The notes below the pieces were generated by a model. That model saw nothing but the letters and a program-made list of their open reading frames with translations. It had not been told where the DNA came from and did not search any database. Positions 1 to 64,000 of a stretch of 64,000 nucleotides of DNA are shown here, in pieces. The first letter of the stretch is position 1, and every line of letters begins with the position of its first letter. Location: NCBI RefSeq assembly GCF_015209745.1, contig NZ_CP063657.1, positions 2,480,001 to 2,544,000 on the forward strand, given 5' to 3'. The DNA comes from Lysobacter avium. GTDB lineage: Bacteria > Pseudomonadota > Gammaproteobacteria > Xanthomonadales > Xanthomonadaceae. The translations under genes were made by a program, and so were the position numbers.

Positions 1-1
1 C

Positions 2-895
2 AACGCAGTCGGCTTGCGGAGTGAGCAGATGCTCTGGCAGGCCGCTGGCCGCTTGGCACTGGTGTATGCGGAGGCCGAGGCGGCAGCCCGTCGCTATGAA
101 CTTGCGGCAGAAGCGCTGTCGCTGGCCGAACAGGATGCGCGTGCGGTGAGCCTGCTGGTCAAGGAAGGACGCGAGGCCACGCTGCGCAGCGTCCAGGCCG
201 ACAGCGAAGCCGAAGCCGCACGCGCGACCTTGGGCCAGATGCAGGCGATGCGCGATGCGGCCTTCGCGCGTCTGTCTGCAATTGCCATGCTTGACGAACC
301 GGTCCAGGCGATCCGCGACAGCCTTTTGGATCGCAGCCCCCCGGTGAATGCGCTCGATACCGATGTCCCGCTGGCCGTTCGTATTGCACAAGCCGAATAT
401 GAAACGGCCAATCGCCGCATCACAGTTGAACAGCGGCGTGCGCGTCCCGCCGTCAACGCGACGATTGGCGCGCGTCGCTTCCGGGAGACGGGAGATGACG
501 CGTTGATTGTTGGCTTGAACGTGTCGCTGCCGTTGTTCGATCGTAACCGCGGTGGTATCAGCGCCGCCTACGCGGATCAACGCGCTGCGGAGGCGCGTCT
601 TGTCGCGCAACAACAAGATGTGAAGGCTGCGCGACTTGCGGCAGAAGCAACGCTCTCCGCCTCCAACATGCGTGCGCAAGCTTCGGATAGCGGCGTTGCT
701 GCTGCTGAGGAAGCCTACCGGCTTGCCCGCATCGGCTTCGATGCCGGCCGCATCTCGTTGCTTGAACTTCGCAGCACGCGCGCGGCATTGAATGCATCGC
801 GCGCTACCGCCGTGGACGCACGTATCGCACGCGTCCTTGCAGAAATCGACCTGGCGGGCCTGGAAGGCCGCATTCCGTTCCGGGAAGCACAATGA
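2..895 (+). CDS. czcC: CzcC-type outer-membrane efflux protein (5' truncated by window)
   Basis: Outer-membrane channel subunit of a heavy-metal RND tripartite pump; with CzcB and CzcA it would carry divalent cations out of the cell. The frame is open to the first base of the window, so the N-terminus, including any signal peptide, lies outside. The visible 298 residues are Ala/Glu/Arg-rich heptad-like helices followed by a short beta segment near LIVGLNVSLPLFDRNRG. A second helical repeat ends in GRISLLELRSTRAAL. This is the usual layout of the C-terminal half of TolC/CzcC proteins (normally about 420 residues). The stop overlaps the czcB start (ATGA), which indicates one operon. The exact metal cannot be read from this subunit. 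Confidence 0.85.
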   Translation, partial: NAVGLRSEQMLWQAAGRLALVYAEAEAAARRYELAAEALSLAEQDARAVSLLVKEGREATLRSVQADSEAEAARATLGQMQAMRDAAFARLSAIAMLDEPVQAIRDSLLDRSPPVNALDTDVPLAVRIAQAEYETANRRITVEQRRARPAVNATIGARRFRETGDDALIVGLNVSLPLFDRNRGGISAAYADQRAAEARLVAQQQDVKAARLAAEATLSASNMRAQASDSGVAAAEEAYRLARIGFDAGRISLLELRSTRAALNASRATAVDARIARVLAEIDLAGLEGRIPFREAQ

Positions 896-2151
896 ACATC
901 ACTACAAAGAATCAACTGATGCTTACCGCTGCGCTTCTCGCGGCCCTCGTGCTTGGTTTCGGCCTGGCGAAGCTCCCTATTGGATCGGGGACGCAAACCC
1001 TCAGCGCGGGCCACTCCGATGATGACGGTCATGCGTCGCAGGGGGACGATCAGAAGCAGGAAAGCCACACGGATCATGGCGCGAAAGACGGCCATGATGA
1101 AACGGAACAGCAAGGCCGTGACGCTGGAGAGGGCAAGGACGAGGAGGGTCTCGTTGCCTTGACGCCGGAGCAGATTGAAGCTTCGGGTATCAATGTCGTC
1201 GCAGTGGGCCGTGGCGGTGGTGAGGAAACCAGGCTGAGTGGCCGCGTCGAGCCTGCCATCGGGGCACGCGCCACTGTCGCAGCGTCGATCAGCGGACGCG
1301 TCGAACGCGTCATCGTGGCGCCGGGGACGCGCGTACGCGCGGGCGATCCCCTTGCAGTGGTAGTCAGCGGCGAGGCGGCAACGACGCGCGCCAACGCCGA
1401 TGCCGCACGTGCGGAGGCTGAGGCGGCGAGGTTGGTGTATCAGCGCGACCGGTCGCTGGTGACTCAGGGCGTCGTTGCGCGCCAAGATCTGGAAACCTCT
1501 CGCGCAAGGTCGCTTGCTGCCGACGCGGGTGCCCGTGCAGCGGCTGCTCAGGCGCACGCAGCAGGTGCGCCCGATTCAGGCGGGCGGGTGACGATTACCA
1601 GCCCCGTCCAGGGCGTCGTGGGGGCAGTACAGGTGGCTCCCGGTGGTTTCGTCAGCGCCGGCGACATCATCGCGAACGTCTCCGATCCATCGAAGACTGA
1701 GCTGGTCTTTTCGGCGCCACCGGCGCTTGCGGCGCAGATCGCTCCCGGAGCGCGGGTCGAGGTCATTGCCCCGAGCGGAAACTTCGCCGCCATCGTGCTT
1801 GGCGTCGCAGCCGATGTACGCGAACAGGGGGGCATGGCGATCATCCGTGCGCGGCCGGAATCCGGTCCATTGCCACCTGCAGGGTCTGCGGTCGCCGGTG
1901 TGATCGTCTCCGGTGAAGGTAGCGACAGCCTGACCGTGCCTGTTGATGCCGTGCAGAACGTTGACGGACGTTCTGTGGTGTTCGTGGCGGGCGACACGGG
2001 CTTTCGTGCACTGCCGGTGCTGGCAGGTCGACGGGCGGGCGGGCACATCGAGATCCTGAACGGACTGTCTGGCGATGAACGCATCGCCGGAAAGAATGCA
2101 TTTCTGCTCAAAGCCGAGCTCGCCAAGGGCGAAGCCGAGCACGGTCACTGA
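892..2151 (+). CDS. czcB: CzcB-type periplasmic adaptor of the RND metal pump
   Basis: Membrane-fusion subunit (419 aa) linking the inner-membrane pump CzcA to CzcC. An N-terminal hydrophobic anchor (about residues 8-28) is followed by a His/Asp/Glu-rich stretch (about 40-85). Such stretches in CzcB-like adaptors are thought to bind metal in the periplasm. Then come the lipoyl/barrel-sandwich half (GRVERVIVAPGTRVRAGDPL), an alpha-hairpin rich in Ala and Arg, the second lipoyl half (VTITSPVQGVVGAVQVAPGG) and a beta-barrel/membrane-proximal C-terminal region. Its ATG overlaps the czcC stop, and czcA starts nine bases after its own stop. Family assignment is firm; Zn/Co/Cd specificity is inferred from context. 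Confidence 0.93.
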   Translation: MNITTKNQLMLTAALLAALVLGFGLAKLPIGSGTQTLSAGHSDDDGHASQGDDQKQESHTDHGAKDGHDETEQQGRDAGEGKDEEGLVALTPEQIEASGINVVAVGRGGGEETRLSGRVEPAIGARATVAASISGRVERVIVAPGTRVRAGDPLAVVVSGEAATTRANADAARAEAEAARLVYQRDRSLVTQGVVARQDLETSRARSLAADAGARAAAAQAHAAGAPDSGGRVTITSPVQGVVGAVQVAPGGFVSAGDIIANVSDPSKTELVFSAPPALAAQIAPGARVEVIAPSGNFAAIVLGVAADVREQGGMAIIRARPESGPLPPAGSAVAGVIVSGEGSDSLTVPVDAVQNVDGRSVVFVAGDTGFRALPVLAGRRAGGHIEILNGLSGDERIAGKNAFLLKAELAKGEAEHGH

Positions 2152-2160
2152 GGACCCCAC

Positions 2161-5100
2161 ATGTTCAAGATCATCATTGAAACGGCCGTCCGCTACCGAT
2201 GGGCCGTTGTCTTCGCCGCGGCTGTCATCGCGGCCTACGGCTTGTTCCAGCTCAGCACGCTTCCCGTTGACGCAGTGCCGGACATCACCAATCGCCAGGT
2301 TCAGATAAACACGATCGCCCCGGCGCTGGCGCCCGGCCAGATCGAGCGCCAGGTCACCTACCCTCTTGAAACGGCCTTGGCCGGTATCCCGGGACTGACC
2401 AGCACCCGCTCGATCTCGCGCAACGGATTCTCGCAAGTCACCGCGATCTTCACCGACCAGACCGACATCTACTTCGCGCGCCAGCAAGTGGCGGAACGCA
2501 TGCGCGAAGTGCAGGAGGACTTGCCCGAAGCAGTGACGCCGATGATGTCACCGGTGACCACGGGGCTTGGCGAGGTGCTGATGTGGACGGTGGACTTCAC
2601 GTCGTTCGATCCAGAGAGCGTTGTTCCACCGAATGAGCCTGGCTGGCAGGCCGAGGGCGTCTATCTGACGCCCGAAGGCGACCGGCTGACGACGCCGGAG
2701 GCGCGCGCCACCTACCTCCGCACCGTGCAGGACTGGATCGTCGCACCGCAGATGCGCTCTGCCCCGGGACTCGCGGGTGTCGACACGATCGGCGGCTACG
2801 TCAAGGAGTATGCGATCCGCCCGAACGCCGAACGGTTGGCGGCCTACGGCCTGGGCTTGGGTGACCTCGTGGTGGCCTTGGAACGCTCCAACGTCCAGGC
2901 GGGCGCCGGGTTCATCCAACGTGCGGGCGAAGGCCTGATCGTCCGGGCTGACGCCCTGGCGCAAACCGTCGACGATCTCGCACAGGCGCCGGTCGCCAAC
3001 CGCGACGGCCTCGTTATCCGCGTCGCGGACGTGGCGAGCGTTGGCCTGGGGCAGGCACCGCGTCTGGGCGCTGCCACGCGCGATGGTCACGAAGCCGTGC
3101 TTGGAACGGCGTTGATGATTGCTGGGGGCAACAGCCGCACCGTGGCGCAAGCCGCGGCCGAACGCCTCGCCGAGGTCAATCGTTCCTTGCCGCCCAGCAT
3201 CGTGGCCGAACCCGTGCTCGATCGCAGCGTGCTGGTGAATTCGACGGTCAAGACGATCGCCAAGAACCTGACCGAGGGCGCGTTGTTAGTGGTTGCCGTG
3301 CTGTTCCTGCTGCTGGGCAACTTCCGTGCGGCGGCCGTCACAGCGCTGGTGATCCCGTTGTCGTTCCTGTTTGCGGTCATCGGCATGAACCGCTTCGGGA
3401 TCAGCGGCAACCTGATGAGCCTTGGCGCGCTCGATTTCGGCATCCTCGTCGATGGCGCGGTAATTGTGATCGAAGCCACTCTGCTCATGCTTGGCCAGAA
3501 GCGGGCCGAACTGGGTCGCGCACTGTCTACGGGCGAGCGTCTGGGCGTGGCGATCCAGGCGGCGCGCAAGATGGTGCGGCCTGCCGCGTTCGGTCAGCTG
3601 ATCATCCTGCTGGTGTTCGCGCCCATCCTGACGTTGGAGGGTGTCGAGGGCAAAACGTTCCAGCCGATGGCGGCGACCTTCATGCTCGCACTGATCGGTG
3701 CGTTCATCTTCTCCTTCACGTTCGTGCCGGCGATGGCTGCACTGTTCGTGCGCGAGCCCAAGGCCCCGCCTGCGCAAGCATCGGATCAGGGAGCTGGGAA
3801 CGGTCACAGCGGCGAACATGAAACCCGCATCATCCGTATCGTGCGCAGCAAGGTCGAACCGGCGATTCGCATCGCGGTTACGCGGCCACGCACCGTTCTG
3901 GCCGGTGCCGTCCTCATGCTTGCGATCGGCCTGACGGCGTTCCTCTCGCTTGGCCGGGAGTTCATGCCCACACTCGATGAAGGCAACCTCGCGATGCAGG
4001 CCTTGCGGGTTCCATCCGCTTCGCTGGAACAGTCGCTGACGATGCAGCTCGAGCTGGAGAAGGCGATTACGAGCGAGCCGGAGGTAGAGACGATTTTCTC
4101 TCGTACCGGTACCGCGGAGGCAGCCATCGATCCGATGCCCACGAACATCTCCGACAGCGTCATCGTGCTCAAGCCGCGCTCCGAATGGCCTGACGGATCA
4201 CTGGGCAAGGACGAACTGATCAGCCGGCTCGAAACCGTCGTCGGCAACCAGATCGGCAACGCCTATGATTTCAGCCAGCCCATCGAGCTGCGATTCAACG
4301 AGCTGATCTCCGGCGTGCGCACCGACCTGGCCGTCATGGTCTTCGGGGACGACTTCGACACCATGCAGAAGGCCGCGGACCAGGTTGCACTCAAGCTACG
4401 CGCGGTAGAAGGCGCGGCCGACGTCCGCGTGGAGCAGGTCTCGGGATTGCCGACGCTTACGGTGCGGGTTGATCACGCAGCAGCCGCGCAGTACGGCTTG
4501 ACCGCCGCGGACGTCAGCGAAGCGCTCGCGACCGGCGTCGGCGGGGCCTCAACGGGCAAGATCTTCGAAGGTGATCGTCGCTTCGATGTGGTGATCCGGT
4601 TCGGCGAGGAAGCGCGCAACGATCCGGCGCAACTCGCTGCGCTGCCCATCGTTGCGCCGGACGGCACGGTGGTGCCGCTGTCGTCTGTCGCACGCATCGA
4701 GATCAGCGAAGGTCCCAACCAGATCAGCCGCAACAACGGCAGCCGGCGGATCGTGGTGCAGGCCAACGTCCGTGGCCGCGACCTGGGCGGCTTCGTTCAG
4801 GAGGCGCAGGCTGCGGTAGCCGACGTGTCGCTTCCAGCGGGCGTGTACCTGACCTGGGGCGGACAGTTCGAGAACCTCCAGCGCGCGGAGGCGCGATTGA
4901 TGCTGGTGATTCCGATCGTGTTCCTGCTGATCGGAAGCCTGCTGTACATGGCGCTGGGCACGATCCGAGAAGCCGCACTGGTATTCGTCTGCGTGCCATT
5001 GGCGCTGGTAGGTGGTGCATTGGCGCTGCTCTTCCGCGGCATGCCCTTCTCGGTATCGGCAGCCGTGGGCTTCATTGCCGTCTCGGGCGTAGCCACGCTC

Positions 5101-5400
5101 AATGGGCTGGTGATGATGCAGGCGATCCGCGAGCATCTGACAGCCGGCGATTCGCCGCTGGAGGCTGCCGCCGCCGGCGCGGCAAGTCGCCTGCGTGCGG
5201 TGCTGACAACGGCGCTGGTGGCAATCGTGGGCTTCATCCCGATGGCCATCGCAACGGGATCCGGTGCCGAAGTGCAAAAGCCACTGGCAACCGTCGTTAT
5301 CGGCGGCCTGATCACGGCCACAGTGCTGACCTTGCTGGTGCTGCCCACTTTCGCTGCGCAGGCCTTGAAGCAGCATCGCCCCCGGCGACATGCGACATGA
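2161..5400 (+). CDS. czcA: CzcA-type heavy-metal RND efflux permease
   Basis: Proton-driven inner-membrane pump (1079 aa, the usual HME-RND length) with two repeats of six transmembrane segments and two large periplasmic loops. The TM4 signature DFGILVDGAVIVIEA carries acidic residues D425 and D431, matching the Czc-type proton-relay motif (DFGxxVDGA), so divalent metals such as Zn, Co or Cd are likelier than Cu/Ag. A short hydrophilic stretch after TM6 (about residues 536-560) contains His and Glu. An AGGA precedes the ATG by six bases. The stop codon overlaps the next start (ATGA), so the downstream CDF-like gene is probably translationally coupled. Confidence 0.95.
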   Translation: MFKIIIETAVRYRWAVVFAAAVIAAYGLFQLSTLPVDAVPDITNRQVQINTIAPALAPGQIERQVTYPLETALAGIPGLTSTRSISRNGFSQVTAIFTDQTDIYFARQQVAERMREVQEDLPEAVTPMMSPVTTGLGEVLMWTVDFTSFDPESVVPPNEPGWQAEGVYLTPEGDRLTTPEARATYLRTVQDWIVAPQMRSAPGLAGVDTIGGYVKEYAIRPNAERLAAYGLGLGDLVVALERSNVQAGAGFIQRAGEGLIVRADALAQTVDDLAQAPVANRDGLVIRVADVASVGLGQAPRLGAATRDGHEAVLGTALMIAGGNSRTVAQAAAERLAEVNRSLPPSIVAEPVLDRSVLVNSTVKTIAKNLTEGALLVVAVLFLLLGNFRAAAVTALVIPLSFLFAVIGMNRFGISGNLMSLGALDFGILVDGAVIVIEATLLMLGQKRAELGRALSTGERLGVAIQAARKMVRPAAFGQLIILLVFAPILTLEGVEGKTFQPMAATFMLALIGAFIFSFTFVPAMAALFVREPKAPPAQASDQGAGNGHSGEHETRIIRIVRSKVEPAIRIAVTRPRTVLAGAVLMLAIGLTAFLSLGREFMPTLDEGNLAMQALRVPSASLEQSLTMQLELEKAITSEPEVETIFSRTGTAEAAIDPMPTNISDSVIVLKPRSEWPDGSLGKDELISRLETVVGNQIGNAYDFSQPIELRFNELISGVRTDLAVMVFGDDFDTMQKAADQVALKLRAVEGAADVRVEQVSGLPTLTVRVDHAAAAQYGLTAADVSEALATGVGGASTGKIFEGDRRFDVVIRFGEEARNDPAQLAALPIVAPDGTVVPLSSVARIEISEGPNQISRNNGSRRIVVQANVRGRDLGGFVQEAQAAVADVSLPAGVYLTWGGQFENLQRAEARLMLVIPIVFLLIGSLLYMALGTIREAALVFVCVPLALVGGALALLFRGMPFSVSAAVGFIAVSGVATLNGLVMMQAIREHLTAGDSPLEAAAAGAASRLRAVLTTALVAIVGFIPMAIATGSGAEVQKPLATVVIGGLITATVLTLLVLPTFAAQALKQHRPRRHAT

Positions 5401-5981
5401 CGGCCGAAGTCGCCTCGCACAAGCGCATCCTGCGACAGGTCCTGTTGTGGAACCTCGGCCTGTTCTCCGGGCTGGGGGTGGCCGGTTGGATGGCCGACTC
5501 GAGCGCACTGCTCGCGAACGCCCTAGACAACGGGTCGGATGCGGCTGTGTATCTGCTGAGCTACATCGCCATCGACCGTCGTCCCGCGTGGAAACGTGGG
5601 GCGGCGTCGGTGTCGGGCGTCATGCTGCTGCTATTCGCTGCTGCAGTCATGGCGGACGTCGTCAGGCGATGGCTCTATGGCGCGGAGCCGCTGGGCCCGG
5701 TGATGATGGTGCTCGCACTGGTGGCGGCTGCCATCAACATGTGGTGCCTCGTCCTGTTGCGGCGCATCCGTTCCGACGACGTCAACATGAAGGCCGCGGA
5801 GACCTTCAGCTTGAATGACTTCATTTCCAATGGCGGCGTCATCGTCGCAGGTGGACTTGTGCTGTGGCTGGGCACGTCGTGGCCGGATCTCGTGGCGGGC
5901 GCATTAATCGCCGCAGTCGCTTTCAAGGGCGGGATCGAGATCCTGAAGAGCGTACGCGAGGACAGGCAATCTCCAGAGTAG
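5397..5981 (+). CDS. short cation transporter, CDF-like, lacking a C-terminal domain
   Basis: A 194-residue membrane protein with about five hydrophobic segments. The segment SALLANALDNGSDAAVYLLS resembles TM2 of cation-diffusion-facilitator proteins, where Asp/Asn residues coordinate Zn or Co. A second polar-in-membrane stretch, ETFSLNDFISNGGVIVAGG, resembles CDF TM5. The cytoplasmic ferredoxin-like domain of full CDF transporters (about 300 aa) is missing. The start overlaps the czcA stop, placing it in the czc operon as an auxiliary exporter. The CDF relationship is by motif only. Substrate and direction are inferred from the operon. Confidence 0.75.
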   Translation: MTAEVASHKRILRQVLLWNLGLFSGLGVAGWMADSSALLANALDNGSDAAVYLLSYIAIDRRPAWKRGAASVSGVMLLLFAAAVMADVVRRWLYGAEPLGPVMMVLALVAAAINMWCLVLLRRIRSDDVNMKAAETFSLNDFISNGGVIVAGGLVLWLGTSWPDLVAGALIAAVAFKGGIEILKSVREDRQSPE

Positions 5982-6122
5982 GCGAATCGGTTTGCGCGGC
6001 GGTCGACGACCTCCGAGCAACCATCCGGACACACATGGCAAGCCACTCCGCCGAGCGGTGTCATGCTAATTAAGACGCTTTTGCAAGTTCTATAGCAACC
6101 CTCACCTTGACCTCAAAGTAGG
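5982..6122 (+). other. czc operon-to-ATPase intergenic spacer
   Basis: A 141-base gap separates the czc block from the P-type ATPase gene. It contains an AT-richer stretch around 6065-6120 that probably carries the ATPase promoter. I could not pick out a convincing -35/-10 pair or a clear MerR-type dyad, so no promoter is called. Confidence 0.3.
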
Positions 6123-6128
6123 ATGGCC

Positions 6129-8603
6129 ATGACCGAAACGCTGCGTATCGACTTGCACATCCTGCTGCCGCAAGTACCGCATGAAGCGGATGCCTGCGTC
6201 GGACGATTGATCGATGATTTAAAGGGACGCAACGGCATCCAAGAGGTGCACGTACGTGCTGGCGTCGGCAGCACGCCAGCGCAGGTGTGTATTCATTACG
6301 ACCCGGATACCGTGCCGCTTGCGCGCATCCGTGACTTGGTGGAAGGGGCTGGTGCGGCCATCAGCGACCGTTATGGACATGTCTTGTGGGAAGTAGAGGG
6401 CATTGGTCACGAGCGTCGTGCGCGCACCGTGGCGGAACGGCTCAAGTCGCTGCCGGGCATCCTGGGGGCCGAAGCCAGCGCCACCGGCATGATGCATGTC
6501 GAGTTCGACCGCTCGGAAGTTTCTGAGGATCGCATCCTCGCCGTTCTTGCCGGCATGAAAATCGTGCCGGCCAGCGGCAAGGGGAAGCAGCACGGCAAAG
6601 CGGAACATGTGCACCGCGATGGCGACGGCCATGCACACGGCAAGGACGAGAGGCATGCGCATGGTGGCCTATTGGGACCCAACACCGAACTGATCTTTGC
6701 GCTGATATGCGGGGCCTTCCTGGTGGTCGGCTTCGCCATGGAGAAGCTCGCTCCGGGGGCGCCGGCATGGGCGCCCCTGGCGTGCTACGTCGCGGCCTAC
6801 GTCTTCGGTGGCTTTTACACGTTGCGCGAGGCGATCGACAACCTGCGCCTGAAGCGTTTCGCAATCGACTCGCTGATGCTGGTCGCCGCCGCGGGCGCCG
6901 CGGCGCTCGGCTCGTGGGCCGAGGGTGCGCTGCTGCTGTTCCTGTTCAGCCTGGGGCACGCACTCGAGCACTACGCGATGGGACGTGCCAAGCGCGCCAT
7001 CGAAGCACTGGCCGAGCTCGCCCCGGAGACAGCCACTGTGCGACGCGACGGTACGGTGCGTGAGGTTCCGGTTGAAGAGCTCGCAGTCGCCGACGTGGTG
7101 CTGGTCAGGCCGAACGAACGTCTGCCTGCCGATGGCTTCATTCTGCTCGGCACGACCAGCGTCGATCAGGCACCTGTCACCGGCGAGAGCATTCCGGTGG
7201 ACAAGCGTCCCGTGGGCGACCCTACGGAAGCCCGTGCACAACCCGATAGCATCGATGCAGAGTCGCGCGTATTCGCCGGCACGATCAACGGCAGTGGCGC
7301 GATCGAGATCGAGGTCACAAGGCGATCGGGCGACTCGGCGTTGGCGCGGGTCGTCAAGATGGTCAGCGAGGCCGAAACACGCAAGTCGCCGACGCAGCGC
7401 TTCACAGACAAGTTCGAGCGCATCTTCGTTCCAGCGGTTCTGGCGCTGGCCATCCTGCTGCTTTTTGCGTGGGTGGTGATTGACGAGCCATTCCGTGACA
7501 GCTTCTACCGCGCAATGGCGGTGCTGGTGGCCGCCAGCCCGTGCGCGCTGGCCATTGCCACACCAAGCGCGGTGCTGTCGGGCATCGCCCGCGCGGCACG
7601 TGGCGGGGTGCTGATCAAGGGCGGCGCGCCACTGGAGGAACTCGGGTCGCTCAACGCGATGGCGTTCGACAAGACCGGCACCCTGACCGAAGGCCGTCCG
7701 CGCATCACCGACGTCCTGCCGATCGAGGGCGTGTCGGAAGACGAGCTGTTGACGGTCGCCGTCGCTGTCGAGTCGCTGAGCGACCACCCCTTGGCAGCCG
7801 CCATTGCGCGCGACGGCCGCGAACGATTGGGTGACATCGCGATTCCAGCCGCCAGTGGCATGCAGAACCTCATCGGCCGCGGCGTGACCGCCACGCTTGG
7901 TGACGAGACTGTCTGGATCGGCAAGGCGGAAATGTTCGGCACCGAGGGCATTGCGCCGCTCGGCGCGTCCGCTGCCGCGTCCATCGCGCAACTGCGCGAA
8001 GCGGGCCGCACCTCGATGGTGGTGCGGCGCGGCACCCGGGATCTTGGAGCGATCGGTCTGCTCGACACGCCACGCGCCGGGGCTCGCGAGGCGCTTCAGC
8101 GTCTGCGCGAACTCGGTATCCGCCGCATGATCATGATCTCCGGCGACCACCAGAAGGTCGCTGATGCGATTGCACGGGATGTGGGTCTGGATGAGGCCTG
8201 GGGCGACCTGATGCCCGAGGACAAGGTCGAGTCGATACGCAAGCTGAGGGAGCAGGACAAGGTCGCGATGGTCGGAGATGGCGTCAACGACGCACCGGCG
8301 ATGGCCAATGCAACCGTCGGCATCGCGATGGGTGCGGCCAGCTCCGATGTGGCGCTTGAAACCGCAGACGTTGCGCTGATGGCGGACGATCTGCGCAACC
8401 TGCCCTTCGCGGTCGGGCTCAGCCGGCACACCCGTGGCGTGATCCGCCAAAACGTGTTTGTCAGCCTCGGCATCGTCGCCTTGCTTGTGCCAGCTACGAT
8501 CTTCGGCCTCGGGATCGGGCCGGCAGTCGCGATTCATGAAGGTTCGACGTTGCTGGTTGTCTTCAATGCACTTAGGTTACTTGCCTATAAGGATCGCAGT
8601 TGA
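6129..8603 (+). CDS. P1B-4-type heavy-metal P-type ATPase (CzcP/CtpD-like)
   Basis: ATP-driven metal exporter of the inner membrane (824 aa). The permeation motif is Ser-Pro-Cys (S470-C472), not CPC, and the last membrane helix carries HEGST (H803). This SPC plus HEG(G/S)T pair is the hallmark of the P1B-4 subgroup (Zn/Co/Fe-type exporters such as CzcP). The phosphorylation site DKTGT starts at D514; TGES and GDGVNDAP are present. The N-terminus has no CXXC metal-binding domain. It has a degenerate ferredoxin-like region and a His-rich linker at about residues 155-182. I chose the ATG at 6129 over 6123 because AGGA sits five bases upstream of it. It follows the czc operon on the same strand. 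Confidence 0.92.
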   Translation: MTETLRIDLHILLPQVPHEADACVGRLIDDLKGRNGIQEVHVRAGVGSTPAQVCIHYDPDTVPLARIRDLVEGAGAAISDRYGHVLWEVEGIGHERRARTVAERLKSLPGILGAEASATGMMHVEFDRSEVSEDRILAVLAGMKIVPASGKGKQHGKAEHVHRDGDGHAHGKDERHAHGGLLGPNTELIFALICGAFLVVGFAMEKLAPGAPAWAPLACYVAAYVFGGFYTLREAIDNLRLKRFAIDSLMLVAAAGAAALGSWAEGALLLFLFSLGHALEHYAMGRAKRAIEALAELAPETATVRRDGTVREVPVEELAVADVVLVRPNERLPADGFILLGTTSVDQAPVTGESIPVDKRPVGDPTEARAQPDSIDAESRVFAGTINGSGAIEIEVTRRSGDSALARVVKMVSEAETRKSPTQRFTDKFERIFVPAVLALAILLLFAWVVIDEPFRDSFYRAMAVLVAASPCALAIATPSAVLSGIARAARGGVLIKGGAPLEELGSLNAMAFDKTGTLTEGRPRITDVLPIEGVSEDELLTVAVAVESLSDHPLAAAIARDGRERLGDIAIPAASGMQNLIGRGVTATLGDETVWIGKAEMFGTEGIAPLGASAAASIAQLREAGRTSMVVRRGTRDLGAIGLLDTPRAGAREALQRLRELGIRRMIMISGDHQKVADAIARDVGLDEAWGDLMPEDKVESIRKLREQDKVAMVGDGVNDAPAMANATVGIAMGAASSDVALETADVALMADDLRNLPFAVGLSRHTRGVIRQNVFVSLGIVALLVPATIFGLGIGPAVAIHEGSTLLVVFNALRLLAYKDRS

Positions 8604-8935
8604 TGCAGATCGTGCCGCTGCCGATGCCGTGCTGAACTGGCGGTCTGATGATCGCAACCTGGTCAAACAGGCTGAGGTCAGCCATTACCGGATCAGTAGG
8701 CAGTCGAACGCATCGAGTTCTGTGCCAGTGTCCTGATTGTTGTTTCCTTGCTCGGACGCTCAAGCCGAGGCATCCGCGCCGGACCCGACTCCTTGGGCGC
8801 GGCGCCTGCCGGCCGGCTGGCCGGCATCGCCGCGAAACGTCAACCACTTCGCACGCACATCGCTGGTTGAGCTGCGCACCTACCGAGGTGGCACAGCCGA
8901 GATCGCAGCCTGCCTGTGCAGTCACTATCGAAGTC
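8604..8935. other. 332-base stretch with no recognisable gene
   Basis: The stretch lies between the ATPase stop and the left end of the IS3-family element. Several short open frames cross it on both strands, but none has a ribosome-binding site or a recognisable motif. In particular, none reads like the missing N-terminus of the TraB/GumN gene on the other side of the IS. It may be leftover sequence from a deletion associated with the insertion. Confidence 0.4.
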
Positions 8936-8957
8936 GGGTTCTACCCCGTTTCCACGG
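8936..8957 (+). repeat. left terminal inverted repeat of the IS3-family element
   Basis: Paired with 10138-10159. The outer 13 bases match perfectly and the inner part is imperfect. Confidence 0.7.
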
Positions 8958-9801
8958 ACGGTTTGATTAAGGCCTGAAACTCCCGATCACGCCGGGCAAC
9001 TCTACGGCGCATTCGCGGGTTGTGGAACCGCTCGAAGTAGTCGAACAGATCCGCCCGCGCCTCGTCCCGGGTCCGGTAGTGGGTGCGGTGCACGCGCTCC
9101 CGCTTGAGCACCCCAAAGAATCCTTCGCACGCCGCGTTGTCGCCGCAATGGCCGACCGCGCTCATGCTGCAGACCAGGGCGTTGCCGCCCAGAAACTTCT
9201 GGTACGTGCCGCTGATGAACTGCCCGCCGCGATCCGAATGCAGGATCACTTCGTTCTCGCCTTCCCGCTGCCACACCGCCATCTGCACGGCCCGCACGAC
9301 CATGTGCCGGTCCTGGCGATGGTGCATCGACCAGCCCATCACCCGTTTGCAGTACAGGTCCAGCACGACGCACAAGAACAGCTTGCCCTCGATCGTCACG
9401 ATCTCGGTGATGTCCGTCACCCACTTGGTCTCCGGCTCGACGGCGTCGAAATCGCGTTCCAGCAGATTCTCGACCCCAACCGGTCGACTGCCCGGCTTCT
9501 GGCCAAAGCGACGCTTCTTGCGCTGCGGCCAGCCCTGAAGCCCGTTCACCGCCATCAGTCGCGCCACCCGGTTGAGGCTGGCGCTTTCGCCCTCGTCGCC
9601 CAGGTCTTCGTGCATGCGCGGCGCGCCGAGAACGCCTCTGCTGTCCTCATGCATCTCCCGGATACGCACCAGCAAACGCGCATTGTCCTGCGCCCGCGGT
9701 CCGGGCTTGCGCCCGGACCAGGCGTAGAAGCCGCTGGTCGACACTTCAAGGCAACGGCACATCATCCCGACGGGATAGTCGCTGCGGCAGTACTCAATCA
9801 C
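8941..9801 (-). CDS. IS3-family transposase OrfB (DDE integrase core)
   Basis: Catalytic half of the transposase, 286 aa, with an HTH_21-like N-terminus ([14 protein letters not shown]) and an rve/DDE core. The three acidic residues are visible in VTDITEIVT (first Asp), LHSDRGGQF (second Asp) and [14 protein letters not shown] (Glu), so the active site appears intact. The annotated start is a GTG overlapping the OrfA stop (GTGA). The frame stays open upstream as [12 protein letters not shown], typical of OrfB made as an OrfAB fusion by -1 frameshifting. A run of six T then four A at about 9847-9856 (minus-strand reading) is the likely slippery site. Confidence 0.92.
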
Positions 9802-10097
9802 CGCGTACCGTTCGGTGACTGCTTCGCGAAGTACGCCGCCGCGTCTTTTAAAAAATCACGCTCCTTGGTCACCCGCGTCAGCTCGCGCTTGAGGCGGGCG
9901 AGCTCCTCGTCGCGCGGGGTTCCACCGCCAGGAAAGGCTTTGGTTCCTCCGGCATCGGCCTCCCGCACCCAGCGGGTCAGCAGGGCCGGGCCGACCCCGA
10001 CCTCCAGGGCGATCTTTCGGCAGCTCGAATTCGACCGCCGGACCAGCTCGACGAGCTCGTGCTTGTACTCAGGGCTGTAACGCTTGCGCTTGGACAT
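9798..10097 (-). CDS. IS3-family transposase OrfA (helix-turn-helix)
   Basis: A 99-residue DNA-binding subunit. It has an N-terminal HTH_Tnp_1 region ([20 protein letters not shown], then a second helix around [17 protein letters not shown]) and a C-terminal leucine-zipper-like coil ([19 protein letters not shown]). The ATG at 10097 is preferred to the GTG at 10103 because AGGAG lies five bases upstream. It would be made alone, or fused to OrfB by frameshifting near the oligo-T/A run. Confidence 0.9.
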
Positions 10098-10137
10098 GGA
10101 CACTCCTCTGATCCAGTATGGATCTTAGTGAAAGTGT

Positions 10138-10159
10138 CCGCAGAATCGGGGTAGAACCC
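10138..10159 (-). repeat. right terminal inverted repeat of the IS3-family element
   Basis: Reverse complement of the left end, with a few mismatches in the inner bases. The TraB/GumN-like reading frame continues directly beyond it. Confidence 0.7.
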
Positions 10160-10161
10160 TG

Positions 10162-10950
10162 ACCTGGAATGCCGACTCGGTGGTCGACCTGGTCGGCCAG
10201 TCGCAGGAAGTGTTGTGGCGACCGCACTTCGTGGTCGACGCCGACGTCGGCTTTTTCCGCAAGCTCTCTCTGGGTTACGGGATGCTGAAGGCGGAAAAGA
10301 ATCCGGACGGCGCGAAGTTGGCGGACGTGCTTTCCCCGGAGCTCTATGCGCGCTGGACTGCCGCGAAGCAGCGCTACCTGCCGCGCGACCGCGGGATCGA
10401 ACGGAAGCGTCCGATGGTGGCGGCGCAGGAGCTATTCACCGCCGCCATTCGTGAGGCAGGCCTCGGCCCAGCGAAAATCGTCAACCCCCCCATCCGCGCG
10501 GTGATCCAGGCCCAGTCCATCAAGGAATCCATTCCGAAGGTCACCGTGAAAATCGACGACCCGGCGGCGGCGATCAAGGATGTCCGCAGGATGTCGCTCA
10601 ACGATTCGGCCTGCCTGGAAGCGACCCTGGATGCGATCGACCGGTTGCTGCCCCGAATGATCACCAACGCCAACGGATGGGCAACCGGAGACCTCAAGCA
10701 GATCAGCTTCGACCAGTTGGGTCGGCGCAATAACACCTGCGCGGATGTGTTCTCCAACGCGGAGTTTTCGCGCAAGTGGGGCATCCCCGACATCCGCGCC
10801 AGCATCCGCGACGAATGGCTGCGGATGGCCGAAGCGTCGCTGGCAACAAATGCGACCACCTTTGCCGTGCTGCCTCTGGAAGACCTGATGGCACCGGACG
10901 GCTACGTGGCCCGGCTGCGCGCGCTGGGTTACGAGATCGACGCACCCTGA
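10162..10950 (+). pseudogene. TraB/GumN family protein, N-terminus lost at the IS boundary
   Basis: The frame is open from the IS right end and starts inside the conserved segment read as TLTWNADSVVDLVGQSQEVL, where TraB/GumN proteins normally have about 80 more N-terminal residues including a signal peptide. The remainder runs to a normal end, with family features such as ACLEATLDAIDRLLPRM and NAEFSRKWGIPDIRASIRDEW. A GTG at 10180 could in principle restart translation without a signal peptide. I therefore regard it as a truncated gene. The lost half is not present on the left side of the IS. Confidence 0.75.
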
Positions 10951-10977
10951 TCCGCCTCATCGACCGTCGCCCGCTGC

Positions 10978-12165
10978 TTATTCCGCGTCGATGGCCCGCT
11001 TCACTCGCTCGACCAGCTCGCGCCGCGCGGCGACCAGCTCGTTGGACGTCGCCTTCGGCCACGCCGCCACCTGTGCGATGACCAGCTCGCGCGCCGGATC
11101 GACGTACACCATCTGGCCGAAGATGCCGACCGCCGCGTAGCTGCCGTCGGTATCAGTCCACCACAGATAGCCGTAGCCGCGCTCGGGCGCGTCGGTGCTG
11201 GCCTGCTCGCGGGTTCCCCCGCGCAGCCAGGCCTCGGCGATCACCGGCTCGCCATCGATGCGGCCGCCCTCGAGCATGAACTGGCCCAGCCGTGCGTAGT
11301 CGCCCAGCGTTGCCGACAGGCCGCTGCCGCCGGTGTTGCTGCCGTCGCACTCGTCGCGGATCCAGAACGCATCGGCAGCCATGCCGTAGGGCTTCCAGAT
11401 CGTGTCCGACAGGTAGCTCGCCAGCGAACGACGCGTCGCGCGCTCGACCACGATCCCGAGCAGGTCGGTCTCGGCGGTGTTGTAGTTCCAGTGGCTGCCG
11501 GCCGGCCATTGCCGCGGCAGGCGCGCCAGATAGGACAGCACGTGGGCCTTCCCATCGACGCAGGCGCCGCGATACATCTGGGCCACGTCCGACTGGTCAT
11601 CGGCGTAGTCCTCGTTCCACTTCACCCCGGACGTCATCGTCAAAAGCTGCTGCACGGTGACGTCGGCGTAGGCGCTGTCGGCGAGTTCGGGGATATAGGT
11701 GACGAGGGTGTCGTCCAGGCTGGCGATCTGGCCCTGCTGCAGCGCGATGCCGAGCAGGACCGAGGTCACCGATTTGGCGACCGAGAACGACTCCCAGCGC
11801 TGCGTCGGGCCGAAGTCGAGCGCGTACTGCTGCATGCGGACGCGGCCTTTGTGCAGGACCATCACGCCGGCGATGTGGTGTTCGGCCATGTAGCCGTCCA
11901 GCCAAGGGCCCTTGCCCGCGTCGGCCAGGCTCAGCGCTTCACCCTCCGGCAACTCGCGCACATGCGGGCCGGCCTGCGCGCGGTCGCTGGGGAAGCGCGC
12001 ACCCATGTCGCGGAACTCGGCTTCGCGCTGGGCCTGCGGCCAGAACAGCACCGCTTCGCGTTGCTCGCCGATGGTCGGCGTCGTGGCTTCCCGCGCAACG
12101 GCTGGCGAGGCCGCAGCCAGGCAAATCGCGAAAACCAGAGAGCGGGCGGCAAGGTTGAAGGGCAT
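10978..12165 (-). CDS. secreted serine hydrolase, class C beta-lactamase/esterase family
   Basis: A 395-residue serine hydrolase with a signal peptide (SLVFAICLAAASPAVA). The SxxK motif is SVAK, within RWESFSVAKSVTSVLLG. A Tyr-x-Asn-like triad falls at HWNYNTAETDLLG. These define the beta-lactamase/D-Ala-D-Ala carboxypeptidase fold; the substrate could be an ester, peptide or amide, and resistance cannot be inferred. A longer open frame reaches 12984, but the extension is antisense to the FrnE-like gene and the signal peptide sits right after the ATG at 12165. It runs convergently into the truncated TraB gene with a 27-base gap. Confidence 0.85.
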   Translation of the reverse strand: MPFNLAARSLVFAICLAAASPAVAREATTPTIGEQREAVLFWPQAQREAEFRDMGARFPSDRAQAGPHVRELPEGEALSLADAGKGPWLDGYMAEHHIAGVMVLHKGRVRMQQYALDFGPTQRWESFSVAKSVTSVLLGIALQQGQIASLDDTLVTYIPELADSAYADVTVQQLLTMTSGVKWNEDYADDQSDVAQMYRGACVDGKAHVLSYLARLPRQWPAGSHWNYNTAETDLLGIVVERATRRSLASYLSDTIWKPYGMAADAFWIRDECDGSNTGGSGLSATLGDYARLGQFMLEGGRIDGEPVIAEAWLRGGTREQASTDAPERGYGYLWWTDTDGSYAAVGIFGQMVYVDPARELVIAQVAAWPKATSNELVAARRELVERVKRAIDAE

Positions 12166-12351
12166 GGCGGCGAGCGTCGGGAGCGGGCGGAGGGGCCATT
12201 CTACTGATGCCCCACCCGCGGCCGCCGCCTCCCCTTGCCGGAGGCTTTCAACCGCCAGCGTTACGCTTGCCCCGTAGTCCCGGTCGCGAGCGCGTCCTGC
12301 CCTTAGCGCTGCGTTCGCGCGGCACGCCCACTTCAACCCAAGGGAAACACC

Positions 12352-13023
12352 ATGACCCTCCAACCAAAAAAACTTCAGATCGACATCGTCTCCGACGTGA
12401 TGTGCCCCTGGTGCGTCATCGGCTACAAGCAGCTGGCCGAGGCGTTGGAGGCCACCAACACCCCGCATGAGATCCGCTGGCACCCGTTCGAGCTGAATCC
12501 GGAGATGCCCGCCGAGGGTCAGAACATGCGCGAGCATCTGGCCGAGAAATACGGTTCCACCACCGAGCAGTCGAGCGCCAACCGCGAGGCCATGACCAGG
12601 GCAGGTGCGGAGCTTGGCTTCGAGTTCCGCTACACCGACGACATGCGCATGCACAACACCTTCAACGTGCACCAGCTCATGCACTGGGCCGATCAGCAAG
12701 GCCGCAAGCACGATCTGGAGATGGCGTTCTTTACCGCCCACTTCACTGACGGCCGAAACCTGTCCGACGACGCCGTGCTGGCGGATGTCGCGGCGGAAAT
12801 CGGGCTGGATCGCGACGAGGCGCTGGCCGTGCTCGCCGACCAGCGGTTTGCCGCCGACGTACGCAAGGCCGAGCAATATTGGACCGCCCAGGGCATCCGC
12901 GGCGTGCCTGCGGTGATCTTCAACCAGCGCCACCTGGTCAGCGGTGCGCAGGGCGTGGAGACCTTCACCGACGTCCTCAAGCAACTGGCGGCGATGCCGG
13001 ATGAGGGTGCCAGTTCGCCTTGA
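12352..13023 (+). CDS. FrnE-like DsbA family oxidoreductase (2-hydroxychromene-2-carboxylate isomerase/DsbA fold)
   Basis: A cytoplasmic thioredoxin-fold protein (223 aa, no signal peptide) with an N-terminal CPWC active site (C18, C21), an all-helical insertion, and a cis-Pro loop in GIRGVPAVIFNQRHLVSGAQG. This layout matches FrnE, a thiol-disulphide oxidoreductase/isomerase linked to stress tolerance. AAGGGA precedes the ATG by six bases. Its 3' end borders the aceE-fragment duplication. Confidence 0.9.
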   Translation: MTLQPKKLQIDIVSDVMCPWCVIGYKQLAEALEATNTPHEIRWHPFELNPEMPAEGQNMREHLAEKYGSTTEQSSANREAMTRAGAELGFEFRYTDDMRMHNTFNVHQLMHWADQQGRKHDLEMAFFTAHFTDGRNLSDDAVLADVAAEIGLDRDEALAVLADQRFAADVRKAEQYWTAQGIRGVPAVIFNQRHLVSGAQGVETFTDVLKQLAAMPDEGASSP

Positions 13024-13097
13024 GTGCAGCAGATGCCTGAGGGCGGACCCGCAAAGCCAGCGCTATGCCCTGCCGGCCATACGAGCGGCAGCGAACG

Positions 13098-13123
13098 AAA
13101 AAGGCGACCAGCGGCCGCCTTTT
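13098..13123 (-). terminator. copy of the aceE rho-independent terminator
   Basis: The stem AAAAAGGCG...CGCCTTTT is nearly identical to the hairpin downstream of the intact aceE (18081-18107). It belongs to the duplicated block and could still stop transcription from both sides. Confidence 0.75.
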
Positions 13124-13500
13124 CCTTATTGCATGACGCGCCTCAAGCCCCCAGCGGGTTCGGCTTCTCCGCATCGATCTTGTAGGTCTTGATGGCCCGC
13201 GCGACGCGGCATCGCCGACGCGCTGGAAACCGAACATCGAGTAGTAGATGTAGAACGGCATCAACGCGAAGTCGTTGGTGCTGTAGCTGGTCGCGCACGC
13301 CAGCCATGACGCGAACGCGCCGGCCTCGGTGATGCCTTCCTGCAGCACCTGCCCGGCGGTGTCCTCGCGGTAGTACATCAACTGGTCGCGGTCGACCGGC
13401 TTGTACTTCTGCCCGAACGGGGCGTAGATGCCGATCTGGCGGAACAGGCCCTCCATACCGAAGGTGCCGGCCTCGTCGGCGACGATCGGAACCACTCGGG
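13098..13500 (-). pseudogene. aceE: partial, internally deleted copy of the aceE 3' region
   Basis: Two blocks match the intact aceE. 13098-13200 corresponds to 18081-18190 (terminator plus last codons). 13206-13494 corresponds to 18968-19256 (E1 segment reading VADEAGTFGMEGLFRQIGIY). The roughly 775 bases between them in the intact gene are missing and the join is out of frame, so no functional protein is expected. The copy has the same orientation as aceE. Identity is high, with scattered substitutions. It marks the distal edge of a lower-GC island. Confidence 0.88.
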
Positions 13501-13538
13501 GACCGACTCCCTCACCTTCCCTCCCTCGCACCAAGGTG

Positions 13539-14219
13539 TCACCAGCGCAACGGACCCCCCTTCGGCAGCATAGGAACGATTGTATTGAGCCAACCCCATA
13601 CTTGGTTCATATGATCGCCCGAAAGTTCAGAGTCTCGGATCTTGTCCATCGAATTTGTAACCTGCCATTGATCGGCCTGGTGACCCAGCATGCGAGCTGC
13701 CGTCGATGCCAGCACGGCCTCCATCCTGCGGATTGGCGCCGGCGCTGGAGACACCGGCAGGAGATAGAGAATCCGCAACTTCTCAATGGAAGCCTGCAGC
13801 ACCGCTCTCACTTCTCCGCTCAACTCATCGAAGCGGAGGCCTTCCCTCAGCTCCTTACCCAAGCTGCCGTATGGCGGGTTCACGTCGGGGTTGACCTCAT
13901 AGATCCTGTCGATATGCCGCGCATTTCGAATGTGTGCCTTCGTGCGCTCAGCCAGCGTACTGGCACCCTTCTCTGCGATTCCAACATGCACGAACCGGTA
14001 TATTTCAGGGGACAGTGGATACAGCCAGATATAGACGCCTTTTTGATGCAGGGGCGTCGTTCCCCTGAGCCAGTCGGCATAACTACATCGACCGTGGGAA
14101 AGCGGCGACTTGAGGACGGGGTCCGTGGACAGCCAGTATTTCCACTGGCTTCCCCCCACCTCCGGTATTTTATTCGGAATCATGGGTGTGTACTGAGCAT
14201 CCAGAGCTGAAGCAATCAT
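13539..14219 (-). CDS. GIY-YIG-like domain protein of the aceE-flanked island
   Basis: A 226-residue protein not recognised as any named family. Residues 60-100 have a GIY-YIG-like pattern: KGVYIW (Y63), then RFVHVGIAEKG with H78 where the second Tyr usually is, then an Arg in AERTKAHI (R92). A candidate metal-binding Glu (E167) occurs in RRMEAVL. This suggests a nuclease fold, with some core positions altered. The start is strongly supported by AAGGAGG five bases upstream of the ATG at 14219. That ATG overlaps the stop of the WYL regulator gene (ATGA), so the two are co-translated. Base composition is clearly less GC-rich than in the flanking genes. The GIY-YIG reading is an inference. Confidence 0.6.
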   Translation of the reverse strand: MIASALDAQYTPMIPNKIPEVGGSQWKYWLSTDPVLKSPLSHGRCSYADWLRGTTPLHQKGVYIWLYPLSPEIYRFVHVGIAEKGASTLAERTKAHIRNARHIDRIYEVNPDVNPPYGSLGKELREGLRFDELSGEVRAVLQASIEKLRILYLLPVSPAPAPIRRMEAVLASTAARMLGHQADQWQVTNSMDKIRDSELSGDHMNQVWGWLNTIVPMLPKGGPLRW

Positions 14220-15220
14220 CGATACCTCCTTAGGGCTTCCATCATTTCGTTCTTTAGCCAATCCCGGAGCACGCTGGGGTGCACGACTTCCAGCTGACTC
14301 CCGAACGAGAGCAGCCACCAACGCAACGTTTCGTCGTCTTCCACCGTTGCACTCACCTCAACTTGATGGGTTCCGTCCAAGCGCACGACGACCTGATCCG
14401 GCGATAGCTTCTGTTCTCCAAGATGCGTAGCTGCGGGGCCATCGATTCGCAGTACCAGTCTGACCTTGCCGCGGGACAGGAAGACGCTGCCCTGTCTACG
14501 GGCATAGCGATGGAAGTCGAACCCTTCTGGCTTCGCGGCTTCGCCAAGCAACGCAGCCACCCCACTGATCCGGTGCAAGGCGAACTGACGCGGATCTTCG
14601 TAACCCTCCACCACGGCGACAAGGTAGAGCAGCCCCCCACGACTCAGCAGGCCAAGCGGGGAGACGATGAACTCGCGATTCTCCTGCGCCCATTTTGACC
14701 GGTAGTCCAGTTGTGCGCGGCGTTTGCTCACAAGAACTTTCTGCACCCCTTCAAGAATCTTCGGGGCCACTCGTGGGAGCTCAAGTCTCAGATGGGTAGG
14801 GACGACGGCAGTTTGCTGGTGCCAGTGCGACCAACCGCTTCGATCGAGAGTCTCGCGCGCCAATTCCTCTATCGTCCCCAGTTCCTCGGTGAGAACCCGC
14901 GGCAGCAGCCCATGAAGATGCGTGCGCGCCAGTAGTATCGCGACCGCCTGCGCGGGAGAAAGTCCGGGCATCAACGCTGGTCGCGCGTTAGGGTCCCAAC
15001 TCCATCCAAAGGGCTTTTCACGATCGTCGATCTGGATGGGGAAGCGACCCGACAATGCTTGCAAGTCTCGCTGGACCGTTCTCGCCGTCACCTCAAACCC
15101 GTGGTCAGAAAGTCGGGCACGCAGCTGGGCGGCATCGGCACGACGAGGCGCGCGAGGGATCATTTGGAGCATGGCCAGAAGGCGTTGGAGAGTTTTCGTG
15201 GAATCAGCTTTCATGCGCAT
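14216..15220 (-). CDS. WYL-domain transcriptional regulator
   Basis: A 334-residue regulator. The N-terminal winged helix-turn-helix lies at about residues 8-62 (TVQRDLQALSGRFPI) and a WYL domain in the centre (IVSPLGLLSRGGLLYLVAVV, then QFALHRISGV), followed by a C-terminal extension. WYL proteins sense nucleic-acid or nucleotide ligands, and relatives such as BrxR and CapW repress bacterial defence loci. The frame is open to a TTG at 15250. I prefer the ATG at 15220, which leaves the palindrome at 15250-15274 upstream. It overlaps the GIY-YIG-like gene by four bases and is divergent from the three-gene + strand set. Confidence 0.88.
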   Translation of the reverse strand: MRMKADSTKTLQRLLAMLQMIPRAPRRADAAQLRARLSDHGFEVTARTVQRDLQALSGRFPIQIDDREKPFGWSWDPNARPALMPGLSPAQAVAILLARTHLHGLLPRVLTEELGTIEELARETLDRSGWSHWHQQTAVVPTHLRLELPRVAPKILEGVQKVLVSKRRAQLDYRSKWAQENREFIVSPLGLLSRGGLLYLVAVVEGYEDPRQFALHRISGVAALLGEAAKPEGFDFHRYARRQGSVFLSRGKVRLVLRIDGPAATHLGEQKLSPDQVVVRLDGTHQVEVSATVEDDETLRWWLLSFGSQLEVVHPSVLRDWLKNEMMEALRRYR

Positions 15221-15249
15221 TGATGGGTTAAAGATCCAAGCGGGCGACA

Positions 15250-15274
15250 AGCTGCGACCAGATGGGTCGCAGCT
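15250..15274. promoter_or_regulatory. perfect 10-bp palindrome in the divergent promoter region; probable WYL operator
   Basis: AGCTGCGACC at 15250-15259 is followed by a five-base spacer (AGATG) and its exact reverse complement at 15265-15274. It lies about 30 bases upstream of the WYL start and just before the first + strand gene. WYL repressors of defence loci bind inverted repeats in such places, so autoregulation is the natural guess. Confidence 0.6.
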
Positions 15275-15281
15275 GACTGGG

Positions 15282-16028
15282 ATGATGCCGTTTATGGAGA
15301 CCGCTTGCTTCCCACAGTGGCTGGACGACCGGCTGGATGATCTGGCTCACGCGTACGCCGGCGCCCTCGGGGCCCATTCGAATGCCGGTAGGTACCAGAC
15401 TATGGCCTCACTCCCAAAGAGCGCCGCACGCGCATCCGACCTGCATTGGCTGGGAGAGTCGCTACTGCTTGCAGGCCAAAGCCTTCCCGCTCCACCGGTT
15501 GACCGTCTTGAATGCATTTTGGCGGCCGCGCGGCAGCTGAAGGCGAGCCATGTGCTTCGCGATTGGATGGTGGCTCTGTGTGCAGCCCATGTCGCAAGAC
15601 ACGGTTGGCGAAACACCCCGCAGACGGGATTCCTCGAATCCCAGCCGAGTCGCCACCTGTTTTTCCTGTATTGGACGCGCGTTTCGCTCCTGATACGGAA
15701 TAACAACGGTGGCGTCGGGCATCAGGCGATCAACAGGTCAATTGCGGCACTCGCTTGGCTCTATCGCGAGGAGGGTCTTGATGGTCTCAGCCATCGTTTG
15801 ACTCTCATCCAGGCGATACCCGTCGCGGATGTGGCCGAAGAGTCACCGACGGAACCCGACCCAGCTGCCTTACATGATCGCGCTGCACAATATCGGACAG
15901 AGGAGCAGGTTCGTCGCGCGCTGCTACCCGGAAACATTCGACGATATGTACCCGGACTCGGAAACAATCACCTCGCAAAAGCTTTCGACATCGCTTGGCA
16001 AAACGCCCATGTTGGCCGGAGCTCCTGA
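15282..16028 (+). CDS. unrecognised helical protein with C-terminal VPGLG tail (island gene 1)
   Basis: A 248-residue protein with no family I recognise and no signal peptide or membrane segment. It looks mostly alpha-helical with many Ala/Leu/Arg. The last 30 residues read RRYVPGLG and then a helix (AKAFDIAW). An equivalent tail, QQFVPGIG followed by an Ile/Trp helix, ends the PcfJ-domain protein two genes downstream. The open frame extends upstream (ATG at 15213 and beyond). Starting there would place the palindrome inside the gene, so the ATG at 15282 is preferred. The ribosome-binding site is weak. It is followed one base later by the next gene's ATG. Confidence 0.65.
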   Translation: MMPFMETACFPQWLDDRLDDLAHAYAGALGAHSNAGRYQTMASLPKSAARASDLHWLGESLLLAGQSLPAPPVDRLECILAAARQLKASHVLRDWMVALCAAHVARHGWRNTPQTGFLESQPSRHLFFLYWTRVSLLIRNNNGGVGHQAINRSIAALAWLYREEGLDGLSHRLTLIQAIPVADVAEESPTEPDPAALHDRAAQYRTEEQVRRALLPGNIRRYVPGLGNNHLAKAFDIAWQNAHVGRSS

Positions 16029-16029
16029 C

Positions 16030-16716
16030 ATGGCATTCACATCGATTGGCCCACCCGAACGTCCAATAGGATGCCCCCATCCACTCGAGGTAGCACTGAT
16101 CGGCGCAGAATGGGATGGGCTTCGTGACCTTCCCGCTTATGGCGGAGGAGTTCAATGGGTGGAACGAGCTACACCAGCTACCGCATTCGTCCTCCAGGTC
16201 AACGCTGGCGGCTACGCCGGAGAAGGCGTTTCGATCATCGTCAATGCTGGTCAGGACACCCAAACAGAGGTAGACCCCATCGATGCGGCCTGGCAATGGC
16301 CGGGGTCAATGCGAACGGCACTCGATGCCTTCGCCGCAGCGGTGTTGATTCCGTGCAGTTTTCCCGGACTGATCTCGTTGGACTACCAGGACTTCCGCGT
16401 CGGATTGCAGCGCAGGGCGGCATGCATCACGGTGATGCGCAAGACCGGCGGAAACCTGGAGTCGGTACTCTCTCAATTCGACCGGGAAGTCACGGGGCCG
16501 CTCGCGGCAACCACCCGGGATGACTTCACCTCCGTGCATGTTTCGGTACCCGTGGACTTGGCGTCCATGTCCACCGTGGATTGGGTGGCCTCGAAGATCG
16601 AACCATCAGCGCACATTGGGGAACTTATATTTTCGCTGACCGCGCATCGCGGCGACGAAATCGAGGTCACTATATTTACGGTCCGCCCCCCTCCGTCAGT
16701 CCTAGGATGCCAATAG
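16030..16716 (+). CDS. FtsZ C-terminal-domain-like protein without a GTPase domain (island gene 2)
   Basis: A 228-residue protein. Residues 112-218 align by eye, nearly without gaps, with the C-terminal domain of FtsZ. They contain PGLISLDYQDFR (FtsZ: PGL-N-DFADVR), a GPL stretch, a VHVSVPVDLASMSTVDW strand-helix (FtsZ: VNITAG-DL---E) and DEIEVTIFTV (FtsZ: DELRVTVVAT). The spacing of about 108 residues is close to the 112 of E. coli FtsZ. The first 110 residues lack the GGGTGTG nucleotide loop, so this is not an ordinary FtsZ. GGAG lies eight bases before the ATG, one base after the previous stop. The homology is my inference from pattern and spacing. Confidence 0.55.
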   Translation: MAFTSIGPPERPIGCPHPLEVALIGAEWDGLRDLPAYGGGVQWVERATPATAFVLQVNAGGYAGEGVSIIVNAGQDTQTEVDPIDAAWQWPGSMRTALDAFAAAVLIPCSFPGLISLDYQDFRVGLQRRAACITVMRKTGGNLESVLSQFDREVTGPLAATTRDDFTSVHVSVPVDLASMSTVDWVASKIEPSAHIGELIFSLTAHRGDEIEVTIFTVRPPPSVLGCQ

Positions 16717-17927
16717 CCGGCGTTGATAAAAAGAGCGCAACTTCCCAGCGGAAGAGCCAGATTTATCTTATGACACGTATTGATTTTGCGGCCTCCAAGG
16801 CGTGGTCTGGGTATCCCTACTGGGTGGTTCGACGGTTGAGGCGTCTCCACATCCGCTTCGCACTTGGCAACAGCAAACCGGGGATGAGCGCGGTACGGCG
16901 CAGTTACGCCAGCTTCAATTACGGTGACGGCCGATACCTCTCCCAGCACCCTTTGGAGTTGTTTGGGCACGCGTGGCTGTCCGTCGGCCCACACGTTCAA
17001 GCGCCGCCACTCCATCGGGTGCCATGCGTCGTATATCTTCTTAATGCGCTGAGGAGGGAGGATTCCTTGCTTGAGGGTTGGCTGCTGTCGTTGGCCAGCG
17101 ACACCTTGCGCCACCATCCATGGGTTGAGGACATGGAAGACCTGTGCACGTTAGGCACGCTTTTGCGTCGAGGGCAGATCCGCCGATATTGGGAGTGGCT
17201 CACCGACGTCATCAAAATCCACTGCGCGCAAAACACCTGCGTGGATGGCGACTGGCAGCGACACGTCGTTGCGTCCAGGGTGGCGATCGCGCTGTACTCG
17301 GGCTGCGGTCTATCCTCCCTGGTTCGTCGTGTCGACGCATGGCATCACTTCTCGGTTCCACTGAATGAAGCTGGCTCCCGGTTTTTCGCGGCCGATGAGC
17401 AGGTGGAGCGCACCTGCCCCTGTCCCCTACTCGACGATTCAATGGGCGTCATTCGTGGCGACGTCCATGTCCAGCACTTGGCCACGCTTCCGGCACTGGT
17501 CGCCGAAGGCAATGACATGAACAACTGCGCCGGCCACCTGCTTGATGAGGTGGAAGCGCGGTTGATTCTTGTCTTTTCACTCCGGGGCCGGAACTCCGGG
17601 AGTCGTGCCACCGGGACGGTGGCTGCAGATGAGAACGGACTTTGGCAAGTCGGGGAATTGAACGGGCCCTCCAACCAGCCGCTGGTGGCCACAGATGTCC
17701 GACACCAAGTCATGCGCAATCTGTGCTTGGAGCTGGAAGCCGTAGGGAGCCGCCACCCACGAGTTGCCGAGTGCCTGATGGCTGGATCTACATCGAAGCG
17801 GCGCCGGGAGCTCCATGCACAAAGAACTGCGACACATGGGCGAATCCAGCAGTTCGTCCCTGGCATTGGTTCCCGCGATCCAGCACTAGTCATCCAGCGT
17901 CTATGGACACGCTGCGCCAGTGAGTGA
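16707..17927 (+). CDS. PcfJ-domain protein with C-terminal VPGIG tail (island gene 3)
   Basis: A protein of 406 residues from the ATG at 16707, or 385 from the ATG at 16770; neither start has a good ribosome-binding site. The earlier one overlaps the previous gene's end. The C-terminal half carries the PcfJ signature LVAEGNDMNNCAGH, then a basic strand and GLWQVGELNGPSNQP. PcfJ-like proteins occur on conjugative plasmids and other mobile elements and their biochemical role is unknown. The N-terminal half is helical and unrecognised. The tail, QQFVPGIGSRDPALVIQRLW, matches that of island gene 1 in layout. Confidence 0.75.
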   Translation: MPIAGVDKKSATSQRKSQIYLMTRIDFAASKAWSGYPYWVVRRLRRLHIRFALGNSKPGMSAVRRSYASFNYGDGRYLSQHPLELFGHAWLSVGPHVQAPPLHRVPCVVYLLNALRREDSLLEGWLLSLASDTLRHHPWVEDMEDLCTLGTLLRRGQIRRYWEWLTDVIKIHCAQNTCVDGDWQRHVVASRVAIALYSGCGLSSLVRRVDAWHHFSVPLNEAGSRFFAADEQVERTCPCPLLDDSMGVIRGDVHVQHLATLPALVAEGNDMNNCAGHLLDEVEARLILVFSLRGRNSGSRATGTVAADENGLWQVGELNGPSNQPLVATDVRHQVMRNLCLELEAVGSRHPRVAECLMAGSTSKRRRELHAQRTATHGRIQQFVPGIGSRDPALVIQRLWTRCASE

Positions 17928-18005
17928 CCCATGCCAAAGTGGACCATGCTTAGGCGTGGTTGCGATCGGAGCCCGATGGGTGCTGGTGTCGCGGCTTGAG
18001 GCGAA

Positions 18006-18035
18006 TGTCCGCCAGCCGGCGGGGGCTGGCGGACA
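18006..18035 (+). terminator. hairpin after the island's + strand genes
   Basis: A perfect 11-base inverted repeat (TGTCCGCCAGC...GCTGGCGGACA) with an eight-base loop. It has no T-run, so it may be a weak terminator or mRNA-stabilising hairpin downstream of the PcfJ gene. Confidence 0.5.
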
Positions 18036-18080
18036 AGTGCGCCCTGGCTTTGGGGCGATAGCCCCCCTCAACCGCCAAAG

Positions 18081-18107
18081 AAAAAGGCGACCACTGGCCG
18101 CCTTTTT
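18081..18107 (-). terminator. aceE terminator, probably bidirectional
   Basis: AAAAAGGCG...CGCCTTTTT forms a stem flanked by A- and T-runs on either strand, 20 bases after the aceE stop. It can also stop + strand transcription from the island. A near-identical copy is at 13098. Confidence 0.85.
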
Positions 18108-18126
18108 CTCTTACTTGTGACCCGCC

Positions 18127-20832
<2,706 letters not shown>

Positions 20833-21024
20833 GCGCCTCGCGGCCCCGTGGCCACGCCTCATCATCAGGTGGGATCTATGCCGGTGATTCTAACGCGCGA
20901 GGGCAAGCCGCGGCTGTTGGGGCCTGGCCGCCGGCGTGACCAGGTGCGCAGGTGTTCATTACCGACCCCGCGATGGTGCTTCTCCTGATTCGCGCAATCC
21001 GGCGTGGGCGGCAGGCTGGCTCGC
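20833..21024. other. divergent spacer between aceE and the RAYT-like gene
   Basis: 192 bases that should hold the aceE promoter. A TAGAAT hexamer occurs on the minus strand, but without a well-spaced -35. I see no REP-type hairpin cluster. Confidence 0.3.
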
Positions 21025-21633
21025 ATGGCCACGATTCCTGCTGCTTCGTTCGAAAGCGAGCCCGCGCCGCAGCGCCGGATCGGGCGCGCGGCGCGGCTGC
21101 ACCGGGTCACGATCGCGACGGCCGGGCACCAGCCGCATTTCGGCGACTGGGCATTGTCGGCGGAAGCGTGCCGGGTCATGGCGGCACCGGCGCAGTGGCA
21201 ACGCTCGCAGCTGATCGCCTGGGTGTTGATGCCCGACCATTGGCACGGGCTGGTGGCGCTCGGCGGCTTTGATGATCTTGGTGCCTGCATCAGGCGGCTG
21301 AAGCTGCGCAGCGAGCGGGTGCTGGCCGCACGCCATCCCGGCCTGGCCGGGTTGTGGGCATGCGACTTTGACGCCGCGCGCGTGAACGACGAACTGGTCG
21401 CCGCGCGCCGCCTGGTCATGACCCCGGTGCGCGCCGGTCTCGTGACGCGCGTCGGCGATTACCCGTTCTGGGACGCGCGCTGGCTGAACGACCGCAGCTA
21501 CGCGGCTTCGTCGCCCGGAGCGGTGGCGACCACCAGCCAGTTGTTGAACGGCGTGTTGCCGTACAGCGGGGTGAAACTGGAGGTCAGCCCCGCGGCGTCG
21601 AAGCGTAGGCGCAGCTCGTCTGGATCCGGATAG
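21025..21633 (+). CDS. REP-associated transposase (RAYT)-like protein, catalytic Tyr missing
   Basis: A 202-residue Y1-transposase relative. The HUH-type motif is present as MPDHWHGLV (H72, H74), and the C-terminal signature TPVRAGLVTRVGDYPFW matches Xanthomonadaceae RAYTs. In those proteins the nucleophilic tyrosine precedes NPxRAGLV by a few residues (pattern ARYIVANPLRAGL). Here the stretch reads AARRLVMTPVRAGL, with Arg129 at the tyrosine position. Catalysis by the usual mechanism is therefore doubtful. The last 45 codons run antisense through the end of the methyltransferase gene, and the ancestral stop was probably nearer residue 155. Relatives normally mobilise REP repeats. Confidence 0.75.
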   Translation: MATIPAASFESEPAPQRRIGRAARLHRVTIATAGHQPHFGDWALSAEACRVMAAPAQWQRSQLIAWVLMPDHWHGLVALGGFDDLGACIRRLKLRSERVLAARHPGLAGLWACDFDAARVNDELVAARRLVMTPVRAGLVTRVGDYPFWDARWLNDRSYAASSPGAVATTSQLLNGVLPYSGVKLEVSPAASKRRRSSSGSG

Positions 21634-22205
21634 GAGCGCGGCCCGGCATTCATCCAGCCGATCGCACGGGAAAACACGTCCACGCCGCGGGTAATGCGGG
21701 CGCGCCGGCTGCCGTCATCCAGTCCCGTACGGATCACCAGCCGCGCGCCGGGGACGAGCATGGCGAGGGCGGCATCCAGGGTCCGCTGCTGGGCGTCAGG
21801 CGAAAGGAACTGCAGGACATCCAGGATGGCCACGCTGCCCCGGTGGCGGGGAAGTGCGGCGGCCAGGTCCAGACATTCGAAAGTCACGTTGTCGAGGCTC
21901 CGCCGACCCGCGGCCCGGGTTGCGCCGAGGATCTTGCCGGCGTCGTTGTCCACGCCGCGGTACGCCAGCGCGATGCTGTCCGCGCGCAGCGCATGGGCGA
22001 GCAGGCCCAGCCCGCACCCCAGGTCCAGCAACGGCTGCGTGCTGCCGCGCAGTGCCGCGCAGACACCCGGATACAACGGGTCGCTGCGCAGCTTGGCCAG
22101 GCTGTAGTGGTAGTCCCAGTGCTGGCGGAAGCCACGTTCCGGGGCGAATGCACCCGCGATCGCGCGCGCCTGGTCAGCCGAGAGGGGCGCGCCAGTGACG
22201 GCCAT
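21498..22205 (-). CDS. class I SAM-dependent methyltransferase
   Basis: A 235-residue Rossmann-fold methyltransferase. Motif I is LLDLGCGLGLLAHAL, the acidic loop is YRGVDNDAGK, and motif IV is near GSVAILDVLQFLSPDAQQ. The substrate is unknown. Its ATG overlaps the stop of the upstream SGNH hydrolase gene (TGATG), so the two are likely co-transcribed, with alaA upstream. Its 3' end overlaps the convergent RAYT-like frame by 136 bases. Confidence 0.85.
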   Translation of the reverse strand: MAVTGAPLSADQARAIAGAFAPERGFRQHWDYHYSLAKLRSDPLYPGVCAALRGSTQPLLDLGCGLGLLAHALRADSIALAYRGVDNDAGKILGATRAAGRRSLDNVTFECLDLAAALPRHRGSVAILDVLQFLSPDAQQRTLDAALAMLVPGARLVIRTGLDDGSRRARITRGVDVFSRAIGWMNAGPRSYPDPDELRLRFDAAGLTSSFTPLYGNTPFNNWLVVATAPGDEAA

Positions 22206-22894
22206 CAGCGCGGGGTGATCCCGCCGGTTTCCGCATCGGGCACGACTTCCCGGTTTGCATCCGGTCTCGCACCCAGCATTTGCGCGACCACCGGGAAGGC
22301 CGCCTCGGCCCACAGCGCGTACATCGCCTGCGACGGATGCAGGCCGTCATCGACCAGCATGGCCACATCGCCGCCGCGCTCCCGGCTGAGCGGCGTGATA
22401 TCGACAAAGGCGACACCGTGGCGGGCGCACAAGTCCGCCGCCGCGGCGTTGTACTGGTCGATCTCGTCGGCGATCTGCGTCGCGTCGCGGCCCTGGGCGG
22501 TGGCGAAGGCGGTCACGCCCCAATCCGGAATCGACAACACCAGCACCCGGTCGGGGCGATCTCCGGCCAATGCGATCGCACGTTTGAGCAGTGCCTGGAA
22601 CTCGCCGCGGTAGTCGGCGACGCTGCGTCCGCGATACTGGTTGTTGACCCCGATCAGCAGCGAGACGAGCTCCCAGCGCCCGAGCGGCTCGGCGAGATCC
22701 ATCGCGGTGGACAGCTCGTCGGTGGTCCAGCCGGTGGTGGCGATGATCCGCGGCGGGCCGACGGGGAACCCGTCAGCAGCCAGAAGCCCGGCCAGCAACG
22801 CCGGCCAGCGCCCGTCCTCCGCCACGCCCTCACCGATGGTGTAGCTGTCGCCGAGGGCGAGCCAGCGGAGCGCGTCGGCCGTGCGCGCCGACAT
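22205..22894 (-). CDS. SGNH/GDSL-family hydrolase
   Basis: A 229-residue esterase/lipase-like enzyme. Block I is LALGDSYTIGEG (catalytic Ser), block III LIGVNNQYRG (oxyanion Asn), and block V DGLHPSQAMYALWA (catalytic Asp and His). No signal peptide is obvious, so it is probably cytoplasmic. It starts directly after the alaA stop and overlaps the methyltransferase gene, suggesting an alaA-hydrolase-methyltransferase operon. The natural substrate is unknown. Confidence 0.88.
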   Translation of the reverse strand: MSARTADALRWLALGDSYTIGEGVAEDGRWPALLAGLLAADGFPVGPPRIIATTGWTTDELSTAMDLAEPLGRWELVSLLIGVNNQYRGRSVADYRGEFQALLKRAIALAGDRPDRVLVLSIPDWGVTAFATAQGRDATQIADEIDQYNAAAADLCARHGVAFVDITPLSRERGGDVAMLVDDGLHPSQAMYALWAEAAFPVVAQMLGARPDANREVVPDAETGGITPR

Positions 22895-24172
22895 TCAGGC
22901 CACCGCGACTCGCGACGCAGGCTCGGCAACCGCCTCGGCCTGCACCGCGCGACCGCGCTCGGCGGACCGGTCCAGCACGCGCTCAATGCGCCGGAACACC
23001 TCGGCCAACTGCGCCGCTTCCGGCAACAGGGTGATGCGGAAATGGTTGCGGTACACCACGTTGAAGCTGGAACCGGGCACGACCAGCACGTCTTCGGTTT
23101 CCAGCAGCTCCAGCGCGAAGGCGTGGTCGTCGAAACCCACGGCCGCCGCGCCGACGACCGCCGGGAACGCGAACATCGAGCCGCCGGGCGCCACCAGTTG
23201 CATGTGCGCGCTGGCGGCGACACCCTCGATCACGGCCTGGCGCGCGGCGTGCAGGCGACCGCCGGGCGCGCACAGCGCCGATATGGTGTCCGCCCCATGC
23301 AGCGCGGCATGGATCGCCAGCTGGCCGGGGACGTTGGAACACAGGCGCAGCGCACCCAGCAGGTCCATCGCGTGGTGGAAGTCGCCGGTGCGGGCAGGAT
23401 CGCCGGAAAGCACCGCCCAGCCGACCCGCCATCCGCAGGCACGGTGGACCTTGGACAGCCCGCCAAACGACAGACACGGCACGTCGCCGGCCAGCGGCGC
23501 CAGCGGCTGGAAGGTCGCGCCGTCGTACAGTATCGAGTCGTAGATCTCGTCGCACATCAGCAGCAGCCCATGGCGGGCGGCGATGTCGACAATCTGCTCC
23601 AGCAGTGCGCGCGGGTAGGTCGCGCCGGTCGGATTGTTGGGATTGATCAGCACGATCGCGCGGGTGCGCGGGGTGATCAGCGCCTCGATCCCGGCCGGAT
23701 CGGGCATGAACGCGTTTTCCGGCGCGCAGGTGTAATACACCGGACGGCCGTCGTTGAGGATGGTCGAGGCCGACCACAACGGGTAGTCCGGCGACGGCAG
23801 CAGCACCTCGTCCCCGGGATTGAGCAGCGCGCGCAGCGACAGGTCGATCAGCTCGCTGACGCCGTTGCCGATGAACACCTGGTCCGCGGTCACGTCGGTG
23901 CCACGGTCGCGATGGAACGCGGCGATCGCCTCGCGCGCGGCGGGAAGGCCCTGCTGGTGGGTGTAGGGATCTGTGCCCGAAATGCCTTCGGTGATCGCGC
24001 GCTGCAGGTGCTCGGGCGCGCGGAATCCAAACGCTCCGGGGTTGCCGATATTGAGCTTGATCAGCGTCCGGCCCTGGCTTTCCAGGTCGCGCGCACGGCG
24101 GGCGAGCTCGCCCCGGATCTCGTAGCGCACTTCGGACAGGCGGGCACGGGTCTGCAGGCGGTTTGACGACAT
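22895..24172 (-). CDS. alaA: PLP-dependent aminotransferase, AlaA type (glutamate-pyruvate)
   Basis: A fold-type I aminotransferase of 425 aa. The N-terminus YEIRGELARRARDLESQG then LIKLNIGNP follows the E. coli AlaA pattern. VFIGNGVSELI, LINPNNPTGA, CDEIYDSILYDG and the PLP lysine in FGGLSKVHRACGWRVGW are all present. It would transfer the amino group of glutamate to pyruvate, making alanine. I chose the ATG at 24172; the upstream in-frame extension has no family counterpart. It faces rsgA divergently. Confidence 0.92.
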   Translation of the reverse strand: MSSNRLQTRARLSEVRYEIRGELARRARDLESQGRTLIKLNIGNPGAFGFRAPEHLQRAITEGISGTDPYTHQQGLPAAREAIAAFHRDRGTDVTADQVFIGNGVSELIDLSLRALLNPGDEVLLPSPDYPLWSASTILNDGRPVYYTCAPENAFMPDPAGIEALITPRTRAIVLINPNNPTGATYPRALLEQIVDIAARHGLLLMCDEIYDSILYDGATFQPLAPLAGDVPCLSFGGLSKVHRACGWRVGWAVLSGDPARTGDFHHAMDLLGALRLCSNVPGQLAIHAALHGADTISALCAPGGRLHAARQAVIEGVAASAHMQLVAPGGSMFAFPAVVGAAAVGFDDHAFALELLETEDVLVVPGSSFNVVYRNHFRITLLPEAAQLAEVFRRIERVLDRSAERGRAVQAEAVAEPASRVAVA

Positions 24173-24300
24173 TCTGATGGGGAACAGCGACGTAGGGGCC
24201 GCCAGCGTAGCCGATTCGCCGCCAGCGGACAGCCGCGTGCATGCCGGATTCGCCCCTTCGCTATGTAGAATCGCGGCATGGAACGGTGCCCGCCTCTTGC

Positions 24301-25500
24301 ATGAACGATAACCACGCCCTGCAGGCGATCGGTTGGCCTTTGGACGAGCACGGCCGGCCCGCCGTCGCAGCGTGGCGCGAAATGCTGGAGGATTTCCCCA
24401 CCGCATACCCCGCGCGGGTGGTGGAACAGCACCGCACGGGTTACGTGGTTGCGGTTGGGCCTGAGGAAGGCGTCGCCGTCGAATCGCCGCCGCACTGGCA
24501 GCGCGCGCCCAGCTACAAAAAGGGAGCTACCCCGACCGAGCAGCGCGCCGGCGTCGGCGACTGGGTGCTGGTGGAGCCCGCGCCCGAGGATGCGATCGTC
24601 ACCAAGGACCAGATCGTCGCCCTGCTGCCCCGGCGCACCGCGATCAAGCGTGGCGCCGCCGGCGAGCACTACAAACAGCAGTTGATCGCCGCCAACGTGG
24701 ACACGGTGTTTGTGGTGTGCGGGCTGGACTCGGACTTCAACCCGCGCCGGATCGAGCGCTACCTGCTGCTGATCAGCGGCAGCGGCGCCGTCCCCGTGGT
24801 GGTGCTGACCAAGCTCGACCAGGCCGATGACGTGCCCGGCTCTCTGGAGGCGCTGATCGACCTGGCCGCGCAGGACGTACCTGTGCGCGCGGTCAACGCG
24901 CTCGACCCCGACAGCGTCGCCAGCCTCAACCCGTGGCTGCGGCCGGGCACGACCGCCGTGCTGGTGGGCAGTTCCGGCGCCGGCAAATCGACCCTGACCA
25001 ACACCCTGGTCGGCAGCGAACGCATGAAGACCGGCGCGGTGCGCGAGAGCGACGAGCGCGGCCGCCACACCACCACCCATCGCGCGCTGATCCCGCTGGA
25101 AAGTGGCGCCTGCCTGATCGATACCCCCGGCATGCGCGAGCTCAAGCCGACCGGCGAGGAGGACGTGGCCGAGAACTTCAGCGACATCGATGCGTTGGGG
25201 GCGAACTGCCGGTTCCGCGACTGCCGCCACGCCAGCGAGCCGGGCTGCGCGATCCGCGCTGCGATCGAGGACGGCAAGCTGGACCCGCGCCGCTTCGCCA
25301 ACTACGTGAAGTTGCAGGACGAAGTCGCCGGCGCCGCCGACAAGCTGGCCGAGCGGCAGACCCAGCATGCCGCCGCGACAACCAATGGAACCGCTGCGCC
25401 ACCCGCGTCCGCCCGCCCGACGCGCAAGCCGGTGGAGAAAGCACCCGGAAAACCGTCGCGGCAACGACCGCGGATCGACGATGACTACGGCGAGGACTGA
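24301..25500 (+). CDS. rsgA: ribosome small-subunit-dependent GTPase A
   Basis: Circularly permuted GTPase that assists 30S maturation and releases RbfA. An N-terminal OB-fold is followed by G4 (TKLD), then the P-loop GSSGAGKST, then G3 DTPGM, in the permuted order that defines the family. A C-terminal zinc knuckle follows (C-x4-C-x-H-x5-C in CRFRDCRHASEPGC). It has 399 aa with a Lys/Pro/Ala-rich tail. The preferred ATG at 24301 gives the usual N-terminus. Its 3' end overlaps the next gene by 20 bases. Confidence 0.95.
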   Translation: MNDNHALQAIGWPLDEHGRPAVAAWREMLEDFPTAYPARVVEQHRTGYVVAVGPEEGVAVESPPHWQRAPSYKKGATPTEQRAGVGDWVLVEPAPEDAIVTKDQIVALLPRRTAIKRGAAGEHYKQQLIAANVDTVFVVCGLDSDFNPRRIERYLLLISGSGAVPVVVLTKLDQADDVPGSLEALIDLAAQDVPVRAVNALDPDSVASLNPWLRPGTTAVLVGSSGAGKSTLTNTLVGSERMKTGAVRESDERGRHTTTHRALIPLESGACLIDTPGMRELKPTGEEDVAENFSDIDALGANCRFRDCRHASEPGCAIRAAIEDGKLDPRRFANYVKLQDEVAGAADKLAERQTQHAAATTNGTAAPPASARPTRKPVEKAPGKPSRQRPRIDDDYGED

Positions 25501-26746
25501 GCCCGACATCGTCCATCACGCCGCGCTGGATGTGCGCATGGTGCAGGCCGCACGCGGGATCAAGGTGCTGACGCTGGCCAGTTGGCCGGCCAAGCACGGC
25601 GCGAGCTTCCTCGCCGACCATGCCCGCGGCGTGACCCGGCTGCCGCATGTGGACTACCCGCAACACGACTTCCGCGAGGCGCGCGCCGAGTTGGCCGCGA
25701 TTGCGCGCGAAGCGGACGCCAGCCACCCGCTCGGCCAATACCTGATCGACGCGACCGCCAGCTGGGATACCGCTGCCCGCCTGTGCGAAGCCCTGGGCAC
25801 GGCCGCGGTCAGTGACCTATCGCAACAGCTCTACGGCAGCGTGGACGGCCCGCTGCCCGGCAACGGCCCCAGCGCCCGCGTGGCGGCGCAGCACTTCATC
25901 GCGATCGCCGACCAGTTCGACCATGAGCTGGCCTCCCCCGCCGAGCAGGTGGAGATTTCCGCCACCGCCCTGCAACTGCAGCTGCAGCGCGATCTGGACG
26001 ACTACTTCAACGAGCGGTTGATCGAGGTGGTGCTCGACCCGGACCTGATCGCCAAGGCCGCGGCCGGCGCGACCCGGATCCGCCTGCGCACCAGCGCCGC
26101 CTTCACCGACTACGACCGCCAGCAACTGCTGCAGCACGAAGCCTTCGTCCACTCGCTCAGCGCCCTCAACGGCCGCGAGCAACCGGTGCTGGGCAGCCTC
26201 GCGCTGGCGTCGCCGCGCGCGACCGCGACCCAGGAAGGCATGGCGACCTTCGCCGAACAGATCACCGGCAACATCGACATCGCGCGCATGAAGCGCCTGA
26301 GCCTGCGCATCGAGGCCATCGCCTGCGCCCTGGACGGCGCGGATTTCATCGAGGTATTCCGGCTGTTCCTGGACGCCGGCCAGAGTCCGCACGAGGGATT
26401 CGCCTCCGCCCAGCGCGTGTTCCGCGGCGTGCCGACCACCGGTGGCCACGCCTTCACCAAGGACACCGTCTACCTGCGCGGCCTGATCGGCGTGCACACG
26501 TTCTTCCGCTGGGCCCTGCGCCGGCAGCAACTGTGCCTGTGCCGCTGGCTGTTCGCCGGCAAGATGACACTGGGGGACGTGCAGCGGCTCGCGCCCATGT
26601 TTGAATCCGGCGTGCTGGTGCCCCCGCGCTGGTTGCCCAGTTGGGTGGCGCGGGCGAATGGACTGGGTGGAATGCTTGCGTTCTCGCTGTTCGCGAATCA
26701 GATCCGGCTGGATACGATCGACGATACGGATTTTGCGGATATTTAG
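25481..26746 (+). CDS. flavohemoglobin expression-modulating QEGLA-motif protein (DUF1704 family)
   Basis: A 421-residue protein of the DUF1704 family, distantly related to eukaryotic MATCAP/KIAA0895 peptidases. The putative zinc site is HExxxH-like in LLQHEAFVHSLSALNG, and the family motif appears as TQEGMATFAEQ (QEGM in place of QEGLA). The family is predicted to be metallopeptidase-like; its bacterial substrate is unknown. The ATG lies within the end of rsgA, so the two genes are translationally coupled. Confidence 0.85.
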   Translation: MTTARTEPDIVHHAALDVRMVQAARGIKVLTLASWPAKHGASFLADHARGVTRLPHVDYPQHDFREARAELAAIAREADASHPLGQYLIDATASWDTAARLCEALGTAAVSDLSQQLYGSVDGPLPGNGPSARVAAQHFIAIADQFDHELASPAEQVEISATALQLQLQRDLDDYFNERLIEVVLDPDLIAKAAAGATRIRLRTSAAFTDYDRQQLLQHEAFVHSLSALNGREQPVLGSLALASPRATATQEGMATFAEQITGNIDIARMKRLSLRIEAIACALDGADFIEVFRLFLDAGQSPHEGFASAQRVFRGVPTTGGHAFTKDTVYLRGLIGVHTFFRWALRRQQLCLCRWLFAGKMTLGDVQRLAPMFESGVLVPPRWLPSWVARANGLGGMLAFSLFANQIRLDTIDDTDFADI

Positions 26747-26793
26747 CCAAATGTCCTGACTGATTGGATCAGCGGACGCGTGCCGGAAAAGCT

Positions 26794-27450
26794 TTAGATT
26801 GCCCATTGCTTGAGCGCGTCACTCCCATCCGGCTCACGCACCGCCTTTAGCGCGCCAATTATTCTATACTTCAGCGACTCGACTATCCGTCCGCGACTCA
26901 GTGCGACTCTTGCCAAGCCCGGATAACCAAGCAAATTACCAAAAGCCACTGCGTTCAAAAAACATGCTTCCGCAGTATCCAGATTCCTCCGCCGCCCGAG
27001 ACCCTGAAAATTAATGTTGCCAAGTGCGAGCCAAGCTGAGGCGCAATTTGAATTCTCTGCCAGGAAAGAGAAACACTCAAATGCCCTTGAGTAATCACGC
27101 ACCATCTCGGGGCCGGACAGGGTTATTCGACCGATGGCCATCCATGAGTCCGCGGAAGACGACTTAACAACGCTTTCTTCGTAAAAAAGCAGTGCTTTGG
27201 AAATATTCGGATGAATATCGCCGGCTCCGAACTCATAAATTAGACCTAGAACACCGTCAGCGTGCCCATCCCCTTCTTTAGACAGCAATTCCAACTTTTT
27301 AACCGCCAAGTCAACGCTGCCGAATTTCAGCATAGAAATAGCATGCTGAAAAGCCTCGATGTTTTTACGTGAATCAGTCAAGGCGAAATGCTCTTTCGCC
27401 CTGCGCGATCCCTTGCTTCCCTTCCTGAATTGCTTCGATCCCAGTGGCAA
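26794..27450 (-). CDS. SEL1-repeat protein downstream of an RHS core; possible immunity protein
   Basis: Up to 218 residues. The start is uncertain: a TTG at 27450 inside the RHS frame, or an ATG at 27333 giving 179 residues. Three SEL1-like repeats are visible: HADGVLGLIYEFGAGD, then DSWMAIGRITLSG with RDYSRAFECF, then ASAWLALGNINFQGLG. The gene is much more AT-rich than its neighbours, which suggests recent transfer. SEL1 repeats are common in immunity or accessory proteins of polymorphic toxins, and the position right after an RHS core fits. No catalytic function can be assigned. Confidence 0.7.
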   Translation of the reverse strand: MPLGSKQFRKGSKGSRRAKEHFALTDSRKNIEAFQHAISMLKFGSVDLAVKKLELLSKEGDGHADGVLGLIYEFGAGDIHPNISKALLFYEESVVKSSSADSWMAIGRITLSGPEMVRDYSRAFECFSFLAENSNCASAWLALGNINFQGLGRRRNLDTAEACFLNAVAFGNLLGYPGLARVALSRGRIVESLKYRIIGALKAVREPDGSDALKQWAI

Positions 27451-27896
27451 AAGGCCGCCTTCTGATCGTAACTAGGCTCGAACGGCTCCCGATAGCCGTC
27501 TTCAAAATCCAACGATGCGGCAGCATTAAATTTAGATTGGCCCAAGTTTATACCGCTGTCGCCGTCCGCAGCCACAGGATCTACGCTCAGGAATCTCCCA
27601 ATGACAGGATCGCAATAACGCTGCTGCATGTACGTCAGTCCCGTCGCGGCATCCTGCACGTGCCGGGTATGCCCCGGCCCATCGCTGAGCGCCGATGTCA
27701 GCTGCGCGCCGTACGGTTCGTACTCGCGGCGCTCAATGATGTTGCGGTTGACATCCGTCACCGCCACCACGCTGCCCAAAGCGTCGGTGTGGATATAGTG
27801 CACGGTTTGCGCGCCGAGCGGCGCAGCGATCGTGAGCAACATCAACGCCAGAGTTATCCCGGCGGCGACCCAACAAGTGTTTTCTCGGGTAATCAT
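27378..27896 (-). CDS. short RHS-repeat core protein with signal peptide
   Basis: A 172-residue protein. A signal peptide (WVAAGITLALMLLTIAAPLGAQ) is followed by one RHS unit (YIHTDALGSVVAVTDVNRN) and the conserved RHS core end (LTYMQQRYCDPVIGRFLSVDPV). The usual RYYDP is RYCDP here. After the core comes a short variable tail (about 45 aa) where RHS toxins carry their effector domain; this one is unrecognised and probably degenerate. An upstream in-frame Met (27998) would add another hydrophobic stretch. It overlaps the SEL1 frame, suggesting a rearranged toxin/immunity cassette. Confidence 0.7.
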   Translation of the reverse strand: MITRENTCWVAAGITLALMLLTIAAPLGAQTVHYIHTDALGSVVAVTDVNRNIIERREYEPYGAQLTSALSDGPGHTRHVQDAATGLTYMQQRYCDPVIGRFLSVDPVAADGDSGINLGQSKFNAAASLDFEDGYREPFEPSYDQKAAFCHWDRSNSGREARDRAGRKSISP

Positions 27897-27960
27897 CGTC
27901 TGCAATCCTTGCGTCAGTAGGAGTAGGCCGGCGCAGACCACGCCGAACACGAGTGGGCGT

Positions 27961-28268
27961 TCAGGCGCGTACGGCATACGGGTTGGCGCAACCGGCATCC
28001 CATATGAACTTGTTCATGCTCCCGCTGCAAATGACATGTGCTGGGATGACGCTGCTGAGATCGTAGTTGGTTGCGCCTGACGAGTGGTTCCACGAAATAT
28101 CGCACCGCTCCGAACTCCACTCCTTAACGGTGAGCCCCGTAGGCACCGCTGGCGGCGGGGGCGCCACCACAACCGACTTGATCGCCGAGTAGCCACCGCG
28201 GCCACCGGCGTTGCAGGCACGGCCACGGTACTGGGAGGTGCCGCTGGCCTTGCCCGAAAGGGCCGTAC
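27961..28268 (-). pseudogene. fibronectin type III/RHS-associated C-terminal remnant
   Basis: An open frame without a start, running from the LysR stop to 27961. It reads like the end of one FN3-like repeat (QYRGRACNAGGRGGYS), a proline linker (VVVAPPPPAVPTGLTV), and a further FN3 start (CDISWNHSSGATNYDL). Such arrays occur in large secreted FN3-RHS proteins of Xanthomonadaceae. The N-terminal bulk is gone and the frame stops before the RHS core gene, so I read it as a gene fragment. Confidence 0.6.
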
Positions 28269-29207
28269 CTAGCTCGCGCTCGGCGCAAGCCCCTGTGCGT
28301 CGAGTTCAACGCCGCTCCCCTCCTGGATCTCGCCGATAACCGACTTGAACAGACTGATGAATTCCTCGGCCGCCTTGGATGGCCGGCGATCTTCCAGGAA
28401 TACGCAGTCGACGTTGAACCGGATCGGCGGCGCGAAGGGTCGGAACGCCACGCCGTGGTGGACGGAGGCGCGTGCGGTGAACTCGTCCACCACGGTCATC
28501 CCGGCGCCGTGGCTGGTGAGCGCGGCCGCGGTGTAAAAGGTCTGGTTGGAAACCACTTCATGGACCTCGACTTTTCGCCTCGCCATCTCGCGGGCCAGTG
28601 CGTCGCCCACCGGGCCGCTGGCGGTCATGCCGACCACGTCGCGTCCGTCCAGCAGGGACAGCGATACCGAATCGCCCACGTCCGGGATGTCTCCGTGCTG
28701 GAACAGCAGCACCATCTGCGCGGTCTTCAGCAGTCGCCGCTTCATTCGCGGGTGCAGGGGTGGCGCGTAGGCTATCGCGATGTCGCAGGTGCGCTCATAC
28801 AGCGCCTGGAACAATTCGTCGTGGTGCAGCGTCTGCACATCGAACGTCACTTCCGGATGCAAGCGGCGAAAGCGCGCGATGGCCAGCGGCGCGACGTGCA
28901 GGCCCAGCGACGGCACCACGCCGAGGCGGATGTGGCCGCCCCCGATGTTCTTGATGTTGCTGATCGTCTTCTGCAGCGACCCGAGACGTTCGAATATCTC
29001 GTTGACTTCGACAAACAGCGCGTGCGCTTCGTCGGTGGCGACCAGCCGTCCGCGCACCAGCGCGAACAGCTTCAGGCCGAGCTTGGACTGGGTGTGGTGG
29101 AGCACCTTGCTGACCGAGGGCTGGGAGACGTGCAGCGCCCGCGCGGCAGCGCTGATCGAGCCGGTCGTGTAGACGGCGTGGAAGACTTCAATTTGACGAA
29201 GGCGCAT
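28269..29207 (-). CDS. LysR-family transcriptional regulator
   Basis: A 312-residue regulator with an N-terminal winged HTH (LRQIEVFHAVYTTGSISAAA, then VSQPSVSKVLHHTQSKLGLKLF) and a periplasmic-binding-protein-like effector domain from about residue 90. It is the last gene of the minus-strand TonB receptor-GGT-dehydrogenase-LysR run, 78 bases after the dehydrogenase stop. It is therefore likely to control that locus in response to an amino acid or peptide. The frame ends where the FN3 remnant begins. Confidence 0.92.
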   Translation of the reverse strand: MRLRQIEVFHAVYTTGSISAAARALHVSQPSVSKVLHHTQSKLGLKLFALVRGRLVATDEAHALFVEVNEIFERLGSLQKTISNIKNIGGGHIRLGVVPSLGLHVAPLAIARFRRLHPEVTFDVQTLHHDELFQALYERTCDIAIAYAPPLHPRMKRRLLKTAQMVLLFQHGDIPDVGDSVSLSLLDGRDVVGMTASGPVGDALAREMARRKVEVHEVVSNQTFYTAAALTSHGAGMTVVDEFTARASVHHGVAFRPFAPPIRFNVDCVFLEDRRPSKAAEEFISLFKSVIGEIQEGSGVELDAQGLAPSAS

Positions 29208-29285
29208 GCCTTGATCTTAGGGCACTCGTCCGAGAGGCGACAAAGCGTCGGCCGCGCATGCGCCGAGAAAAGCCGCCCACCCGGC

Positions 29286-30539
29286 CTACTTCGCCAGCAA
29301 CGCATCCAAGGCGCGCTCGCCCGATCCCATTGCCAGCGTCCAGCCCAGCATGCCGTGGCCGACGTTCACCGCCACGTTTGGACGGACACGCCGGATGATC
29401 GGGACCGAGCTGGGGGTCATCGGGCGCAGGCCCGCCCAGGTGCTGTCGATAGCGTCGTAGGTGGCCGCGTCAGGAAGGGATTCCCGCGCCATCGCCACCA
29501 GCCGCTGCGCCCTTTGCGGATCGACCGCGGCGTTGTGGTTGCCAACCTCGGCCAGTCCCGCGACGCGCAGCTTGTCGCCGAGCCGGCAGAACACCAGCTT
29601 GCGGTCGGTGTCGGTGATGCTGACTGCGGGAGCCAACGCTCCCGGCGCGGCGGTAAACGAGTAGCCCTTGACCGGCATCAATGGCAGCCGCAAACCGTTG
29701 CGGCGCGAGAGCGCGACGGCGTCGACGCCGGCGCAGGACACCAGTTGTCGCGAGCGCAGCGGCTGGCCCTCGCGCGAGGTCAGCCTCAGGCCGTCACTTG
29801 CCGGAGTCGCGCTGGCGACCTCGAAATTGAAGCAGGTCGTTACGCCGTAATCGGCCCGAAGGATCGCCAGCAGACCGGTGCAGAACCGCAACGGGTCGCC
29901 GACTTCCTCGGCCGGGGAATGCACGACGCCGGCAAGGCCGGTGGCACCGGCAAGCGCCGGTTCCAGCGCGACCGCCTCGCGGGGACTCAGCACGCTCTGC
30001 TGGACGCCGTACTCGCGCTTGACCGCCACCATGGCCGCCGCATCGTCGAGCCCAGCCGGGTCGCGGTACAGGTGCATCTTGCCCGGTGCGGTGTGCTGGA
30101 ACTCGATGTTGTGCTGCCGCAGCAGGGCGTCCATCGCGCCGCGCGATTCCGTGGCCAGCTCGAGCACCGCAAGCGTGTTTTCGCGGAACCGATCCGGGGT
30201 GGCATTGCGCAGGAACGCGATGCCCCAGCGCAGGAAATCCGGATCCAGCGACCAGCGCATCGACAGCGCGCGGTCCCTGCCCAGCGCGATCGAGGGCAGC
30301 TTGCTCCACAGTGCGGGGCTGGCCATGGATTCGGTGTACGCGTAGCTCAGCTGGGCGCCGTTGGCGAAGGACGCACCCATCGCCGGGCCCGCCGCGCGAT
30401 CAATGATCCGGACCGAAAGCCCGCGCCGCGCCGCCGCATACGCCGTGGCGATGCCGACCACACCGGCACCGATCACGGTCACATCGACGAGGGCATCGTC
30501 GACACCGCCGGTCGGAAGGGAAGCTTCAACGGTGCTCAT
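29286..30539 (-). CDS. FAD-dependent D-amino-acid dehydrogenase-like oxidoreductase (DadA family)
   Basis: A 417-residue DAAO-family flavoprotein with the dinucleotide-binding motif VTVIGAGVVGIATAYAAARRG near the N-terminus. The DadA-like context is GASFANGAQLSYAYTE, and the C-terminal FAD loop is NVGHGMLGWTLAMGSG. It would oxidise D-amino acids to 2-oxo acids and feed electrons to the respiratory chain. Its ATG overlaps the stop of the upstream gamma-glutamyltransferase gene, so the two are coupled. A D-glutamate or D-amino-acid product of the neighbouring hydrolases is a plausible substrate (inference). Confidence 0.88.
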   Translation of the reverse strand: MSTVEASLPTGGVDDALVDVTVIGAGVVGIATAYAAARRGLSVRIIDRAAGPAMGASFANGAQLSYAYTESMASPALWSKLPSIALGRDRALSMRWSLDPDFLRWGIAFLRNATPDRFRENTLAVLELATESRGAMDALLRQHNIEFQHTAPGKMHLYRDPAGLDDAAAMVAVKREYGVQQSVLSPREAVALEPALAGATGLAGVVHSPAEEVGDPLRFCTGLLAILRADYGVTTCFNFEVASATPASDGLRLTSREGQPLRSRQLVSCAGVDAVALSRRNGLRLPLMPVKGYSFTAAPGALAPAVSITDTDRKLVFCRLGDKLRVAGLAEVGNHNAAVDPQRAQRLVAMARESLPDAATYDAIDSTWAGLRPMTPSSVPIIRRVRPNVAVNVGHGMLGWTLAMGSGERALDALLAK

Positions 30540-32305
30540 CACTGGACGACCTCTTTGCCCACGCCTTCGCGGCGCGGGTCGGCGGCCCATTCCAGCACGC
30601 CATCGCGGTAGAAAACACCGTGCAGGCCCGAGTCCTCACCCGAGCCCGCGCGGACCGTCATGCCACGCTGCGACAGCGCGTCCAGCACGCCCGGAGCGAA
30701 CCGCGACGCCTCACCGTTGAACCGCTGCCCCCGCGCGACCAGGTTGGGCAACGCCACGGCGTCCTGCAGCGACAGGTCCCAATAGACCAGACCGACCAGG
30801 GTCTTGCCGATGTAGGCCGGGATCGCCGACCCACCGGGCGAGCCGAGCGCGCCGACAAAGCGGCCGTCGCGGTCAAGGATGATGACCGGGGTCATCGAAG
30901 AGCGCGGGCGCTTGCCGCCTTCGATCGCATTGGCGGCGTCCGGATCGCTGCCGCTGGACCAGGAGAAGTCGGTCAGCTGGTTGTTGAGGAAGAAGCCGTC
31001 CACCATCCGCCCCGAGCCGAAGAAGGACTCGATCGTGGTGGTCACCGACACGGCATTGCCCCACCGGTCGACGACGACGAAATGGCTGGTGCCGCCGGGT
31101 TCCTCGGTCCGGTCCGGACCGTGCGACGCGGCTCCTGCAGGCTGCCCGTACGAGTGCGAAGGGGCTGCCGTCTTGCCGATCAGGGCCCGGCGCTGGTCGA
31201 CGTAGGCCGGCGCCAGCAGGCCCTCGACCGGCACCTCGTCAAAGCGCGGGTCGCCGACGTAATGGTCGCGGTCGGCGTACATGATCCGGCTGGCCTCGGC
31301 GAACAGGAACCACGACTGCGGGTCCTCGGGGCCGCGCTGGTCGATGTCGGTCCCGTCCAGCATCGCCATCAGCTGCAGCAGGCCGACGCCACTGGTCGGC
31401 GGCCGCGGCACGCACAGGACGAAGGCGCGCAGCGGGCTGCACAGCGGCTCGGCCTTCTCGGGCGCGTACTCGGCGAGGTCACGCGTGCTCAGCCGGCCGG
31501 GCCGCGGCGCCGCGTGGGTTCGCGCCACTATCGCCTCGGCGAGCTCGCCGCGATAGAACGCCGACGCGTTGCCTTGCGCCAGCTTGCGCAGGGTCGCGGC
31601 GTATTCCGGGTTGCGCACCAGATCCCCGGTCCGCATAGGGCGCCCGTCGGGGTGGGAGAAAAACCGCCGCACGTCGGGCGCCGAGGCCTGCGGGAAGGTG
31701 CCATCGATGTGTTCCTCCAGCCGCGGCGTGACCTGGAAGCCCTGCTCGGCTTTCTCGATCGTCTCTGCAAACAGCTGGTTCCACGCCAGCTTTCCGTGTT
31801 CGCGCTGGGCCTGCGAAAACACCGCGACCGCGCCCGGCACGCCGGTTGCGCCGCCCGAAAGCATTGCATCGCCGCGTGACAGGGGCTTGCCGTCTTCGCC
31901 CTGGAACAGGCTGCCGTCGGCCAGGGCCGGCGCGGCTTCGCGACCGATGTAACTGGTCACCGCCTGGCTGCGCGCGTCGTAGGCCATGATGATCGCGCCG
32001 CCGCCAATGCCCGAACTCTGCGGCTCCACCAGGCCCAGCATCAGCTGCACCGCGACCGCGGCGTCCATCGCGGTGCCGCCCCGGCGCAGGACCGCGGTGC
32101 CGGCATCGACGGCCAGCGGGTTGGCCGCGACGACGACGCCGCTGGTCTGGACGTCGTCGGCAACCGGAGCGGGCGTGGTCTGGCAGGCGCCCAGCACCGC
32201 GGTCAGCAGCAGCGCTCCCAGCGGCAGCCGCATATCGACACGGAGCTTGGCCTTCAGCGGAGGTGGCACGGAGTCCGAGCGCAGTGTTTTGATGATGGGG
32301 AGCAC
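30539..32305 (-). CDS. ggt: gamma-glutamyltransferase, lipoprotein form
   Basis: Ntn-hydrolase (588 aa from the first ATG; an in-frame ATG at 32233 is possible) that cleaves or transfers gamma-glutamyl groups. A lipobox-like signal (LLLTAVLGACQTT) suggests an outer-membrane-anchored periplasmic enzyme. The self-cleavage/nucleophile Thr is T406 in GGTSHFVVVD (E. coli: TTHYSVVD). The gamma-glutamyl-binding region GSPGGSAIP and the lid/oxyanion stretch are present. It is coupled to the DadA-like gene and follows the TonB receptor, and so would act on a compound imported by that receptor. Confidence 0.92.
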   Translation of the reverse strand: MLPIIKTLRSDSVPPPLKAKLRVDMRLPLGALLLTAVLGACQTTPAPVADDVQTSGVVVAANPLAVDAGTAVLRRGGTAMDAAVAVQLMLGLVEPQSSGIGGGAIIMAYDARSQAVTSYIGREAAPALADGSLFQGEDGKPLSRGDAMLSGGATGVPGAVAVFSQAQREHGKLAWNQLFAETIEKAEQGFQVTPRLEEHIDGTFPQASAPDVRRFFSHPDGRPMRTGDLVRNPEYAATLRKLAQGNASAFYRGELAEAIVARTHAAPRPGRLSTRDLAEYAPEKAEPLCSPLRAFVLCVPRPPTSGVGLLQLMAMLDGTDIDQRGPEDPQSWFLFAEASRIMYADRDHYVGDPRFDEVPVEGLLAPAYVDQRRALIGKTAAPSHSYGQPAGAASHGPDRTEEPGGTSHFVVVDRWGNAVSVTTTIESFFGSGRMVDGFFLNNQLTDFSWSSGSDPDAANAIEGGKRPRSSMTPVIILDRDGRFVGALGSPGGSAIPAYIGKTLVGLVYWDLSLQDAVALPNLVARGQRFNGEASRFAPGVLDALSQRGMTVRAGSGEDSGLHGVFYRDGVLEWAADPRREGVGKEVVQ

Positions 32306-32379
32306 GTTCTTTCCGGTGCGTGGTGGCCAATGCGGCCATCTTTCAACAATTGGCGGCTGTGTGCGGCATCGACCGAATC

Positions 32380-32409
32380 GCTGACAGACCCCGCGCGAGG
32401 CCTGTCAGC
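32380..32409 (-). terminator. hairpin between the TonB receptor and ggt
   Basis: An eight-base inverted repeat (GCTGACAG...CTGTCAGC) just after the receptor stop. It has no T-run. It may attenuate or stabilise the transcript between receptor and ggt. Confidence 0.4.
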
Positions 32410-32429
32410 TGTTGCGGAGGTAATGCTGC

Positions 32430-35400
32430 CTAGTCGAACGTCTTGGTCACGGTCAGGTAGTAGCCCCGGCCCAGTGCGTTATGCAGGCCCGAGTAGAAGC
32501 CCAGGCTCCGCGGTGCCAGGCGTGGATCACGATCGGTGATGTTGCGGACGTTGAAGCGCACGGTCGTGTCTTCGAACACGTTGCCGGTCTTCTTGAAGCG
32601 GTGCTCGGCCCACAGATTGGTCGTGGTCCATGACGGCACGCGGAACAACGTGCCGTCAGGCAAGCTGGCACCGGTCGAATCAAACGGGCCGACGTAGCGG
32701 ACAAACGCACCCAGGCTCCAGTTGCGGTAGCGCCAGCTACTGCTCAGGGTCGCGCGCCATTCCGGCGTGCCGTTGATGCCCAGCAGGCTGCCGGCGTTGC
32801 GGATCGTGAAGCCGTCATTGATCACGCCGTCCTGCTGCGCGTTCATCACCAGGTCCTCCAGGTCCGAGGGCATCTGCATCTGCTCGAGCAGCCGGCTGCC
32901 ATTGAGGTTGGTGGTGAAGGTGCCCCAGTCCGCGGTGCGCAGGCGATGCGAGATGCCGTAATCGATGCCCCGGGTCCGGCGCGGCAGGCGGTTGGTGTAC
33001 TGGTCACGCACCTGCAACACGTTACCGACCGCTTCCAGCCCCGTGCCGGCGAAGTTGGCGATCTGCTCATCGCTGGGATCGTCGCGCAGCACGTTGGGAT
33101 TGGACGAGCCCTGGATGCGCATCAGGTAGTCGAGCGCCAGGTGGGTTTGTTCGCCGGTGATGGCGATCATCTGTTCCTGATCGATCTTCCAGTAGTCCGC
33201 GGTGAAGGTGAAGTCGCCCATGGCGTCGGGCAGGAAGCGGGGCTGGAACACCAGGCCGACCGAGGTCGCCTCGGAGGTTTCCGGCTTGAGGTCGAGGTTG
33301 CCCTCGCGTACGGCCTGGGTGCTGAAAGACTTGCCGCAGGCGCTGAAGCTGGAGATGCGCCCGGCGCGCAGGTCCGCCTCGCACTGGTAGTAGTCCAGGC
33401 GGGTATTGCTGACCACGGTCCCGTCGGAATGGATCTGCAGGATGTTGGGCGCCAGGAAGCTCTCCGACCAGCTGCCGCGCATCATCAGGCCATCCAGGAT
33501 GTCCCAGGCAAACGCGACCTTCGGCTTGGACACGCTGCCGAAGTCGGAATAGCGCTCGTAGCGACCGGCGATCTGCAGATCAAGCGAGCGAACCAGCGGA
33601 ATCGCCATCTCGCGCGACACCAGCGGCACCGCGATCTCGGCATACGCCGAGGCCACCGAGCGCGAACCGCCGTTGTTGCCCGACGGGCTCGCACCGAGTA
33701 CGTCGCTGGTCGGGAGATCGGTCAGCGGGTTGGTGTAGCCGATCTGCCCGTTGAGGCGCGGATCGCGCTGGTCGTCAAGCTTTTCGTGACGCCACTCGGC
33801 GCCGAACGCCAGCCCGACATCGCCTGCCCACCACTCGAACAGGTCGGGGCGGGCGAAACGGGTATCGACCTGGAACAGCGACGCGGTACTGCGGCGCACC
33901 ACCGGGACCAGGAAGCCGGCGACCGTGTCGGCGTTGGTCATTGCCGGCGGCTGGCTCCAGTCGTCCAGGTTGCCGCCTGTGAACGGGTTGTAGGCACTCT
34001 CGTCAGCGCGCGCGAGGGCCTCGGCGAACGAGGTGTTGCTGATGGTGCCGAACTGGGTATCCACGGTGCGGGCGCGCGAATACAGCACGGCACTTTCCCA
34101 GTCGAACCCGCCCAAGTCACCGCGGACCCCGCCCAGGACGCGATACGACTTGTCATCGACCTCGTAGGGGCGGGTGGTCTCGGTGGCGCGATAACTGCTG
34201 ATGCGCACGTCCAGGCCCTCTTCGGGCGCATCGATGCCCTGCAGGCGGTTCGGGTTGAGACTGCCGTCGGGCAGGTAGGTGGCACCAAACGGGTTCCAGT
34301 AGTTGGACTTGGGGACGATCATCGGCGCAGCGGCCAGCGAGGCAGCCTGCTCCCGCATGCCGTCGTAGCTCGACTGGTAGTAGCTGACCTCGCCGAATGC
34401 CACGAAGTCATCGTTGAGATCGTGCTCGATGGTCGTGAAAAGGTTGCCGCGATCGACGCCGCCCATCAGATAGCGCTGCGAGTTGGCGTTGAAGCGCAGT
34501 GGCCGGTCGATGGTGCTGTTCTGCAACCCGGTCTGGATGCACACGTCCTCGTACAGCGCGGTCACGCAGCCGTTGGCGATCGGCTCGATGTGGAAGCTGC
34601 CGGCGGCGGTCGTGATCGCCTTGCCGTCCTGCCGCACCCGCACCCGATCGACCGTCTGGAACGCGCCCCAGGCGCTGGAGGTCATGCGGTCATCGAATGC
34701 CGTCATCCCCTCCCATTGGGTGCCTTCAAAGAACGGCCTGTGATCCTGGCTGGCGGCGTAGTCGCGCTCGGAGTTCTCGAAGATGCTGCGATAGGTGTAC
34801 CCGCCCAGCAGGGAGACCCGGGTGCGTCCGTCGTTGAACCACCTGCCGGCCTTCACATTGAAATTGCCCTGGCGGAAATCGGTGCCTTCCGAGCCGCCGT
34901 ACTGGGCCTGGGCGCGCAGGCCCTGGAAGTGTGTATCCATGACCACGTTCATCACGCCGGCCACGGCATCCGAGCCGTACAGCGCGGAGGCGCCGCCCAG
35001 CAGGGTTTCCATGCGCTGCACGCCGTAGAGCGGGATGGCGTTGATGTTGGCGGTCTGGCGCGGCACGTAGGTTTCCGTCTGCGTGCCGGGGTGGTTGACC
35101 ATGCGACGACCGTTCACCAGCATCAGCGTGTTGCCGGTGCCCAGGTTGCGCAGGTTGACCGAGCCGACGTCGCCGCGCGCGGCGTTGAGGTTGCCCGCGG
35201 TATCGGTGTTGTCGAACATCATGTCGCCGACCTGCGGAAGCGACTGCAGCAGGTCTTCGCCGGAGACGGCACCGGTGGCAGCCACGTCCTCCTCCGAGAC
35301 CACGAACACCGGGAGCATGCCGGTGTCGTTGTTGCCTGCAAGGTGGCTTCCGACCACCACGACCCGATCAAGGTCCTTGGCCTTCGCATCGGCTGTCTGG

Positions 35401-35561
35401 ACAGCTGGCGGGGCCGCATCGTCCGTTGCGATCGGCGTGGCGTCGGTCTGTGTGGCCTGGGCGGGCTGGGCCGCGTCCTGAGCCAGCGCGGTGACCGGCT
35501 CCATGAGCATCGCCGAGGCGAGCATCACGCTGAGAATCGTGCGTTTGGGTGCGTAGTTCAT
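32430..35561 (-). CDS. TonB-dependent outer-membrane receptor
   Basis: A 1043-residue TonB-dependent transporter with signal peptide (LSVMLASAMLMEPVTALAQ), a Gln/Ala/Thr-rich linker, a plug domain (GEDLLQSLPQVG, LRNLGTGNTLMLVNGRRM, LLGGASALYGSDAVAGVMN) and a large beta-barrel ending GYYLTVTKTFD. No heme or siderophore landmark is visible. Position between two gamma-glutamyltransferase genes suggests a peptide or gamma-glutamyl ligand. I chose the ATG at 35561 for its GGGGGAG ribosome-binding site; an upstream in-frame Met at 35597 is not needed. It is divergent from the second ggt. Confidence 0.93.
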   Translation of the reverse strand: MNYAPKRTILSVMLASAMLMEPVTALAQDAAQPAQATQTDATPIATDDAAPPAVQTADAKAKDLDRVVVVGSHLAGNNDTGMLPVFVVSEEDVAATGAVSGEDLLQSLPQVGDMMFDNTDTAGNLNAARGDVGSVNLRNLGTGNTLMLVNGRRMVNHPGTQTETYVPRQTANINAIPLYGVQRMETLLGGASALYGSDAVAGVMNVVMDTHFQGLRAQAQYGGSEGTDFRQGNFNVKAGRWFNDGRTRVSLLGGYTYRSIFENSERDYAASQDHRPFFEGTQWEGMTAFDDRMTSSAWGAFQTVDRVRVRQDGKAITTAAGSFHIEPIANGCVTALYEDVCIQTGLQNSTIDRPLRFNANSQRYLMGGVDRGNLFTTIEHDLNDDFVAFGEVSYYQSSYDGMREQAASLAAAPMIVPKSNYWNPFGATYLPDGSLNPNRLQGIDAPEEGLDVRISSYRATETTRPYEVDDKSYRVLGGVRGDLGGFDWESAVLYSRARTVDTQFGTISNTSFAEALARADESAYNPFTGGNLDDWSQPPAMTNADTVAGFLVPVVRRSTASLFQVDTRFARPDLFEWWAGDVGLAFGAEWRHEKLDDQRDPRLNGQIGYTNPLTDLPTSDVLGASPSGNNGGSRSVASAYAEIAVPLVSREMAIPLVRSLDLQIAGRYERYSDFGSVSKPKVAFAWDILDGLMMRGSWSESFLAPNILQIHSDGTVVSNTRLDYYQCEADLRAGRISSFSACGKSFSTQAVREGNLDLKPETSEATSVGLVFQPRFLPDAMGDFTFTADYWKIDQEQMIAITGEQTHLALDYLMRIQGSSNPNVLRDDPSDEQIANFAGTGLEAVGNVLQVRDQYTNRLPRRTRGIDYGISHRLRTADWGTFTTNLNGSRLLEQMQMPSDLEDLVMNAQQDGVINDGFTIRNAGSLLGINGTPEWRATLSSSWRYRNWSLGAFVRYVGPFDSTGASLPDGTLFRVPSWTTTNLWAEHRFKKTGNVFEDTTVRFNVRNITDRDPRLAPRSLGFYSGLHNALGRGYYLTVTKTFD

Positions 35562-35790
35562 TTGATGTCTCCCCCGGAGAGCGGCTGTCTGTGGCAACGC
35601 TTGTCCCGATCTTAGCCACCGCGATCGCGCGGCAAGACCACCAATGCTTTGCCAGGGGATAGCCTGGGGCTATGGGATGAGCCAAAGAAACTGCGGGACA
35701 TCGGTAAGGTGCGGCGGCATGCTCGAATGCACTCCGCCCTTGCGAGCGCTGCTTGCGCGCCTGGCGTCGACCATAAAAAAGGATCCCGGA

Positions 35791-37539
35791 ATGCCCCTCA
35801 GAAGCCCTCAGGCGATTTCATCGCGCGCCCTTGTCGCACTTCTCGTCAGTGCCGCGCTCGCGCTCTGCTCCGTGCAGGCCACCGCCCAGACCCGGCAGCT
35901 GCTGAACTACGCCGCGATCCACAAGCCGGTGCAGGGCGAGAAGGGCATGGTCGCCAGCCAGAACGAGGCCGCCAGCGATGTCGGTGCGCAGATCCTGCGC
36001 GACGGCGGCAATGCGGTGGACGCCGCGGTGGCCACGGCCTTTGCCATGGCGGTGACCCTGCCGCGCGCGGGCAACATCGGCGGCGACGGCTTCATGCTGG
36101 TGCACTTGGCCGAAGACAAGCGGACGGTGGCGATCGACTTCCGCTCCAAGGCGCCGGCGCTGGCCACGCTGGACCGCTTCATCGGCGACGACGGCAGGAT
36201 CGCCGGTGACAAGCAGGGCTACAGGGCCGCCGGCATCCCCGGCACGGTCTCCGGGCTGGCCACCGCGCACGGCAAGTATGGTCGTCTGCCCTGGGCGCAG
36301 CTGCTGCAGCCGGCGATCGCCCTGGCCGAGCACGGCATCGTGCTCAGCCGCGACGAGGCCTTCGCGCTCGACTGGGGACGCAAGCGCCTGGCCCTGAGTC
36401 CGGCCGGCGCGAAGGTGTTCCTGCATCCCGATGGCAGCGCGCTGCGGGCCGGCGAAAGACTGGTGCAGACCGACCTGGCCTGGTCGCTGAAGCAGATCGC
36501 CGCGCACGGCGCAAAGGCCTTCTATGAGGGCGAAATCGCCGAGCGGCTGGTCGCGGGCATGATCGCCAATGACGGCCTGATCCGGAAGGACGACCTGGCC
36601 GCTTACCGGGCCGCCGAACGCGAGCCGCTGCGCAGCAGCTACCGCGACCACGAGGTGGTGACCATGTCGCCGGCCAGCGGTGGCGGCGCCGGCATCATCG
36701 GCATGCTCAACATCCTGGAGAACGTCGATATGCCGGGCTACGGCGCGGGTTCCGCCGACGCCATCCACTACATGAGCGAGGCGATCAAGCTGGCCTGGGC
36801 CGACCGCCGGCTGCACCTGGGCGATCCGGATGCCCTCGACCTACCGCTGCGCGGGCTGGTGTCCAAGGCCTACGCCGCCGAACGGGCCAAGCGTATCTCG
36901 CCGCGCCGCGCGAAGCCGGCATCCAAGGTGCCCGGCGGCGATCCATGGGCGCATGAGAGCCCGCAGACGACCCATCTCTCGGTCATCGACGAGGCCGGCA
37001 ACGCGGTGGGCATCACCTACACGCTAGGTTCGGATTTCGGCTCCGGGATCATGGTCGACGGCACCGGCTTCCTGCTCGGCAACCTGGTCGGCAACTTCTC
37101 CATGCGCGCCCAGCTGAAGGCGCGCGAGTCCGGCCAGCCCGAGCCCCCCAACTCACTGCATCCGGGCCGGCGCCCGGTCTCCAGCATGGCGCCCACCTTC
37201 CTGTTCAAGGACGACCGGTTGCGCATGGTCACCGGCAGCCCGGGCGGCAACACCATTCCGGGCACTGTGATGCAGAGCATCGTGGACGTCGTCGACTTCG
37301 ACCTGAACATCGCCGAGGCCACCAGCCTGCCGCGCATCCACCAGGAGATGGACAGCGACGGCGTGATGCGGGTGGAGCGCGGCATCAGCCCCGACACCCT
37401 GCGCCTGCTGGAGAAGCGTGGTCACCGGATCGAGACCGGCGAGACCATCGGCAGCACCCAGATCCTGTGGGTCGGCGAGCACGGCGTGGAAGGCGCCGCG
37501 GATCCGCGCCGTCCGGGCGCCGCCGCCGTCGCCCAGTAG
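35791..37539 (+). CDS. ggt: second gamma-glutamyltransferase, periplasmic
   Basis: A 582-residue Ntn-hydrolase with a cleavable signal peptide (LVALLVSAALALCSVQATA). The nucleophile Thr is T393 in SPQTTHLSVID, and GSPGGNTIPGTVMQ provides the gamma-glutamyl pocket. It resembles E. coli GGT more closely than the lipoprotein copy. I chose the ATG at 35791 (AAGGA upstream); an open extension to 35644 has no family sequence. It is divergent from the TonB receptor and convergent with gltS. With the other GGT it indicates hydrolysis of glutathione-like or poly-gamma-glutamyl substrates in the periplasm. Confidence 0.93.
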   Translation: MPLRSPQAISSRALVALLVSAALALCSVQATAQTRQLLNYAAIHKPVQGEKGMVASQNEAASDVGAQILRDGGNAVDAAVATAFAMAVTLPRAGNIGGDGFMLVHLAEDKRTVAIDFRSKAPALATLDRFIGDDGRIAGDKQGYRAAGIPGTVSGLATAHGKYGRLPWAQLLQPAIALAEHGIVLSRDEAFALDWGRKRLALSPAGAKVFLHPDGSALRAGERLVQTDLAWSLKQIAAHGAKAFYEGEIAERLVAGMIANDGLIRKDDLAAYRAAEREPLRSSYRDHEVVTMSPASGGGAGIIGMLNILENVDMPGYGAGSADAIHYMSEAIKLAWADRRLHLGDPDALDLPLRGLVSKAYAAERAKRISPRRAKPASKVPGGDPWAHESPQTTHLSVIDEAGNAVGITYTLGSDFGSGIMVDGTGFLLGNLVGNFSMRAQLKARESGQPEPPNSLHPGRRPVSSMAPTFLFKDDRLRMVTGSPGGNTIPGTVMQSIVDVVDFDLNIAEATSLPRIHQEMDSDGVMRVERGISPDTLRLLEKRGHRIETGETIGSTQILWVGEHGVEGAADPRRPGAAAVAQ

Positions 37540-37581
37540 CGAGGAGGCGCTGGCGCTGAGGCCGGGTCGGCGCAAAGACCG

Positions 37582-38781
37582 CTAGCGGGCGAAGTTCATG
37601 AACCCGGTGATGATCAGGGCGTTGGTGAAGTCGATGAAGAACGCGCCCACCAGCGGCGCCACCAGGAAAGCCCGCGGCGCCATGCCGTAGCGCTGCACCA
37701 GCGTGCGCATGACCGCCATCGCGTTGGCGGTCGTGCCCAGCATGAAGCCGATGAAGCCACCGCCCATCACCGCCGCGTCGTAGTCCTTGCCCATCGCGCG
37801 GAACACCACCACGCAGAACGCAACGACGATGGCGACCTGTACGACCATGTTGACCGCCAGCGGCAGCGCCATGCCGGCCAGCTCCCACAGCTTCAGGTTC
37901 ATCAGTGCCACGGCCAGGAACAGGGCCAGGCAGATGTTGCCAATCAGGTCGATGGTCCGCAGCGGGAGACCGATCCAACCGGTCACGTCGTCGATGTTGC
38001 GCACCACGGCCCCGATCAGCATGGCGCCGATATAGGCCGGCAGGGTCAGGCCGAGGGCTTCGAATCCCTTGCCGATCCAGGCGCCCAGCCACATCGCGAC
38101 CATGATGAAGATGATGCTCTTGAGCGCACTGAATTCGCGTTGACCCTCGGTCTGCGGCGGATCCACCTTGGCCTCGGTCACATCCGGGACCTCGGTGGGA
38201 TGGCCGCCGGGCGTCTTCAGGCGCCAGCGGCGGATGATCACGGTCGCGACCGGGCCGCCCACGATGCCGCCGCAGACGATGCCCGCCATGGCCGAGGTGA
38301 TGGCGATGGACTCCGCGCCGACCAGACCCGCTTCTTCAAACAGTGGGGCGAAGGCCAGACCCGTCGCCGGCCCGCCGGCCATCGTCGCCGAACCCACCAG
38401 CACCCCGAACAGCGGGTGCAGCCCGAACATCGAGGCAATCCCGAGGCCAACCAGGTTCTGGACCACCACAAAGCCCGTCGCCATGGCCAGGAAAATGCCG
38501 ACCTGGCGTCCGCTGATGCGCAGCAGGGCCAGGCTCGCGTTGACCCCCAGCGTGGTGAAGAACGCCACCATCAGCGGCGTCTGCAGGGTCGTGTCCAGCT
38601 CGAACAGGGTCGTGCCCTGGCCGTGCGCGAACAGCACGATGAGCGCGATCACCAGCCCGCCGACCACCGGTTCGGGCAGGTTGTAGCGCCGGAAAATGGG
38701 AATGGCGCGGCACAGCGCGTACCCACCAAGAAGAGCCAGGCCGCCCAGGGCGACGGTTTCCACCGCGTCAAGTTGAAGCAA
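37582..38781 (-). CDS. gltS: sodium/glutamate symporter GltS
   Basis: A 399-residue inner-membrane symporter with ten or more hydrophobic segments. GltS signatures are YNLPEPVVGGL, GSATMAGGPATG and the second repeat's MGGGFIGFMLGTTANAMA. It would import the glutamate released by the two gamma-glutamyltransferases. E. coli GltS also accepts D-glutamate. It lies 48 bases after the N-acyl-D-amino-acid deacylase gene on the same strand and converges on the second ggt. Confidence 0.95.
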   Translation of the reverse strand: MLQLDAVETVALGGLALLGGYALCRAIPIFRRYNLPEPVVGGLVIALIVLFAHGQGTTLFELDTTLQTPLMVAFFTTLGVNASLALLRISGRQVGIFLAMATGFVVVQNLVGLGIASMFGLHPLFGVLVGSATMAGGPATGLAFAPLFEEAGLVGAESIAITSAMAGIVCGGIVGGPVATVIIRRWRLKTPGGHPTEVPDVTEAKVDPPQTEGQREFSALKSIIFIMVAMWLGAWIGKGFEALGLTLPAYIGAMLIGAVVRNIDDVTGWIGLPLRTIDLIGNICLALFLAVALMNLKLWELAGMALPLAVNMVVQVAIVVAFCVVVFRAMGKDYDAAVMGGGFIGFMLGTTANAMAVMRTLVQRYGMAPRAFLVAPLVGAFFIDFTNALIITGFMNFAR

Positions 38782-38829
38782 TTGGGTTCTTCCCTTGGTT
38801 GTGAAAGGTGATCAAACGCGCATCCGCAG

Positions 38830-40464
38830 TCACGGACAAGTGCCTTCGGTTGGCACATGGTGAAGCATCCGGCCGCCCAGCTCATCCGTCTGCGCGCCGT
38901 CGCTGATGGCGACCACGCCATTGACGATCAGGTGACTGACGCCGACCGAGAGCTCGCGCGGCTCGACATAGGTGGCCCGTGCCGCCAGCGTGGCCGGATC
39001 AAACACCACGACATCGGCAAAGTACCCGGGTCTCAGGTAACCGCGTTGCTGCAGGCCGAGTATGTCGGCGGTCAGGCCGGTGGAGCGATGGATGAAAGTG
39101 GCGATGTCGAGCAGTTCACGCTCGCGCACGTAGCGGGCGAACTTCTCCGGGAAACTGCCGTACTGGCGGGGATGGCCGTTGGATCCGTCCGAACTGGTCA
39201 CCACCCAGGGTTGTTGCATCAGCAGGTCGACATCGTCCTGGCGCATGTTGAACGAGGCGATGGAAGCACTGCTGCGCACGCCGGGAGGGCGCTCGTCCTG
39301 ACCGATGATGCGCAGTGCGGCGTCGATGGCGGACACGCGCCAGTCAGCGGCAACCTGAGCCAGCGTCCTACCGGTCCATTCCTCGCCGATGGAAGTCAGC
39401 AGGATCGCGTCGGCACCGCCACGGCGGCGCAGGTTGTCGTCCATCTCCTCGCGGATGCCAGCCAGCTGCGCGGGGTCGGCGAAGCGTTTCAGCATCGCCT
39501 CGCGCCCGCCCTCGCGTGACCGAGGCGGCAGCAACGCGGCCGCCAGTCCCGTCCCGGAGGCCAGCCATGGATACTGGTCGGCGGTCACCCGCTGGCCGTC
39601 CGCGCGCGCCTGCTCGACCAGCGCGACCAGTTCGGCGGCCTTGCCGTGCACATCCACCCCCAGCGCCTTGATGTGGGCGATGTGCACCGGCATCCCGGCG
39701 CGGCGGCCGATCTCGATCGCCTCGCGGGTCGACTCGACCAGGCCGACCCCGTAGGACGATTCGTCGCGCTGATGGGTGTCGTACAGCCCGCCGCGGCGCG
39801 CGGCCTCGCCGGCGACGGCGACCACCTCGTCGGTGCCCGCGTAGCTCTGCGGCACGTAAAACAGTCCGCTCGACAGGCCGAACGCTCCCTCGCACATCGC
39901 CGATGCGACCAGCCCGCGCATCCGCGCCAGCTCGGCCGCGTCGGGCGCACGCGCGCTCTGCCCAAGCACCTGCGAGCGGACCGCGCCAAACCCCACGTAT
40001 GGCACCAGGTTGGTGCCGACCCCGTTGGCTTCGAACCACGCCCGCTGCTTCGCGATATCCGGGCTGCCGCCACCGTCGACGCCGATCCCGATCGTGGTCA
40101 CGCCCTGGTACAGCCACGGCGCGTTGCGCCGCTGCGCCGGGTCGTCGGAACGCATGTAGGTGTCGGGATGCGAGTGCGGATCGATGAAGCCCGGTGCGAC
40201 CACCTGGCCGGCGGCCTCGATGGTGCGCGCGGCCCGATAACGCTGCATTGCGTCCGGTCCGACCCAGACGATGCGGTCATCGACGATGGCGACGTCGGCC
40301 CGGCGCATCGCGCCGGTGCCGCCGTCATGCAGCGAGCCGCCGACGATCAGCAGGTCCGCCTGCGGCAGTTCTGGCGCGGGCCCGTGGGCGCATGCCGCCA
40401 AAGCGCCCGCAATGACGGCGACGCGAAGCAGACGGGCGACGGTAAATCCAGCAAAGCGTGGCAA
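38830..40464 (-). CDS. N-acyl-D-amino-acid deacylase family amidohydrolase
   Basis: A metal-dependent amidohydrolase with the D-aminoacylase layout: DLLIVGGSLHDGGTGAMRRA, GFIDPHSHPD (metal His pair), the VTTIGIGVDGGG loop, and C-terminal YFADVVVFDPATL. A lipoprotein-type signal (VARLLRVAVIAGALAACAHG) puts it in the periplasm. The start is unusual. No ATG fits; a TTG at 40464 has AGGGGG seven bases upstream, giving 544 aa, while the open frame continues to a GTG at 40527. It would free D-amino acids from N-acyl forms, in line with the DadA-like enzyme and GltS. Confidence 0.85.
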   Translation of the reverse strand: MPRFAGFTVARLLRVAVIAGALAACAHGPAPELPQADLLIVGGSLHDGGTGAMRRADVAIVDDRIVWVGPDAMQRYRAARTIEAAGQVVAPGFIDPHSHPDTYMRSDDPAQRRNAPWLYQGVTTIGIGVDGGGSPDIAKQRAWFEANGVGTNLVPYVGFGAVRSQVLGQSARAPDAAELARMRGLVASAMCEGAFGLSSGLFYVPQSYAGTDEVVAVAGEAARRGGLYDTHQRDESSYGVGLVESTREAIEIGRRAGMPVHIAHIKALGVDVHGKAAELVALVEQARADGQRVTADQYPWLASGTGLAAALLPPRSREGGREAMLKRFADPAQLAGIREEMDDNLRRRGGADAILLTSIGEEWTGRTLAQVAADWRVSAIDAALRIIGQDERPPGVRSSASIASFNMRQDDVDLLMQQPWVVTSSDGSNGHPRQYGSFPEKFARYVRERELLDIATFIHRSTGLTADILGLQQRGYLRPGYFADVVVFDPATLAARATYVEPRELSVGVSHLIVNGVVAISDGAQTDELGGRMLHHVPTEGTCP

Positions 40465-40639
40465 GCGCAAACCCCCTGATGCGATGCAGTGCACTCGACC
40501 ATAGGTCAGCACCTGCGCTGGCGACACTGATAAAACGCGGCCCGTCCATAACCCCGCGTTATGGGCGGTTTAGCCGGCGCCGGTGGCGCCGCCGGCGCAG
40601 AGCGATAGAATCGATGGCTTCTCCCGCCTCGCGTACGCA

Positions 40640-42922
<2,283 letters not shown>

Positions 42923-42928
42923 CGGTTC

Positions 42929-42964
42929 GCGGAACCGGTCGGGCTTGTCGCCGGCCGGTTCCGC
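42929..42964. terminator. hairpin in the convergent maeB-ppc spacer
   Basis: A perfect 10-base inverted repeat (GCGGAACCGG...CCGGTTCCGC) between the convergent maeB and ppc stops. It has no T-run, so termination is likely but not classical. Confidence 0.55.
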
Positions 42965-43018
42965 GGTTCATCAATACGGGTTTCCCGCCGTGAAGCGGGC
43001 GCCGCGCTCGCCGCGGGC

Positions 43019-45811
<2,793 letters not shown>

Positions 45812-45880
45812 CCAGCCACGTTAACGCAGCTGGTGTTGCGGTGCATCATTTCGTGCGCGTCGGGCACATTGCAGCCCGCC

Positions 45881-47266
45881 TCAGTAGGCGAACTCGCGGA
45901 ATACCGGATCCACGTTGCCGCCCCACACGCCGTGGTAGAGCGCGAGCTTGCGTTCGGCGGGCGTCTCGCCGGCCTCGACCAGCTCCATCAGCGGCGACAG
46001 GAAGATCGTCTCGTCGCTACCCACATCGTTCAGGCGCGCGCGCCGGGCCAGTCCGTGGGCGGAGATCTGCAGCGCCTGGCGGGCCACGTCCAGCACCGTG
46101 CCGTTGCGGAACGGCAGCTTGAACGCCTGCCGCGGCACGCCGTTGCGCAGCGCGTGCAGCTCTTCCAGGCTGTAGTCCTTGACCAGGTCCCAGGCGGCAT
46201 CCAGCGCGCTGTCGTCGTACAGCAGGCCGGTCCAGAACGCCGGCAGGGCGCAGATCCGGTTCCACGGCCCGGTGTCGGCGCCGCGCATCTCCAGGTATTT
46301 CTTCAGCCGCACCTCGGGGAACGCCGTGGTGGTGTGGTCGGCCCAGTCCTGCATCCTGGGAAGGTGACCGCGATGCGCGGGCAGCTTGCCGGCCATGTAG
46401 TCGCGGAAAGACTGGCCCGCCGCATCGATGTAGTTGTCGCCGCGCTGGATGAAGTACATCGGCACGTCGAGCAGGTAGTCGACGTAGCGCTCATAGCCAA
46501 AACCTTCCTCGAAGACGAAATCCAGCATGCCGCTGCGATCGTTGTCGGTGTCGGTCCAGATGTGCGAGCGGTAGGACAGGAAGCCGTTGGGCTTGCCTTC
46601 GGTGAACGGCGAGTCGGCGAACAGCGCGGTCGCAATCGACTGCAGCGCCAGCGACACCCGGAACTTCTTCACCATGTCGGCCTCGGAGGCGACATCCAGG
46701 TTGACCTGCACGGTGCAGGTGCGGGTCATCATGTCCAGGCCGAGGCTGCCGACCTTCGGCATGTACTCGCGCATGATCTTGTAGCGGCCCTTGGGCATCC
46801 ACGGCATCTCGTCGCGGCGCCACTTGGGCTGGAAGCCCATGCCCAGGAAACCCAGTCCCATCGGCTCGGCGACGGCGCGCACCTCGCGCAGGTGCGAGGA
46901 CGCCTCGCGGCAGGTCTCGTGCAGGTTCTCCAGCGGCGCTCCGGACAGCTCCAGTTGCCCGGCCGGCTCCAGCGACACCGACGCGGCATCGCGGGTCAGT
47001 GCGATCACCCGGCCGTGCTCCTCCACCGGCGCCCAGCCAAACTGGACCAGGCCCTTGAGCAGCGCCTCGATGCCGCGCTCGCCGTCGAAGGTCGGCGGAC
47101 GCAGGTCATCGAAATGAAAGCCGAACTTCTCGTGCTCGGTACCGATCCGCCAGTCGTCGCGCTCGCGCGTGCCCGAGCTGAGGTAATCCACCAGCTGGTT
47201 GCGGGATTCGATCAGGGGCTCTTCTACGTGACTGGAACCGGACACGCTCACCTCGTCATGGGTCAT
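45881..47266 (-). CDS. gshA: glutamate-cysteine ligase, plant/alphaproteobacterial type
   Basis: First step of glutathione synthesis: joins glutamate gamma-carboxyl to cysteine. 461 aa of the GCS2 type ([47 protein letters not shown]). This differs from the E. coli-type GshA. I chose the ATG at 47266; a Met 12 codons upstream lacks support. It lies between ppc and engB, all on the minus strand. It provides glutathione, a potential substrate of the gamma-glutamyltransferases at 30.5-37.5 kb. Confidence 0.93.
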
Positions 47267-47348
47267 GGGTATCGCACTGGCAGATGTGTGGGGACACACC
47301 ATCTTCGCAATGCCGCCGTGATCGGGGCGCCATTCCGTTGCAGACGGA

Positions 47349-47954
<606 letters not shown>

Positions 47955-48061
47955 GGCGCTAGGATCGCACGGCCGGCGCGGCGACGCGCGGGAATCACTG
48001 TCCCACGCTTGCAGATCCCGCTGCAGACGGCCGCGGAAAGCAGACGCACCGGGCACTCGCG

Positions 48062-48090
48062 TTGACCCCATGCGCCGCGCCGATGATAAT
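48062..48090 (+). promoter_or_regulatory. sigma70-type promoter of the cytochrome c4 gene
   Basis: TTGACC at 48062-48067 and GATAAT at 48085-48090 with a 17-base spacer, 60 bases before the ATG. A seven-base inverted repeat (GACAGCC...GGCTGTC, 48101-48121) lies in the expected 5' leader and may affect mRNA or bind a regulator. Confidence 0.6.
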
Positions 48091-48149
48091 TCTGCAGTTA
48101 GACAGCCGTTGACAGGCTGTCACTTCAGTGTTTTCCGGAGCCCAGCCCC

Positions 48150-49124
48150 ATGAGCCACGCCCGCGTCCTAGGTATCGCAGGTCTTGTCGTCTTCGCAGCG
48201 GCGGCTGTTGCCTATGCCCAGACCACGGTGACCCCGGTCCCCGACGCCGCACCGGTGGAGACTGCCCCGCTGGAACCCGCAGCGCCCGAGCATGCCACCT
48301 GGGGGGATGTCCAGAACGGCCAGACTCTCGCGGGCACGTGCGCCGCCTGCCACGGGCTGGACGGAAACTCCGAGATCCCGATGTATCCGCGCATCGCCGG
48401 CCAGAGCGAGCGCTACATCGCGCACCAACTGGCCCTGTTCAAGAGCGGCGAGCGCAATGACGGCATGGCCGCGGTGATGAAGCCCTTCGCCGACATGCTC
48501 AGCGCACAGGATGCGCGTGATCTGGGTGCCTACTTCGCGACCCAGAAGTCCGGCGCGGGCGTGGCCGACGACAGCGTCGTGACCAGCGGTCCCTACACCG
48601 ACATGAAGTTCTACAAGATCGGCGAGAAGCTGTTCCGCGCGGGCGACGCAGCGCGCGGCATCCCGGCCTGCATGGCCTGCCACGGACCGGCCGGAAGCGG
48701 CAACCCGGGCCCTGCCTACCCGCACGTCGGCGGCCAGCACGCGGAGTACGCCCAGCAGCGGCTGGAGCTGTATCGCGCCGGCACCACCTCGCGCACCGAT
48801 CCACGCCTGTTCAACATCATGGCCAGCATCGCCAAGCCACTGACCGACGAGGAAATCGGCAGTCTGGCCAGCTACATGCAGGGCCTGCACCCGACCGCTG
48901 ACGACATCGGCGTGGACGCGACCGCCATGGCTGCCGCGCCGGCGCCGGTCGCTGCCGCCGACGTGGTTACGCAGGACGGTGAAACGGCGGAGGGCGTGGC
49001 CAATGGTGACGGCAGTGACGCGTCGGACACCGCACCCGAGCCCGCCGCTGATGTGCCGGCCGATGACGCGCCGATCGATGCTGCAACCGCTACCGAAGCC
49101 GGGCCGGAAGATCCCCAGGGCTGA
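48150..49124 (+). CDS. cytochrome c4-type dihaem cytochrome with long acidic tail
   Basis: Periplasmic electron carrier (324 aa) with a signal peptide (GIAGLVVFAAAAVAYAQ). It has two CXXCH haem sites, CAACH (C64, C67, H68) and CMACH (C174, C177, H178), each followed by a Met-containing axial-ligand region (MKPFADMLSAQD; IMASIAKPLTDEE). Cytochrome c4 passes electrons to cbb3/aa3 oxidases. Classical c4 is about 200 aa; this one has about 75 extra Ala/Asp/Glu/Pro-rich residues at the C-terminus. Two dsbA-type genes follow, an order seen in other gammaproteobacteria. Confidence 0.93.
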   Translation: MSHARVLGIAGLVVFAAAAVAYAQTTVTPVPDAAPVETAPLEPAAPEHATWGDVQNGQTLAGTCAACHGLDGNSEIPMYPRIAGQSERYIAHQLALFKSGERNDGMAAVMKPFADMLSAQDARDLGAYFATQKSGAGVADDSVVTSGPYTDMKFYKIGEKLFRAGDAARGIPACMACHGPAGSGNPGPAYPHVGGQHAEYAQQRLELYRAGTTSRTDPRLFNIMASIAKPLTDEEIGSLASYMQGLHPTADDIGVDATAMAAAPAPVAAADVVTQDGETAEGVANGDGSDASDTAPEPAADVPADDAPIDAATATEAGPEDPQG

Positions 49125-49169
49125 GTTTGCGAACGCCCTGCTCCAAAGCTCTGCGCTTGTCGTTCATCG

Positions 49170-49204
49170 CGCCGGCCGTATCGTTACGGTCGGCGTTCTT
49201 GTTT
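49170..49204 (+). terminator. rho-independent terminator after cytochrome c4
   Basis: Stem CGCCGGCCGTA / TACGGTCGGCG (one G-T pair) with a four-base loop, followed by TTCTTGTTT. It ends about 15 bases before the dsbA start, so dsbA may rely on readthrough or a promoter in the stem region. Confidence 0.7.
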
Positions 49205-49219
49205 GAGGGAATCCTGCCA

Positions 49220-49915
49220 ATGACGTTTCGTTCCATATTGCCCATCTCCCGCCGCACGCGCTTTGCACGTGTTGCCGCGACCGCGCTTCTGGCCGTGCTG
49301 CCCCTGCTCGCCTGCGCGGCGCCGCCCGCGGCCGACGCCCTCGTCGCCGGCAAGGATTTCGCCTTGATCGCCGATGGCGCCCCGTTCGAGCCACGCCCCG
49401 GCACGATCGAGGTGGTGGAAGTCTTCGGCTACACCTGCCCGCACTGCGCGAATTTCGAGCCCGCGCTGCAGGCGTGGAAACAGCAGCAGAAAGCCGACGT
49501 CAACGTCGTGTCGGTTCCGGCGCCCTTCGGCGGCTACTGGATCCCCTATGCGCAGGCGTTCTATGCGGCGCAATCGATGAACCTGGTCGAGCGCACCCAC
49601 AGCGACATGTTCCGCGCGATCCACGAGGAGCACCGCCTCCCGATCGGTGGCGCGACACCGGAGGTGATCGCCAGGTTCTACACCGAGTACGGCGCCGATG
49701 CGGACGACTTTGCCGCCCTCATGACGGGCAAGCCGGTACACGCAAAGCTGGTAGCGGCGCGGGACTTCCTTACCCGCAGTGAAGTGGAAGGCACACCGAC
49801 CATCGTGGTGGCGGGCAAGTACCGGGTGCTGGGCAAGACGTCCCAGGACGTCCTGCGCATCACTGACGCGCTGGTCAACCGCGAGCGCGCCGCGCTGGCG
49901 CAACGGAAAAAGTAG
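49220..49915 (+). CDS. dsbA: thiol:disulphide interchange protein DsbA (periplasmic)
   Basis: A 231-residue thioredoxin-fold oxidase that introduces disulphides into exported proteins. It has a signal peptide (VAATALLAVLPLLACA), the active site CPHC (C73, C76; the classical DsbA dipeptide Pro-His), and the cis-Pro loop VEGTPTIVV. The ATG at 49220 follows GAGGGA. It is paired with a second DsbA-like lipoprotein gene immediately downstream. Confidence 0.92.
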   Translation: MTFRSILPISRRTRFARVAATALLAVLPLLACAAPPAADALVAGKDFALIADGAPFEPRPGTIEVVEVFGYTCPHCANFEPALQAWKQQQKADVNVVSVPAPFGGYWIPYAQAFYAAQSMNLVERTHSDMFRAIHEEHRLPIGGATPEVIARFYTEYGADADDFAALMTGKPVHAKLVAARDFLTRSEVEGTPTIVVAGKYRVLGKTSQDVLRITDALVNRERAALAQRKK

Positions 49916-50021
49916 GCTTTGCTGCCGGCATTCGGGGTGATCCACCGCGATGCCTGCGAACCGATTACCGAGCACTGCGGCTGCGGCCGCGACCGATACG
50001 ACACTTTCTGGAGAACCACCG

Positions 50022-50903
50022 ATGACCTTGTTGCCCCGCTTCGGCTTGACCCTTGCAGCCGTGCTTGCCCTTGCGGCCTGCTCATCGGAGGCGCCGACCA
50101 GCGCCACGCAGGATGTCGCGCCAGCGTCCACCGCCGCGCAGACGTTTGGCGACCCGGCTCCGTCCGTGGCCGCAGATCGTCCGGCTGCGGATGATGCCGG
50201 GGTCGCGACTGCGGGTGATCAGCTCAGCGGGTCGGAAACACTGGTGCGCACGCCCGGCCCGATCGTCGCTCCCGAAGGTCCCGCTCCGGTCGCCGGCGTG
50301 GACTACGTGGAGATTCCCAACGGACAGCCCTTCCAGCCGGGCAGCAACAAGATCGAAGTGGTGGAGGTATTCGGCTACACCTGCCCCGCCTGTGCCGGCT
50401 TCGAGCCGTTGGTAACCGCTTGGGCCGCCAAGCTGCCCGAGGACGTGCAGTTCACGCCGCTGGCGGCGCCGTTCGGCGGTTACTGGGACCCCTTCGCGAA
50501 GGCCTTCTACGCCGCGCAAGCCAATAGACTGCTGGCGCAGAGCCACGACGCGATGTTCAACGCCATCCATCTTGAGCGCAGCCTGCCGCCGGACGCGAAG
50601 GAAGACCGGATTGCGCAGTTCTACAGCCGCTTTGGCGCCGACCCCAAGCAGTTCGCGAACACCATGGCCAGCTTCAGCGTCAAGGCGAAGATGGGCCGCG
50701 CACTCAAGTTCATGCAGCGCTCCGGTGTCGAGTCCACCCCGAATCTCGTGGTCGACGGCAAGTACCGCATCACTGGCAAGAGCTGGGAGCAGAACCTCAG
50801 CATCGCCGAGCACCTGATCGCCGCCGAGCGGGCTGCCAAGGCCGCCCCGACGACGGACGCCGCCCCAGCCGCCGACGACGCAGCTGCGGACGACCAGGGC
50901 TGA
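50022..50903 (+). CDS. DsbA-like lipoprotein with CPAC active site
   Basis: A 293-residue second DsbA-family protein. A lipobox (LALAAC, C20) predicts outer- or inner-membrane anchoring. It is followed by an Ala/Pro/Asp-rich tether of about 70 residues, then the thioredoxin fold with CPAC (C121, C124) and cis-Pro VESTPNLVV. The Pro-Ala dipeptide differs from DsbA's Pro-His and should alter redox potential. GGAGA precedes the ATG by eight bases. The acidic Ala-rich C-terminal tail resembles that of the cytochrome c4 gene upstream. Probably in the same transcription unit as dsbA. Confidence 0.88.
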   Translation: MTLLPRFGLTLAAVLALAACSSEAPTSATQDVAPASTAAQTFGDPAPSVAADRPAADDAGVATAGDQLSGSETLVRTPGPIVAPEGPAPVAGVDYVEIPNGQPFQPGSNKIEVVEVFGYTCPACAGFEPLVTAWAAKLPEDVQFTPLAAPFGGYWDPFAKAFYAAQANRLLAQSHDAMFNAIHLERSLPPDAKEDRIAQFYSRFGADPKQFANTMASFSVKAKMGRALKFMQRSGVESTPNLVVDGKYRITGKSWEQNLSIAEHLIAAERAAKAAPTTDAAPAADDAAADDQG

Positions 50904-50925
50904 TTTGCCGCGCGCCCTGCCCGCC

Positions 50926-51747
50926 ATGCCTGCTTCCGAGCACAATCCGCGTGTAGACCAGGGCGCCACCGACGGCGCGGGTCCGCCGACGGGCTCGCGC
51001 CGGCTGCGCCTGCTCAGCGCGAACATCCAGGCCGGATCGAGCACTCGGGGCTACCACGACTATGTGGCGCGCAGCTGGTCGCACGTGCTGCCTGCCGGCA
51101 ACAAGCGCGGCAGCCTTGACCTGATCGCGAAGCTGGCGGGCCAGTACGACATCGTCGGCCTCAACGAGGCGGATCCGGGAAGCCTGCGTTCGGGCTTCAC
51201 CAACCAGACCGAGTACCTGGCGCGGCACGGCGGCTTCGACTACTGGAGCCACCAGCCCAACCGGCGCATGGCCGGGGTCGCCTCAAGCGCCAACGGCCTG
51301 TTGAGCAAGCTGCAGCCGATCGAGGTCACCGACCACTCGCTGCCCGGCCGCATCTCCGGACGTGGCGTGCTGCTTGCACGCTTCGGTGAGGGCGCCGACG
51401 GCCTGGTGGTCGCCATCGCCCATCTGTCGCTGGGTGCCAACTCGCGCAGCGCCCAGCTGGGCTTCATCGCCGAGCTGCTGCAGGACCACCGCCACGCCGT
51501 CCTGATGGGTGACTTCAACTGCGCGGTCGAGCGACCGGAGATGCAGGCGCTGTTCCGCAACACCCGGCTGCAACCGCCAAGCTGCGCGGTGCCCACCTTC
51601 CCCAGCTGGCAGCCACAGCGCGCGATCGACCACATCCTGATCAGCAGTGACCTGGGCTGCTCGGGCGCCCAGGCGATGCCCGCCGCACAGTCGGACCACC
51701 TCGCGCTGTCCCTTGAACTCGACGTGCCGGACACGGCGCTGCGCTGA
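50926..51747 (+). CDS. endonuclease/exonuclease/phosphatase (EEP) family protein
   Basis: A 273-residue metal-dependent hydrolase of the EEP fold: LRLLSANIQAG (metal Asn), DIVGLNEADPGSL (catalytic Glu), VAIAHLSLG, VLMGDFNCAV (Asp/Asn pair), and the C-terminal SDHLAL (catalytic Asp-His). No signal peptide is seen. The substrate could be nucleic acid, lipid or phosphoinositide-like. The frame is open from a TTG at 50905; the ATG at 50926 is chosen. It follows the DsbA pair by 22 bases, on the same strand. Confidence 0.88.
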   Translation: MPASEHNPRVDQGATDGAGPPTGSRRLRLLSANIQAGSSTRGYHDYVARSWSHVLPAGNKRGSLDLIAKLAGQYDIVGLNEADPGSLRSGFTNQTEYLARHGGFDYWSHQPNRRMAGVASSANGLLSKLQPIEVTDHSLPGRISGRGVLLARFGEGADGLVVAIAHLSLGANSRSAQLGFIAELLQDHRHAVLMGDFNCAVERPEMQALFRNTRLQPPSCAVPTFPSWQPQRAIDHILISSDLGCSGAQAMPAAQSDHLALSLELDVPDTALR

Positions 51748-51831
51748 GTCGCTGTCGCGCTGGCGACCATCAAATCCTTCCGACGAAGCGACAGCGACCG
51801 GTTGTCCCGGCCGCGGTCGCATTGCACGGGG

Positions 51832-54756
51832 TCAGAATCTCAGGTCGGCACGCAGATAGAAATAACGGCCGCCCGGGATGTCGTAGGTCGACGCGTCATA
51901 GCCGTTGAGCGAGCACGACAGGCAGATCGGCGGATCCTTGTCGGCGAGGTTGTTGACGCCTGCGGTCAGCTGCAGGCCCTGCTGCCAGTCGAAGCGGTAG
52001 CCAACCTGCAGGTCGTTGTAGGTGGTGGCGGGCAGGGTGTTGGTGCCGTCAGCCGGATTGCTGCACACCGCAAAGGCGACCGCATCCCCGCATTCCTCCT
52101 TCAGCTCACTGATGTGGCGCACGCTCCATGAGGCGTTCCATTGGTCGCGGCGCCAATCCAGCCGGGCCGTCGAAGTCCAGTCAGGGATCGCGCTGTCATT
52201 GACCTCGATCCCCACGGCCCGCGGCTGCACTTGCCCGGCGGCACCGACTGCCTGGTAACGGGTGACCAGCGTGTTCTGCCAGGACAGCTTGAACCGCCCG
52301 GCCGCCGTCTCCGGCAACGACCAGAAGAGGTTGGCATCCCATCCGTCGGTCTTGATTGAGCCAAGATTGGTGAGCCGGTTGCTGAAACTGTTGATGCCGC
52401 CGATCGAGGAGCGGGTGATGCCATCGCAGTACAGCGGGTCCAGGGTCTGCACGCACAGGTCCAACTGGGTCTGGGCGTCGATGGCCTGCACCGCGCCCTC
52501 CAGACTGTGGCGATAGAAGGTCAGCTCCAGGTCGAGCCGGTCCGACCACGAGGCGCCGCTGGCGAATCCGGGGCTGAACACCAGGCCGGTCGTGAAGCTG
52601 CGCGCGGTTTCCGGTTCCAGGTCGCGGTTGCCGCCGGTGGTGACCGAGATCTGGCTGTTGGCCTGCACCGCGCCGGTGGGCACGCCCAGCGCGGCGCAGT
52701 TGGCGGGATTGCCGCGCGGCGCGCTGCCATCCAGGCCGATCAGGCACGGATCGCTGATCTGCAGGTCGGCGCGGCTTGCCGAGCCGAACAGCTCACCGAT
52801 GGATGGCGCCCGGAACCCCTCGGCATAGGTCGCGCGCAGCAGCAGCTCGTCGGCAACCTGCCAGCGCAGTCCGTACTTGGGCGTGAACTGGCTGCCAAAG
52901 GTCGAGTAGTCCGAGTAGCGTCCGGCCAGGCTCAGCTCCAGGCTCTTGCCGAAGGTATCGGGCTTGAGCAGCGGCACGTTGAGTTCGACATACGCCTCGC
53001 TGACGTTGTAGTCCCCCGACGTCGGCAGCGATGGCACGCCGTTGTAGAAACCCGCGACCGTCAGCGCGTCGGGCTGGTAGGACCCCTCGTAGCGGCGGTG
53101 TTCGGCGCCGGCGGCGAAGGAAAGCGGACCCGCCCACAGCTCCGCCAGATCGCCGGAGATATTGGCGCTGAACACGTCCAGCGTCTGCTCACTGCGATCA
53201 CGCACCACCGGCTGGATCCAGGCCAGCATGTCGGGGGTCAGCGTGCCCGGCCCGCCAAACACGTTCAGCGGCACGCAGCCTGCGGTCGCCGCGCAGACCG
53301 CCGGGTCACCCAGGGCAATGGCGATGTTGCGGATGTCGTAACTGCCGTAGTTGGTCTGGCGCGCCTCGTTTTTGGCGGTGGAGAAGTTGGCGTCCCAGAA
53401 CCACGAGCGGTCGCCGGCGTCCAACCGGCCCTCCAGCCCGGCAGCGAAGTAACGCGTGTCCACGTTCTGCTCGTAGACCCGCGGTCCGCCCTCGACCGGG
53501 CGCCGGCCGATCATGACCAGGTTGATGTCGTTCTGCGGGGTGTTCGGATCATCCACCGAGACCAGGTCGAAGCCGAACGGGTTGTACGGATTGGCCGCCG
53601 ACACGAACATGCCGTCAGCAATCGCATTGCCGGTGCCGGCATCGGCGCCCAGGAACAGCGGCTCCGGCGCGGCCTGGTTGACCGACTCGCGCCGGTTGGC
53701 CAGCACCTTAGCGTAGGCCTGCACCCTGTCGTTGAAGTAGAAGCGGTACTGGCCGAACACGCCGGTGCGCGTGGACGGCGTCAGCAGCATGTTGTATTCG
53801 GCGAAGTTGAACCGGTCGGCGGTCGCAAAGCAGTGGAACCCGTCGGTGCGATCGCAGCCGGTCTGCGCCGGGTCGTAGAACGGGTCGTTGTCGCCCTGGT
53901 TGGGCGTCAGGTCGAGCTCGGCGCCGGTGTTGGGATCGATCAGGATGAATCGCCCGCGCGGCGTGCCCGAGCTGCCAAATGTCAGCCCGGTGCCCGGGGT
54001 GGGAAAGCGCGACTGCTCGCGGGTGCTGGCGTAGATCGGTTCCTGCTCCACGCGGCTGGCGCCGATGAAGAAATTGCTGCGCTCGGTGTTCATGCCCCAG
54101 GCCAGGTCCAGCCCCTTCTGGGTGCCGTCGCCCTTGCCGTACTGGCCGTAGTTCAGGGTTACCTGCCCACCGTCGAAATCACGCCGGGTGATGATGTTGA
54201 CCACCCCGGCGATCGCGTCGGAGCCGTACAGCGAGGACGCGCCGTCCTCGAGCACATCGATGCGCTCCACCAGCGCCAGCGGGATGGTGTTCAGGTCGGT
54301 GGTTGCGCCCACCCCCGACGCGGAGGACTCGTTGACCCAGCGCACGCCGTCGACCAGCACCAGCACACGCTTTGCGCCCAGGTTGCGCAGGTCGACCTGG
54401 GCCGAGCCGGCACCCACGCCGTCGCCATTGGGCGAGAAACCGAAGTTGCCCGAGGAGTTGAACTTGGTGTTGAGCGCCGAACCCGAGCCGGTCAGCGACT
54501 GCAGGATGTCGCCCACCGAGGTCAGGCCGGTGCGGTCGATGTCCTCTCGGGTAAGGGTCTGCACCGGCGTCTGGCTTTCAATCTCCGCCTTGCGGATGCG
54601 GGTACCGGTGACCTGGACACTGTCCAGGGTGGTCGCGCTGCGGCCGTCTTGCTGGCCGTCGGCGGTTGGCGGTTGCTGCGCGGCGGCGGGCAGCGACGCG
54701 CCCAACAGGCACAGCGCGACAGCGGCCACCAGTGGGTGGCGACAAGGTGCGTTCAT
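51832..54756 (-). CDS. TonB-dependent outer-membrane receptor
   Basis: A 974-residue TonB-dependent transporter with a signal peptide ([19 protein letters not shown]), a plug domain ([73 protein letters not shown]) and a barrel ending in [11 protein letters not shown] (terminal Phe). [13 protein letters not shown] is typical of the Xanthomonadaceae peptide/carbohydrate receptors. Ligand unknown. The ATG at 54756 places the signal peptide at the very N-terminus; the frame continues upstream to 54852. Confidence 0.94.
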
Positions 54757-54897
54757 CGACTTCTCTCTCCCTAAGAATGTTTCGAAGCGCCACACCCCTG
54801 TTTGCGACGACGCACTGTTGTAAACAATCCCGGGGCCCGCCACAAGATGCACAGCTTCCCGCCCGAACCTGCATGAGCGGTCGAGAGGTGTCCCAAC

Positions 54898-55704
54898 TCA
54901 AATTGCGCCGGTCACCAGCAGGCTCACCGCCACCACCACCAGGAACACCGCGAATATCCGCTTCAGCGCATCCCCGTGCAGGCGGTGCGCCAGCCGCGTG
55001 CCCAGTGGCGCGGCAAAGATCGACGCGATGGCCACGCCGATCGCCGCCGGCAGGTAGACATAGCCGATGGCATGCGCGGGCAAGGCCCCGGCCGGCGCGT
55101 GCATCGCATAACCCACCGCGCTGGCGAATCCGATCGCCACGCCGCACGCCGACGAGGTACCGACTGCGCGCACCGGCGCAACGCCGCGCCACACCAGCAG
55201 CGGCACCGTCATGCTGCCGCCGCCGATCCCGACCACTGCCGACAGCGCGCCGATGCCGCCGCCGGCGGCGAGGATGGGCCAACCTCGCGGCGCCGGCTGC
55301 CCGGTCGCGCCTCCCTGTCGCGGACGGCCGAACTGCAGTTGCGCCGCCGCCAGCAGGCAGTAGCCGGCGACGATCCAGCGCAGCACGTCGTCACCGATCT
55401 GGACCGCCGCCCCGCTGCCCAGCCAGCCACCCACCAACAGCCCCGGCACCATCCACGCCACCGTCGGCCACAGCACACTGCCGCGACGCGCGTGGGCGCG
55501 GGCGGACGCCGCCGCGGTAAGGATGATGCTGGCCAGCGAACTGGCCAGGGCGGCGTGCATCGCCGCTTCCGGCGGCACGCCCATCAGCGGCAACAGCCAC
55601 ACCAGCGCCGCCACCAGCACCAGTCCACCGCCGACGCCCAACAGACCTGCAAGCACACCCACCACCACGCCCAACAGGGGGAACAACAGCCACCACGCGC
55701 TCAT
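54898..55704 (-). CDS. TauE/SafE family sulfite/sulfonate exporter-like permease
   Basis: A 268-residue inner-membrane protein with about eight hydrophobic segments in two repeats. Each has a glycine-rich TauE signature (GVLAGLLGVGGGLVLVAAL and GALSAVVGIGGGSMTVPLLV). Family members move sulfite, sulfoacetate or similar organosulfur anions. The ATG at 55704 (GGGA upstream) is preferred; another in-frame ATG at 55719 is possible. Its substrate is not evident from neighbours. Confidence 0.92.
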   Translation of the reverse strand: MSAWWLLFPLLGVVVGVLAGLLGVGGGLVLVAALVWLLPLMGVPPEAAMHAALASSLASIILTAAASARAHARRGSVLWPTVAWMVPGLLVGGWLGSGAAVQIGDDVLRWIVAGYCLLAAAQLQFGRPRQGGATGQPAPRGWPILAAGGGIGALSAVVGIGGGSMTVPLLVWRGVAPVRAVGTSSACGVAIGFASAVGYAMHAPAGALPAHAIGYVYLPAAIGVAIASIFAAPLGTRLAHRLHGDALKRIFAVFLVVVAVSLLVTGAI

Positions 55705-55838
55705 CGCAATTCCCGTCATCAAGTGCCGATAGTGGAACATAGCCGGGCCGTGAACCCGGTCGGTTCGCCTCCGGTGGCAAGAGCCGGATGGGCATGTGCG
55801 GCCCGTGGAGTTCATTGACGCTCGGATATAGTCGGCGG

Positions 55839-57881
55839 ATGCGATCCAACGCCCTGCTCCTGCCTGTGCTTCTAGCCGCGCTCGCGATTCCATCGGCCGC
55901 GTTCACCCAATCGAGTGCCACCGCCGGCCGGCCCGGGGGTGGTCTGGCGGGTTCGGCCCACTCTGTCGCAACGCCACCTGGCGCGGCCCAGGTTGATCCG
56001 CAACGCGAACGCATCGGCAATGCGATTGCGGAGGCTGAGCGCGGTCAGTTCAATGCCGCCCAGTACGCCGACCTGTCCGGCCACCCCCTGTTCCCGTGGG
56101 TGGAGTACGCGGCGATCGCGCGCGACATCAATACGCTGCCGCGGTCGCGCGCCGAGGCATTCCTCAAGCAGCACCAGGGCACCGCCGTCGCCGGGGTGTT
56201 CCGCCAGGCGTGGCTAGCTGCCAGCGACCGTCGCGACGATCCATCCGCCGTGCTTTCGGCGTGGAGCGAGGACATCAAGAGCACGGCCCTGCGCTGCGCG
56301 TGGCTGGATGCGCGCCACGCGCTGGGCCGGGTGGACACCGACTGGACGCAGCAGGCGCAGGCGGTCTGGACCAGCACCGGCAAGTCCCTGCCCGATGCCT
56401 GCGACCCCGTCTTTGCCACCCTGGAGAGCCGCGGCGAACTGCCTTCCTCGCTGCGCTGGCAACGACTGGAGCTGGCCGCCGAGGAATGGGACGGCGGGGT
56501 CATGCGCGCGATTGCCCGCGGCCTGCCGGCCGCCGAGCGTGGCCTGGCGGAGGACTACGCGGCGTTCATCGACACTCCCCATGCACGCGCCCTGCAATGG
56601 CCCAAGACCGACCGCAGCCGCCGCGTCGCCTCGCAGGGGCTGGCCAAGCTGGGCAAAGCCGACCCGGATCGGGCCGAGTCACTGCTGCCGCAGTACGCCA
56701 GCGCGCTGAACTTCAGCGAGGCCGATCGCGGCCGCGTGCTGTACCAGATCGCCCTGTGGACGGTGGCGTCCTACCTGCCCGATTCGGCGCGCCGCCTGAA
56801 CGCGGTGCCCGCGGCAAGTTACGACCCGCGCCTGCATGAGTGGCGCGTGCGCGAGGCGCTGTCGCGCTCGGACTGGCCCGCGGCGCTGGCCGCAATCCGC
56901 AAGATGGGCGCTGAGCAGCGAAACGACTCGCGCTACACCTATTTCGAGGCCCGCCTGGCCGAGCTGGGCGGCGACAAGGCCACCGCGCAGGCGAAGTACC
57001 GCGAGGCCGCGCGCTTCCCCGAATTCCACGGGTTCCTCGCCGCCGACCGCATCGACCAGCCTTACGCGCTGTGTCCGGCCACCGTCCAGGCCGATCCAGC
57101 CACACGCGCCGCGGTGGCGGCCAACCCGGCGCTGCAGCGCGCGATCGGCCTGCACCTGCTCGGCCGCAGCGGCTGGGCGGCGAAGGAATGGGCCGACGCG
57201 GTGGCAGGTTTCAACGACACCCAGCGCCAGGTCGCGGTGCAGATCGGGCAGGCCAACGGCTGGTTCGACCGCGCCGTGTTCTGGCTGGGCAAGGCGCCCG
57301 GGGAGCTGCAGCTTTACGACATGCGCTTTCCGCTGCACCACGACACGACGATCCGTCGCGAAGCGGCGCGCAACAATATCGATCCTGCCTGGGTCGCAGC
57401 GGAGATCCGTGCCGAGAGCATCTTCAATCCGAAGGCGCGCTCGGGGGCGAATGCGATGGGCCTGATGCAGGTCCTCCCGACCACCGGCGAAGCGGTCGCG
57501 CGACGCATCGGCCGCGGCTGGGGCGGCGCTTCCAGCCTGTACGACCCGGACACCAACATCGTCCTGGGCACCGCCTACCTGCGCCAGATGCTGGATCAGT
57601 ACGGCGGCAAGCCCTACTTCGCCATCGCCGGCTACAACGCCGGCCCCGCACCGCTGACGCGCTGGCAGACCCAGCGTCCGAACATGGACGCGGACTTCTG
57701 GATCGAGACCATCAGCTACAAGGAAACCCGCGAATACGTTGCCCGCGTGCTCGCCTTCAGTGTGATCTACGACTGGCGCCTGGACGGCGATGCCCTGCGC
57801 CTGAACGATCGCATGCACGGTCGCACCAACGCAGCGCGCAAGCCGTTCGCGTGCCCCGCGCCTGCGGCGGGACGGTCATGA
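55839..57881 (+). CDS. slt: soluble lytic murein transglycosylase (Slt70-like)
   Basis: Periplasmic peptidoglycan lytic enzyme of 680 aa. It has a signal peptide ([17 protein letters not shown]), a long alpha-superhelical U-domain, then a C-terminal SLT/lysozyme-like domain from about residue 505. The catalytic Glu is in [20 protein letters not shown]; the downstream motifs [13 protein letters not shown] and [15 protein letters not shown] are present. It cleaves MurNAc-GlcNAc bonds, forming 1,6-anhydro ends. cca follows 37 bases later, as in other Xanthomonadaceae. Confidence 0.94.
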
Positions 57882-57918
57882 GCCGGGGGTCGGCACGGCG
57901 CGTGCAAGTGGTGAGCCG

Positions 57919-59145
57919 GTGAATATCTACCTGGTCGGCGGCGCGGTGCGCGACCGCCTGCTCGGGCTGCAGCCTGGCGACCGCGACTGGGTGGTGGTCG
58001 CTGAGACGCAGGCGTCTATGGAAGCAGCCGGCTTCAAACCGGTCGGCCGCGACTTCCCGGTGTTCCTGCATCCCGACACCGGCGAGGAGCACGCACTGGC
58101 GCGCACCGAACGCAAATCCGGGCGTGGCTACCGCGGCTTTGTGGTCGACGCCGATCCATCGGTGTCGCTGGAGGAGGACCTGGGCCGGCGCGATTTCACC
58201 ATCAACGCCATCGCCCAAGATGCCCACGGTGGACTGGTCGATCCGCACGGCGGCGCCGCCGACATCCAGGCGCGGGTGTTGCGCCACGTCGGTCCGGCAT
58301 TCGTGGAAGACCCGCTGCGGGTGCTGCGCGCGGCGCGCTTCATGGCCCGTTTCGCCCCGTTGGGATTCACCGTCGCTCCCGAGACGATGGCCCTGATGCG
58401 GGAGATCACCGCCTCGGGCGAGCTGGCCGAACTGGTGCCCGAGCGCGTGTGGCAGGAACTGCGCCGCGCCCTCGCCAGCCAGCGGCCCTCGGCCTTCCTG
58501 CGCACCCTGCACGAGGCCGGCGCACTGGCGGTCGTGCTGCCGGAAGTCGAGGCGCTGTATGGCGTCCCGCAACGGGCCGAGTTCCACCCCGAGATCGATA
58601 CCGGCGTGCACGTCGAGCTGGTGTGCGACATGGCGGCCCGGCTGGCGCCCGGTGACGAGCTGATCGGGTTTGCCGCCCTCACCCACGACCTGGGCAAAGC
58701 GCTGACGCCCGCGCATGTGCTGCCGCGCCATATCGGCCACGAGCAGGCCGGCATTGCGCCGCTGCGGGCGCTGTGCGAGCGCCTGAAAGTCCCCACCGAG
58801 CACCACCAGCTGGCCGTCATCGCCTGCCGCGAGCACCTCAACGTGCACCGTTTCGACGAGCTTCGCGCCAGCACCGTGGTGACCCTGATCGAGCGCTGCG
58901 ACGGCTTCCGCAAACCGGGCCGGATCGACCAGCTCGCGACCGTCTGCGAGGCCGACAAGCGCGGCCGCACCGGCCATGCCGACGACCCCTACCCCCAGGG
59001 CGACAGCCTGCGCGCAGCCCACGCCGCGGCACGGGCGGTGCGCACCGACGCCCTTCGGGAAGGCCTTAGCGGTCCGGCGATCGGCAAAGCGATGCGCGAG
59101 GCCCGGATCGCCGCGGTGGCCGCCGCGACCGGCAAGCGCACCTAG
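57919..59145 (+). CDS. cca: multifunctional CCA tRNA nucleotidyltransferase with HD domain
   Basis: Adds CCA to tRNA 3' ends. 408 aa. The nucleotidyltransferase head carries [15 protein letters not shown], the metal pair in GDRDWVV, and [10 protein letters not shown]. The body helix contains [18 protein letters not shown]-terminal HD domain ([16 protein letters not shown], then HLPRH-like sites) gives phosphatase/2'-nucleotidase/phosphodiesterase activities in E. coli-type Cca. It starts with GTG at 57919. Confidence 0.95.
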
Positions 59146-59176
59146 CTTCCTGCCGTCCCGCGTTCGCGTAGCCGGC

Positions 59177-59593
59177 TTACGGGAGACGCGCGTCCAGCCG
59201 CTGCAACCACCGCGCAACCGGTGTCGCCGACAGCAGCAGGCCGGCCAGCACGCCCAGCGAATTGGCCAGCGCATCGGCCACGTCGCCCATCCGGTCCGTG
59301 GTCATGCTGGCCTGGGCGAATTCCAGGCCGATGCCGAACGCGATGATGACCAGCGCCATAAGCGCCTGGGTGCGCATCCGCGCGAACAACAAAACCGCGC
59401 CCGCTGCAAGCACGCCATAGCCGAGAAAGTGCTGCACCTTGTCGAAGCCGGAAATATCCACCGGCGGCAGGTCATCGGGGGACATCAGCGAACCGACCGC
59501 CACCAGCACGAACAGCAGCAGCCACAGCGAGAGCCACAGCCACGGCCGCCGGAACGGCCGCATCAACGGCAGACGCTGCGGCGTCGCGGTCAC
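59177..59593 (-). CDS. VanZ-like membrane protein
   Basis: A 138-residue protein with four hydrophobic segments and a polar loop FDKVQHFLGYGVLAAG between the first two, as in VanZ-family proteins. Function unknown; one relative confers low-level teicoplanin resistance in enterococci, which should not be assumed here. Its ATG overlaps the stop of the upstream MidA-type methyltransferase gene, so they are co-transcribed. Confidence 0.85.
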   Translation of the reverse strand: MTATPQRLPLMRPFRRPWLWLSLWLLLFVLVAVGSLMSPDDLPPVDISGFDKVQHFLGYGVLAAGAVLLFARMRTQALMALVIIAFGIGLEFAQASMTTDRMGDVADALANSLGVLAGLLLSATPVARWLQRLDARLP

Positions 59594-60810
59594 AGACGGA
59601 AACTCAGGTCGCCGGCGAGGAAGGCGGCACCGAATTCAACGTCCTTCTCGAAGCCCATGACCTGGAACCGCTCGCCCATCTCGCTGGGCAGGGTCAGCCG
59701 CTTGACCTCGTTGATCCGCTGCTGGCGCAGCGCATCGTCCTTGATCGACTCGATGCGCTCCAGCACGCCTGCCATGCCGTTGCCCAGCAGGAAGCTGGCC
59801 TGGCTGCAGTAACCGGCAAAATCGAAACCGGCCGCATCCCCCGCTTCGGCCAGCGCGGTGAAATCCACCGACGCGGTGATGTCCTGCAGCCCCGGCCAGA
59901 GCAGCGGATCGGCGTGCATGCGGTGACGGTAGTAGGCGCGCAGGGTGCCGTCGCTGCGTTCGAGCTGGTAGTACTCGCCGCGCGGATAGCCGTAGTCGAC
60001 GAACAGCATCGCCCCCCGGCGCAGTCCGCCGGCGACCGCCTGGATCCAGTACGGCAGTTGCGGCAACACCTCCGAGCGGTAGCCGTCGGGCAACGGCTCC
60101 TGCAGGCGCAGGCCGACATGATGCACGGCGCTGGCGAGGAACGCGTCGGCCAGGCGCAGTTCGCGGGCGAACCCCTGCGCGGTCGCCACCACGTGCTCCT
60201 CGTGCACCTGCCCGTCCTGCAGCACAAAGCGCGGCGTCGGCAAGGCATCGATCACCTCGTTGGCAAACACCACGCCGTCCCAGTCATCATCGAAGGGGGC
60301 GTCCAGCCACTCCACCAGGTCGAAGACGGGCCCGATCAGCGTCTCACGCAGCCGTTCGCGCTGGCGCTCGCGCAGCTGCGCGCTGGGCTCCAGGATGGCG
60401 TAGCGGTCGGGAAGCGCGTCCAGCTCCAGCAATCGCTTCAGGGCGACCTCGGCGAATGCGCCGGTACCGCCGCCCAACTCGAGGATGCGCGCCTCCGGCC
60501 CGCATTGCTGGATGACCGGGGCAAGCGATTCGGCCACGCAGGCGGCGAAGATCGGCCCCAGCTCCGGGGCGGTGATGAAGTCACCCTCGGCGCCGAACTT
60601 GCTCGCCCCCGCGCTGTAATAGCCCAGCCCGGGCGCATACAGGGCCAGCTCCATGAAGCGGGAAAACGGGATCGCGCCGCCGTTGTCGGCAATCTGCTGC
60701 TCGATGACGGCCTGCAGCTGCGCGCTGTGGGCGAGCGCTTCGGCGGCCGGTGGCGGGAGGTCGAACGGGTTGGGAGAGGCGTGGCTCACTGGGGTCGCTC
60801 GCATTGGCAT
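59590..60810 (-). CDS. SAM-dependent methyltransferase, MidA/NDUFAF7 (DUF185) family
   Basis: A 406-residue protein. The DUF185 N-terminal stretch is GGAIPFSRFMELALYAPGLG then YYSAGASKFGAEGDFITAPE. SAM motif I is ARILELGGGTGAFAE. The NEVIDALP stretch is characteristic. The human relative NDUFAF7 dimethylates an arginine of respiratory complex I; a bacterial substrate is not established. It overlaps the VanZ-like gene and is divergent from the pteridine reductase gene. Confidence 0.92.
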   Translation of the reverse strand: MPMRATPVSHASPNPFDLPPPAAEALAHSAQLQAVIEQQIADNGGAIPFSRFMELALYAPGLGYYSAGASKFGAEGDFITAPELGPIFAACVAESLAPVIQQCGPEARILELGGGTGAFAEVALKRLLELDALPDRYAILEPSAQLRERQRERLRETLIGPVFDLVEWLDAPFDDDWDGVVFANEVIDALPTPRFVLQDGQVHEEHVVATAQGFARELRLADAFLASAVHHVGLRLQEPLPDGYRSEVLPQLPYWIQAVAGGLRRGAMLFVDYGYPRGEYYQLERSDGTLRAYYRHRMHADPLLWPGLQDITASVDFTALAEAGDAAGFDFAGYCSQASFLLGNGMAGVLERIESIKDDALRQQRINEVKRLTLPSEMGERFQVMGFEKDVEFGAAFLAGDLSFRL

Positions 60811-60860
60811 TGCGGTGGGCAGTCGAGCAGGATAACGACTTGTGCCTTAAGGAATCCGCC

Positions 60861-61640
60861 ATGTCCCGCCCCGTCGCCCTGGTCACCGGCAGCGCCAAAC
60901 GCATTGGCGCGCAGATCGCCCGCACCCTGCACGCCGCCGGATACGACCTGGCGCTGCACTACCGCAGCTCTCGCACCGAGATGGAGGCGCTGGCGGCCGA
61001 ATTGGAGGCGGCGCGTCCCGGCAGCACCCTGATCGTGCAAGCCGACCTGGCCGATTTCGACCGGCTGCCGGAAATGATCGTCCGCACCGTCGGCCGCTTC
61101 GGGCGGCTGGACGGTCTGGTCAACAACGCCTCAGGCTTCACACCGACGCCGATCGGCAAGGCGACGCCGCAGCAGTGGGACGCGCTGTTTGCCAGCAACG
61201 CGCGCGCGCCGTTTTTCCTCGCCCAGGCCGCCGCACCGCATCTGGCGGTCCACGGCGGCGCGATCGTCAACATGATCGATATCTACGCCGAACGCCCGCT
61301 GGCTGGCCACACGATCTACTGCATGGCCAAGGCCGCGCTGCTCATGGCGACCCGCTCGCTGGCCGTCGAGCTCGGACCGCAGGTGCGGGTCAATGCCGTT
61401 GCCCCCGGCGCAATCCTGTGGCCGCACGACGCCACCGCCGAGGACCCCGCGGCCGCCGCGCACGGATCCCAAATCCCGCCCGCCACGGCGGACCAGGCGG
61501 AAAAACTGGCACGCACGCCCCTGCAGCGCACGGGCACCCCGGCCGAGGTGGCCGAGGCAGTGCGATGGTTGCTGCAGGATGCGAGCTATTGCACCGGCCA
61601 GGTCGTGCACGTGGACGGCGGCCGGATGCTCGCCGGCTGA
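60861..61640 (+). CDS. pteridine reductase, short-chain dehydrogenase family
   Basis: A 259-residue SDR. The cofactor-binding motif is ALVTGSAKRIGAQIARTLH, where TGSAKRIG is the pteridine-reductase variant of TGxxxGxG and the Arg favours NADPH. NNAS is present, and the active site runs IDIYAERPLAGHTIYCMAKAA, with Tyr and Lys in YCMAK and an Asp in the usual Ser position, as in PTR1-type enzymes. It would reduce dihydrobiopterin or dihydrofolate, fitting the nearby folK and folB. AAGGA precedes the ATG by seven bases. Confidence 0.9.
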   Translation: MSRPVALVTGSAKRIGAQIARTLHAAGYDLALHYRSSRTEMEALAAELEAARPGSTLIVQADLADFDRLPEMIVRTVGRFGRLDGLVNNASGFTPTPIGKATPQQWDALFASNARAPFFLAQAAAPHLAVHGGAIVNMIDIYAERPLAGHTIYCMAKAALLMATRSLAVELGPQVRVNAVAPGAILWPHDATAEDPAAAAHGSQIPPATADQAEKLARTPLQRTGTPAEVAEAVRWLLQDASYCTGQVVHVDGGRMLAG

Positions 61641-61646
61641 GGCAGG

Positions 61647-61841
61647 CTACTCGCCCGCAGATGCCTCGGCGCGGCGACGCAGTTCGTACTCCTTCGCTTC
61701 TTCCCCGCCTTCGTCGTTGCGGATCTGCCGGCGCAGGAACAGGTGGATGCCCAGCGGCACCATCACCAGCAGGAAGATGGAGCCGCCCAGGGACAGCCAG
61801 CCCACGGGCTTGGTCAACAGTTCAACCAGGATCGGATGCAT
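61647..61841 (-). CDS. small DUF3149-like membrane protein
   Basis: 64 residues: a short N-terminus (MHPILVELLTKPVGW), one transmembrane helix (LSLGGSIFLLVMVPLGIHLF), and a charged cytoplasmic tail (RRQIRNDEGGEEAKEYELRR). The layout resembles DUF3149-type single-pass proteins. Function unknown. It starts 70 bases downstream of folK on the same strand. The longer frame reaching 62231 is antisense or shadow sequence. Confidence 0.65.
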   Translation of the reverse strand: MHPILVELLTKPVGWLSLGGSIFLLVMVPLGIHLFLRRQIRNDEGGEEAKEYELRRRAEASAGE

Positions 61842-61911
61842 CGCGCGCCTCCTTGTGGCGGTGTCGATGCGTCCATCGTGCCCTATTGCGGCGCGGCGAT
61901 CTTGAGCGCGA

Positions 61912-62412
61912 TCAAATCCCGACGGCGTCGTCGAGTGACACGGTGGGCAGTGCCATGTCGCGCTCGGGATGGATGTCCCACAACTGTGCGAGGGTGCGGC
62001 CGTCGCCGGGCACCACCACGTCAGGGGCGATGTCCGCCAGCGGACGCAGCACGAAGGCGTGTTGCAGGTCCGGCCGCGGGATGCGCAGGTTGCCGGGACC
62101 CGACAGCACGCGGTCATCGAACAGGACGATGTCGATGTCCAGGGTGCGATCGCCGAACCGCGGCCCGCTGCGATCGCGCTGGTGCGTGTCCTCCAGCGCG
62201 TGCAGCCAGTCGTGCAGGGCCACCGGGTCAAGCTCGGTTTCGATCACCGCCGCGGCGTTGAGGAAATCACTGCCCTCGAACCCCACAGCGCGGGTGCGGT
62301 ACACCGGCGAGAGGACCATGTCACCAAAACGCTCTTGCAGTTCCTGCACCGCGCGGCGCAAGTGCAGCACCGGTTCCAGGTTGCTGCCCAGGCTGAGGTA
62401 GGCGCAGCTCAC
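61912..62412 (-). CDS. folK: 2-amino-4-hydroxy-6-hydroxymethyldihydropteridine diphosphokinase
   Basis: Pyrophosphorylates 6-hydroxymethyl-7,8-dihydropterin in folate synthesis. 166 aa. AYLSLGSNLEP at the N-terminus, the pterin-binding stretch SPVYRTRAVGFEGSDFLNAA, and the family signature RFGDRTLDIDIVLFDD, where the two metal-binding Asp residues sit, are all present. It starts with GTG at 62412, 14 bases after the stop of the mechanosensitive channel gene. It is part of a folB-channel-folK run. Confidence 0.93.
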   Translation of the reverse strand: MSCAYLSLGSNLEPVLHLRRAVQELQERFGDMVLSPVYRTRAVGFEGSDFLNAAAVIETELDPVALHDWLHALEDTHQRDRSGPRFGDRTLDIDIVLFDDRVLSGPGNLRIPRPDLQHAFVLRPLADIAPDVVVPGDGRTLAQLWDIHPERDMALPTVSLDDAVGI

Positions 62413-62425
62413 GCCGGCGCTCCGG

Positions 62426-63817
62426 TCATGATTCCAGGTCGTCCGATGTGCCGGCGGGCGGGCGCTCTGCTCGCGGCGCGCCACCGCCCTGATCCGTGGC
62501 GGATTGGTCACCCCCATCGGGCTTGTCCAGCTTCGTGCCGCTGCCCGGATCGATCGCATCCAGTGTCGGCGACTGCCGGCCGGTCACCAGCGCTGATACG
62601 TCCGCGCCGCTGGGCGCCTGGTACAGGCGCAGGCCGAACTCGGGCAGCATCGCGATCAGGTGGTCGAAGATGTCCGACTGGGTGTTCTCGTACACCGCCC
62701 AGGCCACGCTGTTGGTGAAGCAGTAGAGCTCCAGCGGCAGGCCGGTTGCCCCCGGCTCCAGCTGTCGCACCAGCAGGGTCATGTCCTGGTGGATGCCCGG
62801 ATGCGCGCGCAGGTAGTGATAGACATACGCGCGGAAGGTACCGATGTTGGTCACCCGGCGGGTGTTGACAGGGTCCTTGCCCTTGGCCAGCAGGTTCTCG
62901 TTGTAGGCCTCCAGCTCGTGGCGCTTGTCGTCCAGATACTCGTCGATCAGGGCGATCCGGCGCAGGCGGGAACGCTCTTCCGGCTCCAGGAAGCGCACCG
63001 AGGACTGGTCGATCAACAGCGAGCGCTTGATCCGCCGCCCGCCGGACTCCTGCATGCCGCGCCAGTTCTTGAAGCTGTCGCTGATCAGGCGGTAGGTCGG
63101 GATGGTGGTGACGGTCTTGTCCCAGTTCTGCACCTTGACCGTGTTCAGCGCCATGTCGATCACGTCGCCATCGGCCTGCAGCGAGGGCATCTCGATCCAG
63201 TCGCCGACCCGCAGCATGTCGTTGCTGGACAACTGCACGCTGGCCACCAGCGACAGGATGGTGTCCTTGAACACCAGCATCAGCACCGCGCTCATCGCGC
63301 CGAAACCCGACAGCAGCAGCAACGGCGAGCGCTCGATCAGGGTCGCCACCATGACCACCAGCGCAAACACGAACACCACGATCTTGAGCACCTGCAGGTA
63401 GCCCTTGATCGGCCGCTCGTTGGCGCGGCAGTTGTTCGCGACGTACAGGTCGTTGATCGCGTCCAGAACATTGCTGATCGCCAGCGCGATGGTCAGCACC
63501 ACGAACGCCCAGGCCACGTTGCGCACCACCGTCTCCAACCCGGCGGGCAGGTCGGTGATCGCGGCGATGCCGCTGGCGATGATCAGCGCGGGCACGATAT
63601 TGGCCAGCCGTGCCAGCACCTTGGGCGACATCAGCGCATCGTCCCAGCGCATCGGCGTCGCCTGCACCACGCGGGTGACGACCCGGACCAGGATCATCCG
63701 GGTCAGCCAGTTGGCCAGCCAGGCAGCCAGCGCCAGGCCGGCCAGCTGCAGCACGGTGTAGGCGTAGGGGTAGGCCTGGAGCGGCTCCAGGAAGGCCAGG
63801 TTTTCGAACAGGGTCAT
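62426..63817 (-). CDS. ybdG: mechanosensitive channel of the YbdG/MscM type
   Basis: A 463-residue MscS-superfamily inner-membrane channel opening under osmotic downshock. Five hydrophobic segments are followed by the pore-lining TM3 and beta-domain entry (FKDTILSLVASVQLSSNDMLRVGDWIEMP in part). The YbdG-type downstream sequence TVKVQNWDKTVTTIPTYRLI follows, with a C-terminal extension rich in Asp/Gly/Pro. Its ATG overlaps the folB stop (ATGA), and folK follows. It is thus embedded in a folate operon. Confidence 0.93.
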   Translation of the reverse strand: MTLFENLAFLEPLQAYPYAYTVLQLAGLALAAWLANWLTRMILVRVVTRVVQATPMRWDDALMSPKVLARLANIVPALIIASGIAAITDLPAGLETVVRNVAWAFVVLTIALAISNVLDAINDLYVANNCRANERPIKGYLQVLKIVVFVFALVVMVATLIERSPLLLLSGFGAMSAVLMLVFKDTILSLVASVQLSSNDMLRVGDWIEMPSLQADGDVIDMALNTVKVQNWDKTVTTIPTYRLISDSFKNWRGMQESGGRRIKRSLLIDQSSVRFLEPEERSRLRRIALIDEYLDDKRHELEAYNENLLAKGKDPVNTRRVTNIGTFRAYVYHYLRAHPGIHQDMTLLVRQLEPGATGLPLELYCFTNSVAWAVYENTQSDIFDHLIAMLPEFGLRLYQAPSGADVSALVTGRQSPTLDAIDPGSGTKLDKPDGGDQSATDQGGGAPRAERPPAGTSDDLES

Positions 63818-64000
63818 GGCGCCACCATAGCGGCCGAGCGTTCGATCATCACGCCGACCGAGCGTGCACCGCGCACGGCGCCGGGCTTGCCCAGCTTCAG
63901 GCGCACATGGGCCACCCCGAACTCCTCCAGGATCAGCGCCGCGACGCGCTCGGCCAGGGTCTCGACCAGGCCGAAGTCGGACTCGCCGACGTAGGCGATG
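63814..64000 (-). CDS. folB: dihydroneopterin aldolase, C-terminal part (window edge)
   Basis: The last 61 codons are visible; the N-terminus lies beyond base 64000. The translation includes DFGLVETLAERVAALILEE and the FolB ending KLGKPGAVRGARSVGVMIER. FolB makes 6-hydroxymethyldihydropterin, the FolK substrate. The stop overlaps the start of the channel gene. Confidence 0.9.
   Translation of the reverse strand, partial: IAYVGESDFGLVETLAERVAALILEEFGVAHVRLKLGKPGAVRGARSVGVMIERSAAMVAP

Follow-up and report, generated by a model that had tools for sequence, protein, structure and literature searches.

A small inserted gene island beside aceE in Lysobacter avium combines a WYL regulator, an operator-like repeat and a candidate FtsZ-C-like protein

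Gene content and insertion site

The window, a 64-kb stretch of the Lysobacter avium genome, contains a small inserted gene island of about 4.9 kb at the 3' end of aceE, in which five genes, here called A to E, are arranged in two divergent groups (Table 1). An earlier note made from the sequence alone had described five compactly arranged genes of lowered GC content in an island next to a core gene. Each part of this description held except for two of the start sites: all five open reading frames were confirmed at their coordinates, with small corrections for C and E, and the GC content across 13500-18000 is 0.55-0.62 in steps of 500 bases versus 0.667 for the whole window. The right neighbour is aceE, a partial copy of the same gene lies on the left, and the island is missing at the same aceE position from all three sister genomes (G152, G185 and G169).

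Table 1. Coordinates of the genes, repeats and flanking aceE sequences
Feature	Position	Strand	Remarks
Left aceE remnant	13091..13505	-	Partial second aceE copy with an internal deletion; left insertion junction
Gene A, predicted GIY-YIG-type nuclease, 226 aa	13539..14219	-	KGVYIW, HVGI, R92, H96, E167, N189
Gene B, WYL-WCX regulator, 332 aa	15214-14216	-	ATGA-coupled to A
Putative operator, perfect inverted repeat, 10-bp arms, 5-bp spacer	15250..15274		AGCTGCGACC-AGATG-GGTCGCAGCT
Gene C, helical protein	15282..16028	+	Paralogue of E without PcfJ segment; frame listed from 15213
Gene D, 228 aa	16030..16716	+	Residues ~94-218 appear to resemble the FtsZ C-terminal domain
Gene E, 385 aa	16770..17927	+	C-like helical domain with a PcfJ-like insertion; C-tail resembles that of gene C
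Strong inverted repeat, 12-bp arms, 6-nt loop	18006..18035		3' of gene E
Right terminator and aceE 3' end	18074..18189	-	Less sister-like than left copy
aceE, right neighbour of island	18127-20865	-	

The left remnant consists of the native last ~115 bp of aceE with its terminator (13091-13205) and a 300-bp internal aceE fragment (13206-13505), joined to the native end at a 5-bp microhomology, GCGAC. Compared with the aceE 3' end of sister genome G152, the left copy is 94.7% identical and the right copy 86.8%, and since the sister genomes resemble it less, the right 3' end is probably the incoming one. The idea that this fragment serves as a deliberate decoy was rejected, as its reading frame leaves aceE at the joint and the fragment looks like a recombination scar.

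Genes A and B overlap by ATGA, and D starts at 16030, directly after the end of C at 16028. The listed frame of C overlaps the start of B, and in an alignment with the relative P0017 the body of that protein sets in near C residue 22-24. A start at 15282 or 15285 is therefore more likely, which would place the palindrome between genes. Likewise, the longest frame of E (from 16707) overlaps D, and the relative P0007, which is 72% identical, begins at the ATG at 16770, giving a protein of 385 aa located 53 bp from D.

The WYL regulator and its putative operator

The protein encoded by gene B matched the Pfam families WYL (1.9e-14) and WCX (1.6e-13), in line with the WYL control proposed earlier. 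A search for an N-terminal winged-helix domain yielded a sub-threshold match to Arg_repressor at residues 29-54 (E 0.012). When 20 regions were compared, 12 had relatives of B. A phmmer search of B against the PDB recovered other WYL proteins, with no chain named BrxR or CapW, and of nine proteins searched against PHROGs B alone matched, to a family of unknown function.

The palindrome at 15250-15274, already pointed out between the two gene halves, is the best-supported element of the locus. Its core, TGCGACC-N5-GGTCGCA, is located at 15253-15271. Within the 64-kb window there was one such site (≤1 mismatch) versus 0.65 expected, which alone is not beyond chance, and its weight therefore comes from the comparison across genomes. 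The pattern TSCGAC-N7-GTCGSA has one site in the 2.85-Mb genome, in the locus studied here, as many as the backwards control pattern. In a scan of the collected loci all matches (18/18) fell in five of them (the window, G051, G271, G293 and G164), each of which has a perfect repeat with 7-bp arms and a 5-bp spacer close to where a WYL, PcfJ or AAA gene begins.

Among 390 genomes of the family, the exact sequence TGCGACA-N5-TGTCGCA was found at 20 sites in 18 genomes, while the reversed control gave 2 sites. Relatives of B were encoded in 8 of the 16 newly fetched operator regions (E ≤ 3e-52), and each of these eight carried either defence genes of PADLOC type or a relative of such a gene; in 150 kb chosen without regard to the operator, the window's own WYL gene was the sole WYL relative. 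The associated genes include an IetA-like AAA gene in 7 operator/WYL loci, LeoA/LeoBC in G182, and PDC-M09A, M09B and M40B in G244 and G574. The other eight new regions had no WYL gene: five sites lay within frames called by our script, the remaining three were outside any frame, and most of the surrounding genes looked by eye like housekeeping genes. We read these eight sites as chance matches and kept them in the counts. The contrast between in-frame and intergenic sites is not clean, as in the WYL loci, too, the same script frequently begins a frame that runs over the operator.

The operators of BrxR are described as repeats of 10-11 bp with a 5-bp spacer near the gene's own promoter (PMC9122601), the geometry seen in the window. 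The BrxR and CapW repressors (PMC9122601, PMC9122588) are, like B, regulators with WYL and WCX domains beside defence-type operons, and mosaic cargo is common to both kinds of loci. The operator consensus of the B-type loci, TNCGACA-N5-TGTCGNA, differs from the BrxR and CapW operators. Unlike the loci controlled by these repressors, the cargo of the window matches no PADLOC system: B alone among the five proteins had matches, to five WYL models and to Cas3c (4.6e-10), in agreement with the suggestion that the whole set falls outside described systems. The Iet, Leo and PDC-M09/M40 loci share the WYL subfamily and the operator with the window, whereas no IetA, Leo or PDC match was found among its five proteins.

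Since defence genes or their relatives are located at all eight new WYL/operator loci, we consider the window to be one cargo variant of a WYL-and-operator module for defence regulation, consistent with the defence-type setting that had been suggested. The operator consensus is a simple searchable handle, which has already led to eight further loci with this WYL subfamily and defence-type genes in one bacterial family, so that a search for new systems needs no more than the DNA pattern.

The cargo proteins and their relatives

Gene A displays the motif order of the GIY-YIG superfamily (GIY...YIG...R...H...E...N), as anticipated from the first reading, with HVG for YIG in the second motif; its relative P0019 has YVG. 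The UvrC N-domain, T4 EndoII, Eco29kI and Hpy188I share this order, and the structural-search rows of A point tentatively the same way. The protein differs from these nucleases in the histidine and in having its own N- and C-terminal parts, and it matches no curated family model in Pfam (E ≤ 1) or NCBIfam. A search of genome contigs with A gave two relatives, in G051 and G271, and a profile of A run against 250 genomes of the order matched G000, G051 and, weakly, G461; a weak match was also seen in G213. The translation used for P0009, a relative of A, is 13 residues shorter than its full frame.

Genes C and E are paralogues, a relationship that was overlooked in the first reading. No Pfam family matched C at E ≤ 1. 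The PcfJ protein named in the earlier note corresponds to the PcfJ-like segment of E, the score of which (PF14284, 16.7 bits) is below the curated Pfam cut-off of 25; the relative P0016 reached 21.8 bits. PcfJ is named after a plasmid gene.

For D, which matches no Pfam family at E ≤ 1, profile comparisons point to a distant relationship with the C-terminal domain of FtsZ, as had been suspected. In leave-one-out tests, an HMM built from three of the D members placed the fourth first among 2,311 ORFs in every case. All 26 weak matches of the D profile that were checked were FtsZ, and 27 of 27 FtsZ proteins outranked 2,310 background ORFs, even with a profile that excluded the window's D. The top natural family for the profile in the PDB was also FtsZ, as were all nine PDB matches of P0014 alone. 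Single-sequence scores of D against FtsZ were weak, and the structure model was of low confidence and too poor for use, with IF3-C- and Alba-like rows in the fold search. The T7 loop of FtsZ has the motif NxDxxD; the corresponding pair D118/D121 is invariant and among the few invariant residues of the D family, while the asparagine is not kept. The N-terminal GTPase domain of FtsZ (GGGTGTG) is absent, so D is not itself an FtsZ.

The five genes had been put forward as a unit, and neighbourhood comparisons produced only partial sets, with the complete set in no other genome searched. A core of A, B and D recurs at other sites in G051 and G271 (Thermomonas haemolytica and a Pseudoxanthomonas MAG), in G293 the D-, C/E- and PcfJ-type genes lie some 10 kb from a WYL gene, and G164 has PcfJ and WYL genes. 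In a protein database, P0005 recovered, among the best 8000 candidates, nothing beyond a shortened version of itself and a single relative of 264 aa without the PcfJ segment (P0007), P0004 found itself alone, and P0003 gave no relatives. No relatives were obtained in viral contigs with the proteins searched, or in genome contigs with E.

A possible inducible block of cell division

Our preferred interpretation, held tentatively and with somewhat less than even confidence, is that the island is a WYL-controlled, inducible cassette for defence or the response to DNA damage, with B as switch, A as nuclease and D as a block on FtsZ and division. B would bind the palindrome and keep both operons at a basal level, until infection or DNA damage is signalled, most likely by single-stranded DNA or another nucleic acid that binds the WYL domain; B would then change and both operons open. 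A would then cut invading DNA as a GIY-YIG nuclease. With its T7-loop aspartates and no GTPase domain, D may dock on the nucleotide face of FtsZ, capping filaments and stopping division for as long as the threat lasts or until the cell dies. The paralogous helical pair C and E would be accessory factors.

The proposed outcome, a division stop via FtsZ assembly, is common to D and the FtsZ blockers SulA, MciZ, phage Kil and Gp0.4, and CbtA. To our knowledge, none of these copies the C-terminal domain of FtsZ itself. Should D indeed plug FtsZ, it would represent a filament cap that occurs naturally, is genetically encoded and is built from FtsZ's own interface, and it would offer a new way of probing FtsZ assembly; a single mobile cassette would then link the sensing of DNA damage with defence against phages and the control of division. 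A regulatory parallel is the DriD-DidA DNA-damage checkpoint of Caulobacter, in which the WYL protein DriD is reported to activate the gene for a division inhibitor (PMC4211646). DidA, a small membrane protein, targets FtsW/I/N, whereas D would act on FtsZ, and DriD is an activator whereas B is assumed to be a repressor.

A somewhat unlikely alternative is that the cassette is of defence type and WYL-controlled, with D an old shared fold reused, for example, in nucleic-acid or protein binding, and FtsZ not its target. The weak single-sequence scores and the IF3-C- and Alba-like rows of the low-confidence model would fit this, and the defence context does not depend on D; the aspartates at the T7-loop position, among few invariant residues, and the top rank of FtsZ for the profile in the PDB argue for an FtsZ connection instead.

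We consider it distinctly unlikely that D is a decoy or sensor imitating FtsZ, such that binding of a phage FtsZ blocker to D switches on A or C/E and the cassette guards FtsZ. The absence of D-effector fusions from the four D loci and the location of A and D in different operons in the window weigh against this reading, to which the defence-type regulation and the retention of interface-loop aspartates without the enzyme domain lend some support. CapRel is reported to sense and be activated by the complex of FtsZ and Gp0.4 (PMC13423816), which makes FtsZ a known guarded target and also favours a sensor. We know of no phage protein that binds D.

An element-maintenance or transfer module merely relocated beside aceE, with no immune role, is improbable: the aceE copies on both sides, an integrase-looking gene (by eye) near the G293 relative and the PcfJ-like segment of E would suit it, but the PcfJ match is below the cut-off, Pfam assigned none of the five proteins to a recombinase, relaxase or replication family, the operator/WYL partners in other genomes are defence genes, and no relatives were detected in 72,556 plasmid records (E, D, A and P0016) or 50,697 phage records (A, P0016 and P0014). 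Readings of the cassette in terms of competence or transfer were set aside as no evidence for them was met; nothing at the locus supports the competence role once suggested.

Returning to D as a plug of FtsZ, a broader and unlikely extension is that bacterial inducible cassettes carry half-copies of essential machines, serving as WYL-switched dominant-negative plugs of division or replication. Judged from the titles, opening abstract lines and passages of the papers that our searches listed, half-copy molecular mimicry is not named for any defence system. D would correspond to half an FtsZ, and a second candidate is found in the Pseudoxanthomonas relative, where the D gene overlaps with the beginning of another gene, whose product has the C-domain of the DnaB helicase but lacks the N-domain.

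A low-GC island beside aceE

Five genes are present at 13539-17927 of the window, which comes from a 2.85 Mb genome in a single contig. Their layout is compact and divergent, as the earlier note had described: the genes for the WYL-WCX regulator B and the GIY-YIG-type protein A are coupled on one strand, and C, D and E are encoded in turn on the plus strand. C and E are paralogous helical proteins, E with a PcfJ-like segment, and D resembles the FtsZ C-domain. The lower GC content (0.55-0.62 in the island versus 0.667 in the whole window) and the position next to a core gene were likewise confirmed, the right neighbour being aceE. In the structural comparison A gave nine GIY-YIG rows. Alignment suggests that C likely starts at 15282 or 15285 rather than at the longest-frame start, and E likely at 16770, because the first residue of P0007, a relative with 72% identity, aligns there. 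Besides the operator, the window holds strong inverted repeats at 42928-42965 and 18006-18035.

Features of the island and its left flank (window positions)
Feature	Position	Strand	Length	Description
Left aceE end piece	13091-13205			very end of aceE with its terminator; 92% to right copy
Left aceE internal piece	13206-13505			internal aceE stretch; 95% match
Gene B		minus	332 aa	WYL; runs into A via ATGA overlap
Gene A		minus	226 aa	downstream of B, ATGA-overlapped
Operator	15250-15274			between B and C; perfect palindrome

In three sister genomes of the same genus (G152, G185 and G169), the left neighbour gene is followed directly by aceE, without the island. The segment 13091-13505 duplicates the 3' part of aceE with an internal deletion and is a fossil of the insertion event; about 0.78 kb is absent between its two pieces, which meet at a 5-bp microhomology (GCGAC). 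The right aceE 3' end is more distant from the sisters than the left one (left versus right identity 94.7% and 86.8% to G152, 84.3% and 79.1% to G185, 79.6% and 79.3% to G169), and therefore the right end probably arrived with the island. The left internal fragment is less similar to the sisters than the intact gene is (95.3% versus 97.0% for G152) and probably also arrived with the island, judging from these identities. We infer that the arrangement fits homology-assisted insertion of foreign DNA. Since a second WYL/operator island, with PDC-M09A and PDC-M40B matches, begins about 1 kb after aceE in G244 (L102:3676-11363), the 3' side of this gene may be a hotspot for insertions; within the G244 locus, aceE was not found duplicated.

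Recurrence of the operator and its cargo

The palindrome that had been noticed between the two gene halves proved perfect, and its pattern was met again in other genomes. The core pattern TSCGAC-N7-GTCGSA has one site in the whole genome, as has the control pattern read backwards. A scan of the loci collected before the forward test described below yielded 18 matches, all within five genomic loci (the window, Thermomonas haemolytica G051, the Pseudoxanthomonas MAG G271, G293 and G164), where a perfect 7-bp repeat with a 5-bp spacer lies close to where a WYL, PcfJ or AAA gene begins. In G164, a PcfJ protein directly precedes the WYL gene. BrxR operators are described with equal geometry, having 10-11 bp repeats and a 5-bp spacer (PMC9122601), and CapW is described as binding imperfect palindromes of 19-24 bp (PMC9122588).

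As a forward test, we searched 390 family genomes for exact TGCGACA-N5-TGTCGCA, a pattern that the window and G051 sites do not fit. There were 20 sites in 18 genomes versus 2 for the backwards-read control. Three of the 18 genomes were known before (G164, G271, G293); the other 15 contributed 17 sites in 16 regions, all of which were examined. A relative of B was present in 8 of these regions (E 3e-52 to 3e-125) and absent from the other 8, where five sites lay inside called frames and three between. A search at E <= 1e-5 of 150 kb chosen independently of the operator gave no WYL relative other than B of the window itself.

Around the eight new WYL loci 95 genes were called, and 9 of them were scanned against PADLOC together with the PcfJ-like relative P0016, which had no match. 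Matches were obtained for the G245 AAA protein (IetA, 1e-33), two G182 proteins (LeoA, 5e-136; LeoBC, 4e-123), G244/G574 proteins (PDC-M09A, PDC-M09B, PDC-M40B) and, weakly, a G112 DUF2779 protein (Cas4, 2e-8), while a 216-aa protein from operator/WYL loci had Csx1 at 0.0065 as its sole match. The G245-type AAA occurs in seven operator/WYL loci (G245, G011, G112, G147, G084, G164, G293; tblastn, 35-50% identity), so that 8/8 new WYL loci hold either a PADLOC-type gene or one related to it. The window, G051 and G271 carry A+D-type cargo in place of such genes, and guilt by association speaks for a role of the window cargo in defence or damage.

Other genes were observed at these loci. A protein family of 200-216 aa without a Pfam match (L092:10257-10907) occurs at WYL/operator loci of five genomes, its relatives in L091, L004, L069 and L101 being 53-86% identical to the L092 member. 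By eye, two McrB/McrC-looking genes lie near the G011 locus (L089:2501-5847), an integrase-looking gene at the edge of the G293 island (L004:3874-5940), and a seemingly broken IS30-type transposase piece in the roughly 590 bp between WYL and D in G051 (L009:10800-11300). The G293 island also has AAA, DUF2779-like and, at a guess, HEPN-type genes.

A recurring five-gene unit was not borne out: searches of up to 344 other family genomes found no second full set. Relatives of E were present in 1/344 other family genomes, of A in 3/339 (one weak) and of D in 3/334. Literature searches, which covered open-licence PubMed Central papers, turned up no mention of this gene set or of an FtsZ C-domain protein standing alone. 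Outside the PcfJ segment C and E show a weak mutual match (0.001), and their C-tails are similar; C matches P0007 (4e-6), and both match P0017 of G293 (C 7e-9, E 7e-27). Since the E relative P0007 lacks the PcfJ segment, and G293 encodes a C/E-type domain and a PcfJ protein in two separate genes, this segment is probably a movable insert in the C/E family.

D-type proteins, FtsZ and a proposed working mode

Apart from D of the window, D-type proteins are encoded in G051 (228 aa, the gene lying between B and dnaE), G271 (225 aa) and G293 (159 aa). These three were first chosen by eye, from position and look, and were therefore put to a leave-one-out test against a background from which ORFs containing a D protein had been taken out. 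With a profile of the other three, the window D (P0004), P0011, P0014 and P0015 each ranked 1/2,311 ORFs (E 0.011, 1e-4, 8e-12 and 4e-11, respectively); P0011 and P0014 also matched each other by tblastn (3e-4).

The four-member profile, built without any FtsZ, had matches in 210/335 genomes at E <= 0.1; four of these genomes carry a D gene, and the remaining matches were weak. All 26 weak matches checked (those with loci given) were FtsZ, as was the match in the window's own genome; because FtsZ genes are nearly identical, these count as one comparison, not two hundred. FtsZ ranked above all 2,310 background ORFs in 27/27 cases with the full profile, without the window D, without P0011 and with P0014 alone, in 17/27 without P0014, in 1/27 with P0015 alone, and in 0/27 without P0015 (best FtsZ second), with P0004 alone (best third), with P0004+P0011 and with P0011 alone. 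In the reverse search, an FtsZ C-domain HMM listed P0014 (0.02) and P0015 (1.4) first, and P0004 and P0011 were absent from its matches. Against PDB, 9/9 matches of P0014 were FtsZ (E 0.18-0.78), and the D profile placed FtsZ at ranks 3-6, behind two designed TIM barrels. D118 and D121 are invariant in D and coincide with the aspartates of the T7 loop, which has a catalytic role in FtsZ. Unlike FtsZ, D has no GTPase domain; the predicted order of helices and strands in residues 94-218 agrees with that of the FtsZ C-domain, although the model is poor.

The most likely working mode is a B-gated cassette. B would hold both promoters via the palindrome until a nucleic acid signalling infection or damage released or converted it, whereupon A would cut DNA and D would plug FtsZ. 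Control by such a signal is described for PafBC (PMC11804915) and for DriD (PMC4211646), whose ligand is ssDNA (PMC12340889), and it is proposed for CapW (PMC9122588); DriD-DidA is the nearest published logic. There are two main rivals to the plugging of FtsZ by D. One is that D acts as a decoy or guard, as FtsZ is described as a guarded target of CapRel (PMC13423816). The other is a function of D unrelated to FtsZ.

Beside D in G271 lies a gene for a DnaB helicase C-domain protein without the N-domain (L010:9801-10580; PF03796, 6e-77); its start overlaps the end of the D gene and it has a masked stretch within. The protein reads SMGM where DnaB has a catalytic Glu. The contig holds another DnaB-like copy, 72% identical, at a distance of about 22 kb.
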